Assembly: GCA_037043015.1 (NCBI GenBank)
Contig: CM073331.1
Coordinates: forward strand, 5,901,305 to 5,965,304
Source: Bryum argenteum
Taxonomy: Eukaryota; Streptophyta; Bryopsida; Bryales; Bryaceae
Reading direction: 5' to 3'
Length of the DNA stretch: 64,000 bases
The notes under the pieces are model-generated. The model searched no databases. It was not told the DNA's origin and worked only from the letters and a program-made list of their open reading frames with translations. Within the stretch, counting starts at the first letter, position 1. Every line of letters begins with the position of its first letter. The position numbers and the translations under genes were made by a program. Below are positions 1 to 64,000 of this stretch, piece by piece.

Positions 1-312
1 AAAGATTGTGTCGTGTGATCGGTGGCTTTGAGAATTTTAATGTGCGTTGTTGGGAATACATATATCTGATTGTCTTGTAATGTTTCCAATGTGTGCAGAA
101 TGTGCTCTAACTATGTTCATGAAGTAGAGCTTGAGATGGATATTATATTTTGCATGTGAAGATCAACCATACTATTCCAGTGATGATCACAAGTGGTATA
201 TAGGAGCCTTGTGCCCTTGTGTATAGAGTCTCTGTTGCATGAGCTGTGTTGATAAGTTCACAAGGCGGAGGTTTGGAAGCGGAAATAAGTTTCCTTCAGC
301 GGTATTGCAGTC
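1..312 (+). promoter_or_regulatory. 5' flank and leader of kinase-AP2 copy 1
   Basis: This stretch precedes the start codon at 313. It is strongly similar to 11931-12240, the flank of the second copy; both begin with the same AAAGATTGTGTCGTG string. The last part, directly before the ATG (ending in GCGGTATTGCAGTC), is almost unchanged between copies, so it is probably transcribed leader. No TATA box can be assigned with confidence. Conservation to the window edge means the duplication may extend left of position 1. Confidence 0.6.
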
Positions 313-2398
313 ATGGCTAGCATGGAGTCTTACCTTCGCGATGCAACGGGGAGCATGGAGGCTATAAATGAGATGTTTCCTTTCCTAAAATTTAACATTA
401 AGCAATGCACCTATTTAGGTGACAAATTTGGTGTGGTCATTGATAGCGCAAGGTTGTTCTTGGAGAAATCAAGAAATAAAGAGGTCGTCGGAACTACTTC
501 AAGAGAAGACAACCCCGATTTTGTTAAGACCTTCGAGGTGCTAGTGGTATTGGGAAAGCAAATTGAGAGCTTTGTCGAAGGTTGCTGCGAAACAAAATGG
601 ATCCAAGCTGCAATGGTGTTAACAAACATGTCGGAGTATGTTTCATCTCTAGGTTTCAGTCTGTATCTGTGCAAGGTCGCGTTTAAGAAGGATAAGGCGG
701 CTTTCGAGTGCCATACAATGGATGAAGTTGATGGCATGAAGAAATGTGATGCAGAGGGTGTAAAATCGGAAGCATCTATGGATGCCGAGGACCTGATTGA
801 GAAAGTGACACTGGCAGTGAATGAATTACAAGGTGAGGATCGAGATTTAGCCACTTATCTACTTCAAAGACTTTTGGAGATTAAGCGTACTCCAAGCTCT
901 GGAAGTGGAACCTATTTGAGCCATTTGTTTGCTTGGCTAAAGTCTGGAAAGCAAGTAGGAAGAGGTGCTTCAGCCACTGTGTACGAGGCGATGTGGCTTG
1001 GAACACGAGTTGCAAGGAAGACATTTGAAGGACCTGAGAACGTGGAGTTTGACAAGGAAGTTAAGACCTTAGCACGATTATGTCATCCTAATATCACATC
1101 CATGTTTTGTTGTACAAAAAACAAGCGAAATTGTTCCATCATCATGGAGCTGATGGATGGAAATCTCTGTCAACTAATTAATGAAAGGTGGGGCGATGAT
1201 GGCGAGTGGCGTCCATTTTCCATAGTGGAAGCAGTGAACATAATGCTTCAAATAGGTGAAGGAGTGAATTATCTCCACAATGAAGGCATTGTGCACCGTG
1301 ACTTGAAGTCTGGGAACATTCTCTACAAGAGCGTAAAGGTGAAGAATGTTGCAACTGAGTATGTTCATGTCAAAGTGGCTGACTTTGGAATTTCCAAGGA
1401 AATGGAGACGAATTCCACATATTCAGACCTAACTTGCAATACTGGAACCAACAGGTGGATGCCACCTGAAGTCATTAGATTGTTGGACGGAAATCAAGAA
1501 GTCTTGTGTTCGAGTACTGTTCGGTTGCCAAAATATCCATTCAAGCTTGACACTTACAGTTTTGGACTCGTGTGCTACGAGATCCTCAGTGGCAACCTAC
1601 CTTTTTGGGAATACGAGAATGCGATGGAGGTAAAGAGGAGGATATTGAAAAAGGAGCGTCCAAGATTACCAAGTGAATGCCCTCTTATATTGAAGGCTTT
1701 GATTGAGAAATGTTGGAGTCATGAGCCCGAATTGCGACTAACGTTCGGCGTTATCTGTAGGGAGCTGACGTATATAAAATACTTGTTAATGACAGGTAAT
1801 GATAAACAAACACAAGGCAAAAGTTATTGTTGATGTTGCAGCCTTCAATGTCCATAAGTTGCCATGTGTTATTTCAATATGAATGAAATTCTTGACACAC
1901 GAGTGTGAATTTGTAACAGGTAGATCAGTGAACCAACACGTGGATGATAGTCGAATGCGAGAGAATATTGCTGACAGCAAAGATATGTCGGGAGCGGGGC
2001 TATACTGTCTAGACATGGCAGGAAGTTCGTTCTACACGGCGCCGGAGAAGCAATGCAAGGGAGTTCAATCCCCGCGCATTTCCAAGGACTTCAAGTACAG
2101 GGGAGTGCTCTATCGGGGTGGTCACGAAGGTCAGAGAAGATGGGTGGCAAAGATGCGGGTGCTGAACAGAACGGTGTGGCTTGGCAATTTCACGTCCGAA
2201 TATGAAACTGCTCGAGCGAGGGACATCGCGAGCTTTTACCTCAAGAACTCTTTTAAGTTTTCTGACACTCCCAAGCTCCTAAAGGGACTTCCATCGTTGA
2301 AGGGTTTGGAAGGAGAAGAGAAGTTCGAAGCTGTCCGGAACCTCATCAGCCGGGTGGTATTCATGGCACCGCACCCCTCCACCATCCCACCCTCCTGA
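313..2398 (+). CDS. HeLo-like/TKL kinase fused to AP2/ERF domain, copy 1 (tail lost)
   Basis: Exons are 313-1795 and 1920-2398, predicting 653 aa. Residues about 1-130 are helical and resemble the plant MLKL/DUF1221 (HeLo-like) N-terminus. The kinase spans about 213-490: glycine loop GRGASATVYEA (about 217-227), lysine in VARKTF, HRDLKSGN (about 328-335), DFG (357-359) and PPE, so it looks catalytically complete and TKL-like. The 124-nt GT-AG intron is phase 1 and joins Gly495 in frame to an AP2 domain (about 552-613: YRGVLYRG, WVAKMR, WLGNF, ETARARDIA). An in-frame TGA stops the protein just before the donor near 2413, where copies 2 and 3 have a serine codon; copy 2 splices there to an acidic exon. 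Retaining intron 1 gives a 506-aa kinase-only protein. The fusion is seen directly; signalling to DNA is inference. Confidence 0.8.
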
Positions 2399-2615
2399 CC
2401 AATCCCCACTGCAGTAAGTGCCCAACGCAATTATATGTCTCCCTTTCTTACGGTACGCCCTCCCGTCATTAGTGGTTATATCATGCTCAAACCATTTGTT
2501 GAAACGCTTTTGAGACAGTATTGTAATTAGTTTTTGCATTAGTGTTTCAGCATGGCACTAGCGTTTTGAAAGAGATGGTTCAAACATTTGATAGTGTTTC
2601 AACAAATCTTTTTCA

Positions 2616-2874
2616 TTAACCCATAAAGGAGAGAAGAAGCTTGAATCTGGTTGATTTGTTTTAAATAGATGCCCTATTTGTACAAAAGTTCGACTTCATT
2701 TATCTCAGGATTCGTACGGCAAAATTTGACATAAATTAGTGGATAGATTAATTAGACATATATAGACAAGATCTCACGGTTGAAATTTCTAAATTTGAAT
2801 TTAAATAATTTGTTCATAGCTTCCAGACAAGTCTGTCTGGTTAGTCGTTGTAGAGCTTCTCTTTCAGGGGTTAA
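2616..2874. mobile_element. TTAA-bounded MITE, piggyBac-like, in the former intron 2 of copy 1
   Basis: The element starts TTAACCCATAAAGGAGAG and ends CTTCTCTTTCAGGGGTTAA, giving imperfect terminal inverted repeats inside TTAA. Orthologous copies sit in the same intron of gene copies 2 (14551-14814) and 3 (from 20786), so it inserted before the duplications. An independent relative is at 45109-45362. It is about 259 bp and has no coding capacity. Confidence 0.6.
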
Positions 2875-3055
2875 TGATTCATGGTGCCACTGCTATTTGA
2901 TATAGATAGGTCAAACAAATCGCAGTCTTGAGATATCAATAGGGCTGTGTTTTAACCACAATTCTGCACTAGTATGCATGGTTTTGCATCAGTATGCGAT
3001 GTGTTGGGCAAGCAACTCACTTCTAAATTATTGGTGTTGCCAGTGTCCCTTGCAG

Positions 3056-3175
3056 GAAACTACGGCATCTCCCGGGTTTTCTCGATCAGATTCTAGAGAA
3101 AGTGACAAAATCTGCAAAAGCGCAGTGGACGGTACCCGGGACTAAATGTTCGACGATTTCAATGACGAGATAATC
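3056..3175 (+). pseudogene. Decayed third (acidic-tail) exon of kinase-AP2 copy 1
   Basis: After a recognisable acceptor (TTGCAG) the sequence matches the start of exon 3 of copy 2 (TASPGFSRSDS), then reaches an in-frame TAA at 3143-3145. Past about 3175 the rest of the exon is missing and the sequence runs into the copia fossil, as if a deletion of several hundred bases removed the remainder relative to copy 2. Because copy 1 already stops in exon 2, this segment can only be 3' UTR. Confidence 0.7.
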
Positions 3176-3480
3176 TCCTCGAGTGGTACTCGAAACCAGG
3201 CTCGCCGAAGTACCACGAAGATACTCAAAAATGCCTTTCAGAGTTGTAAGGTGAATCTCACACGGATTACTTGAGTACTGAGGAACCGTCGAGGTGGCAT
3301 ATGAGATATCACGCGGGGTAATTGTACATAGATACAATAGGCTACCAACAACTTCTTGATAAGGAAAATTGATGATTTAGTATCATGCACAAGGGGCCTG
3401 TGAATTTTACCTGAACGTTCACAAGTCAAAACAAATCACTATTAGTTTAGTTTGTCATCTATGAGAAAAAGGTCAAGCAA
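3170..3480 (-). mobile_element. Ty1/copia fossil, reverse transcriptase/RNase H part
   Basis: Minus-strand translation recalls the copia polymerase region between the reverse transcriptase and RNase H (ITPRDISYATS, SSNPCEIH, LKGIFEYLRGT). It is a short, broken, old fragment with no LTRs visible. The related fragment near 15560-16350 lies at the equivalent place downstream of gene copy 2, so the insertion predates the tandem duplication. Confidence 0.7.
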
Positions 3481-3589
3481 GACACGACAGTTGTAATGAA
3501 ATTAGATTACTAGTAAGGTTGTCTCAACGGGAAGCTCTTTATATGGTACTATAAAAAAGTATCCAGTGTTTGAATTACATAGGCTTGTG

Positions 3590-3673
3590 TTTTTTTTTTT
3601 TTTTTTTTTTTTTTTTTCAAGGTGGGTATGTATGTAGGTGGGTAGGAAGGATTGCCAAATCGATCACCCTATT

Positions 3674-3749
<76 letters not shown>

Positions 3750-3764
3750 TAGATAGATAGATAG
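3590..3764. repeat. Poly-T tract and (TA)n microsatellite
   Basis: A run of about 27 T (3591-3617) is followed by a long TA dinucleotide array (about 3680-3745) and a short GATA array. Downstream, 3765-3930 matches 16347-16513, so this block separates sequence that is contiguous at the second copy. Confidence 0.9.
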
Positions 3765-3930
3765 ATTAAGAGAAAACTAGACAACATGCCACATGGTTTA
3801 CAAGAATGTAAGGTTTGAGTTGTGCAGAAAGCATACGTATTCACATGAAGTATACTCAGAAGATTGTAAAGAAGTGAAGGGCTCTGATTTTAAAACTATT
3901 TCCTAGCCTACCACCTAGAAGAGATGTGCT

Positions 3931-6533
3931 ACCTATAGCCTACGCTAATGGAAGGTTAAATTTTCACAAGTGTAACCATGTGATGCATTATGACAATCCA
4001 AAGTTCTACAATCAAATATCTTATAATACTTCCTATTGTGTGCGAAACGAAGCTTTACACACAATCATTGATGACTATTTTGCATCAACGTAATTGAATA
4101 GTTAAATGTATGTGAAAATGTTTGTAAACTCATGCACACCAAAGAGGATCACTCGAAGGTGAGGAGAGAGATAAAGAATCACCAAGCAATGAAGAATGTT
4201 CTAAAACAAAGTCTGATCAAGATAGTATACTCAATTCAATCTCCATGGTGTGTGAAGTACAACAAAGTATGTTGTATGATATTCAATACTTTTATTGTAT
4301 TTTAGTACATGTAATGTATAGTATGTTGTATTTTTAACTATTTCAAGAGTTATACAACTCCAAACTATGATTATATTGTTGTAAACTTGTTCATATACGA
4401 TTTGGCACATCCTTTGTGAATACCTTATAGATTAGTTTGTAATGACTAATAAAATTCACTTGAAGCACTTGAATCGACCCACACTTTTTAGTTGGAAATT
4501 TTTTATAATTATGAAGAGTTTTGGTATTAAAATTGATTAGTTTCGGTCTTACTAGTTCGGGTAAAAGAAACACTACTAGTTCAAGTAAAAGAAACAGGAT
4601 TTTAATACTCCAAAAAGATCCGCATGAATGCAAAAGGGTTTTAAGAATATTTAGGTGAGTGATATTTTGGACAGTGAACTATTCTCTCTATGGTTGTTTG
4701 ATCTTTCATCATTCTACACATTGCGTCTATACTCAATAAATACAACAAGAATGTGTAGAGTTATAAATCTTCTAACACTATAAAGACGTAATGAATAATT
4801 TGGAGTAATCCAAGCCCACAAAGCTAACAGATCAAAGAGGCCACTTAGTGTTTCCAAACTACAAGGCAAATAATGAATTGTTATTGCAAGTTGGCTTGTT
4901 GTGGGCACTCTTGGGCACTTTCACAAATGTCCTCAAATTTTGACATAGTCTTTGCTATTCCAACCTTCCAATTCATTTTTGTGCTTGTTAAAATTCAAAG
5001 TTTTGTTTAGATTATTCACCAACCCACCTTGCATTTTACTTTCAAGGCGCTTTGTCTTTGCAAATCCATCAACAAGCATCATATAACCAAAAAGTAAGAA
5101 AATCAATATAAGTAATATGCAATCTATATCGTTCTCATCACCTGTTCACACTGTATATAAAATAAAAGAGGGTTAGTACAAATAAGTGTAAATAGAGGGT
5201 TGACCTTTTAAAAACTTGCCTTTTCAAGCAACGGACTCAAGAACAATCAAAGTATGATAAAGAATGTTAAAATCAAATCATACCATAACAGGCACAAATT
5301 GGGTATTTGAATAAAAAAAGATATGAACCAATACAAAATATGAGCCTGAGAGTCTAATGCAGTGGACAAGCGCTTTCTACAGCACTACACTGACTCTGAT
5401 AATTAGTGTTAGATTATTATAAGATTTGAAAATGCTATAAGTTTTTACTTTTGTTTAAAAAAATCTACCAAGAGCATTGATTCTGATACTATATAAGGAC
5501 CCCCATCTTGGCCAATATAGTGGGTAAAATTATTGAACAACAGTAAAAACTTATAACATGTTTATGTAAATTAGTGTATCTAACACTAATTATCAAATTT
5601 AGTGTACTGGTTGTACTGTACATGGTAACAAAGTGAGACTCTTCACTGATAACAAAATGTCGGTACTTTGTAAGTAAAGAGTAGATTTATTCGGAAAAGT
5701 ACTTAAAAAAATAGTGTAGTAATAGAAATATAAAGTACATGAATTGTGCCCGTGTACGGATCAACAAAAGTTGCTAGGAAGCTTCCTATGTGTTTACACC
5801 ACAAGGTGAAAACAGGAGACTTACAAGCATCAATAGCATACACAAGTTCTTGAGCCCTCCCATGATTTTCATTTCGCGAGTTTTCTATCAGGTTTTTTAT
5901 TGTGAATTTGGACTCTATACTCACTTGAAGTCTTTAGGACTAGACTTGAATAAGTCATACAAAACTGACTGCTTTGCTGGTATCAGGTGATTTGCATGTC
6001 ATTAGTGTGAAGGTCATGGCAAACGCTTAGAATGCTTTATCCGACTCTATTAATAAGGTTTGTTTGTAAATTGTTTCCTTCTCAACTTTGTTCTATTAGT
6101 AAACCTATTGTGTATGTTGGGCAATCCTATAATTGTTTGTGTTGGAATCTTGCAAACAAGACAAAATTTGGCAGAGGGGCAAGAGGATGGCATAGGAGGA
6201 GACAACTTTGACGTGGGTGGCAACATTGCTCTTAGGAGCGGATAATTGATCTTAGCATTTTGGTTCCTACCAAAGACAAAGTAGGTAGTACATAGAGCGC
6301 ATAATGTACGATTTCATTGAAACTAGTCTAACATGTGTATGTATCTACCATAAAATTTCAATGTTATGAATATTCTTCAATTTTTGTGACTACTTTTCAT
6401 TTGGTTCGTTTTCTTCAATGTTGACCCGTCCAAGTGGCACAAAAAGCATTCAAAATGTATCAATATTTGAACTAATAATGGATGGACACAAGTTTTGTCA
6501 TGAAGAGATTAGCACCGGGTGTGAAACAAAAGT
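3931..6533. other. AT-rich intergenic stretch, nothing recognised
   Basis: I see no gene, RNA or element with clear ends. The open frames are short, overlap on both strands and resemble nothing. The sequence GATTAGTTTCGGTC with related copies near 4530-4590 is a minor local repeat. Confidence 0.5.
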
Positions 6534-6539
6534 ATTTCC

Positions 6540-6598
6540 GGGGCTAATTTATCACAAGATAGCCGGGGCTAATATATCACAAGATAGCTGGAGCTAAA
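6540..6598. repeat. 25-bp direct repeat, two and a part copies
   Basis: The unit GGGGCTAATATATCACAAGA followed by TAGCC occurs twice in a row with small changes, then a partial third unit (GGAGCTAA). No function is apparent. Confidence 0.8.
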
Positions 6599-6833
6599 GT
6601 CATGACTTAGAAGATGGGAAATTTTGGAAGCTAGAACAAGGTTTACAAAGAAATCTCCAATTTTTGGAAACTTTTGTAATGAGGGGCTAAACTGGAGGCT
6701 AACCTTCTATTCACGAGCCTCGGCTAATGCTATCAAATCTTCTAGTGTTATCTTGTTTGTCAAACCAACAGGCAGTGGGAGCGCATCGGACGCCAAAGCC
6801 TTGCGAGCCCACTTGCCCATCAACGGCTGCTTC

Positions 6834-8021
6834 TTAACCCCTAAATTTCCTTGTTGTTTTTGGAACCTTGAAACCTCAAAACTGCCATTTTCTACCACTA
6901 TGTACTCCCGGCGGTACGAGTCAGATTTTTTTACTTTATTTTGACTTCCAACCGTAAGATCTTGTACAAAACCCTAATTGGAAAAACGGATCTAAATTTC
7001 AACCGTTGGATGTTTGGCATTTGTGAGATCATAACATTCAAAGTTACGACAAATGATTTTTTAGGTATTGCCCGAGAGACAAAATGTCAATGGTGCTAAG
7101 GGCGAATTGATGATGATTACCTCAAACATTTTGGTCACATTTTTTTTCATGTAGGTTTATGAGTTCTTCATGCTCATGCAAAAACTTGAAAACAGATTCC
7201 ACTTTTAGAACCTTCACTAAAAATGTTTTCCAACTTAGGGTCTAAAATCTCTCATTAGAGTTGAAATATGAAAAAACTTGTTGGTATCTATAGAGTTTTG
7301 AATTTTGAAAAAGTGAACGGTGAGAGGGTGCACTCATAGGATTGTGAATTTTGGGCACAACTTTTGTTCAAAATATTTACAATCTCAATTTGTTATGAAT
7401 TTTTTAAGGTTTACAGTAAGAAAATTAGAAAAATATGAAAGGGGCAGCCTTACAAAGTTGTACCCCTTATTAGCCCCACTACATCCTTTACATGCATTCA
7501 TAAAAATATCAAAGTAGATCTTGTTGTTATAACTGCAATGGCCTAAATTGGTCAAAATTGACTTACATTTATGGCATGTGTAAGTAAAATTCAGATGTGG
7601 ATAGTGCCACCTTTGCGGAATACATTGAAATTACATTGAGATTAGTGCTAATGGATGGAGCATTTAGCATGGCAGGTGAGCATCCCCCATTTGCAGATCA
7701 TGGGTTAGCCATAACCCCCTTCTAAACCCCCTGCCCATGTCATATTTCTTCTCTTAAACTGCACGACTGCCCTATTTCTGACAGCAGCCCCCATTGGCTT
7801 AGAGCCCCGCCCGTCCTGCCCCTTCTTGACTCCAAAACAAAATAATGCCATAGAAGTCGTGAAAATGAGAATTTTACACCAAGATTTTTACCACATCTTC
7901 ATCATGGAAATGCCCACCTCCGGTAAAAAAATTAGCAAAAAATATCAATTTTTACTACTTCACTTACGCTGCCCAAAACAGCTAAAACCCGTTGCGGGTT
8001 TTAAGGAAAGTTAGGGGTTAA
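6834..8021. mobile_element. TTAA-bounded element, piggyBac-like, about 1.2 kb
   Basis: The left end reads TTAACCCCTAAATTTCCTT. The right end, reverse complemented, reads TTAACCCCTAACTTTCCTT, one mismatch in 19. TTAA target and CCC-starting termini are piggyBac hallmarks. No transposase-like frame is visible, so it is non-autonomous. Its right-hand TTAA is also the left-hand TTAA of the next element. Confidence 0.55.
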
Positions 8022-8386
8022 CCCTTAAACGCCCAAGCAAGCCCGAGGGGCTTGATTCCAACAAAATCTTCCCTTTAGCTCTCACTGTACTCAAGTTTTT
8101 ACTTATATTTTGATGTCAACCTGGTCACCTTCTTGTGATGCATTCAAAAAGTGAAATTTTACAATTCGAATCACAATTTGTATGAATGATTTTGTGCTTT
8201 GAAAGGATTGTGGTAGGTAGGTTGGGGTTGTACATAACCTTGTAGGAGGTTGCAAGCTCATCATTGATTGGTCCATTCATGATGCCCAAGTTCAAAAGTG
8301 CACTATTCATGATGCCCAAGTCCAAAAGATATTGTGATCCAATTTTGGGCTGCCCGTTTTAGACCCCATGGACGTTTAAGGGTTAA
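8018..8386. mobile_element. TTAA-bounded MITE, piggyBac-like, 369 bp
   Basis: The left terminus is TTAACCCTTAAACGCCC; the right terminus in reverse complement is TTAACCCTTAAACGTCC. The same ends close the larger element at 58485-59466, making a recognisable subfamily. No coding frame is seen. Confidence 0.6.
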
Positions 8387-8425
8387 TGTACTAATCCTTG
8401 CTCACACTCTGCGCCCTCCTCATCT

Positions 8426-8830
8426 CCCTTGAAGCAACCATCTGCTGGAAGAGTTAAGTTTTGTAAATTGCAGGGATACACTGCCACAAGAGATCTCCGT
8501 CTCTGACATCAAAAGTCAGTCGCACTCTGCACAATTCATTGCACAGTCCATTGCACAATCGATTGAGATTAAAATGGGAGATTCCCAACCCCAGCGTTTA
8601 AAGGCATCTGCAAACCTTAACATTTAAACCTTAGAGACTAACCCCCAATCGATCAGAAGCAAAGCCAGTCCAATTCTTGACGAGAATTGAATTCGGCTGA
8701 AAGGGCTCGTGAGCTTGTAGCAGGCGGCAGCAGCACCAACACCGAGGAGCGTGCCGTTCGAAGCTGACTGGATGCGACTTGGACAATCTTCGACAATCTT
8801 TGGATGAATATGTATTCTTTCTCAGTTTCT
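8426..8830. repeat. Duplicated noncoding segment, copy A
   Basis: About 400 bp strongly similar, in the same orientation, to 18925-19350, with shared strings such as CACTGCCACAAGAGATCTCC and GAGCGTGCCGTTCGAAGCTG. Each copy lies downstream of one kinase-AP2 gene, so it marks the far part of the tandem duplication. Its original identity is unknown. Confidence 0.75.
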
Positions 8831-8964
8831 ATACTTTGGTCGAGTTATGCATTGTGTTTATCTAGATTGCACTTTTGGAGCCCAACCTACGGTCTTGCTT
8901 TCGAAGAAAGCGGCAATCGAACAGGTAAGAGTTCAATTCCATACGTGTTTCCTTTAAATTAATA

Positions 8965-9155
8965 TGTATGGGGGGTTCCGAGTTTCCATCCTTTGTTCCC
9001 GGTTCCCCATCTCTCAACTCCCCTTCTTTGTTTCCTTCGTTCCTGATCTCCATCACTCGGTCCTGGTTCCCATCATTTGTTCTTTATTCTCATTATTTGT
9101 TCATCGTTCCCATCCTCTATTCCTATTTCCTATCCTTTGTTCCATGTTTGTAATA
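8965..9155. repeat. Degenerate pyrimidine-rich minisatellite
   Basis: Repeated variants of TTTGTTCCCATCC on the plus strand, roughly 20-25 bp apart. The overlapping open frames here come from the repeat composition. Confidence 0.6.
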
Positions 9156-9264
9156 CCCCTCCGATAATCTCTTGATTTCCTCTTCACTCCTCTGCTCCCA
9201 TTTTCATATTCCATATTCCTTGAGCCTTCGACTCATTGTTATATTACTGGGATTTGATAGACTC

Positions 9265-10211
9265 ATAACCCCTAAAAATCCAGGAAAACCGATTTGGTTT
9301 TTTGAGATTTCGGGCAGTTCATTTTAAGAAGATAAATTGATATTTTTGCCTAAGATTTTTACTGGAGGCTCCCCATACTGTAATGTGTATGTGGTAAACT
9401 TTGCGAAGCCAAATTTTAATTCTAAAACCTTCATTTAGAAAATTTAGGTTTCAAGTCCAAAACAAGCAAGTTAAATTTAGCTTTTTTGAAGTATTCTTTT
9501 TTGGGAATATGTTTATTACCAAATTACTATTCAAATTCCAAAGTGTCCGAAGTCAAAAAGTTTACCAATTTTACAAGGGCAGCCTCCAAAATTTTCAAAA
9601 ACAATCTTCACAATTTCTAGTAATTTTAAAACTTTTTCTTTCAAAAATTGCCAAAATTTGGGATTTTGGATTTTTTCCAAGATTTTTTTGTTCAAAATTC
9701 ACATACTCATAAAGAGTTAAAGACACCTACTCACCGTCCAGATTTTTCTTAAACTTTATACATCATATGTGGTGCTTGTTTTACTACATTGTTGTTTTTA
9801 GACCTTCTTTCATGTAATAATGTACATTAAGGTCAAAAAGTGGAATGAGTCTCTAAAATTTTGCATGAGCGTACCCAACTTGATTACCTACATGGATAAA
9901 AAGGAGGGAAAAATGTTTGGAGTAACAATCATCAAGTTGCCCTGGACACCATTTAGACAATGCCTCTCTGAGAGCTACAAAAAAAAGGTGTTGGACAAAC
10001 TTTGATTGTTATGATCTCACAAATGACAAACATCCAATGGTTGAATTTTTGACTAGTCCTTTGTATACAGGTTAGGTACAATATCTTACAGTTCAAAGTC
10101 TAGCTAAAACCAGAAAAAAAGTTTCTCCATTTCCCCATTTTCCAACATGGGTGAAAAATGGCAATTTTTGGTTTTGGAAGTTGAGGATTCGCTTGGATTT
10201 TTAGGGGTTAA
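9265..10211. mobile_element. TTAA-type element, piggyBac-like, about 0.95 kb
   Basis: Perfect 17-bp inverted ends: TAACCCCTAAAAATCCA at 9266 and its reverse complement ending at 10210. The right end is followed by A, completing TTAA; the left target reads ATAA, a likely one-base change. The interior is AT-rich without a transposase. It contains GTTATGATCTCACAAATG, a motif shared with several other elements here. Confidence 0.6.
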
Positions 10212-11532
10212 TAACAATAAAATATCACTTAGGGAAACTCTTCAAAGTCCTCAAAACTCTTCATGCTGTGTATACATGACTAATTAATGATGGTGACCAT
10301 GACCATGATGTCATGCAACTACAAGCACTACAAGCATGTAGTCTAGAAGAAGATCCGACAATTACATTCTGAAAAAGTTGAGCTTGAAAGTTTTTGATGG
10401 AGTTTTTAATCAATGGAGTTTAGATTCATCTGGGAGAGCGCTGGGCTTTTCGGGGTGCAATGATAACTTGTTGCAATCGAGCATATCTTGATGTGTGTGA
10501 GAAAATAGAATAATAAAGCCAGTGTTGGTAGGGTGAAGTTCCATTGGGAGAATACATGAACTTGTCGTATTCACGGATCGAGTCAACAACTTCTTCACCT
10601 TTTGTAATGGCCGTGTTGACTCGCCGCACCGAAGATCAACCCCCTCCTCTATCAAACGCCGCACTTACTATTGTAATCGTACTCAACTGACACGATCCCC
10701 ACATCCCCTCTCCGTCCTAGATTCCGTTTCAGTCCGTGGACGACTTTGAAGCTGGCGGATCACCAAGGTGTTAGGTGTTCCAGTGCAGACTATCGTAATT
10801 TCTAGATTGGCTAGATGGTCGGTAGCGTTTAGGGTTTCTAGCACCAGACATGATGCGTGGGCCTTCATCGCCAGTGAGTTTCATGGCCACAGTTTGAGAC
10901 GAAGAGCGGCGGTTTGAGAAGAGGAGCGTTGATCCTTTTTCGAGGAAAGAGGCGTTAAATACCGACTGTTTCGAGCCAGATTGATGCTCTCCAGAGTATT
11001 CCGTGTTCATTTCAGCAACTCGATCACGGTTTAGAGATTACTCAGTGGGGTTTCCATTACCAGTAGTGTTGTGATGTTGCATTCAAGGTGGGGTTTGATG
11101 AAACAGAGCTGCAGCATCTTCTACATCAGTACGGCACGGCTACATACTGAGGTACAGATTTCAACCTTTGAAGTAGGAAGATCTATTCTTTTTTGGGTGA
11201 GGTTCCTTCAATATTAAATCTTAGATTACGTCCTAGTTTTATTTTTCCATTTGTCTAAATTATCGGCTGGGCTTACCTTTTCAAGACATCGCATTCTACT
11301 CGTATGCTGTGCAAGAGGGGAAATTAGCAGACTCTTACATGTAGACAAATCATAAAATAGGACATTATGTGTATTACCCTATCTTTAGAGCTTTAGCTAA
11401 AGTGTGCGACCGTCAAGATTCACAATCTAATATGTGCACGTTTAGATCTAAATTGTCTACGAAAGATTCAGTTTTGTCTTTACTTACAGCAAATGATTGA
11501 ATCAACATTACGATTACTTTTTTTGTCAGGCG
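10212..11532. other. Intergenic stretch with coding-like minus-strand pieces
   Basis: Between 10410 and 11010 the minus strand carries moderately long open frames of non-repetitive composition (for example ending KAQRSPR near 10426). They do not chain into a family I recognise and lack convincing splice borders. They may be remnants of a lost gene. Confidence 0.3.
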
Positions 11533-11765
11533 TTGACCCTTAAAAGTCCCTTGGGGACAGTATGTACGCTGTCGTATAATTAGGATTTGATACCAACAAG
11601 AAACTCTAAACTGGAATCGTAATAGCTCACTAGAACCACATTAATTCAAATGTCAACTTCTTCTTTGAACTCAAACCCATTAAAGGTGTGCATTCACTCC
11701 AAATACAACCAAAATACACCGTATTCTACTGGTCGCCACAGCACGCTCAGACCTTTAGGGGTTAA
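11533..11765. mobile_element. TTAA-type MITE, piggyBac-like, 233 bp
   Basis: The left end is TTGACCCTTAAAAGTCC (target base changed from TTAA); the right end in reverse complement is TTAACCCCTAAAGGTCT. The ends match the other TTAA elements of the window. It lies just upstream of the duplicated flank of kinase-AP2 copy 2. Confidence 0.5.
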
Positions 11766-11930
11766 TTAGGTTTATTGACCCATGTGAATTTCCCTTGGAG
11801 TTTGCGTTGTTTGATTCATGTTTTAGACTTTGTGGTGTGGTGTGAAAGGTGGTTTTAGAGCAATTCTAAGGAGAGTTAGTTGTGTGGCGTTTAAGGAATT
11901 GAAGTTTGTCTGCATTTGGGAGATAACAAA

Positions 11931-12240
11931 GATTGTGTCGTGTGATTGGTGGCTTTGGGAATTTTAATACATGCGCTCTGTAGGATATATATTTATTTGA
12001 TTGTCTTGTGATTTTTTCAATGTGTGCAGAATGTACTCTAACTATGTTCAGGAAGTAGAGCTTGAGATAGATATCATATTTTGCATGTGAAGATCAACCA
12101 TACTATTCATGTGATGATCACGGGTGTTACACAGAAGCCTTGTGCCCTTGTATATAGAGTGTTGCATGAGCTCTGTTGATAAGTTCAACGAGTCGGAGGT
12201 TTGGAAGCGGAAATAAGTTCCCTTCAGCGGTATTGCAGTC
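11931..12240 (+). promoter_or_regulatory. 5' flank and leader of kinase-AP2 copy 2
   Basis: Homologous to 1-312 with scattered substitutions and a few small indels. Both copies kept the region directly before the ATG, so both may be expressed from similar promoters. No individual motif is assigned. Confidence 0.6.
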
Positions 12241-15200
12241 ATGGCTAGTATGGAGTCTTACCTTCGCGATGCAGCGGGGAGCATGGAGGCTATACATGAG
12301 ATGTTTCCTTCCCTAAAATTTAACATTAAACAATGCACCTATTTAGGTGACAAATTTGGTGTGGTTATTGATAGCGCAAGGTTGTTCTTGGAGGAATCAA
12401 GAAATAAAGATGTCATTGGAACTACTTCAAGAGAAGACAACACTGATTTTGTCAAGACCTTCGAACTGGTGGTGGTTTTGGGAAAGCAGATTGAGAGCTT
12501 TGTGGAAGGTTGTTGCAAAACAAAATGGATCCAAGCTGCAATGGTGTTCACGAACATGTCGGAGTATGTTTCATTGCTAGGTTTCAATCTCAATCTTTGC
12601 AAGGTCGCGTTTCAGAAGGATAAGGCGGCTTTCAAGTGCCATACTATGGATGAGGTTGATGGCATGAAGAAATGTGACGTAGAGGGTGTAAAAGCGGAAG
12701 CATCTACGGATACCGAGGACCTGATCGAGAAAGTGACACTGGCACTGAATGTGTTACAAGGTGAGGATCGTGATTTAGCCACTTATCTACTTCAAAGACT
12801 TTTGGAGATTAAGCGTACTCCAAGCTCTGGAAGTGGAACCTATTTGAGCGACTTGTTTGCTTGGCTGAAGTCTGGAAAGCAAGTGGGAAGAGGTGCTTCA
12901 GCCACTGTGTACGAGGCGATGTGGCTTGGAACTCGGGTTGCAAAGAAGACATTTGAAGGATCTGAGAACGTGGAGTTTGAGAAGGAAGTTAAGACCTTAG
13001 CACGATTATGTCATCCCAATATCACATCCATGTTTTGTTGTACAAAAAACAAGCGAAATTGTTCTATCATCATGGAGCTGATGGATGGAGATCTCTGTCA
13101 ACTAATCAATAAAAGGTGGGGCGATAATGATGGCAACTGGCGTCCATTTCCCATAGTAGAAGCAGTGAACATAATGCTTCAAATAGGTGAAGGAGTGAAT
13201 TATCTCCACAATGAAGGCATTGTGCACCGTGACTTGAAGTCTGGGAACATTCTCTACAAGAGCGTAAAGGTGAAGAATGTTGCAACTGAGTATGTTCATG
13301 TCAAAGTGGCTGACTTTGGAATTTCCAAGGAAAGGGATACGAATACCACATATACAGACCTAACTTGCAATACTGGAACCAACAGGTGGATGCCTCCTGA
13401 AGTCATTAGATTGTTGGACGGAAATCAAGAAGTCTTGTGTTCGAGTACTGTTCGGTTGCCAAAATATCCATTCAAGCTTGACACTTACAGTTTTGGACTC
13501 GTGTGCTACGAGATCCTCAGTGGCAACCTACCTTTTTGGGAATACGAGAATGCGATTGAGGTAAAGAGGAGGATATTGAAAAAGGAGCGTCCAAGATTAC
13601 CAAGTGAATGCCCTCTTATGTTGAAGGCTTTGATTGAGAAATGTTGGAGTCATGAGCCTGAATTGCGACCAACGTTCGGCGTGATCTGTAGGGAGCTGAC
13701 GTATATAAAATACTTGTTAATGACAGGTAACGATAACCAAACATAAGGCAGAGTTATTGTTGATGTTGCAGCCTTCAATGTCCATAAGTTGCCATGTGCT
13801 GCTTCAATATGATTGAAGTTTTTGACACACGAGTGTGAATTTGTAACAGGTGGATTGATGAACCATCATATGGATGATAGTCGAACGCGAGAGAATATTG
13901 CTGACAGCGACGTCGCAATAAGTGAAAAGGGCAGCACGAGCTTGGTTGGGGCTGGGGCTAAGAGCTGGGGCAAAGATAGGGCGGGAGCGGGGCTGCCCTT
14001 TCTGGACATAGCAGGAAGTCCGTTCTACACGGCGCCAGGAGTTCATTCCCTGCGCACGTTCAAGTACAGGGGACTGCGATATCGGAGTGATCACGGTAGG
14101 TGGATAGCACAGGCGCGGCTGCCGGGTATGAAGAACAAGACGTTTTTTGGCGAGTACAAGTCCGACTATGAAGCTGCTCGCGCGATCGACGTCGTGTACT
14201 TCTTCTACGGCAAGGTCCCTTTAAACTTTCCTGACACTCCCGAGCTCCTGAAAGAACTTCCCTCTTTGGAGGGTTTGGAAGGAGAAAAGAAGCTCAGTGC
14301 TGTCAAGCGCCTCGTCAAGCGGATGGCAATTGAAGCACCGCATCCCTCCACTAACCACCTTCCTCACCAATCGACAAGTGCTGCAGTAAGTGACCAACGC
14401 AATTATCTGTCTCCCTTCCTATGGTCCTCTCGTCATCAGGGTTGAACCATTTGTTGAAACGCTTCGGAGACAGTATTGTAATTGGTTTTTGCATTAGTGT
14501 TTCATTAGTTTCAGCATGGCATTTGACAGTGTTTTAACTAATCTCTTTTATTAACCCCTTGAGGGGAGAGAAGCCTGAATCTGGTTGATCTGCTTCAAAT
14601 AGATGCCTTATTTTTACAAAACTAAAAGTTCGGCTCAATTTATCTTAGGATTCGTACAGCAAAATTTGATAAAAATTGGTGGATAGATTAAGTAAACATT
14701 TCTAGACAAGAACTTACGGTTGGAATTTCTAAATGCGAATTCAAATAATTTGTTCACAGATTTCAGACAAGGCTGTCTGTCGGGTCGTTGAAGAGCTTCT
14801 CCTTCAGGGGTTAATGATTCATGGTGCCACTGCTCCTTGATATAGATAGATTAAAAAACTGCCAGTCTTGAGATATCAATAGGGCTGTGTTTTAACCACA
14901 GTTCTGCACTAGTATGCATGGTTTTGCACTAGTATGCGATGTGTTGAGCAAGCAACTCACTTTTGAAATACTGGTGTTGTCAGTGGTCATTGCAGGAAAG
15001 TACGGCATCTCCAGGGTTTTCTCGATCAGATTCTGGAGGAAGTGACACAATCTACGAAAGCGCATTGGACAGTCTCTCCGACTACATGTTCGACAATCTC
15101 ATTGCCGAGGCACACTCCTTCGAGTTGGACCAAGTGGACGACGACCAGTCTGAGGAGAGGACACATTCCGTAGAACTTCTAGACTACTTGACGACAACCG

Positions 15201-15253
15201 AGACTCACAGCGTACCAAGTGATGTGTTTGTCACGAGTGATGTGTTTGTGTAA
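12241..15253 (+). CDS. HeLo-like/TKL kinase fused to AP2/ERF domain, copy 2 (complete)
   Basis: Three exons, 12241-13726, 13850-14385 and 14996-15253, give 759 aa with all junctions in frame. The N-terminal 130 residues resemble the plant MLKL/DUF1221 helical domain. The kinase (about 213-490) keeps the glycine loop, VAKKTF lysine, HRDLKSGN and VADFG. Exon 2 adds an AP2/ERF domain at about 566-625 (YRGLRYRS, WIAQARL, FGEYKS, EAARAIDV, LNFPDT). Exon 3 is Ser/Asp/Glu-rich (ESTASPGFSRSDS; ELDQVDDDQSEE), like an activation or degradation tail. Intron 1 is 123 nt; its retention leads at once to a stop and a 501-aa kinase. Intron 2 (610 nt, donor GTAAGT) holds a MITE. This is the intact reference for copy 1. 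Kinase and AP2 calls are firm; the HeLo-like call is moderate. Confidence 0.85.
14551..14814. mobile_element. TTAA-bounded MITE in intron 2 of copy 2
   Basis: Starts TTAACCCCTTGAGGGGAGAG and ends GCTTCTCCTTCAGGGGTTAA. It is the best-preserved of the intron-borne copies and shares its interior (GGATTCGTACAGCAAAATTT) with 2616-2874, the relic at 20786-21030 and 45109-45362. Confidence 0.65.
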
Positions 15254-15559
15254 AAATTAGCACACTGCAATGAGTGTTTCACTTGTCATGAGTTACATAT
15301 GGTACAATGTTTAAGATTCATCTAGTTCATCCAAGTATGAATGAATATTTGAACAGACTCTTGTTATCACTCCCACTCGCAAAGTACGTTACAAGTCTGA
15401 AGTGAGCTCACTAAAAATTCACAAAAACCATTTAAAACTCCCAATCTTGAAACATGGAGGAGCATGTGAAAAATGATTTGTGCTATGGGCTTACTACAAA
15501 TTCACAAAAGCTATTCATCACTCCCACTCGAGAAACGTGGCAGAGCATATTGAAATGAA

Positions 15560-16350
15560 TTGCAATCAAGTCTAATCAGGAGTGAGTGCCGTGGTAAAAA
15601 TATCAGCGAGTTGGTGGTGTGTATTGATATACACGATAGAAATTTCTCCCGTCTGCTGAAGCTCACGAATCTTGTGACAAGCAACATCATCGATGTGCTT
15701 AGTTCTTTCATGGAATTCCGGATTTAAAATAATGAAATTGCTGCCCGATTGTTCGAATGGAGGTAAGTAGGTGATCGGAGAAAATTGATATCAGAAAGAA
15801 CGTGCCTATTGAACTTCTCGTCTTGCAACGTACTCGCTCTCGGTAGTTGATGTGGCAACACATTTTTGTTTGCGACTTAGCGAGGTGATTAAACCACTAT
15901 TGAGCAAGATACAAGCTCCCAATCTAGACTTTCAATCATTGAGGTCTCGAGTGTAATCGGAATCCGCATAAGCAACAAGAATGTTGTTAGAACCAGGCTT
16001 GCCGTATCCAGCATAGCAAATAGAAAAATCTGAAGTACCAGGAAGATACTTAAAAATGCGTTTCAGAGCTGTAAAGTGAATCTCCCACGGGTTGCTTGAG
16101 AATTGAGAAACCTTCGAGATGGAACATGAGATATCAGTGCGAGTAATTGTGCATAGATACAGTAGGCTCCAAACAACTTCTTGATAAGGAAAATTGATGG
16201 ATTTAGTATCATGCACAACGGGCATGTGAATTTTACTTGAAGGTTCACAAGTCAAAACAGATCACGATCACTATCAGTTTCTCATCCATGAAGGAAACTT
16301 CAAGCATCATCTTAAAAGACATGACACTTGTAATGAAATTGAATCTACTA
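15560..16350 (-). mobile_element. Ty1/copia fossil, reverse transcriptase to RNase H part
   Basis: Minus-strand translations recall copia polymerase (ITRTDISC, LKRIFKYLPGTSDFSI, and ATSTTESEYVA typical of the RNase H end). It is a broken fragment without recognisable LTRs. The distal part and its right flank match 3170-3480 plus 3765-3930, so one ancestral insertion was duplicated together with the host gene. Confidence 0.7.
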
Positions 16351-16513
16351 AGAGAAAACTAGGCAAAATGCCACATGGTTTACAAGAATGTAAGGTTTAA
16401 GTTGTGCAAAAAACATACGTATTCACATGAAGTATACTCATAAGATTATAAACAAGGCGCAGGGCTCTAATTTCAACATTATTTCTTAGCCTACCACCTA
16501 GAAGAGATGTGCA

Positions 16514-17716
16514 CCTTAGATTTGTAAGCTTGCCAGTCACGGTCTCTCACGAGAACGTTCATTGATTTCGCATAACGTGAGGCCCAAGAGCCTCCCTGGA
16601 CTTCCTTTTCGGAGAAAATTCAGGATGACCTGAGCCTCTGCCTTCAGTACAGGAGATGATACGAAATAGAAAGTGAGGCTCAAATGCCAATGAGGTCGAA
16701 GGTGACTACAACACAGACAGCACTATTAAACATCAGAAAGTAGGTTTTGCTTTTTCGGTGATGCTCTGACCTTTTTTTACATACGTACGTATTGCATATG
16801 ATGCCTGGTTTCTGAACTGTGGATGGTGACAGTTGGCTGCTGGAGCTTCCGAAACTGTTTCATTTTGAAGGACGAGTTATCAGCCCATTGAAATTACAGG
16901 AGAGAGTGATGCTATTCATTGTCACCAGGAGAACATTCTGCTGCAGTGTACTAGGAAATGGTGTAGAATCCCTTGATTGGTGAAGGTTTTGGTTGCAGTC
17001 TCTGTTTCGAATTTAGCATTAAATTATTTTCGATACCAAGGTTATCGACAGGTCGCCTGTTGGCACGGACAGTTGAGATTCGTTCAACCATTCTGATGGT
17101 TCATATTCATTCATATTTTTATTGACGCTTCTATCACGTCACTTTGTGCTCATATTCTTTCACCGGAACAGAGCTGCAGCCACCCCAGGTCAGATTCTTG
17201 CTAGAGTAAAGATTCGATCATCCTATAATTACCCTTCTCTCCGTAAACGGAACCTTTTCTTAATGTCAAAAAATAACTCTATGCCCATTTGCATCGATTT
17301 GGCAGGATATCCCCCACGCTGGGACTTACCCGGCGTGGGGTCTTGGATGAATCTTGTCCGGGCCCGCAAGGGTGAGGGGTAAAAGCCCCCTATTTTTTTT
17401 GTTGTTGATTGGAAAAATGAGACTCTTTGAACTAATGTGGGGTCTCTGATTCCAAATATAAACTCAGAAAAAATAAAATAGGGCCGCAGGCTCTTTTTTT
17501 AAAAAGTAAGGAAAGAAGGCTCGAGGCATGGTAAGGTCCCAGCTTGGGGGATGTCCTGTCCACGTCATTTGCATCACCCCTAGAATATTTTTGCTTGGGA
17601 ACCTTGCCTCTTTCGTCTTTTACTTTTTATGCACACGCTGCTTGAACCTCACGGCAGTGACTGCACTCTTTCATCAGGTGATGCAGGCCTTGGTATCACC
17701 CTTCTTTCTTTCATTG
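16514..17716. other. Intergenic stretch, nothing recognised
   Basis: No gene with convincing splice borders or family similarity. A small palindrome lies at about 17309-17341 (CCCCACGC and GCGTGGGG around an 11-15-nt loop). A G/C-rich patch follows. Confidence 0.4.
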
Positions 17717-17719
17717 TTA

Positions 17720-18323
17720 GGGCCCATTTCCATGTGAGACCCATCCCCATAATTTCATTGTAGAAGCCCCTGAAAAATTATGGGCCACTGTCATGGATTA
17801 TGAAGGGCCATTGACATGTCTTCCCCTAAAATACAAATTTAAGTCTTTTAGTTTAGAATTGGGCTTAAACTTCTCCCAAATTAAACCAGGAGAAGCTTAA
17901 GCCCAATTCTCTAATATAAATCCTCATCATTCTCCCTCTTACCCTCCCCTTTTTCCTCCTTTCTTTTTAAATGATTGAATACTAGCTAATCAATGATTTT
18001 TGAGCCTCATGGTCTCCTTGATTGTAGTTGAGTCGAGGTATTTGCTTCGACTCAACTATAATTAAAGAGACCATGAAAACATTATCCACTATGCAAAATT
18101 TAGCATACTTTGGGACCTCAAAGTTAGTGGTCATTATCCTCTTTTCAAGGTAGTGTAAAGCCAAATGGAACCAAGAGCACTTTATTCTCCAATCACAAAT
18201 TTTAGAAGATCATGGTCAATATTCATGGTCCATAGTGTAAAGCGACCCTAATTAAAGGTTGGATTGCAGCGGAATGGCCTGTTTTTAGAGACCCTCTGAC
18301 TGGTCTTACATGGGAATGGGCCC
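17720..18323. mobile_element. PIF/Harbinger-type MITE, 604 bp
   Basis: Terminal inverted repeats GGGCCCATTTCCATGT (left) and GGGCCCATTCCCATGT (right, reverse complement), matching at about 20 of 22 positions, are flanked by TTA on both sides (17717-17719 and 18324-18326). GGGCC termini and a TWA target duplication define PIF/Harbinger. The interior has two further hairpins, around 17850-17920 and 18020-18065. The part 17975-18250 recurs inverted at 41857-42135. Confidence 0.7.
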
Positions 18324-18924
18324 TTACTTTGCGATTGTTTTGGACCACACGGGAAGACCTTCCATTGGCTCCTACAAAAAGTACTGTCAGCATATCTAGA
18401 CTTGTCTGATGTTATTAAATCACCAGCTACAGTATTACATTCTTGTCCAAATCAAGAATGCTTTTCAGCAATGGAAATAACCTGATGAATCAACTGTGTC
18501 AACTAAAGTGATTCTCAGAAAGTAAAATTTTTGAGTTTGGGCAGCCCCTAAACTTGGGCAGCTACTATATAATGGTGCATCGGGTGGATAAAGAGGGTGA
18601 CAAGAGGAATAACATGACGACGATATGGACTGAAGTAGATGCTCCGCAGAACCATCCTTACCCCATGATCAACAAGTACGAAGTACGAAAATATAATACG
18701 TACTATACGAATATACAAATACAGCGTTCGAGTACAGGCTCAAGTAAAGTGATACAACATCACGCTCAATATCTAATTCAATAATTTCAATTGCAAGCAT
18801 GCATGGCTGCAAGCTCGCAACATATCACGCTATCTGACCTCCATGGATGACCTGCATGCGATTTGATCATCTCGCCGACTGGCCTACCAGCCTTTTCTTG
18901 CCCTTCTGCATCACTTCTGAACCA

Positions 18925-19350
18925 ATTCTGCTGGAAGAGTTCAGTTTTGTAGCTTGCAGGATACACTGCCACAAGAGATCTCCGTCTCTGGCACCAAAAG
19001 TCTAGTTGCACTTTGCACAGCCCATCGCACAATCGATTGAGATAATATTGAGAGATTACAAACCCCAACGTATCAAGGCATCTGTAAACCCTAACATATA
19101 AACCTTAGAGACTAACCTCCAACCGATAAGTAGCAATTCCAGTCGAAACCCATTCGATCAGAAGCAAAGCCAGTCCAATTCTTTATGAGGAATTGAATTC
19201 GGCTGAAATAGCTCGTGAGCTTGTAACAGGCGGCACCTCGGCAGCAGCAGCGACACCGAAGAGCGTGCCGTTCGAAGCTGACTGGGTGCGACTTCGACAA
19301 TCTTTGACAATCTTTGAATGAATACGACCTCTTTCTCAGTTACTGTACTT
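18925..19350. repeat. Duplicated noncoding segment, copy B
   Basis: Same-orientation partner of 8426-8830, with an extra insert of about 25 bp near 19130 and otherwise scattered differences. It anchors the downstream end of the tandem duplication. Confidence 0.75.
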
Positions 19351-19652
19351 TGTTCGTGAACAACGTTCTTGTACAGTATGTATTCAAGTTTGTGAAGTAC
19401 AGTATGTATTCAAGTTTGTGAAGTACGTACATGTACAACATACTTCATTACCATGTTGTAGAAGAGTTCAAAAATGATGTTTCCACTTGCTCTATCTTTC
19501 CACTAATTTTTCCATGCACGATAATTGCTCACACTAGTGCTGTAGATTTTAAGTGCTGTAGATTGAGCCATGGGATTAACCCTGGAGAGGGGAAACCCCC
19601 TTGAAGTTTTCCTAAACAGTAAAATTCAAAAAACACAAATACCCTCACCAAG

Positions 19653-19865
19653 GGGCATTGGTTCGTGGTAGCTACCAAGGAGGCACCTTAGAATCCGTGG
19701 GGACCTCCCATGACCGTTTTTGATCATTTTGAATTCAAATTTGAGGTCGGGCACCCAAGTTACCCTTAAAAGCCTACTCCTTGGCATTTAATGTCTATAC
19801 ATCAAAAAATTAGGGGCTCATTACCCCTCCTCCATCTTCTTGGTAGCTGCTACGAACGCTTACCC
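19653..19865. mobile_element. Mutator-like MITE with 9-bp target duplication
   Basis: The ends align over 27 bp without gaps (left GGGCATTGGTTCGTGGTAGC; right in reverse complement GGGTAAGCGTTCGTAGCAGC) and are bordered by CTCACCAAG at 19644-19652 and 19866-19874 (counting the C shared with the terminal run). Nine bases fit Mutator-like elements; an 8-bp hAT reading is possible because the border is ambiguous. Confidence 0.55.
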
Positions 19866-20324
19866 CTCACCAAGTAGCAAGCTACTTTGGTCCATGATTG
19901 TACTTCTCTCAAGTAGATGCTCTGCACGGCAGGCCCACCTTTTCCCAAAAGACCGGTCCGGCACTGATTATAATACATCATGTAAGTAACTCGTGTCAAG
20001 AAGGCTCACAGCATGCAAGGAGCCAATACTTATATAATACTAAACTAGACTAGATAGGATACGCAAAAGGAGTGAACCGAGAGATTGTATCATACAGTAT
20101 ATTCAAGCAATTTATTCATTGTCTTTCCATTGCGAAAAAGTAGAAAAATAAAGTCTATGAACAGGAACTCAGTGTCTTGAGCGCGCCTTCTCTCACAACG
20201 CGGCGAAACCCTCGTCAGGGAAAACTTGCAGCTTGCTTGGGACTGCCCACACTAGCTAACTCTTATCGATCTAAAAATTACGACACGAGAATTGTCTCCA
20301 GAGATGTCTCTCTTGATCTAGTGG

Positions 20325-22281
20325 CTACCTGGCAGTATCGAAATCTGAAAAAAGTGAAAAATCGCTTTCAGGTGCACATGTATCGACCCAATCATCCATG
20401 ATGTCGAAATTTTGTTGAGGTGAAAGAGATAGATCATCAAATATCCCGATGTCAAAATGTGTCCTCTCCTCGTACTGGTCGTCGTTCACTTGATTCAACT
20501 CGGCAATGAGATCGTCGAGCATGTGGCCGGGGATACCGCCCACTGCGCTTGCGCTTTCGTCGCTTGTGTCACTTTCTCTAGAATCTGATCGATAAAACCC
20601 TGGAGATGCCGTACTTTCCTGCAAGGGACACCGGCAACACCAATAATTCAAAAGTGAGTTGCTTGTCCAACACATCGCATACTCATGCAAAACCATGCAT
20701 ACTAGTGCAGACACAGCCCTATTGATATCTCAAGACTGTCAGTTGTTAAATTATCTATATCAAGTAGTAGTGGCACCATGAATCATTAACCTCGAAGGGG
20801 AAGCTCTACAGTGACCCGCCAGACAGCCTTGTCTGAAATCTGTGAACAAATTATTTTTGAATTGGAATTTGGAAAATTCAACCGTAAGATCTTCTCTATA
20901 AATGACTAATCAGTCTATCATCGATTTAATCAAATTTTGCTGTACGGATCCTAAGATAAATTGAGTCAAAGTTTTAGTTTTCGTAAAAACAGGGCATCTA
21001 TTTAAAGCAAATCGGCCAGATTCAGGCAGATTCAGGCCAAATTTGTTGAAACAGTGTCTTGAAACGTTTGAACCTTCTCTTCCAAAACACTAGTGCCATG
21101 CTGAAACTCTAATTTTGCAAAAACTTATTACAATACTGTCTCCGAAGCGTTTCAACAAATGGTATAACCATGATAATTATAACCATGATATAACCACTAA
21201 TGACGAGGACCACAAGAAAGGGAGACAGATGATTGCGTGGGACACTTACTGCAGTGGGGATTGGTGAGGGTGGGTTGGTGGAGGGGTGCGGTGCTTTGGT
21301 TGCCATCCGCTTGGCGAGGTCCTTGACAGCTTTGAGCTTCTCTTCTCCTTCCAAGCTCTCCAAAGAGGGAAGTTCCTTCAGGAGATCGGGAGTGTAAGAA
21401 AAGTTAAAAGAGTCCTTGCCGTAGTAGAAGTACGCGACGTCGATCGCGCGAGCAGCTTCGTATGCGGACTTGTAGTCGCCAAAAGACACCTTGTTCCTTT
21501 TGTTCATGACCTCTTTCGGCAGCCGCGTCTCTGCCACCCACACACCACCCCCCCGATCATCCCGATATCGAAGTCCCCTGTACTTGGACCTGGACTCTGG
21601 CTCAGGCACCACCTGACCGAACGTACCATACCGACCTTTTCGCTTCAACTCGGCACTAGGGCGTCTTCGTTGCAAAGTATCGACAATATCGAGTTGCACA
21701 TGCCAGACCACGGCAGTTGGCACTCTACGACCCCCCCAGATGATTCCGGGACTAACGTCGTCCTCTTTGATCAGGTACTGAAAAAACAACTCGGTCCATG
21801 AGTCACACTCCTCGTTCTTGCTCTCAAACCCATGGAGAGAGTGCATAGCAGTCGCACCGATGTGGTACCCCAAGTCCGGCACCGCTGAGTTGCAGACCTC
21901 GAGAGTGCTCAATCGAAAGGAATGGCTAACGATTGAGTTACTGTTGTTCGGTAACGGCACTTCTTCCAAGAGATATTGATCTGGCGTTGGACAATCTCTG
22001 CCACTACTGCTCATTCCTAGAAGATGCTGGTACACGTCCCCTGGACGTCGACTCTCATCGTCTGGTTGCCAGTCGAGCTTTTCCTGCGTGGTCGACCATG
22101 CAGGATACGTATGTAAGAGCTCATTGATCACTTCCTCGTCCTGCGAGATCACCGCGGCGCACACAAACACTCTCTGGACTATATACCGGTTCGGTGCAAA
22201 GTTTGCACTCCTGATGTGCTCATTCACTTTAGGAAGCAGAGTCTTGCGGATATTTTCACCGTCGATGCGGTTGGCAGCCAT
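20325..22281 (-). CDS. AP2/ERF protein with novel N-terminus, third member of the cluster
   Basis: Two minus-strand exons, 21250-22281 and 20325-20618, predict 441 aa. The start at 22281 sits in ACCATGG, a strong context. Residues 1-230 (NRYIVQRVFVCAAV, EEVINELLHTYPAWS, GIIWGGRRVPTAVVWH) match no family I know and contain no kinase motif. Residues about 233-297 are an AP2 domain (KYRGLRYR, WVAETRL, FGDYKS, EAARAIDVAYF), and the second exon is an acidic tail closely related to that of copy 2 (TASPGFYRSDS; FDDLSLSPQQNFDIMDDW). The 631-nt intron is homologous to intron 2 of the kinase genes. Unlike them, N-terminus and AP2 share one exon. Probably a nuclear transcription factor; the N-terminal role is unknown. 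Confidence 0.8.
20786..21030. mobile_element. Relic of the intronic TTAA MITE in the third gene
   Basis: TTAACCTCGAAGGGGAAGCTC at 20786 and the interior (GTACGGATCCTAAGATAAATT) match the MITE of 2616-2874 and 14551-14814 in inverted orientation. The far end is eroded. It shows that all three AP2 introns descend from one. Confidence 0.6.
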
Positions 22282-22319
22282 GGTCGACGTATGTCTGCAC
22301 TCGAAACCCTGTAACCACA

Positions 22320-22650
22320 AACACTGCAAACACTAGAGGAGACAGTGTTTGAACCACTTCTTCTGCATTCAAAACTCGGATTCTTCACACTCTACTGCGA
22401 AATGGTTTTGCCAAAACCCTTGTTGAAACACTGTGAAGACTTACAAACACTACTGGAGACAATGTTTGAATCGCTTTCTTTCGCACTCAAAACCCTGTAA
22501 CAACTCAGATTCTTCACGCAATAACTTAGATTCTTCACGCACTAACCCAGATTCTTCACGCACTAGGTGCAAAACCATGGTTAAAACATTGTGAAGACTT
22601 TCAATCACTACAAACACTAGTGGAGACAGAGTTTGAACTACTTTTACTGC
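22320..22650. repeat. Degenerate tandem repeats upstream of the third AP2 gene
   Basis: A unit containing CACTASTGGAGACAGTGTTTG occurs at about 22331, 22448 and 22615. A shorter motif, CAGATTCTTCACGCA, occurs three times at about 22503-22565. It lies directly 5' of the minus-strand gene, so it is in its promoter or leader. Confidence 0.6.
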
Positions 22651-23339
22651 ACTTGTGTCGCACACCTTCCCCTTCTTGCCTTAGAAAGATGTGCAGTCAC
22701 TCGAGCGAACAGATTGAAGAAGAAAGGCAAAAATGCCGACAGTCGGTAGTGGCTGATCAAGTGCGGGCCCGACACTCCTGATCAGGTCAAGCTGCATAGC
22801 GCGGGGCCATCCGTAATCGGGAATAGTCGGGGAACTTGGACAAATTTAGCCATGATTCAAGGGCTCACACTGTTGATTCTCTATGTCTTTTCTATTGATT
22901 GAAAGCACATGATTGATTCGTATTCCGCGTAGTACTGTACAGTACAGTACTCGACATGCTATTCATGTATTCTCAGATTCCGAGACTGCTGGTTACCCAC
23001 GACGAAGCTTCTGGTGAACCTTCGGATGAGGGTGTGCTACATTACAATAAGTGGGCTTAGAAACTGCCCAAATTTCACATTGGCAAGGCTGAAACTGAAT
23101 TCCCAACTGAATCAATTCTGGAAAATGTGCAAAGTATTCAGATGCGATTGGAACCAGTAATTTTGGGTTGAAATTGATGTAATTATAAATTTTGGAAGTT
23201 TTCCCAAAATTAATAGTGTAAATATGTAAAAAAACATGTAAGGTGTGTTTGTGATCGAGTCAATGCAGTCTTTAGTGTCTTACAGGCGGTAGAAGTCCTT
23301 TAGTATGCGGAACTTCATATGCTTATATTTATATTTTAA
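22651..23339. other. Intergenic stretch, nothing recognised
   Basis: No feature with clear ends is visible; frames are short and overlapping. Confidence 0.4.
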
Positions 23340-23341
23340 TA

Positions 23342-23440
23342 CTTCTTTCGTCGTGTTATAATTGTCCAATAGGTTCTCAATCTCCCTCGAGAGGTAAGTT
23401 TGCGAGAACCTATTGAACAATTATAACAAGACAGCGGGAG
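23342..23440. mobile_element. Stowaway-like MITE, 99 bp hairpin
   Basis: The two halves form a long near-perfect hairpin (GTTATAATTGTCCAATAGG against CCTATTGAACAATTATAAC) with outer ends close to CTCCCNNCGTC and a TA on each side (23340-23341, 23441-23442). Short length, TA target and CTCCC ends match Stowaway (Tc1/mariner) MITEs. Confidence 0.6.
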
Positions 23441-23510
23441 TAATTGGTACATATCTAAGGTAACTTGCTCAAAACCTACACAACATTGAAAACAATACAA
23501 TTGCACACTA

Positions 23511-23757
23511 GGCTAATCAACTTAGAAGATCCTTCTTTTCATTTACAGAATCTTAATGTACTTGTCAGCTAGAATTCAAGCGGAATCTAAGCTAATCAAC
23601 CATGAACAAAATTCTTTTTTTCATCTACAAATCACAATGTAATTGTGAGCCAGATTTCTATTGGAATCCAGGCTAATCAAATAGGAAGACGATCTTTTTT
23701 CATATTCAAATCTCAATGTACTTCCAAGCTAGATTTTAGGTCAAATCCACGGTAAAT
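23511..23757. repeat. 80-bp tandem repeat, three units
   Basis: Units start at GCTAATCAA near 23512, 23591 and 23672, each with a pyrimidine run, CTCAATGTACTT-like centre and AGCTAGATTT. Clear period, moderate divergence. Confidence 0.75.
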
Positions 23758-23919
23758 TGTTTTAAGTACAACTATGAGCTTCTACTCATCTATGCAGGGG
23801 TTAAAATATACAGGGATTAAAGAACTAAGGTGTCAACATTTAAAAATTTCCTCAATATCGCATTTTCAAGTGCGAGGTAGTGATTCTCGCTATCTGAAGT
23901 ATTTTGAAGTATGTAATTG

Positions 23920-24040
<121 letters not shown>

Positions 24041-24228
24041 AATCTTGAATTCGAATTCTCCATTGTTTTGTAATATTGAGAGCCAAAATGGTTACATTTG
24101 GTTGTTGAAAATGGAAATTTAGTGTCTTGGTGGCCAACCAAACTATCTTAAAGAGAAGATATGACTTTGAACTCTTCAAATTCTTACATGTAGGTGAGTT
24201 CGGAATGTGCCTTTATAATTTTTATATC

Positions 24229-24332
24229 TAAAGAAGATCCACTTTACATGAGGTTTACTATTTATAAAGAAGATCCACTTTACATGAGGTTTATTATATT
24301 TAAAGAAGATCCACTTTACATGAGGTTTACTC
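24229..24332. repeat. About 35-bp tandem repeat, three units
   Basis: AAGAAGATCCACTTTACATG followed by AGGTTTA occurs three times in succession, nearly without change, which suggests recent expansion. Confidence 0.85.
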
Positions 24333-24837
24333 GAACCCAATTACAAAGGTCCGTTTTGGATGATATAAAAGTTAGACAAGTTTTTCATGTCAACATTCCA
24401 AACTCCCAAAACATGTTTTTGTATGTCATTTACATGTACAAATAAACAAATATTGAAAAAGCATAAGATCTTAGCTTTTGGTTATTTTTTTAAGTTTCCA
24501 TACTTTGGTCGTTTAAGGTAAGCCTCTGAGAGTAATTGAGAGTATACCACAATTTTGGGCAGTTTTCAGTTTGCCTCTATAGATTCAGGCATCAACTCCC
24601 CTATGCTCTCTCTACAGGTCAGAACTTTAAAACATTTCTTTTCTAAATAAATTTCATATCACTCGATATATTACATTCACGATTTTGCAATATTTTGCAT
24701 GTATTGCCGTATTGAAACCCCAAAATAATCCTACGGGAACCTTTAGTCCTTGAAATTTAAACACTATGTATTCATTAACATAGACTTCCGCTGTGTAACT
24801 TTTAAAAGGTACAAGGAATTCGAAATGGTTTATTGAG

Positions 24838-24945
24838 AGTCATGCACTAACAAACAAAAAAAAATTAAATTTTAAAAAAAATAAAAAAAATAGAAAAAAT
24901 AAAAAAATAGAAAAAATAAAAATAGAAAAAAAATAAAAATCAACC
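24838..24945. repeat. A-rich low-complexity tract
   Basis: Runs of A broken by TAG and TAAA. No gene is supported here or in the AT-rich DNA up to 25460. Confidence 0.85.
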
Positions 24946-25461
24946 AACTTTGATCATTATGATCTCACAAATAAAGAAAAATTAATAGTTCAAATTTAGC
25001 ACATGCCTGAATAGTCAAATTGATTTTATAAAATATTACGTTTGGATCTTCCAAATAATTTTTAGATTGATTTTTTGAGAGCCTAAAAATAAAGGTTATA
25101 TTTTATAATGTATGCAATTATGCACCATGGAACTTCAGGGGTTCATAGTTTCATATAATATATTAATTCAATATCTTTAAAATAGGTCCTAAACTTCACA
25201 ATACTCAAAATTATAAGTTAAGTTTGGAACTCAATCACTCAAAATTATAAGATAAGTTCGGAACTCAATCAGTAGAAAACTAATATATAAAAGTGATAAG
25301 TTTGTATAGCTACATGTGCTATTTGAAGTTAATAGTTTCCAAAAAAATATTATTATTGTGATTTAATTTATTTTCTTTAAACTTCTTTTCCATCAATATT
25401 AATCACAAGTTGAATGTTTGAAAGTCTTATTTGTCAATAAATTTCAAAGTTATTTAAAACA

Positions 25462-25830
25462 AATAGATAGATAGATAGATAGAAACTCCGGTGCCTTTCT
25501 AAGGGGCCGGCGTGAATGAAGTGTCCGTTTGTAATGCTAATATCCCGATGGCCACCAGACAAGGGGAAATTGGAACAATACTACTTCCCCCTCTCGAGGG
25601 TGGACACTATAACTACGCTAGTTTCTAGCCTAGTTACTAATGCCTTGAAGATACTTGACATAGTATCCCCCCAAAGGGCTTTGAGGTACCCATACAACAA
25701 GGTCCAAAGACCCCCCCACAATAGTTGGGTGGACTATAGTGGTGAGCACCACGCCGGCATGGGGAATAGAACCCACGACTTCCTCATTGGGGGCCTAAGC
25801 CCTAACCACCAAGCCAAGGTTTGTGGTGCC
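25462..25830 (-). mobile_element. tRNA-derived SINE, full copy (minus)
   Basis: Read on the minus strand, the element begins GGCACCACAAACC, has a pol III A box (TGGCTTGGTGG) and about 43 nt further a B box (GGTTCTATTCC), and ends in a (CTAT)n tail seen here as GATA repeats. It is nearly identical to 47500-47864 in the opposite orientation. Frames reading through it are not genes. Confidence 0.75.
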
Positions 25831-27534
25831 TAAATATGCAGAAGAGCTTAACATGTATAAAGTCGTTACCTATATCATAATGTTTTATATAAATACAAAT
25901 TCAATAGGTATTCTCTTGGTAAACCTTACTATATTGACTTTGTATATATTACATGGATTTAAGTACTTCTTAAAAGCAGTGATAACACTTGGATCATGCA
26001 CCATCATATGATAGCCTCGTTTGATGATTACTAGTAATAATAGGTCGAATCTTTATTAATTTATCTTTATTACCCCTTGTGAAATTCATAAAGACATTTA
26101 TCAAATTATTACAAAATTTTAAGTAAACCTTTTGATACAGATTGAAACTAGTAGGTTACAGTGATCTTTGTTATGTTCAACTTTCTAGATATTTTTCATC
26201 TTAACTACTATGCGTATTCCATATAAAATTTAAACCACTTCTAATATTATCACAATTGCATTTTCTAGTTATGCATCAGCAAAGCTACCATAACGCACTT
26301 CTTAAAGTTGCAAAGATTGCTGCAACAAAAAAATGAAACATAAACTTTGATCCTTGTTGTAAAGTGCTTCATGACATAGGAATTTGTTATGAGCAATATG
26401 GCTTAAGAGTTTGTTGCAGGACCACATGACAAAAGAATTTGTTGTATAACCACATAGTGTAAAAATTGGCTGCAACAATCTAGGTCATCTACGCAGACCC
26501 TGCCTCAATCTGCAATTACACTTGTTTTGATAATGTCACTCATTTTGATATTGTTACAATTAAATGTACTTTATAACGACACTAGTAATAATGGCAAAAT
26601 TAGAGAGAACCGCAATAATTGAGTTGGAAATAATGACTCTTAATATTTTAATATAAAAATTATTATATTATCACAAACACATAAAGTCCAAATAAAGATC
26701 TATAAATAATTAATGAGCTAATGGATGTGATGATGATATTGAAGAATTTAGATTCACAAGCTTATTGATCAATTCATAATGTATGATACAAAGTCATGAT
26801 TAGCATCTTTTACTCATGCATAATGGCTATGAATCATATAAAGTGGTCGAATTTAAATGTCTTAATCTAAATAGATGTAAGTAAAATTTTACAAAGGTAA
26901 GTAGATGATATTTGTTTCATGAAATATATGTAGATCACAAGGAGAATTTATCACTTTGAATGTTCTTTCAAAATTTTCATAAAATCGATACACTTTTTTT
27001 AAGAACCCATGAATAGTGCAACGTACCAGTCCTGCTACCAAATTATGTTGTGTAAAAAAACATAGCAAGATACCATGTAAATGTAATCGCAATATACAAG
27101 TTGTTGCGACTTGCTAGTACGATGGATTCACACCATTAAAAAACTGAGAATGTCTTGAATTAATATCCGACTACAAAGTTTGTGGGGAACAAGAAATGTC
27201 GTTGGAAAGTTTTTGCTACAAGTGCGAATGGACCTTTGATTGACTACGAGTATCAAGGAACACGATAATTTTGCAAAATTCACTGCACTTAATTGACTAC
27301 AGTGCACAGATTCTTGGAGAAGAGGGAAGTAGATGAATTGCAATTAATCAACTATATCATTATGAAGATGGTCTTTTATTGGAATGCATTCAAAGTTTCA
27401 CCGTAGCGTGGAATTTTTGGAATCAAGTATCAAATTTTTTTAATTTTGAAATGTGACAACTTGTCATTCCAAAATGATTCAATTACCCAATTGTAATCAT
27501 TGCCTCAATTATTATCTAAATTAGAAATTGATAA
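25831..27534. other. AT-rich intergenic stretch, nothing recognised
   Basis: Only short frames and simple AT-rich sequence are seen. Confidence 0.4.
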
Positions 27535-27640
27535 CTTAAATTTGGTCGGTGTAAATGACAATTTGAATTTGGCCATCTTACATGACAATTTAAATTTGGC
27601 CGGTGTAAATGAAAACTTAAATTTGGCCATTTTTGAATGT
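27535..27640. repeat. About 30-bp tandem repeat
   Basis: Variants of TTAAATTTGGCCGGTGTAAA repeat three to four times with alternating GGCCAT and GGCCGG. Confidence 0.7.
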
Positions 27641-27805
27641 CTGGCTGATAGCGCTTGTTTTATTTGATTAAAACTGAGGTCAAACTTCGCCACTGCAAAT
27701 GACTTTGATAGAGCAGAATGATCTGCAATGCATAATGGCTGGCGAACGTGCACGTCAATGTAACATTAATATCCCATTAAGAAGTCGTTCTCTAAGGTCG
27801 AAGTC

Positions 27806-27960
27806 TACATGTTTATCTTCCGCTTTTCAGTTCGTTTGTAAGCTAGAGTAGTGATGCTTTGATTGTTGGAGCTCCTTAACTGCCAGGCACATGTTGAGGT
27901 TGTGGAACAAGAGGAAGACGCAAATGAGGCTCCGCCATGTACCAACTAAAAAAGCGAAGT
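27806..27960 (+). pseudogene. Fragment of the TAF7 gene (3' end of U12 intron plus start of last exon)
   Basis: Similarity to 36218-36340 covers the intron end, including TCCTTAAC and AC at 27889-27890, then the coding run for VEVVEQEEDANE. It soon diverges and meets a stop codon after the CCATGTACC string. Since intron sequence is included, this is a DNA-level copy, not a retrocopy. It lies downstream of the minus-strand AP-2 sigma gene. It is not expected to encode protein. Confidence 0.7.
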
Positions 27961-28463
27961 AGGCTCTGAAAATTAAAAAACAGGATCAAAACAACAGTGA
28001 ATCGTACATTTGACCTTTAGACCAATTACTGCAGTCCTAATTCAGATCTAGTCCTGATGCAACACTGGCCAGTTCGAAACGATAATTGCATCCAGCCACT
28101 TTGATCAGTTGGGTTTCCTACATTGCCACTCGCCCACTTCTTGATATAATTTCTTTGTGTATCCTGTCCACTTCAAAGCATGCCAATAAACCTTCACAAG
28201 TAATCCCGTAAGTTGAGCTCCAAGATATTATTCGAGAGGCCATGTAGTCAACAATTCAATTCAATTTCGGCAACAGTTGAAATAATGAACAGGAAGCCTA
28301 CTTCCCGTTTCCACAAACGAATACTAATCTAAAGTTCGTAATGTCCAAACATTCAGGAGTACCACCTCATAAGTTTCCTGAGCATATACGTTTCAGCGAG
28401 CACCACTCTAACCCGTAGAGATAAACGCGAGCAAGAAGCACCATCTAACCAAGAACACGATCT

Positions 28464-30624
28464 CTAGTCCTGCTTCTCCAGTTCTCCCATTCTTTCGATG
28501 ATTGCCTGCAGCACATGATACATCATAATTATACAGATTATGTTGAATGACGAGACATTGCTCGATGTTAGAAGGAACATTCATCGTCAAAGGCAACGAA
28601 CAAATCGTACTAACCAGCTTTTGCTAAATCATGAGCTACTCGCAAATCAAGGATGTCACTTTTTCATTGCTTACCTTTTTGCTGGTTTCTTGCAATTCGC
28701 CAGCAAGAATAAACTCGTCCAAAATCAGATAAACCTGCAAGCCAAAATAATTTGAGTTGCAAATGATGCCACCTTACAAACATTCAGTGAGAGTTTATAT
28801 ATTACGAAAGATGAAACTGTGAAACGAGGATCATTGTTGCCATACCTTGTGAAAGTTGAAGACCAGATCCAGCTCACAAACATTACTGAAGAAGTGATCT
28901 AATATCTCGACAAATAGATGAATACTTTCAAGGTAGGCCAGCTCGTTGTCCATGATGTCAACACACATCGAGAAGAAAAGGCCCGCATAGCGTCGGTAAA
29001 TCACTTTATGTGTACGAAACTGTTCAACACAAAGTACACGGGAATCAGCTATATGTTCCTGTTGCACTGATATGGACTGACGAGTATTCCAAATGTAGAC
29101 TACCTCAAAACTTACTACTCAATCTCTGAAAACTCAAGAGACGAACATAACTGTTGACTAATTTACAAGGGATCACAGGAATTCGCTTCAGCGAAAACAA
29201 TTCAGAAAATACCACAATGAGTTTCAGATTGTTCAATAGACTCTGAAGGAACATAGCATCAACTTGACCGAAGGATTAGTGAATTACCTCTACGAAATTG
29301 GTGTACTTCGGATCTCTATTCACCACCAGTCTGTGAACCTGCACACAAATATGAAAATTCTTGAAGTGCCTTGCTATAGGACTCTTACAGTGCACATCAG
29401 CAGTGATTAGTATCCACCCATCAACATATTACAGAGGCTTCTACTACGGTCACCTCGACTATCAACACTCTGTTACTAACCCTTGCTTGTTGATAATAAC
29501 TGGCTTACAGATGAAAGCATGGCAAATTCCCTTTCCTTTTAGGGTTTGATTTGATGACATAAACGAATGTGGACTTGATCTGATGTGAAATTAAGAAAGG
29601 AACTTATTCGTTAATAATCAAAAGTGATAGCAACCGATTGATTACACAAAGGTCGATAACCTCCAGAGGCGAATGATCAATACCTCGTACTCCAACTTGT
29701 GCTTCTCGGAATCCTCCAAGGGGATGTAATATTTCGCCAGACGAGTTTTGCCCTGCCGATTCTGCAGAAGTATAAAGCGAATCTGCCTCAACACAGAAAA
29801 CTCACCAACCATTAATCCAGCTGCTTGTCACGGGTCTATCAGTGAAATCTTCAACGAGGAATCCGCAGTCACCACTACAAAACCGCAGAATTTTACTCCA
29901 GTTGTACATACGGTACGGTAAAGATGCTCAATAATGGCACACATTTGAGCGTGACATATCTGTAAAGAAGTAAGCCATGCAAGAAACTTGGGTTGTGTGC
30001 ATGGCCAAAGTAGGACTGGACATGCTAGAATCATCCTTTTTGCACTCTCGTAGAATTTGTTAAGAATTTGTGTAATTGGACTCATAGATATACCTAAAAT
30101 GGTGCAGTCTTAAAATTCAAAGTTCACTGGTATTATGAAGTTCACTAGTTCACCCCACCCTAGCGGGCCATTTACGGTACTGCTCCATTATCGCGCAGGC
30201 TATCTTGAATATAATTGTACAATGAACTGTAAGTGGATCAGCAATCTCACAAGCACGGTACGCACCCTGATTTTGCGTCAAAGCACAGCAGCAACCACTA
30301 CGATGCATTCCTAGACCCGCTGGCACACAAAACATATAGCTTCAAGACGAATACCACAATAACGAGACCTTCGCGATCCACCAAATGCAAATCATTACAG
30401 CGATCTACAGTCCTACGGAGCTCTGTCCTGTTCTCGATCTCTCTCCTCAATGCACAGCAGTGCATACATATTATGAGAGAGATCCATAATCGCTAGCGCG
30501 AAGAATGGAACCACCTATAGGCAGATCGTCACAACAAGAAGCTAGAAAAGAGCACTGAAATCGTGATGCGAGGTGACCGGCTACTTCACTTCGATGCAAA
30601 AAATTGGTGAAGAAACCTTACCAT
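28464..30624 (-). CDS. AP2S: AP-2 adaptor complex subunit sigma
   Basis: Six minus-strand exons: 30622-30624 (ATG alone), 29684-29782, 29288-29338, 28846-29019, 28675-28734 and 28464-28505. They give exactly 142 aa, the usual sigma-2 length, with every junction in frame. The sequence follows the conserved family throughout: [89 protein letters not shown] and [13 protein letters not shown]. Sigma-2 is the small longin-fold subunit of the clathrin adaptor that selects cargo at the plasma membrane. The start exon is inferred: ATG followed by GTAAGG at 30621 is the only nearby ATG/donor that fits. Highly constrained, single-copy here, no oddities. Confidence 0.93.
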
Positions 30625-30756
30625 GGTTGGCGCGTGATACAATTTCTGCTCCAAAACTCCACTGCGAAGCGCGCGGGCGTAAAATCCGTGGAAATGGGGT
30701 AATGGCGAAGATCGATGCAATTATGGATTCAACTTTCGAAAATGAGGGTGTCGACC

Positions 30757-30765
30757 AAACCCTAG
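30757..30765. promoter_or_regulatory. Telo-box upstream of AP2S
   Basis: AAACCCTAG lies about 133 nt upstream of the inferred AP2S start codon. Telo-boxes are common in plant housekeeping promoters. A single short site, so weak evidence. Confidence 0.35.
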
Positions 30766-30909
30766 GCCAGAGGAGAGAGACAGAGTTGGATGAACCTGGA
30801 TGTTATCGTTTGGATGAATGAAATATCGGTGATGAATGATCAATTTGGGGCAGATTTGGGCTCTTTCCTTCAACGCACCCTTTTGACTGGATTGAGTTGT
30901 CTTCAATAC

Positions 30910-32829
30910 AAAATTTAATTTTAAAGGTGCTCATGCTCACAAGGACTTTGCATTTCATTTCCTAGTTCATATTTTTCGGTTCTTGCTCCTTTCAAATGTA
31001 AAATGGGTACTTATTCATGTTCTAATTTCTATAAGAATAAGTTCCTCTTTAATTGTCATATAGGGATTTTTGTGATTGGAATCTAACGCCTCAAGTCAAA
31101 ATCAACCACATTATATTCGATTTAACTTTGACCAAGCTCTCAGTTACTAAATTTAGAACGTATGAAGTTGCTACTTTTACATGTAGTAGGGTTTTTCCTT
31201 ACCTTCTTGAAAAGTCATTTTGCGCTTCAAAATTCCATATACTTTAGGAGATATTCGCAGTCAAAGGTTGAAAATATTGTTCAAAATCTGCCCAAAACTG
31301 CCCAAACTTCGGTAAATGCTCATTTATTTTGAAAATCTGCGCAAAAGTAATAAATTTGCAGAAAATTCAAAAATTCACTAAGATTTCAAGTATTGTTTCT
31401 TGTACTTGTAGAAGAGGTAACAAGGCATAATCTCATCGTTTGGATCTTCCATTCAATTTTTCATCACGTACCATTTTTATCCATAAAGACTTGCCTATTT
31501 AATTGAATTTCAGCATACCTCCATGTGAGAATTCAAGTATTTCTTTAGGTTTATAGGTCGTATGAGGGTAAAAATTATTTGGACATATTCCTAACTCACC
31601 TAGAAACAGGAATATGAAGAGCTTCATATCAAATTTGCTACCAGAGTGCTTTTTTTGCCCTCAAAGTACCACTTACCCTTTTTCCAATAAGTGACAAAAA
31701 CTTTTATTTCCAACTTTGAACATTAAGATCTCACAAATGGTAAGTGGTTCAAATTTAAGATTTCACGTACATACAAATAGGCAAGATAAAGACAAGATCT
31801 TACGGTTACATACTTAAAAATACATCAAAAGTTAAAAAATTAAAAGAAGGTATTTTTGAGGGGTTTTTGGAGTTTCGAGGCCTTTAACTTTGGAGGTTAA
31901 TGCATGTGAAATTACAAATTTTCTCTAGGCTTTGCACACCCTATGAAGAAATAAGGGTAAAATTATGTAGGCATACACCAAACTCACCTAGGAATACGAA
32001 AGAGCCAAAGTCAAAACTATTTTGCAAAATAGTTTTCTTGGCACCTTATACAAGAGTTGTTGATTAGTGTTAAAAATGTTAATTGCAAAAAATAGTACTA
32101 CTTGTCACACATCACCATAGCGTTACAACACTAAATGCGAGTGCGTAAAAGTGGCTTCAAGAAAAAATGAAGAACATTGATTGCAATTGTAGTCCAAACT
32201 GAACACTAATCTTAAAAGAGTTGAGAAATAGTGTAATGATCGACTTTTGGTAAATCACACTAATTAACAACTCTTGTTTACCAGTACTTTGAAAAGGGGT
32301 TGCTTTTTACCACAAAACATTACATTCCCTTCCTCCAACAAGAGGGAATAAAAATTATCCAACATTGAATATTATAATCTCACAATCCCTCGGAGTTTGA
32401 ATGTAAGGTATGGTGAACATGTATCCGCACAAGCTAGGAATTCAATAAAGCCTATGTAACCGAGGTCACAATCTCCCTCTCGATGTTTACAAAGAAATCG
32501 GAAAGCAACCAAAAAAGATACCCTCAAGTTCAGATAAACGAGCACAACAAGATTTGCTCACTATCAAAATGCCCGTTAGTTTCTCATTAATTGCTGAAAT
32601 GTCGATACAAAAGTAGGGAACTCAAATCTTTAAACTGAAGGAGAATCCCAATACTAAGAGTTCAGGCTACAAAAACTATGGCCAGTACAGGCGATGTCCA
32701 ACATCGTCTCTGATAATTTTTACATTTCTTTTCGAGAGAATGGTCCAATGTTTCAAACGAAGCAGGAGCTTCTACGAGTTGCCGAACGTAAAATAACACT
32801 GCTATCCATCCATAGCCGGGGCTGTGAGC
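30910..32829. other. Intergenic stretch with degenerate repeats
   Basis: No gene is seen. Segments near 31560-31660 and 31950-32045 resemble each other (CTCACCTAGRAA, then a pyrimidine-rich GTGC/GCACC patch). Both are preceded by the ATCTCACAA-type motif found in the TTAA elements elsewhere, so this is probably a decayed element cluster. Telo-like and promoter motifs are not evident. Confidence 0.4.
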
Positions 32830-34995
32830 TCAGTTATTGGCATTCTCATTCCTCTCCAAAGCTGCAGAAGAAACGGACAAAAAACGAAACATCAGCGTCT
32901 TTTACCTTCGACACAGCTCACAAGAATTCCAACAGTGTGAAGGACTCGTAAGTAGAAGTCAATAAGGACAATTTAATTTTCTCGTCAACGATATGGTATT
33001 GAATATGTTTCGAAGTTGCCGAACTTCTTAGTCGTACAGAGTGAGTTAGAGAACGGAAAGAGGATGTAGTGCTTAAAGGTGGAGCTTCTTACTGTTGTAA
33101 TTGAGCAGCTTCTCGATGAGATCCACATGGGTCATCAGCATGCGCCGGCAGCAGTAGCGCACCAGACCCAACGCATCCAAAGCATCACTGTCGCATGCAA
33201 AAACGATAGCAGCAATTAAATGGATCGATTCATGTGATAGATTCTATCGTCTTCCATTGATATGTTGAAAGATTAAGTATCTGGAGGTAAAGAAACCAGC
33301 TTATGTGATTCACCTCCTGCTTTCTTCGAAGAACAAGATCAATATGAATGGAATAGAACCAGGATACGATAAATGAAGCAGGATCCGTCAAGTTCTTACC
33401 CCTCCGAGTAATCAGCCTGCAAAAGGTCGAGATACGTATCCCATTTGTTCCCGATCACCTGCACAAACAACTTCCTTAAGCCCTATGCCGAAACCCGAAC
33501 CTCAAGCCTGCCTTATTCCGATTCTGGTGATCGTGATCAATATGATCTCAAACTGCAATGATCCTTCCAGAAACATGTTCTTAATGAGCTAAATTTACAG
33601 CAAGCAATTCACAATGTGTCCGCAATGGCGCCAAAACCCTAATTCTCAAGCTTTTCTCGAGCCAGTTACCGGGACCTGTTCCAATTGGTGCACTTATATT
33701 TCTAAACGTGCAACCTTCTTCAAGGATTCTTCAAGACACATCTCTTTGATGAGCTACAATCACAACGAGCAATTCACGGTTTTTGAGCGATGGCGCCAAA
33801 GCCCTAATTCTCAAATTTTGCTTCATCCGACTCAGGTAATCGTTATCAATAGATGCACTTGTAATTTGAAAGTGCATCATCCCACCATCTCTTTGATGAG
33901 CTAAAATTACTACAAGCAATTCAGGGTGTGTGCGCAAAACCCTAATTCTCAAGCTTTTCGCAGGACCTGTTCTAGTGATCTTGATCAATAGATGCACTTA
34001 TAATTCTAAACTGCAACCTCACCCAAATGATCTTTCAAGAAATATATCTTCCGAATATTACAGCGAGCAATTCAGAGTGCGTGCGCAATTGTGCCGAAAC
34101 CCTTATTCTCGAGTTTTCCTTTCAACCGATTATGACCAGGACCTGCTTGATCGTGATCAATAGATGCACTAACAATTCACTACTGCGACCTCACCCGAAT
34201 GATCCTTCAAGATACACCTTTACGATGAGCTAAAATCACAACAAGCAATTCGAGGTGTGTGCGTAAAACCCTAAGTCTCAAGCTTTTCGCAGGACCTGTT
34301 CTAGTGATCTTGATCAATAGATGCACTTATAATTCTAAACTGCAACCTCACCCAAATGATCTTTCAAGAAATATATCTTCCGAATATTACAGCGAGCAAT
34401 TCAGAGTGCGTGCGCAATTGTGCCGAAACCCTTATTCTCGAGTTTTCCTTTCAACCGATTATGACCAGGACCTGCTTGATCGTGATCAATAGATGCACTA
34501 ACAATTCACTACTGCGACCTCACCCGAATGATCCTTCAAGATACACCTTTACGATGAGCTAAAATCACAACAAGCAATTCGAGGTGTGTGCGTAAAACCC
34601 TAAGTCTCAAGCTTTTCTTGAACCAATTACCGGGACCTGTCCTAGTGATCGTGATTGCACTTATAATTCTATACTGCAGCCTCACTCGAATGGTCCTTCA
34701 CGAGACATTCATTTTAATTATTACAGCAAGCAATTTAGAGTCTGTTTGCAACTATGCTACACAAAACGCCAGCACACAGCTCGTCTTCGTTGGAAACCTG
34801 TGAACGACCACCTTCAAAACTACTTCAAATTCACACAAAAGATTTGCTAATCCAATTACGAATAGAACTATCACTTAGACATCAAACCGAAGCGATTGCA
34901 ATCCAGAGAATAATTCCTAAGAGCGGCGACTCTAATGTTCAAGAGGTAGGAGTAAAAACCTTGCCGCAGGTGAAGCAGCGAACAGGAATAATCAT
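32830..34995 (-). CDS. NRPB10: RNA polymerases I/II/III subunit RPABC5
   Basis: Four minus-strand exons, 34960-34995, 33400-33458, 33093-33187 and 32830-32861, encode 73 aa. The protein is typical RPB10: [12 protein letters not shown] with the first zinc pair, [40 protein letters not shown] with the second pair, and [19 protein letters not shown]. It is a small zinc-binding subunit shared by all nuclear RNA polymerases and anchors the RPB3/RPB11 subassembly. Without the last intron the frame would end KKLHL after NYNS; the 32-nt final exon restores the conserved NTLE ending, so I prefer the spliced form. Intron 1 (1501 nt) carries a striking repeat array. The gene is head-to-head with TAF7, 287 bp between start codons. 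Confidence 0.92.
33600..34760. repeat. Higher-order tandem array with telo-boxes in NRPB10 intron 1
   Basis: About eight units of roughly 150-170 bp, each marked by a GCAATTC motif (33604, 33766, 33913, 34064, 34236, 34393, 34565, 34727), alternate in type. A two-unit block recurs with a 329-bp period and looks virtually identical between 33930-34258 and 34259-34587. Most units contain AAACCCTAA or a near match and GTGATCAATAGATGCA. Open frames inside repeat with the same period and are not genes. Confidence 0.85.
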
Positions 34996-35282
34996 CGTGA
35001 AAAGTAATTTGAAGCAACGGAACCACAAGTTGAGGGGAGCGGCGAAAGCAGGGAGAGTGTAGGAAATGAAAATTACGAAATTGGTTTGATTGCTTGATGG
35101 AGGTCTATATTTAGGGTTATGGGGTTGACCAGCGAGGGCTAGGGTTTGGGAGGGTATCGCCCTTTAACGTTTTTGCACTCACGGACAGAAATAGAAGTTT
35201 CTTCATCCACCGACAACGTTTGTTGTATGGGATTCTGAGAGGGCAATGGACTAGGAGTAGAACAATCAGTTTGTTTGAAAAA
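34996..35282. promoter_or_regulatory. Bidirectional NRPB10/TAF7 promoter with two telo-boxes
   Basis: The 287 bp between the divergent start codons contain TTTAGGGTT (35110-35118) and CTAGGGTTT (35139-35147), both telo-box cores (AAACCCTA on the other strand), and a TATATTTA stretch just before the first. Such motifs are frequent in plant promoters of transcription and translation machinery. The two genes probably share this region. Confidence 0.65.
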
Positions 35283-36505
35283 ATGGAAGAGCACTTTATT
35301 TTGCGTGTGCCGCAATCTGTCGCCGAGCGCCTCGAACGAATTTTGAATGAAAACCCTGCTAGCGAAAGCGATGAGTTTCTCGACCTCGCCTTCCAAGGTG
35401 GTCATCTCCTCCATTTTTCAGAGCATTCATCGTCCTTTTGTATGAGAACCATTTCTCCTTGTTGCCACCTTAATTTAGAATATTCGCTCATGGAAGGCCT
35501 ACTATGAAGAATCCGCTTGGATTCTGTTCCCTAGAGCATGATTGTTGATAGTATGAATGGCTTTGATCATGGTTTCTTACAACTGACTGTATCGTCTTAG
35601 CCTTTCTATTCAAGAGTATGGGATATTGAAAGTAGACAAGCTTTTACCTTCGAGAGAAACTTGACGAAAGGGTTATTTGCGTGCAGATGCGAGATCAGGC
35701 ACGTTCACAATAGGAAATGACCAGTTTCGAGCTTCCTTGCTGGATTTGCCTTGCGTCCTGGAGTCTTACAAGACCTACGACGACAATGTGCTCATCAAAG
35801 CAGCAGACATTGGGCAGGTACTAAGATTGTCGTGGCTCTTTCGGTGAGCATGTGCTAGAAAACCATGAGACTTTTGTAAGGGGGTTCAGCTTAAGTGTGT
35901 CTGCCCGATGCAGATGATTATGGTCCAGGAAGGAGATGCAGCTCCGGAGGGGCCGGAGTATAGGCATGGCTTGACTCGGGCCATGCGTGATGCTCGTCGG
36001 CGTCGTTTTCGTCGTGAGCCGGACATAAATGTGAGTCTATAACTTGATGCTAGTATCATACCATTTTTTGTGCTTGAAATCTAAGCTTACATTTGGAGTG
36101 GTGTTTCTGTGGTGCAGCCGGATCTGGTCGAGCAAGTGGAAAACGATCTGCAAAACATCATGGCTGGCGGAAGTGCACGCGATGTCGATATCCTTTTACG
36201 AAGTACTTCGTGTTTACTCTTCAAATCTTCAGTTGGATTTGTGAGCTTAGAGTATTGTTGCAATGGTTGGAGAGCTCCTTGACTGCGAGGCACATGTTGA
36301 GGTTGTGGAACAGGAAGAAGATGCGAACGAAGTTGCCGAGGCTGAGCAACCTCCTCCTCGTTCCTCGAAGAAGAGCAAGGCGGCCAAGGCTGCCGCTGCC
36401 GCAGCCGCAGCCGCTACTCCGCCTCCTACCGCGGCTGATGAGACCATGGGCGACGTCGACGATGAGTTCGACGACCTCATGGACGATGAAGACGAAGACG
36501 ACTAG
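35283..36505 (+). CDS. TAF7: Transcription initiation factor TFIID subunit 7
   Basis: Five exons, 35283-35397, 35687-35817, 35914-36030, 36118-36187 and 36294-36505, give 214 aa, close to plant TAF7 length. The TAFII55 domain covers the first 150 residues: MEEHFILRVPQSVAERLERI, SGTFTIGNDQFRASLLDLP, ESYKTYDD, IKAADIGQMIMVQEG, EYRHGLTRAMRDARRRRFRR, EPDINPDLVEQVENDLQNIM. A Lys/Ala-rich linker and a very acidic end (DEFDDLMDDEDEDD) follow. TAF7 is a TFIID component that contacts TAF1. The last intron (36188-36293) is AT-AC and U12-type; it restores the frame from ARDV to VEVVEQEED, which no good GT-AG alternative does. Confidence 0.92.
36188..36293 (+). other. AT-AC U12-type (minor spliceosome) intron in TAF7
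   Basis: The donor ATATCCTTT matches the U12 5' splice site. TCCTTGAC at 36276-36283 matches the U12 branch motif, with the branch A 11 nt before the terminal AC at 36293. Removing these 106 nt joins G to AT (Asp) in frame. The TAF7 fragment at 27806-27960 keeps the same branch motif and AC. Confidence 0.85.
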
Positions 36506-37246
36506 ATTCAGATTCTCGTTAGCCACCTGTGATTTTAATTCCATTTTAGAGGCTCTTAGACCAGAGAGGTGTAAATTTTAGAGAGAAAGGGTCAAAGTTT
36601 CGCGCAAATAAGTTTACATCCAATCCCATTTATTGGAGTGTAGGTTAGCAATCTGATATACTTCTCCCTTTCAAGAGAAGGTTAAGGTATGGAATGGATG
36701 CAGTCCTCATCATCCTAGCGTATCATTCGTTATGTGTCATCCGTGTTGATGTAATTATATTTCTATGAAAGATATTGAATGTTTTAATGGCAGACAGAGG
36801 GACGGCAGTCAGTGGGTGGATCAGGTATGGGGGATGCTCGCATTAACAAGGTATGGGGGGCGAGCACCTTTCGCGCAGACGCGTGAATCCTCCACTCATC
36901 ATTTTGTAAAACCAGAAGGATCTGAATTGACCGACGAATAAACGAAGTATATACGAAAACGCAAGTCTCCAAGCCGCCAAAAGATATGGTTTTCCAGAAC
37001 CATCGTGAGAACAGTGACATTCGCACAGTAGAATGCTGAGAACCAACTCATTGCGAAGCAAGCAACTCGAACAGGATTAGGATACTTGCTACTAGCTTCA
37101 GATATTTATTACAACACTTCAACACGATATTTAATAATTTCAACTCCTATGTACAGTTCATCTCGAGAATAGTCTTCTGTACTTTGAGAAAGGAACCTTA
37201 TTGTAAGTATATAAGGACACTAGGAGAGCAGTCTGTACGATTCGAT
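36506..37246. other. Convergent 3' regions of TAF7 and ALDH21
   Basis: Untranslated tails of the two converging genes. No additional gene or repeat is recognised; a short GTATGGGGG direct repeat lies near 36820-36860. Confidence 0.5.
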
Positions 37247-39682
37247 TTACACAACTCCGACATTCCGCATGACAAGCACTTTAGTTTCAAGCATGTCCTC
37301 CATGGCGTACTTGACGCCCTCACGCTGGATCCCTGAGTCTTTGAGACCTCCGTATGGCTGGCTATCAACTCGTAACGCTGGAGAGTCATTGAGAATCACA
37401 CCCCCAACCTGAACATCCAACAATTCTTGTGAGGTACTAGATTGCACAATGGACCAGGTAATGTCCATGCCGAGCTCTGAGGAGTCATTTCTAAAGTCTC
37501 TTAATTCTTATTTCTGTCGGTACTGAAGGCTTTGCAAATTGAACACGAGTCTCTTGGAATGGTTAAGAGCAATATTTGTTCTCACGATAGACTTCTTATA
37601 ATGCAAACAACAAACTATCATTCACATGGGGAACAAAGAGCAGGGGATTGACTGACCTCCATATGTTCAAAAGCGTAAAAGGCTTTATTCAAATCCTTTG
37701 TAAAGAGTCCCGACTGAAGTCCATAATGAGTATTGTTGCACTCCTTCACAGCTTCCTTGAAATCACTGGCGAGACGAAAGAAGAGGCTTCAATATGAGGC
37801 TTCTGACACTTATGACAAATTTTGTAATTGTGAAACGAGAATGTTATCCAGTTAGAGAAGAAGCTCGACTCTCACCTATATTTGTACAAAAGAACAACGG
37901 GGCCGAAAATCTCTTCTTTTCGAGCTTCGGCTTCCATGGGCACATTCTCGAGAATTGTTGGGTGCATGAGTGCACCATTCCGGCTCCCTCCTACAAGGAG
38001 CTTTCCGCCTTTCTCGACTGCTTCTTTCACCCAATCCTCGATGCGTTTCGCTTCCTTCTCAGAAATCATGGGACCGATAAACGTATCCTCCTCGAATGGG
38101 TTTCCCACTTTCAGCTTCTTCACTGCCGCAACGAAAGCCTCCTTGACCTGAACAATGAAGGTCCAAAATGAAGAATGGACTTCTTGATACCCGTGCAGTT
38201 ATGAAAAAAATAGAGACGAAATATCCGATAGACAACTCAAGTCGTACCTCATCGTATAGGCGCTCATGAACATAGAGACGCTGCATGTGGATGCACGATT
38301 GACCACCTTGATAAAACCCGCCATTGATCAACCTGGAAATTGTGTAATCTAAATCTGGAACGTAATCATCCACTATGCATGGCGCATTGCCACCCAACTC
38401 CATGACAACCTGTTTGGAAAGAGAAGGAAGCGTCAGATCGACATGGAAGAAATAAGTGCAACTTTGAAACATACATCGGATCGAACTGCAGAGGCGCACC
38501 TTTTTCTTGCCGGCGCGAGCCTTCATGCCCCACCCTACTGGGCCTGAGCCTGTGAATGTCAGGAGCTTAAAGCGCTCATCCACTGTGAACATGTCAGCAT
38601 CCTCTCTTGACACAGGGAGAACAGAGAATGCACCCTTCGGCAATTCTTCGATACGACTCAAAATGTCTCCCAGAATGAGCGCTGAAATTGGCGTCCTGCT
38701 TGCCGGCTTCAACACGAACGGGCACCCTACTGCTATAGCTGGCGCCACCTTGTGAGCCACAAGGTTGAGTGGAAAGTTCCATGGACTCACCATGGACACA
38801 GGGCCAATCGGAAACTTTCTAACAATCCCCTGCAGGAACCAATCAAAGGCTTAGGATTCTACAATAAATACTAGGAGATCACTGAAGACCTGTCGTGCAG
38901 GCGTGCTAATAAAACATGCGGTACGAAAACACTACCAGCTACAATGATAAAGCGGAGCTAATATTCAGAATTTAGACGAAACGAGGCCGTAGTTGATACC
39001 TGGAGACCCTTGTTACGTGCAGAAATGTCAAGAGGCATGTGCTCGCCATAAATTCGGACACTCTCTTCAGCTGCAACTTGGAATGTGTCGATTGTCCGTG
39101 AGACTTCACCCCGAGCATCTTTGATAGGCTTCCCAGATTCCATTGTCAATGACTGAGCGATTTCCTCAGAACGTTTTTTCAGCTCTGCCACTACCTGATA
39201 CGAGGTAGACGTTTCAGCCCATGATGTGCAAATTCTGCAATTTCTACGCATTCTCACAACTCATTTCGATTGACTGTTACCTTCTCGAGAATCGATTTCC
39301 GTTCGTAAGCGGCCAGGGCCGCCATAGCCGGGGTTGCTGCGACTGCTGCGTCAATTGCTGCATCGACGTCATCGTGTGTGGCGAGCTGAACTTTTGCAGC
39401 TGGAACATATTTAAACACAACGGCATACGTGAAATTCAGCGAAATTGCAAAATCAGTTATTGAACAAAACTTCGATGTAGCACTCGATCTGCACCTACGG
39501 CCAGCTTGTAGTGTTTAGTGACAGAAAGTACACTCACCAACAGCGCCTGTAAACTTGTTGGTGACATCCAAGTACTCGCGGTCTTGTTCTACAGCCTTGC
39601 TCGCAAGGAACATGCGATACTTCAATGGAGAAGACTCGTTTCCAGCCTCCTTCACCTTTTGCAGCACATCGTCAAGCGCCAT
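37247..39682 (-). CDS. ALDH21: Aldehyde dehydrogenase, ALDH21 type
   Basis: Eight minus-strand exons: 39538-39682, 39281-39399, 39000-39194, 38500-38829, 38248-38409, 37876-38147, 37657-37765 and 37247-37408. All are in frame, total 497 aa. ALDH hallmarks are complete: SPWNFP with the oxyanion Asn, FTGSGPVG, catalytic Glu in MELGGNAP, catalytic Cys in [18 protein letters not shown], and a C-terminal [19 protein letters not shown]. Length and the GQSCIH context fit moss ALDH21, a stress-induced family implicated in detoxifying aldehydes such as succinic semialdehyde; NADP-GAPDH (ALDH11) is the nearest alternative. No transit peptide, so probably cytosolic. Upstream sequence to about 41290 may contain leader exons. 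Confidence 0.88.
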
Positions 39683-41290
39683 CTTGATAATTCAAGAAGC
39701 GTATCCTCGTCAGTAATAAAGATCACACTCTTGCCGCAACTAATATCTACTAGCCTTTCTTTCTTCCTGCGATCACAGCGTAAGTATTCATCAGAACCTA
39801 CTTCTTCGATTACAAAGCCAAACCCCTGCCTTTCACATATTCCTCAAAGATTAATATATTAGATAGGCACAGAGGCATATACACTCGATTTCACGATTCA
39901 AGAAGTGCTGAACCCTCACAACATCAATTCTAAAAACTCAACACATCGTTTACACTGTTCTCGTAAGGAAGCACTCGTTACATGCAATCAACAACAGCTA
40001 TCCGTTCCTCGTTCGTTCTGACACAAGAATGTTACAAACATACAGAGAAAGAGAAGTTGATACTCAAACTGAAAGCTTCAATCACCTAAGTTCCTAGCTA
40101 TGAAGTCCCATCGAAACAACACAAACAATGTTACAGCTTACTTCACATTATAAAGAAAGCTGAAAAATAAAACCTCCGAACCACAATCCGCATCTATGTC
40201 ACTGGTTCCTATTTAAATACAATATCCTCTTATCAGAATCTCCTCGTCTTTTTTGTACAATGCTCGAAATGTGCGATCAAACAAAACACCAACGTATACC
40301 GCAAACCTCTCACGTAACAATAGTCACTCACGTACAATAACATCTTCAAACAGTAAGACAGAACAAATCCTCACAAGCACAATATATTCCAAAAAGGCGA
40401 TTCCCATTACTGCTGATCGCATCAAGAAAGAAAATTGCTACTCCGAACAAAATCTCACGCTCCTGATGTCTTAAACGACAGAGCGAGCTTCTCGATTTTG
40501 TAACAGTTATACACTTCACAAGCACAATGCTAAAGATTCAAATCCTCTGTACAACAACGAAATGGTACTAAAACGCATCAAGAAAGAAAATTGCTACTCC
40601 GAACAAAATCTCACGCTCCTAATGTCTTAAACGACAGAGCGAGCTTCTCGATTTTGTAACAGTTACACACTTCACAAGCACAATGCTAAAGATTCAAATC
40701 CTCTGTACAACAACGAAATGGTACTAAAACCAAAAATCTTACTTACGATCTGCAACCGTAAACAAGAAAAGAGCGTAATCGTTGTACACGCGAAGGTACA
40801 TAATTCTCACAAGAATGTGCACAGTCCCTAATTCAATGCGAGATCTTTCATTGTCGTTCTACCTCAATTCTGCACCAAATTGTAAAATTCAAAGCAGAGG
40901 TTCGACTATACAACTAACCTCTTGGGGTACTGGAGCTTGCGAATGCGGCGAAGGCGATTATGGAGCTTGCGATAGCGATGAAATGGAATAAGAATAGGTG
41001 AGCTGAGGAAACAGAGCAGGAAGACGGTGAGCTCGCCACTGAGGAACTTGCCATGTGGATTATGCCATGTGTAGGAACAATAGTCCATGCGCCAGGGAAC
41101 GCGTGGGGAGCGGTGTATGAGAACATTTTTGGATGGATGTAGTGCTTTGGGAACCGGTTGGTGATGGATGAAAGCGTCAGCTTTTGTGTCATTATTCGTC
41201 GACGTTGTTTCTTGGGAAGGGACTGGGCTTGCACTGGGGTGCCAAATGTACAGTCAGGGTACATTTGAGTAGAGGGCATCTGTTAGCATT
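39683..41290 (-). promoter_or_regulatory. Upstream region of ALDH21, possible leader exon
   Basis: No other gene explains this stretch. A minus-strand open frame at 40914-41279 ends near a donor-like AAGAG/GTTAGT, compatible with a 5' untranslated exon of ALDH21 or a small unrelated protein; I cannot decide. The rest has no clear elements except the 156-bp duplication at 40418-40731. Confidence 0.3.
40418..40731. repeat. 156-bp direct tandem duplication
   Basis: Two units of about 157 bp, the first from 40418 and the second from 40574, differ at only a few bases over CATCAAGAAAGAAAATTGCT through GAAATGGTACTAAAA. A recent duplication in the 5' region of ALDH21. Confidence 0.9.
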
Positions 41291-41856
41291 CATGCATATT
41301 AACAACGAAATGACACATGTAGTTGAATTAAATATATGAATTTATGATTAGAGTTGGAAGTCTTAGATTATTTTGTGAGTCTTTTCAATATTGTATAATA
41401 AGACACTTAGAGGCTTTTGAGTAACTTGTAAAGGTTGTTAGAGGTTTAGGAATTAATCACTATTGAAAAAATCTTTGACCTCTATTGAAAAAAAATAGTG
41501 GCTGAGAAAAATATGGACAACTTGATTGGGGATTCATTTGTGACCTATGATTTTCTAAAGGTATATATTCTATTTATTGGTATTTACTTTGTGTAGAGTG
41601 ATAAATTTTCATCCTATTCTTCCATGTATTGTACATGCATAGAAATCCACCTAATCACACGACTATTGCTGAAAAGTTCTTCATGATTGTTCTTATTATC
41701 ATAAGAAGTTCTTAAATTATCAATTATGGTATTAATGGGCAACGAAGTCAAGTAATAACCAATTCAACATTTTTGTATCTTATAGTACTTGTACATTGGA
41801 CTATATATCCCTATAAATGATTCTTTACATGTATGAGCAAATTTTTGGTACGATAA

Positions 41857-42135
41857 GGATCGCTTTACACTATAGACCTTGAAGTTTGACCACAACCTTC
41901 TAAGATCTTTGATCACAAAGTAAAGTGCTCTTGGTCCCGAATGGCTTCACACTACCTTGAAAAAAGGAGAATGACCCTAACTTTGAGGTCCGTGAAGTAT
42001 GCTAATTTTCCCATAGTGGATAATGTTTTTATGGGGTTTTATTATGGTTGAGTTGAAGTAAATGCCTTTACTCAACTACAATCAAGAAAACCATGAGACT
42101 CAAAAATCATTGATTAGTTAGTGTTCAATTTAATT
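41857..42135. mobile_element. Partial relative of the Harbinger-type MITE
   Basis: Inverted, diverged copy of 17975-18250: GATCGCTTTACACTATAGAC at the left, TAGTGGATAATGTTTTTATG in the middle, then the TTGAGTTGAAGTA hairpin. The outer GGGCCC ends are absent, so it is either a truncated copy or an element that was nested in the other. Confidence 0.6.
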
Positions 42136-45108
42136 TTTTTTGAAAAGAGGATGATATAATTGGCTCAAAGTTTTGCTCGGCATTTTTTCCAAGACATCAT
42201 AAAAATAATACACTTCTAAGCACCCATTGGGGTTGAGTCGTGGTGTCACAGGTACCTTTTTTTAAATGTCAAGAGTATGAAGCTTTTGTAAACCCAATTT
42301 CTCGTGGTTTCTTTTCATGCAATCTCAACAAAACCCTCGGATTGATCACTCCCCAAAAGAATTCTCTAGACATAGTGCACATTAATTGTCACATCCATAC
42401 GGTTGGATTTCCAAAACATGCCTCTAAATATCTTGCGAAATTTGAAGAGCAAAACGTATTGCCTGTTCTACGATCACTAATCTACGCCTCCGGTGGGACT
42501 TCAAGGCTTAAGTCATGAAGTAACCATTAAGCTTCCGTGAGGAATAAACACCAACGTCAGCGTTTTGAGTACTCATCCAGTGAGTGCTTGAATCCTAACG
42601 AACAATTGAACTCTTATGCATGTTCACATCTGACTTGTTTTGAATTTTATCAGTAGTTGTTGCAAATGCCTGAACACCATACTCATCATATTGAGGAAAT
42701 GAAAGAACATGAAAATTCGTTACTCACCACAAGAAAAAAAAACAACAAGATGGACTAGGTAATGGTCCACCCTGTTATCAGAAATGACCGGTGCGACAAT
42801 ACCTTCCGATTGGCCAAAATGTCAAAATATACAACTGAAATGAGGAACTTTAGAACATATCCGGGTTGTGTTTAAAAATTTGAAATGGAATCTGAAGTGA
42901 AAGTGTCCAAATTCGTGAAAAGCATTCTATTGTACTGAAATCTTCCACCATAGAACTCATTTCAGCAGATCTAAAACCTTCACATGCATGCACACACTCA
43001 ATGATCCCGGGTAATGTGAGTCCATCGAATGGTAGAGAGCTTCCATCAAGATGTTGCTACATGCAGGAAAAAGTCCGGATCATCGCAGGCGCTATCATAC
43101 TCGTCCTAAAGCACTTTGTGTTCCAAGTTCACAGGGTTGATATGCTTGCCTTTGGAAGCAGGACATTCAGACTTGTCCTAATCCTACTTTGGAATCTTGT
43201 TTGCTGTTACTGGTCAAGTCATGAAAGGAGCCTTCAGTTTAGCTTTTGTCAGGTATAAACACCAACGTGAGCATTTTGAGCTTATCTGAGTGAACTGTTA
43301 TGCAATTTTCATATTGGATTCACATTTCATGCTTGGCAAACACTTTGTTTTCAGTTATTTGGGTGACTCTGTATTACAATTTGGTTTTGTCAAGGTTTCT
43401 ACCACTAAAACTGCATTCTAATTAGAATTCATCCCAAAAAATAAAGTCAAAATCCAAGAGTGGATGAAGGAGATATGGCTCCTCTCAAATCGTCCATTTA
43501 TTCACTTTCTTCCAAGATAGAAACATCGTTGCAAATCCAATTCCAAAAAAGTTCCAAGTAGAAGATTGTTAGTCTTCATCTTAAGATCACTATTATGAAA
43601 AAAAATCATCTATTTGATTTTTCATGATTGCCTCCCAATGGCAAAACATGTTGCATGTTTGAAAACTCAAAAGAAAGAGCTGCCTTCACTAAAATGCATT
43701 CCATTCATCCTACTTCATTGAATGGGTGTGAAATTTTTACCACACAAACTAGAATTGATTTGGGATGCAACCCAAGTGATTTCATCCAAAATAGACTCCC
43801 GATGAAGAATTTATGGCTCTACAAAGTTGCAACACGATAAAGGGTTATTAAATCTCACACTTGCTTGCCAAAATTGATAGGTTTGTATGGTACACGAAAG
43901 AAATTTTCAACCCAAACCAGCATTGTTTTATGAAACAAAATTCCTATTCATTTGTCATACACAATTTAAATGAGATGTGTATTTGATACATTGATGACAT
44001 TTTAGATATACATCTCATCTAAATTATGTTTGCCAAATGAGTAGGAAGTTTGGCTGATAAGACAACCCTGACCCAAACCATGCTACAAGATGATTGGTGA
44101 GAAAAGAAGTCATTCATCATCTGAGACCATGTGCCATTGAAGGGGGAATTATTCAACCATTTTTAGGGAGACAATGTAAAATCTATAAACCAACAACGAT
44201 GTTTCTTCTTTATTACAATCCATGACATTCTTTGCATTATTTGCAATTTTATAATGAGGCCATTTTGGAGCTCAAAAATGTTACTATCCTCAAAACTATG
44301 TCCCTGCAACTCTTTAGTTTGTGCGATAGAGACCTCTTCATCTCCCTTTATTTTTGTTTTAGCTTGCTTTTAGCTTAAGTACATACGTCAACAGCCTGTG
44401 ACATGTAGTTAATGTGATTGGCCCCTTGAGTATTTCATTGTAGGGACGGGTAGAGATAATGCCACGAGATATTGAAAAGTGGATGAAAAACAAATGCTCT
44501 AAGGCAATGGGTTTACTAGGTGGGTGGCTATGCTCTTATTAGATAAGAAAAGTAAAAACCTATACGTTAGTGGGCAAGAATACACATCACACACTTGGTA
44601 TTTCAATTAGCGAAACTTAAGAATGTAGTGGAGTACTTGAAGTTGACTTTGAAGAATATAGTGTTGTACTAAAAACTTTATACAATATATTGATGTCTTA
44701 AATGTAAAGCAATCCTATGCAAGCGTTCTAGTGCGTAAGCTTCCATGGTCTCAACTATATCCATGAGCAACCTCTTTAGCTTCAAATATTTTAAAAAATT
44801 TAACTACGTGTGGTGCATGGTTGTGGCAATCTGCTTTTCCAACTAGTGACCATGTCACTTCAAGGGAAGACCTCAACTCAAATCATGGGACTTCATTTGC
44901 AAATTGTGTACCTATAAGTTTTTATGCTTTTCATACAAATTGCATAAAAAGTCATGTAAAATCACCATTAATATATTCTTTCTGTCAAACTACTTAGAAT
45001 ACCAGAAAGCACTCATAATTCTTTCATATCTATCAATCAAGCAAGCATTCTCAGTTTTGGAAATCAATCAAGCATTCTCAGCTTGGTGTATCCAAACGCT
45101 CACTCCTT
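42136..45108. other. AT-rich intergenic stretch with one repeat segment
   Basis: About 43390-43830 is a diverged copy of the interior of the element at 58485-59466 (shared AAGGTTTCTACCACT and AACCCAAGTGATTTCATCCA). Outside it no gene, RNA or bounded element is recognised. Confidence 0.5.
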
Positions 45109-45362
45109 TTAACCTCTAATGGAGAGAATCACCAATCGGGTTGAATTTCTTAAAAAAAAGATACGTTGTTTTTACAAAAGCTGAAATCTTCACTCAATAC
45201 AAATAAAGATTCGTATGGTGAAATTTGATAAAAATTGGCCGTTGTACTAACTAAAAAGTTGTAAATAACATCCTATGGTTGGATCTTCCAAAGTAGAAAT
45301 AAAGAAACTTTGTTCACGAATTTCACATATGGTTGTCCAAAGCTTCTCTCTCACGAGTTAAA
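45109..45362. mobile_element. TTAA-bounded MITE, piggyBac-like, 254 bp
   Basis: Begins TTAACCTCTAATGGAGAGAA and ends GCTTCTCTCTCACGAGTTAA. The interior (AGATTCGTATGGTGAAATTT) matches the MITE in the kinase-AP2 introns, so this is an independent insertion of that family. Confidence 0.6.
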
Positions 45363-45769
45363 AGTACACTGTACAACATACTCAAGGGGGCTTTATCAAG
45401 AGTTGAAAGGATTATCCATGTTATTGCAAAAAAGAGGTCCCGACACAAAAATATAAATATGAGTTTAGGGTAAGTACACCTAATTTTAGACACTTAAGCC
45501 ATTTGCCATACTTGAAGACACGTGCAATCCACTATTTAGCAAATAGAAAAAATAAAATAAAAAATCTTTCCACATTTTGGTGATATTTTTTAGCACTTAG
45601 ATAATTAAATGCAAATTTAGAAAAGCCTAGCATACCCTCACGTATAATCGAACACTCTAAATATGTATGCATGAGGTACATGCAAGGGGCGCCAAATCTA
45701 AGAAACAAGTGAGAAAATCTAGGAAAGAGGTTGTCCGAGAAAAGGGGGGGCGTCCCAATAGAGATGCAT

Positions 45770-45895
45770 CTACACTAAGGATTAACTTACACCATGGATT
45801 AAACTTACACTAGGGATTAACTTACAATAAGCTTAACTTACAGTAAACTTAACTTACACTAGGGATTAACTTACACTAGGGATTAACTTACTGGA
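45770..45895. repeat. Short tandem repeat of TTAACTTACACTAGGGA
   Basis: About five to six imperfect units of GGATTAACTTACACTAG in a row. Confidence 0.85.
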
Positions 45896-46254
45896 TGTTC
45901 TCTTTTTTTTCTCTCTTCTAGCTCATGCTAGTAAGGAAAACAACTTTGTGGTCCTTGTTATGATGAGGAATTCAAGCGGCACTCAAAAGGCTCCACTGTC
46001 CAAGTAAAGTGACCCATACCCTTACCCTTACCTTACTCACTACCCAACATGAAATGAGAAATATCCTGATGCCATGAGTATTCAAGAAAAGGGGGGGACC
46101 CTCCAATTATGCAACAGAGAATTGACCACCTGTTGGCAGAAACAGCATCTTCCCATCAAGGGAGGAGTATGGGCTATGAACACGAATCTCAAAACTATCA
46201 ACACCACTTGCCAACACCTCACTATCCACTAAGAATGGTCTGCACACGCATTAA

Positions 46255-46436
46255 TTAATTAATGAGGTGAAGGGGATTAATGAGGTGAGGGGATTAATGA
46301 GGGGAGGGGTCAGGGGCATGGTGATGGTATGGTATGGTGATGGCATGGTGATGGTATGACATGATGATGGTATGGTGATGGCATGGTGATGGCATGGTGA
46401 TGGCATGGTGATGGTATGGTGATGGTATGGAGTTGA
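46255..46436. repeat. Minisatellite of ATGGTGATGGC type
   Basis: A TTAATTAATTAATGAGG block is followed by more than ten units of about 10-15 bp built from ATGGTGATGGTATGG. The His/Pro/Ser frame on the minus strand is a consequence. Confidence 0.85.
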
Positions 46437-46989
46437 GGATTTATCCCATAACGTTTGCATCTCCTCACCTCCCCTAAAAATTACAAAAGGGGGGCGGGGG
46501 GTGAGCAGGAAAAAAGTTTCCACTGAAATTTATCACCCTTCATGGGCCGGAGGTCAATAATTCATTAATGGTATATGCGCGTTTTATAACTATACACCTA
46601 TGCATACTCACAATACGGATACAATCTTGTTTTATACAGATACATTATCAATAAGTTCATGTAATGAATGAATATGGTGCCATATTGTCCCATATGCTCC
46701 ATTGAGGATACCCCCATTATGCTATGAGAATTGTTCTTGGTTAAAATCCTAGGTTACTAGAAATGGAGATTTTCAAGACAAGACTAATTCACATAAGTAT
46801 ATTTTTTTGGAAGTAAAATACATCGTACAACCTTGAATAACAACCATGAATTCGTAGCATAAAAACAAATTATGGCTTGCTCATTATGAAAGAAAGTATT
46901 CACGATGACTCCTTCTGTGTGAGGATTTAATCATAGTGAACAAGTTAGAGGGGTGAGTAGTCTTTGTACCAATGTACCTTTGTCTAGTA

Positions 46990-47067
46990 GGCATTGTCAA
47001 GACGAACAGACACTGTATTTACGCCGGCCTCAAATGGGGACTAGAGTTCATATCTATCTATCTATCC
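46990..47067 (+). mobile_element. 3' fragment of the SINE
   Basis: GACGAACAGACACTGTATTT, CGCCGGCC and GGGGACTAGAGTT followed by (TATC)n match the last 80 bp of the SINE at 47500-47864, with more divergence. Confidence 0.6.
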
Positions 47068-47499
47068 GAAAACACCATTTTTGTCTTTTATTTGACATGA
47101 ACATATGAATATTCTTTGTCATGTTTCTGAAATTGTACAAGGCTCATTTGTATGAGATTGTGGGCATCGATTGAGAATTGCATTTTATGAAAAGAATGTT
47201 TATAATAAGGAAGGTTGTTGTACCTACAAGCTATGAAAATGTATTTCAATTGGATGATAAAACTTCTACTCCATTATCTATGAAGACATCATTTGTTTTA
47301 TGTAACTACATTGCAATTTATTTACTGCTTTGATTTGTGACTTCATCTTAATGGATTATTAAAAAAAAAATCATATTCCAAAGCCATGAAAGTATAGAGG
47401 TTTCTACTTTCCTTTGCTGTAGCCCAGTTGTGTAAAGAGAGGTCCCCCACCGAGGATAAAGTGGATCATTCTTCATGTGCATGAGTTTCAATGGAACGA

Positions 47500-47864
47500 G
47501 GCACCACAAGCCTTGGCTTGGTGGTTAGGGCTTAGGCCCCCAATGAGGAGGTCGTGGGTTCCATTCTCCATGCCAACGTGGTGCTCACCACTATAGTCCA
47601 CCCAACTATTGTGGGGGGTCTTTGGACCTTGTTGTATGGGTACCTCAAAGCCCTTTGGGGGGATACTATGTCAAGTATCTTCAAGGCATTAGTAACTAGG
47701 CTAGAAACTAGCGTAGTTATAGTGTCCACCCTCGAGAGGGGGAAGTAGTATTGTTCCAATTTCCCCTTGTCCAGTGGCCATCGGGATATTAGCATTACGA
47801 ACGGACACTTCATTCACGCCGGCCCCTTAGAAAGGGACCGGAGTTTCTATCTATCTATCTATCT
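47500..47864 (+). mobile_element. tRNA-derived SINE, full copy (plus)
   Basis: Starts GGCACCACAAGCC, has A box TGGCTTGGTGG and B box GGTTCCATTCT, and ends GGAGTTTCTATCTATC with a TATC tail. TCAATGGAA before the head and TCAATAGAA after the tail look like a target-site duplication with one change. Near-identical to 25462-25830, which implies recent activity of the family. Confidence 0.8.
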
Positions 47865-49275
47865 CAATAGAATGTATAATATTCTCGGTATAATCAGAGC
47901 CTTTTCTGGTTGGATTTGTGACAATATTTGTGACGGATTGACCAGTGGACTTCTCCACCGTAGTGTAAACTGACCCTTGCTGTAATTCTCTTAAATAATG
48001 TGATGTTTTGGGGAGTAATATTAGTGTAGTAAGGAAGATAGATCAATGACAATACCTAGAATATCATAAGAATTTGTTATTACATGGTAATGATAGCCCT
48101 AATATTCGTAATTATTAGCTCATACTTAATTTGTATTATTTATTTTCTTCCCTTTCTAGTCTCCTTTCTATGTGAGGTATATGCTATTGATCTCGGGCAG
48201 TTTACACATCAAGCTCTGATATATTTGTTTTTATGATGAATATTTGTTCATATTATGATGTTTACTCCAACATCCACTACTCATGAGCTTATGAAGCTTA
48301 TATCCCATTTTATAAGGGCTTTGTTTTGTTCAAATTTAAAAAATGAAATTTACTTGTTCAAAAGCCATGTCATAATTTTAATATCTATTCTACATCATAT
48401 GAAAGCATACGGTTGTTTCTACTTTATGAGTCTTTACAAATTACCCAAATATCAGCGATTTAAAAAGCTTCAAAGAGGCCAGTGAGAGTTCCTCTTTCCC
48501 TTTTGTGGCCACCATCACTTCTCCTCCACTAAACCCAACTTGGATGGTGTGGGGCCCATCCGGGGGATGAATGAGCTCATATTCCAACCTGGATGAACGC
48601 CCATATTCGTCCACCCTCCTCTGCGAGAACCTTCGAAGGATGATCCTCATCCTGATCTCATCCAGTAATGTCATCCACATATGCATCGAATGAATGATTT
48701 CATATCTCAGAGCTGGTGACACGGTGGACGAACGAACACTATCATCCATCCATATCTTCGTCATCGTTGTCTTCGTAAGCCTTGGTGAGGAAGTGCGCCT
48801 CGGTGGCTATGGCGATGGCATTAGGAAGCCAGGTTTCTACATCGTTCTCCGCATTTTTTCCACCGCATTCCTTGCGGTTGCCATCTAACCGCCCCTTCTC
48901 ATCCTTAAACGCCTTTCTGCTCGTGCGGCCTCGCCTCGCCACTCGCGATTGAGAGAATTTCGAGCCAATTTGGTCCAGGTTTTGCATTCCGGAGCTTCAG
49001 ATTCCCCGTGGTGGCTGTGTCTCTAATTTTTGTCAAGAGTTTAGCTCGAACTCCGTATCTTTTTTGCCGGATATCGTGAGTGGCAGGATTTGAGGAATTG
49101 AAGATCCTCAGGGTTTCCTTCTTTATCCTCAATTTAGAGATTGAGAAGTTTTGGTGTAGTTAGTTTCTCTGTGAGGTTGGATGATGGTGCATGCGGTTAG
49201 GGTATTTTGTTATCTTTGGCTTCTTTGCTGACGGAGCTTGTGAACGGAAAGAGCGGAGTGCTTAGGATTGCTAGT
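47865..49275 (+). promoter_or_regulatory. Intergenic region and promoter/leader of EXECUTER
   Basis: 48,480-49,275 is richer in G+C than the DNA to its left and directly precedes the EXECUTER start, so it is the likely promoter and leader. A minus-strand frame at 48742-48987, with an ATG and an acidic end (EDNDDEDMDG), might be a small divergent gene but has no family support. Confidence 0.4.
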
Positions 49276-52200
49276 ATGAGGGCGGTTGGTGCTGCGGTGG
49301 CAGCTCCACTTCGTGTGGACACTCTCGCTTCCACACAAATAGTTAGTCGCACGAACTTTCTTAATGCCTCAGGATGTCTCGCCACACAGCCTGTGGCAGG
49401 GGCTACGTGCAGCAGCTTTCACAGAGTTGTGAAAGCTTTGGATACGGGACGTCAGAACAGTATCGGCCTTAGGTTTCGTCCAGGCTCATTTGCCTGCCGG
49501 TGCTCGAATTCCGAAGATGCGAGCAACTTGCCACGGGAGAGTCAAGGATTAAGGAATGAGCACAGTGATGGAGAAAATCAGGATGACGAAGCCGGGCCTT
49601 CGTCAGTTTGGGATTTACCGTCTCGACACAAGCAGATGCAGGTGTGTTTTCTTGTCTTACTTGCTCGTCCAAATTGTTCACTTCGTTTTGTGGCCGGATA
49701 ATGTTAGAATTTGACTTACGTGTGAAGAACCGATTCTGGTTGGCTATGGATTGTGAAATGCGGTGAATAGGCTTTTCGGTGCTAATGTAGTTGAACGAGG
49801 ATAGATTTTTGGATTGGTGCAACTCGTGATCAGCTTTTTTTATAACGAACGGTGGCATTGTTCTTTCAACATCCGTTCCTTTTCTTGATAGAAGAAATTC
49901 ATCGGTTCAGCTGTGCTGCAAGTAACACACATGTCATTTGACTTCCGTGCATCTTCCAATGCGAAAATGAAAGCTGAATTGAAGGTTTTCTTGGCATTTG
50001 AGGATTTAGAGATCGAGTTCTGAGGGGCTGAATGTATTTGGCCTCTGTCATTTTGTGCCCCATCGTAGGGGATAGAGCATCAGACGATGACGATGATGTT
50101 CTTGTGCTTTTTAATTTCGCTTTGTAGTTCGTAAAAGCCTGAATTGCAGGCGGAGCCTTGAGGTTTGAGTAGTTTCAGTAGTGCACAGCGTAAATTGTGA
50201 GGTCCGGCATGAGCGCAGGCTGCGGCTGCCAAAATGGGAGACCCACTGCGTGACATGGTTAGCAATGCTAGCAAGAAACTGCAAGGCTACTTGGAAAATT
50301 ACAATCAGATCAAGATGAAGGAGGAAGTTGATGATAAGCTCGTGCCTGAGCAGGAGACAGAGCAGGAGAGCCAGTGGGCGAGATGGCAGAAAGTGTTTGC
50401 TGAAGTCGAAGCGAGTGAAACTGAAAGCAATTATTTGAAGGTAAGGACTATGTTCTTTTTCATGAATCTTGCTAACGAACTTCACTTTTCATGTTACCGT
50501 CGGATCTGTATATGGTCAGTTCAATTTGATTCTGGACTTACAATTGTTGTCTCTCTAGGCTCAAATTGAGGAAGCTGTTGAGAAGGAGAATTTTGCAGAA
50601 GCTGCAAAGCTGAAGGTCCAACTTGATAGTGTGACAAAGAATGATTTTGTTGCAGAGGTCACTACTGAATTGAAGGTATCGACCTAATCTGGCAATCTCT
50701 CTCAACGGGTTATTATTACATTGGATTTTTAGCTGTTGACCTTCACTGTAGTCGCTTCACAGATAGTTGCACAGCAATCTTTCTCGCTTTCATGGGAAAG
50801 AGAACCGATCGCCTAATAAAATACGCGAAATCGATTTGTTCACTATTGGTTTTTGCGTACATCAGGAAGCTTTGGCCGAGGAACGCTACAGTGATGCTGC
50901 CTTTTTCAGAGACAATGCAGGTGCTGGACTGGTAAGTGTTTGATGTCTTCATCGTGCGCTATTTTGAATATCGTTACGTGTTAGTTTATTACCGATGAAT
51001 CAAAGAGGTTCTCATCGAAATTCATATCGGAGGTCTTTATTTAGGTCATCTTCTCACGAGTCCCGATATGACATAATTCAAACGCCAGTCTATGTTCCGC
51101 ATCTCATTTGGCTGCTATCTTGTGTTCGGAAATCATCAGGTCGGTTGGTGGGTGGGTCTTGCGGAAGGAGGAAATGATCCTTATGGTCGAATCATTAACA
51201 TATATGCATCGCATGGAAGATTCGTTGCAAAAGGCTACAGTGCAAGGTTTGACTAAGGATCTGTTTGTTTGATCTCTTTCCGAGTGCAGCAGGAAGCAGT
51301 TCTACACGAAGGTTGTTCATGTTTATCTCATGAGAAACACGGTTGTTCAACTTCTTGCAGGCAATTGGCGACTGCTGCAGCTGGTGTTCCTTTATTTGAG
51401 ATATTTGTCACAAAGAATGGAGAACGAGATTATGAGCAGCAGGTGATATTCGAGCTTGAGTATTATTTCATTATTTTATACCCTCCTTAGCATAATGCCA
51501 TAACCGGGTATACATATCTGATCAAACTACTTGGCTAGGGAATTAAATCGCGTTCACCTTTGTGGTTGGTCTGCATTGTGATTCCAATGTGTATTTTCTC
51601 AACAGGCTGTTTACCTGCAACGAGATACGGCTGTGGCAACAAGGTCTTCGACCAAAGTTGTCGACACAAACATCTTGGATGTCGAGAACTCTATTAGAGA
51701 CGACGATTCTAATGAAACGGAGAAAGAACAGTCAGGGGATAGTTCAGATAACGGAAAGGGAAAAGCTGGGGATGCTGCCATGTTGGAGGAGCCTTTAAGT
51801 AAGATCATGAGTTTTTTGAAGGACCGCATGCCGGATGTGAAGCTGCAAGTCTTCAAGGTAGTCACTCTGCCTGTGATTTGAAATACCTCTGAACGCCGTT
51901 TAGATATTTTTAATTTTTAGGTTGAAACCTTTTTCGGAAATGTCGAGTCTATCACCTTCTGATTTTCAAGCTTGCTGTTTACCAGGTCATTGCTCCGGAA
52001 GGCGCGGAGGCTGAGATACCTAAGATAGTAGAGCAACTGATGGAACAGGAGGAAAGGGGCAGTAATACGGACCAGGAAATACCGGGGGCTAGCTCCAGCA
52101 GTAGCAAGAGCAATAGTGGTGGTGAAAAGAAGGGATTAGGGAGCAAGTTCCCTCTTGATGGCAAAATGCCGGTTGGAGGCATCGGTGACGTCGAGAAGGA

Positions 52201-53766
52201 GTCACCTGTCAGGTTAGTAGTAGGGGGAGTGTTACAGACTAACATAGACTCAGAGCCTCATAAGCTTCCTGTGCGAGTTCCAGCTAGAATCGAACATCAA
52301 GGACGGAACTCTTTCACTTTCCACATTGAGGATCCAGGTAGTGCGTCAGCTGGAGCTGCCACATCCAAAGAATTAGCGCCATCGTGGAAAGTGGCTACCA
52401 TTGCAACTCAAGCTTCAGCAGATCTGATGCCAGATGATGTCGCCAAGGTTCTTTGGAATGTCGAGAAGGTGCCTGTGAAGGTCAGTTAACCAATGTGTTG
52501 CCATTCCATGGGTGTTACAATGCTCTTTGTAGAATACTTCGCTGAGATATCTGTTCCGCTACCATTGATATCACTTTTTAAGAATGCATCATCCTTCGCC
52601 TGAAGTATGGTTCTTACTTTTAGTCGTCTTATGCGCAGGTGTCGAAGGAGATGGGGGAGATAATCAGGCTTGCTGTCAGCCAAGCTCAAAGACGGCGCGG
52701 CTTGTTTACCAGCACCAATTTTCGCCGGATAAATGTGTCTGAGAGTAGCACAGATCCCCTTTGTGGTCCGTTCCATTCCATTCACATTCTGTTTTGTTGC
52801 ATTCTCTTACTTTTCATGTACGTTCCGTTCGTGTAGAGCACTATTCAGGTGAAATTCTGTGCATGCAGGACTTTATATTGGTGCATTCGGACCTTATACT
52901 TCCGAAGTGGTGCAACTACGAAGAAAGTATGGTCATTGGGAAAGCGAGGACCCTAGCTCCGGTGAGCAAAAGCTAGAGTTCTTCGAATATGTAGAAGCAG
53001 TGAAGTTGACCGGTGATCTGAACGTTCCTGCCGGCCAGGTATGCTATCGCTTGAATCAGAGCCTTCCACCATGTCACTTGACGACAATGCAGCCAACAGC
53101 AGTTTTTGCAACATATTGGTGCATGGATGTAAACATCGTTGTCTAGGCAGGAGTATTTGTCATTGCCGGCCTATATGTGGCTATGGTACTTTCGTAACGC
53201 TAATGAACAACTTGATCTTGCTTGGCAACAGGTGACGTTCAGGGCTAGAACAGGACGAGAGAGTCGGCTGTCTCACCGTGGAGCGTATCCTGAGGAACTT
53301 GGAGTGGTAAAATTCACTCATTGAAAGGTCTTCCGTTGTGATTATAGTGATAGCTCGCTCGGTATGCAGAATAGCACGGTCTCATTTCTACCGTATTTGC
53401 GACACGGTGATTGTTCTTGGTGTATGGATGCCAGTTTCTTGAGTAGGTCATAATGTTTACATCTCTCTTTGGATCCCGCAGGTAACAAGGTACAAAGGGC
53501 AAGGGAGGTTAGCTGAACCTGGTTTCCGCAATCCGCAATGGATAGATGGTGAACTTGTGCTCCTTGACGGAAAGGTTCGTTTTACTGGCTGCTCGTCAAT
53601 TATTCTAGTTATCTATATTCAATCTCGTTGACTAGAGATTGACACAAATGGATGCAATGTGCAGGGTGGAGGTCATACAAATGGCGCAGCACTTGGCTTT
53701 GTGTACTCAGTCCCTGAACGTCATTTTCTTGTGCTTTTCAAGAGATTGAACTTGAGCGTAGATTAG
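49276..53766 (+). CDS. EX: EXECUTER, plastid singlet-oxygen signalling protein
   Basis: Thirteen exons: 49276-49641, 50219-50440, 50559-50675, 50866-50931, 51140-51246, 51361-51442, 51606-51857, 51986-52480, 52639-52765, 52869-53038, 53151-53306, 53482-53574, 53665-53766; 784 aa, all in frame. The first 80 residues are Ala/Ser/Arg-rich like a plastid transit peptide. A UVR domain lies at about 194-228 ([20 protein letters not shown]). Then come the EX-specific [18 protein letters not shown], a low-complexity acidic middle, and the C-terminal DUF3506 region ([71 protein letters not shown]). EXECUTER proteins sit on thylakoid grana margins and relay singlet-oxygen signals to the nucleus. EX1 or EX2 identity cannot be assigned. 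The start is the first in-frame ATG. Confidence 0.9.
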
Positions 53767-54769
53767 GACTATGAATTGCCCATATTCGCTTATTGCGACT
53801 GCAGGGAGCATGTAAAAGCGGATGAGCTTAGTGTTGAACTACTAGCTTAGCTCAGGTGTCATTGTAGTAATGCTTGAGGCCTCAAACGGAGGTTTTATCA
53901 TGAAAGCGTTTCTGACCTCAGAATTTGTATATTGTCATATTTAGCTGAAGCAGGTTTCTTTCTCATTTTCATCGATGATCTTTCTTCGCAGTTCATCGAT
54001 TGAGCTGCATCCTTCTTTTGTGAGTCTGTCAATGTAATTCCAGAGAGTAGATTGAAATTTTTTTACCTCTTTCTAGGGAGGAAGGGAGTGTCTTGGTTTT
54101 TAACCCGCTATAGGTGAAGTTTCCTTTGATAGAACTATCATCAATCATTTTTGGATGCTTCTCAGTCACTCTCAATCGCAGTGCCATGCAAAGAGTCAAC
54201 CAATTTCAAATGCTATGAACTCCAACATCACTTTTTAGATGTCATTCTCAACCAGTATGGAAGAATTCCGGTGGACAGTGATGTCAGGGGGGCTGACGAG
54301 TGCCTCGAAACCCTAATCATAGACTCCAGTTTTGAAACATCAAATAGAAAATAAGTTTCAATCTGTTCTGTATCAAACATAAACATCCCGCACAACAAAT
54401 TTTGACTACAAACCATTTGTGTGCTTCTATGAGACGTTGTACACACATGCTGACATATACGTCAGTTAACTACAGACTACATAACCAGATTATTTTTTTT
54501 CAGATGAGAATGCGATCGACTATCAAGCTGATGTTTATTACTTCTGACCCATATCGAATAGTTTTCATCAATAAAATGAGTTAGAGGGTGATTGGCAACG
54601 TCCCTGAGCATACATACTACTTACAACCCATAATACAACGTGCAAAAAAACTGAACTGAACTGCTCTGATTAATGAAAGCCAAAGCTGCTGCTGCTGGAT
54701 CATCATCAGTATCTCCAACTCCATTTGTTTACACTGCAAGCCAAAAAACTGCGATGGGAGCACACACCA
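53767..54769. other. Convergent 3' regions of EXECUTER and the B3 factor
   Basis: Untranslated DNA between two converging genes. No additional gene or element is recognised. Confidence 0.5.
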
Positions 54770-57067
54770 TCAGTTCATGAATTCATCAAAGGCGTCCATG
54801 TAGCGTTCCTTGACGATGCCCATCGACAGCGTGGAAAGCATGGGATCGAAACCCCAATCCTGCACTGGTGGTTTATAAAACGAAGGAAACCCCATTTGTT
54901 GCGAGAGGCAGCTTAAGCTTCCATCTTGAGGATATTTTCCGTCGTTCACTTCACTTGACTTGGAGTAATTTGCAAACGGTTGTTCACTTTCACCTACCAC
55001 AATCTGTACCAGAAAGGAGGTTTTGAGTTAATCGATGATATAATCGATTAACACAATTGGGATTCTACTGTATGATGCTTGGAGATACCTGTTGTGCTGT
55101 CGTTGTTGACGGCATCAGAGCAGTTGTGTTGGCCATCGTTTCAGTCATCGTTGTTGTATTTGCTTCCTTCGAAGCAGGTCCTCTCGCAGGTATTTTCCCA
55201 TTTGCTGGAACTTTCTGACCTCGGATCACCTGCAAAATATGAAAGTATGTCGCCATCCGAACTATTGTCCACTTCGTGACAAAGAGAAACATGCTGTGTG
55301 ATGAAATGAAGCACTTACGAAGCCGCCTCCTTCATTCCGGTAGCAGAGTAATAGGTCTCCCTCTTGAAGATGATGGAAGCTCACAAAATCCCCTGTGTCA
55401 TTCACGATTTCAGTCCTTCAGATATTGCACGAACAGAGGAGAGTGCTGAATAATGAGACGGTGACAGGTACAATAGACGCTGAAAAGGTGCACAGGTTAG
55501 AATTACCAATATTCTCCAGAAGATACATTCGGCTTTTGTTGTTCGGCCAAAACCTACAGGAACGCGCCGATCAATGTCAACAAGCTCGAGGACATCGCAT
55601 GCCATAGGTTTTATGTGCATGCACTTCACATTCAACTAACCTGTAACGGGCCGTCCAGAATCTGCCACTGCAACGGTAATCCTCTAACGATATCATCATT
55701 CCTTCCCTCATCATCAAGAAAGGAAGATGTCGTTCAGCATCTTTCTGCGGAAACCAAATCATCGACTCATCAATGTCATAAGCCGCCACATCTTACAGCA
55801 GTGATATTCCTTGTTGCTGCATGCAAGTCCTAGCTTTCAGAGCTCTCAGTCGGCACTCAGAAACACGAGTACTGCCATAACAGATCATGGTCACTAACCT
55901 TGGGCAAAACGATTCGACCCAAGCTGCTCACATCACTGGCGCGTAACTCTTTCTGGAACAGGTATTCATACGCCTGCATAAAACATTCATCGTCAGAGAT
56001 TGCTCGCATGTCGGGCGTACAATCATGGCGGAGAAAGCTCACAAATCGAGTGAAGGGCTAGATCGATTCTTTCAACTTACTTTGCCGTTTTCAGTGCACA
56101 CTTTGGGTTCACTGAAGTCTACATGACCGGAGGAGAACCGCCATTTATTCTTACATCTGCTCATAGTCTGGGGTCGCTGCACCTTGGTTTGGCCTCTCTG
56201 GCGCACCATGTGCGACTTCCGGAGCGCTCTAGTGTACGCCCCACCATGGTTCACGCTCTCGTATGCAACTGCAAGGGCGGACAATTTCACGTCATTTCAA
56301 TGCCGAAGCACGGGTGCGAGGACCAAGCCAAGAAAACCCAAAATGAACCTTCCAAGATCGACCCGAGACCATGACACTAAACCGCTTTCAGACACTGTAA
56401 CTAGCTCGTTGGATATGTTTCAAGGTGTTACATTCAACGAAAGAAACCCGAAATAAGTGCTGATCAAACTTACCACGAGGACTCATCTGCCCGTCGACGC
56501 TCCAAACACTACTGTTGTCGTAAGGAATTTCACTGTTGCTGTAAAGCCCGGGGAGATGGCGTTTCGTCAAGGGCGGCATGCCTAGATCAACAATCCCTTG
56601 CGTGATAGTGGCCGTCACATCCTCGTCCGCGGACCCCGAGCTGGCCCACCTGTTCACATGCTCCATGAGCACCTGTAGCCCCTGGATACCACCACCCAGC
56701 TTGGCTACGGCACAATCCAGCGTGCTCTCACGCACTTTCACCTCGCGCAGAATATCGCTGAAGCTTCTCTTGCCACATGCCTTGAGTGGCATGAAAGAAC
56801 TTGTAGCACTACTTGAGAATGTGTCACTCCCCGGGACATCCCACAATGGCAATTCCTCACAATAACACCCATCCTCTACTTCGTGCTCCACGCTTCCAAT
56901 GTCACCCACTTTCCACAATGCATCACCCACTGACCACACCAAAGATTCTTAGCTTCCACATCATATTCTCAAGCAACAGTAAACATAGAGAACCAAGAAA
57001 CATGAAACCCACCTGAGGAGAAGTCTTCCAACTCGCGCAGAAGCTCGTCGCTGGCAATAGTATTCAT
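54770..57067 (-). CDS. B3-domain transcription factor, ABI3/FUS3/LEC2 class
   Basis: Nine minus-strand exons: 57013-57067, 56474-56929, 56081-56268, 55899-55973, 55641-55744, 55509-55555, 55319-55392, 55089-55229, 54770-55003; 457 aa, all in frame. The B3 domain at about 234-340 reads LFQKELRASDVSSLGRIVLP, KDAERHLPFLMMREG, FWPNNKSRMYLLENIGDFV, HHLQEGDLLLCYRN, IRGQKV, the signature of the ABI3/FUS3/LEC2 group that binds RY motifs (CATGCA). A basic patch before it (LRKSHMVRQRG, about 186-196) resembles the ABI3 B2 region, and the N-terminus is acidic. Seed plants use these factors for maturation and ABA responses; in mosses ABI3 acts in desiccation tolerance. At 457 aa it is shorter than ABI3 and closer to FUS3/LEC2. 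Which subgroup is unresolved. Confidence 0.88.
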
Positions 57068-57115
57068 GATCGTTAACACAGCTGTGAAAGCGGATCGATT
57101 TAAATTTTAAAGGGT

Positions 57116-57141
57116 TGAGAGAGAGAGAGAGAGAGGGGGGA
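57116..57141. promoter_or_regulatory. (GA/CT)n tract in the leader or promoter of the B3 factor
   Basis: A GA run followed by GGGG lies about 50-75 nt upstream of the start codon, CT-rich in the gene's sense. GA/CT repeats bind BPC (GAGA-binding) proteins, which regulate LEC2 and FUS3 in Arabidopsis. A role here is only inference. Confidence 0.45.
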
Positions 57142-57488
57142 GGATTAAGGGAGGACGCCCAAGCAGGCAGCTGAGAGGCACAAGATCCAAGTTACCATCT
57201 CGGAGGGAGAATGAGAAGAAAGCGGGACATGAGAACAAGGGTGGAGATGATGGAGGGGGGAGTGAGGGCGGCCATGGAGTATAGAAGTAAGAGGTACAGG
57301 CCTGGCCTGATGAAGCCCTAAAGGACCTGTCCTGGTAGGAGCCTGGTGTAGCAATGGGATCGGCCGTGAAAGCTGGCGAGGAAGGGCATGCAACTCCAGG
57401 AGCTTGCCAAGTGGGGAAGTTGCATGCCAAGCGAACCGTGGAATCTATCGGGGAGTAGGGGGACTATCAGGGTCTCTTTACTTCTCCC

Positions 57489-57722
57489 CTACGAGCGTGG
57501 CTCGGATGCCAGGCTCGGTGGGGATCAATTTTCTGGCCCTCCCCGTTTCCCCCATTTGGGACCATTTTTTGAAATTTTATTTGCAAAATTTGGGGCCTGC
57601 GGCCCTAATTTACCCTTAGAAGCCCCCTTCGTGTTCAAATGGGGCCTAAACAAATTTAAAAATAGGGGCAGATTTTACCCCACCCTCCCCACCCGAGCCT
57701 GGCATCCGAGCCACGCTCGTAG
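57489..57722. mobile_element. Fold-back element with 33-34-bp inverted ends
   Basis: CTACGAGCGTGGCTCGGATG then CCAGGCTCGGTGGGG on the left is mirrored by CCCCACCCGAGCCTGG then CATCCGAGCCACGCTCGTAG on the right, almost perfectly. No clear target duplication is visible, so the superfamily is open. GC-rich compared with its surroundings and overlapped by spurious frames. Confidence 0.7.
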
Positions 57723-58484
57723 AGGATATTTAGACACTCCCGGACTATCACGGCATTTGGTCCTATTAGCGGGCCCGACAAGGAGATCGTTTCCCCCCCG
57801 CTGCCCGCGCCCTTCCCATTGGCCTCATGGCCTGCCCGTGATGGACTGCATCATGGAGGGCAATGATGGCTGCAACCCCGCCCTGTCGTGACTTGCCCCT
57901 CTCAGTACTTGGGCCGTCTCAGAAGAATCACAGCGGTGCCACCCATTTGTTCTCTTTATTATCTCTACCAGTCTACCCCCTGGGAGAATGATATGGTAAG
58001 GTGTCTTATAATGGCGCAATTTTCAGCACAGAAAGTCTATAGGAATGTTGCCAGTGCAAGCAATTTTTGTGCATGGGGAAAATTAGTAGAAAACTAGAGC
58101 CATTTTTTGACTCTTCTACAGTAAGTAATGAATTTTTAAAGATGGAAATATAGGTGTTCTTAAAATGGTGCCCTAAAGTGACGCCCTATAATCGTTGCAG
58201 TGTGTACATGGTACTGTTGTATGGAGAAGTTATTATGTACGTGATAGTGAAGATTACTAGGGCTCAATTTTCGGCACTGCGCCATTTTTTGGCTGCTCTA
58301 CCATATATAGCAATGGTGCCCCGCAACGGTTTAAAAGCTCAAAGTCCAAAAGTCAAAAGTTATTCAATGAGGATATTTTTTTTGGGTTTTTGAGTTTTTA
58401 TGGGTTATAATTTATACTTTTATAGTATTATAAAATAGGATTAAAAAGGATAAGAGATTCTATAAAGATTATGAAAGAATATTT
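57723..58484. other. Intergenic stretch with weak repeats
   Basis: The phrase GCGCAATTTTCAGCAC near 58013 recurs as GGCTCAATTTTCGGCAC near 58260, each near a GCCATTTTTTG motif. No gene is recognised. Confidence 0.4.
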
Positions 58485-59466
58485 TTAACCCCTAAACGCC
58501 CGAGCCTATTTTTAGCAGAAAAGCACATTTCCATAGAAATCGTCATAAATGAAAATCAAGAGAAGCTATTAAGATCTCAACCTTACAAACTTGTAATAGA
58601 CTTATCGAAGATCATGTGGACCAAAATTTGAGTCATGAGTCCTTATAGATCGCGAGATCATAACATATTAATATCAAAAACAAACTGCAAAATTTCATCA
58701 TTTTCACTTTGAGGTGGAAATGCTACCAATATACCTATTGCAATGAAAAAATCACCAACTAGAAAGATGTTCACCTTCATCTTAATAAGTCCTTTACCCA
58801 ACAAAAATTCATCAAAAAAATTTCTTGGCTCAAATAAAAGCCATGCAATGGTAAAAACTACCGAACATTTTACAAAGGAAAAATAGTCCAAAACTAGACC
58901 CTTTGCATTCAATTTCATGCCTTATCTTCAAAACATCTTCGATCTTGTTAAGGTTTCTACCACTTAGACTAGACTCTAATTGGAGGCCATCCCAAAAAAT
59001 TAAGTTGAAATCCAACGGTGGATGAGGGAGATATAGCTCCTCAAATATCATCCATTTTCTCACTTTTTCTGTTGACAAAACATCATTGCAAATCCAATAG
59101 CAAAATCATTTGGATCAAAGAACTTCTCACTACAAAGTTGTTAAGAATCACCTTAAGATCATGATCATGAAAAAAAAAATCATGAAAAACTATTTTTAAT
59201 TTCACATAATTGGCTTGCAATGGTAATACATGCCCCATGCTTGGAAACCCAAAAACAAGAGCTGTCTTCACTAAAGTGCATTCCATTAATTCATACTTTA
59301 TTGTATGGGCTTGCAAATTGTACAACACAAACTAGACTTGATTTGGAACCTAACCCAAGTGATTTCATCCAAAACGGACCTCAGATGAAGAAGATATGGC
59401 TCTTCAAAGTTTCTGGATGTACATCCACAATGTCGTTTTTCGACATCGTGGGCGTTTAAGGGTTAA
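58485..59466. mobile_element. TTAA-bounded element, piggyBac-like, about 1 kb
   Basis: Ends TTAACCCCTAAACGCCC (left) and TTAACCCTTAAACGCCC (right, reverse complement), the same subfamily as 8018-8386 but longer. The interior is shared with 43390-43830. No transposase frame is seen. Confidence 0.6.
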
Positions 59467-61995
59467 AAGATTGTGAAGATTTGAAAGAATTCTTAAAACA
59501 ATAATATAATACCAATATCATGTCTTATAATATAAGAAAAAGACCCAGAAGGAAATTTTCAAAAGCTTTTGGACTTTGAAATGATAGAACTAAAACTTTC
59601 AAGTTGAAAAGTTGAAGAGTACGAAAGGCAAGAAGTTTAAAAGTATGAGAGTTTACAGAAAACATTTGAAGTTTGAGACAATCAAAATGCGATGGATTTC
59701 AAAAACATTCAATCTTGTCTTTACATGTTTTGAAAATGATATATTGATTGATAAATGACAAAATTTAATAAGAATGACGTGTAAATGATAATTGAGTCTC
59801 ACTATTGATGATTCTCTTACTACAAGTGAAGTCGCTTCCGTGCGATTTATATGGTCTAAAAGCATACATAGTCATCTGGTCTTATCTTTTAAATTTAAAA
59901 ATTTTAAGAAGTGTTATAGAAGACAAATTGTTGCAGGTATCATGGTTTGAATAATGGATGTATCTTACTGAAACGATTCTTCAAATACCTGATATACACG
60001 TGGATGAAAATACATGTACAAAAAGATTATTTAATGGTTTCTTCTTATTTAATATTTGAAACAATCATTTTAAAAATGAGTTGGAGTAAAGGTATTGATA
60101 GAGAAGTCAATGTTCAACCACCTTTCTACTTTTGTTAACGGAATATTTTCAATATATTCGTTAGGCTATTTGTGGTCTAGTCTATACCCGACATATATAG
60201 ACCCAACAAGCGCTTCACGGTAGTCTCACCATGTTGGTTCCCTATCGGACATAGTTAGAGTCATAGACTCATTTTGGACACCTGACTTTGTGACCGACTT
60301 GGTAGTCATGTCGGTTGATTTATTGTGATGAGCTTGGATATGATAGTCAGTCATACCCAACCGAGTATATTTATCCCCCTCCACTATGTGAAAGTTGTTG
60401 TTTGCTAATCTATTCTCACTTGGCTGGTAACCTCAATTGTTTTAATAAATAAATCCCTTAACACATATACAAGACTGTTATTGCAAAACACATGTACAAG
60501 AGCAAATAACTTTGATTTTGTTGTAATGGCATTGTTTTGAAAAAATGGCTCGGTATGACGTGCAAATAACGAAACAAATAATATATGTTTTTGTCAATTT
60601 TTAATCTCAAATGACAATATTTTTGAATTGCAATTGAAGAAACATTATTGGTCTTGAACGACCCTTGAGGAATATTTGCCCCTTCGACAAAATATCCTTG
60701 AGCGGTCGTTCAATAAAACCAATACAAGTTTTGAAATATTGCCCTTTGACCGGTTTTTAAGTGTTGTACCTATTTGACCATTTTTATTGTAGTTGAGAAA
60801 CATTGTTGAACGGCCATTAAGTAATATATTTTCACTTCAAATTTTTTTCCTCAATTGCCATTTAACAACAACAATATTTCTGAATTGCAAGTTTGGGAGT
60901 ATTGCCCTTTATCCGGTTTTTAAGTGTTCGACCGGTTTTATTGTAGTTGAGAAACATTGCTCTTCTTGAACGGCCATTGAGTAATATTTGCACTTTGAAG
61001 AAAGATTCTTTAAAGGCCATTCAACAACAACAATGTTTCTTGAACTGCAATTTAAGGAATATTGCCCATTGATTGGTTTACACCCATATTTTTTGAAAGG
61101 CAGTTAAAATATATCTATGCCTATATAATGACACGTTTTTAATATCACTCATACATAATATCAAATGATTTCTATAACATCACCAAAATTTCCTAATATC
61201 ACACATTTTGATGGTTTTTGGCCTTTGGAAACCGGTCAAAAGGCAATATTTTTGGAACTGGCGGTTAAGCGTTCTTGAACAATCGCTAAGGACTATTTTG
61301 TTGAAGGGTAAATATTTCTCAATGGCCATTCAAAAGCAACAATGTTTTAAAACTACACTCAAGAAATATTGTCCTTTGAGGTAAAAAAATTACAATGACC
61401 AAAACCTCTATTATTATTACTTTTTTTGCACCCCAAAATGTGCCATTTTAGAGAAATAACGCAATCTTAATAAAATTGAGGTTATTGTAAGGAAATTGAG
61501 AGTCTTTATTACAAGGTTATGTAAAACTCAAAAATGAAGAAAGTAAAGTCATTACGAATACTCCACCAATAAGTTATCTATGTTGTACTATTGGTGGCAG
61601 TGGTATATATTATCTATGAACAAGAACTTGATGTCAGAGTCAAAGAATGGGTTCTTAGAATCTTGTTTCCTTGCTTGTTGCATTGAATCTGAAAGGTAGA
61701 ACCCCATATTCGTTATATTGGGAAATATGCAGGACTTTGGGAGATTTAAGAGTTGAGAATAATCTAAAATATCGTTCAATGTTAAGCATAATGTACAAGA
61801 TCATGCATCAAACATGATATGAATATATGCAAATAAAGTCATCATTGTGAACAAATCATAGAAAAAGGATGGGAAGAAAAGAATATTCCATTTATTCGCT
61901 TGTGAATATCAATTATGATTCCCAAAATATGTCATACAAGAGTGATGACTATCGAATCTGTACACAACTCCTTCTGTGGCTAATAGACGTAACTA
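59467..61995. other. AT-rich intergenic stretch with degenerate repeats
   Basis: Between about 60640 and 61390, phrases such as TTGAACGGCCATT, ATTGCCCTTTGACCGG and GTAGTTGAGAAACATTG recur in varied order and orientation at roughly 100-250-bp spacing. They form no clean tandem array or bounded element. No gene is recognised elsewhere in the stretch. Confidence 0.5.
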
Positions 61996-62784
61996 CTACG
62001 GAGTTCCACCATAAGCGACAATACGAGATTGGATGAATGCTCGTTGACGCCGACCTGTCCAGCTAGAATCACTGTCTTGCACCAATGGACTATCAAGAAG
62101 GCGTTGCAGTCTTTCCCGACGCCGGTCCTCAATGCTTGACTTAGGTAGCGAGTGGCAACGGTTTTCTGACGAAGGCTTCATTGCTCCCTGTTCAGTGAAC
62201 TTCGAAGGACATGGTTTCGGACTCTCCAAAACACGATCCTGAACAAAACAAATCAATGTCCTTTCTTATAAGTGAACAAGCTAATAGATACATAAGAGCA
62301 ATAGGTAGCATTTGAGTCCAATGTATAAGAATTGTCTAACGTATTAGAGTGTACAAGAGTAGATCTACAAATAGATATTTGTTCTTGCAAACACTTAGCA
62401 AAGCATAGAATGGACACAGTGGAGTTATTTCTCAAGGGATGTAGAAACTAACCTTTACAAAAACTTCTTCAGAAATATCCACGTCAATGTCGTATAACAT
62501 ACGCAGATACGCTTGGTAGGCGTACATCTAATTTGAAGTGGAGAACCATTATGCTTTATCGTTGGAGGCCACACGAGGGAAGCGGATTGCAACACTTTCA
62601 GAGGTGATGAGTGAGTGACGGGGCTGTTAACTACTCCATCTTCTATCGCCATTGTCGAAAAATCCATGGTAGATTGAGCCGTTTCAGCAGACTGCAATAA
62701 AAGTCCTTTACTCCGGGGTGAAGGCCCAAAATCCTGAGCATTCATCAAAGAATCCAGAGAAGCACGACAATCACCTTGCGTAAT
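61996..62784 (-). CDS. Unrecognised multi-exon protein (partial model)
   Basis: Two minus-strand exons join well: 62453-62527 (MYAYQAYLRMLYDIDVDISE and on) and 61996-62238 (DRVLESPKPCPSKF to the stop after RIVAYGGTP), both phase 0. An upstream open segment from 62784, after an AAATAG acceptor (ITQGDCRASLDSLMNAQD), is Ser/Thr-rich and likely coding. Its donor is uncertain (GTAGTT near 62630 is one option). I recognise no domain; the end is rich in Arg and Ser (DRRRERLQRLL). It may be a separate gene or 3' exons of the HAD gene upstream, although that frame has its own stop 240 bp away. Confidence 0.45.
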
Positions 62785-63022
62785 CTATTTCAACAATATT
62801 CCAAACAAATCATCAATTATCCAGAGTACATAAAATTCATGCAGGAGAGGCTTGTCTTAAGAAAAACAAAAGATCACATTGTCTTCATATTCACAAAATG
62901 AAAATTTACAAACATATGAAAAGTCCCACTAATCTACTACAAGAGCTTCACATTCAAAGATACGAATTAAAATTAAACCAAAGAGTCAAAAACTACCCGA
63001 CAATAGAAAACGAATTAATTTT

Positions 63023-63983
63023 TCAATCTATTAAGGTCTTTTGTATATCATTATACAGATCTAATGATGCACGATCATCATATAACATGGCACGTCCAAA
63101 ATGAAACGATGACCGAAACTTGCTAAGGGGACCGTCGAACTCATGGAGCTCTAAGAGATATGGCAAAACCTCATCTAATAAAATAGAATCCTCGTTTGCC
63201 CCATTGTCCTTGTGAGACCAAGATGGTAGTAAAAGAACATTTTCACGCTGATTAAGCACGTGCTTAACCGGATTATCATCTATGATGAGCGTATTAGCCT
63301 CCGTATAAAAACCATCGAAGCTATTGAAGAGATGAGCTGACAAGGTCTTAAGGAAGATAGACTTCTGAGTTCCTGGTTCCTTCATGAACATTGGTCGGCT
63401 CCCACCAGATTTCAAGGGAATCTTGTCACAGTCTTCTTGACCAAGAATTCGTAGGGGCCTTATAGGGTTTATAGGACCAAAGAGAAAATCACAAATAGCT
63501 TCTGTGGTTGTTGTCATCATCGAACTCCAAACCGTGATGGTAGCGAACGATGCCAGCCGAGAGACGAAGTCCTTACAGTTGGGCCTCACCCATTCAAGCT
63601 TCTTCCCCACCTCGGTTGGCAACGTGGCGGAGTGAACACGGAAGTCACGGTTTTTGTATCCTTTAGCTTCCCAAGATGGGGTACAATTGCAGAGGATACC
63701 ATTGAGGTCGAGAACAACATTCAACCAAGTACCGGAGGGTTTCCTTGGAAACCGACCTATGCCTTCTCTAGAATTTAGATCATTGACCGATGCGTCGTTG
63801 ACCTGGATAGAAAACGGCGCACCACGACAAAATTACTAGGGATTTTTCGTCATTGGTTCGATGAATTCAATGACAAAATCATGTAATACAGCCCAACGAG
63901 GCCATGGTTTAGAGCAGAGTGTGTGGATTTGAATATACCTGATTATCATAATTGCTCTCCTCCAAGTCAACTTCGACACCCAT
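63023..63983 (-). CDS. FCP1/NIF-like HAD family protein
   Basis: Minus-strand exons 63939-63983 and 63023-63802 join in phase 0 and give at least 274 aa. The FCP1 homology domain starts with VVLDLNGIL (about 44-52), has TITVWSSM as motif II and TLIIDDNPVKH as the acidic motif IV. The usual second Asp of DxDx(T/V) is Asn here (DLNG), as in a plant branch of NLI-interacting-factor-like HAD proteins, so normal phosphatase activity is doubtful. Clients could be phosphoproteins; none can be named. The ATG at 63983 has no upstream in-frame stop before the window edge, so the true start may lie outside. Confidence 0.75.
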
Positions 63984-64000
63984 TGACCCAAGTGACTGCC

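Follow-up and report, generated by a model that had tools for sequence, protein, structure and literature searches.

Does a moss genome encode a single protein in which an MLKL-like kinase is joined to a DNA-binding domain of the AP2/ERF type, and if so, what might such a protein do? The question was raised by the locus 12241-15253 within a stretch of 64,000 nt of Bryum argenteum DNA (the window in the following), where a reading of the sequence alone had described a complete kinase exon, a 123-nt phase-1 GT-AG intron, an AP2 exon and an acidic exon in one frame. Our analysis bears out this layout. The gene, here named copy 2, is located on the plus strand and forms a single open frame of 759 aa plus stop over three exons, interrupted by two GT-AG introns. 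Exon 1 (12241-13726) comprises an N-terminal region (approximately aa 1-205) and a complete protein kinase domain (approximately aa 210-486), as defined by Pfam, PDB and motif matches. Intron 1 (13727-13849; 123 nt, phase 1, GTAACG...AACAG) is followed by exon 2 (13850-14385), which encodes a linker and then a divergent AP2 domain (KYRG at 14062) that has a helix at its C-terminal end, assigned from Pfam, profiles and the predicted fold. Intron 2 (14386-14995; 610 nt, phase 0, GTAAGT...TGCAG) is homologous across all three AP2 copies of the window, and exon 3 (14996-15253) contributes an acidic tail of 85 aa with 20 D/E versus 2 K/R. This gene structure is real, and it is unusual.

A second copy of the unit, copy 1, is found upstream on the same strand (313-3184). 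Its exon 1 (313-1795) encodes the same N-terminal region and kinase with 92.5% amino acid identity to copy 2 over 494 codons, its intron 1 (1796-1919) is 124 nt long with 113 of 123 aligned bases identical to copy 2, and its AP2 exon (1920-2398) is terminated by an in-frame TGA, such that kinase and AP2 parts read in frame over 653 aa plus stop. The TGA lies 15 nt upstream of an intron-2 donor (GT at 2414) that aligns with the donors of copies 2 and 3, and the acidic exon persists only as a broken remnant (3056-3184) with a stop after 29 codons. The sequence-only reading, which saw the same layout at 313-2398, was thus correct for the first two exons but not for the third. At the nucleotide level, the duplicated unit falls into two blocks: 1-1978 aligns with 11928-13908 at 93%, and 1977-3184 aligns with 13970-15125 at 77%; homology between the two copies breaks off near 3184. 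At or just downstream of the ends of copies 1 and 2, open frames are present on the minus strand (3086-3376 and 15932-16261), which we take to resemble fragments of a Ty1-copia polyprotein; the latter frame has no Pfam match.

The kinase half of both proteins matches the full Pfam Pkinase domain with E-values of 8.3e-46 (copy 2) and 2.5e-46 (copy 1), and the copy 2 kinase finds its best PDB matches in 6lba (3.9e-37) and 6ka4 (3.3e-36), which head the best 60 of 802 sequences under 1e-10, a ranking rather than a tree. Both structures are Arabidopsis AtMLKLs. The motifs of copy 2 are GRGAS at 216, VAKK at 233-236, HRDLKSGN at 329-336, DFG at 358-360 and PPEV at 385; glycine loop, catalytic Lys (236 in copy 2), HRD and DFG are intact in both kinase copies. 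Degenerate catalytic motifs as in AtMLKL are absent from the two kinases, whereas the HRD and DFG positions of 6lba read HGD and GFG in the alignment. The assignment to TKL/MLKL-type kinases made from the sequence is supported by the full Pfam domain, the intact motifs and the fact that plant MLKLs are the closest among solved structures. In NCBIfam, the kinase exon has 19 kinase-type matches, each of them under its cut-off, while the other two proteins have no match.

The N-terminal region is less clear. It had been labeled HeLo-like, yet neither a HeLo/DUF1221 match in Pfam (E up to 10) or PDB nor any other Pfam match at E up to 10 was obtained with the 205 N-terminal residues of copy 2 alone. 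What speaks for the label is one alignment of 36 residues to the N-termini of 6ka4 and 6lba, with an equal offset in both. None of 5,000 shuffles for 6ka4 and 21 of 5,000 for 6lba were as good, figures that are optimistic since the fragments had been pre-chosen by alignment with the same query. An AF2 model of N-terminal region and kinase reached a pLDDT of 32.4, too poor to search with. Matches to Linocin_M18 (Pfam E 0.17 for the copy 1 N-terminus, PDB E 0.74 for copy 2) were set aside as chance.

The domain in exon 2, read before as AP2/ERF, is AP2-like in fold and profiles but divergent in sequence. Pfam AP2 (PF00847) scores 18.8 bits in copy 2 (E 0.002), 15.4 in copy 1 and 18.6 in copy 3, below the curated cut-off of 33.3 bits, which is a detection threshold and not a biochemical feature; we therefore call the domain AP2-like. 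Profile matches are WRI1, ERF096, ERF1 and TEM1, AP2/ERF factors with which it shares the AP2 fold and core motif; it differs from them in its divergent sequence below the Pfam cut-off and in being attached, in copies 1 and 2, to a kinase. The predicted fold has the order strand-strand-strand-helix, a three-stranded sheet packed on the helix, with pLDDT block means of 73-84 over residues 81-160 (whole-model mean 56.6). Its best structural matches are WRI1 and TEM1, and also ERF1, in the VIA-align list, which is a re-examination of Foldseek matches and from which missing families may still match. The motif YRGLRYR with its three arginines is kept in copies 2 and 3, while copy 1 reads YRGVLYR, the middle Arg, presumably a DNA-contacting residue, being replaced by Leu. 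Sequence-specific DNA binding of the domain is possible and remains putative.

A third AP2 copy is located on the minus strand (22281-21250 and 20618-20325) and amounts to 441 aa counted from its ATG. Exon 1 (21250-22281) starts with a different N-terminus of approximately 230 aa, which has no Pfam match, and carries the AP2 domain within the same exon; a kinase is absent. Exon 2 (20325-20618) encodes an acidic tail of 97 aa (24 D/E versus 4 K/R) homologous to 14996-15253, and the intervening intron (GTAAGT...TTGCAG) is equal in position to intron 2 of the other copies. The alignment of copy 3 to the other two copies sets in no earlier than the AP2 start (2092 in copy 1, 14055 in copy 2 and 21592 in copy 3) and extends into exon 3. 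Since homology is confined to the AP2 domain and what follows, the AP2-tail block looks like a module on different front halves, a hint that the AP2 part is mobile among genes. Intron-2 identity is near-equal in the three copy pairs (0.861, 0.864 and 0.857) and indicates that the three AP2 modules split at about the same time; either front half, kinase or copy 3 N-terminus, may be the older one. Taken as a whole, the locus looks like a small gene cluster with a movable block of AP2 domain, intron 2 and acidic tail on different N-terminal halves.

Kinase and AP2 parts also differ in their substitution patterns. Exon 1 of copies 1 and 2 reveals dS 0.116 and dN 0.034 (dN/dS 0.29), which indicates that the kinase exon is under constraint. 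For the AP2 part, dN/dS amounts to 1.19 (pair 1-2), 0.89 (pair 1-3) and 0.85 (pair 2-3), and no departure from 1 was detected in these three pairs (Fisher p 0.54, 0.75 and 0.73, respectively); the linker shows 0.94. Positive selection on AP2 was considered and is not claimed, as dN/dS of 0.85-1.19 comes with Fisher p of 0.54-0.75 and dS is raised, too (0.25-0.32). Taken over alignment columns, AP2 identity between copies 1 and 2 (0.745) is lower than that of intron 2 (0.861), whereas between copies 2 and 3 it is about the same (0.843 versus 0.857). On these grounds the AP2 part may be under relaxed constraint, may be diversifying or may be a mosaic. Along the kinase exon, synonymous changes between copies 1 and 2 drop from the N-terminal region, with 22 of 129 sites changed (dS 0.199), to the kinase, with 11 of 184 (dS 0.062; p 0.0024), a drop that suggests gene conversion between the copies and makes it a possible process in the kinase half. 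Differences between the same copies are slightly more frequent in intron 2 (84 of 604) than in promoter plus intron 1 (41 of 431; p 0.034), which would fit a mosaic.

The reading that we prefer, at a probability of roughly 40%, is that of a kinase fusion protein whose AP2 module changes fast, akin to known plant resistance genes. A constrained kinase (0.29) stands here against an AP2 part at 0.85-1.19, and a modular breakpoint coincides with the AP2 start. In such a protein, splicing of the 123- or 124-nt intron would most likely produce one kinase-AP2 chain from copies 1 and 2. The conserved kinase half would be the signaling part, and the fast-changing AP2 module would serve as an integrated domain binding a sensed target, which may be an AP2-targeting microbial effector or a nuclear partner. 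Binding of the target to AP2 would alter kinase activity or oligomerization and thereby lead to defence or cell death. While the anatomy, the intact kinase motifs, the predicted AP2-type fold, the modular breakpoint and the contrast in constraint can be read from the sequence, we infer that the introns are spliced, that the N-terminus acts in a HeLo-like manner, that AP2 senses a target and that the protein functions in immunity. Against this fusion reading it must be said that dN/dS near 1 is also expected of a functionless domain.

Of the remaining readings, a kinase-controlled transcription factor survives best, although we regard it as rather unlikely. Here, AP2 would bind DNA, the acidic tail would activate, and kinase activity or N-terminal oligomerization would switch the protein on. 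The predicted AP2-type fold with its matches to WRI1, TEM1 and ERF1 structures and the three YRGLRYR arginines of copies 2 and 3 are in accordance with this, and so is the acidic tail. Retained in both of these copies, the tail resembles an activation domain and shows dN 0.337 versus dS 0.667 for this pair (ratio 0.51, p 0.027, in a gappy alignment). On the other hand, no constraint was detected on AP2, copy 1 has lost the tail and exchanged the middle Arg for Leu, and the sole K/R-rich run (at least 5 in 8 residues) falls within the kinase domain. A kinase feeding transcription directly is possible, but a swappable integrated domain fits at least as well, since no constraint was detected on AP2, copy 1 carries the Leu and lacks the tail, and copy 3 has a different N-terminus.

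Both readings presuppose one gene, and it is at the kinase-AP2 junction that this has to be decided against two separate genes or transcripts, namely an MLKL-like kinase of approximately 500 aa ending past the donor and a closely packed AP2 gene with its own start. The unspliced kinase frames do end in stops at 13744-13746 (copy 2) and 1831-1833 (copy 1), but these are not conserved in place, and from kinase stop to AP2 exon there are about 100 nt in copy 2. In both copies, a TATA-like string, TATATAAAA, closely precedes the AP2 exon (13702-13710 and 1771-1779) and speaks for two genes; it lies, however, within the kinase-exon end and encodes a YIK motif common to 6lba and 6ka4, so that protein constraint can explain it. 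A TATATAG string also occurs 90 and 116 nt 5' of the kinase ATG (12151 and 197), although the background of such strings is 1.8 per kb on the plus strand of the window. In-frame ATGs precede AP2 in each copy (four in copy 1 and two in copy 2, counted back to the first upstream stop), but none of them share an alignment column, which leaves the kinase ATG as the only shared start seen. That copy 3 has its AP2 module in a kinase-less gene is compatible with two genes as well.

As to splicing, 75 GT-AG pairs are possible at the junction, of which 24 would join the two parts in an open frame, and in-frame joining alone is thus weak evidence. Copies 1 and 2 differ in exon 2 by eight indels, six of which are multiples of three (63, 15, 9, 9, 6 and 3), and the other two (1 and 4) keep the frame in their net effect, compared with 3 of 7 multiples of three in the intron-2 control. 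In the comparisons with copy 3, the AP2 part yields 5 of 5 and 3 of 5, and intron 2 yields 4 of 12 and 5 of 15. With an AT content of 0.62, intron 1 of copy 2 is AT-richer than the adjoining exons 1 (0.57) and 2 (0.46), and the differences between exons 1 of copies 1 and 2 are distributed over codon positions 1, 2 and 3 as 22, 9 and 41. From these comparisons we consider it probable that kinase and AP2 belong to one spliced gene, and kinase followed by AP2 as one polypeptide is likely for two copies; the division into two genes appears improbable. Still less credit is given to a functional kinase with a captured and decaying 3' AP2 block that lacks function, for which AP2 dN/dS near 1 in all three pairs, the premature stop and broken exon 3 of copy 1 and a cluster rearranged by duplications would speak, but which is at odds with a frame that survives all eight indels separating copies 1 and 2, with preserved AP2 core residues and fold, and with copies 2 and 3 being fully open with good splice sites.

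A bolder picture may also be drawn, which we put forward tentatively. An MLKL-like kinase that has kept its motifs, and that may act on membranes via its N-terminal bundle, would carry AP2 plus an activation tail as a cassette that is also found on a different front half, and would act either as a modular sensor-to-gene switch or as an AP2-baited kinase receptor. Among plant resistance genes, those for kinase fusion proteins form a recent class. If the picture is true, a kinase combined with a transcription-factor domain outside NLRs, and with two front halves, would extend the idea of integrated domains, and the cluster would be a simple system for asking whether a captured domain is bait or output.

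Among known systems, the combination of kinase and transcription-factor domain has a precedent in an NLR-kinase-WRKY fusion of Arabidopsis, presumably WRKY19. As described in the text of PMC4759884, this fusion is an immune-type protein and resembles our predicted proteins in uniting a kinase with the DNA-binding domain of a transcription factor, but it has an NLR, and WRKY in place of AP2; AP2 itself is listed in a table there, among host proteins and domains linked to effectors. The sequence-only reading knew of no described protein combining an MLKL-like kinase with AP2/ERF, and no kinase-AP2 protein was found in the passages of open-access papers covered here; the general idea has its precedent in this fusion (PMC4759884). 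None of the 15 distinct stretches searched with Pfam, of which two are parts of others, matched NB-ARC. For nonflowering lineages, an enrichment of kinase-NLRs is reported, integrated domains of nonflowering NLRs include transcription factors, and a kinase domain of Physcomitrium patens caused a modest and variable response in Nicotiana, according to PMC11218826.

Closest in the kinase half is Pm13 of wheat, described in the main text of PMC10951266 as an MLKL-type kinase fusion protein whose kinase is predicted to be functional, while the kinase domains of AtMLKLs are called pseudokinases. Our proteins share with Pm13 a kinase whose catalytic residues are intact and, possibly, an N-terminal bundle in front of it (here weakly supported); Pm13 differs in consisting of an N-terminal MLKL domain and a C-terminal kinase, and AP2 is not mentioned in the main text (PMC10951266). 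For Sr43 and others, in which a kinase is fused to an unrelated domain, an integrated-decoy model is put forward (PMC10260397). Sr43, Lr9 and Pm4 resemble the predicted Bryum proteins in having an apparently functional kinase plus an unrelated domain as possible integrated decoy, but their fused domains are DUFs, von Willebrand A, C2 and others, AP2 being unmentioned in the main text, and the cloned kinase fusion resistance proteins appear to be unique to the Triticeae (PMC10260397).

In bacterial and archaeal contigs, no relative was found (24 pattern matches, none confirmed), and ARAGORN and Rfam searches yielded nothing within the 64,000-nt window. Elsewhere in the window, a tandem repeat with a 329-bp unit is located at 33895-34617 (2.2 copies, 98% matches), and an inverted pair of approximately 367 bp with 97% identity (25465-25831 and 47499-47864) is possibly a recent mobile element. 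Two further open frames on the minus strand match Pfam families, 38062-38850 an aldehyde dehydrogenase (4.4e-44) and 63026-63832 an NLI-interacting-factor-like phosphatase (2.5e-13).
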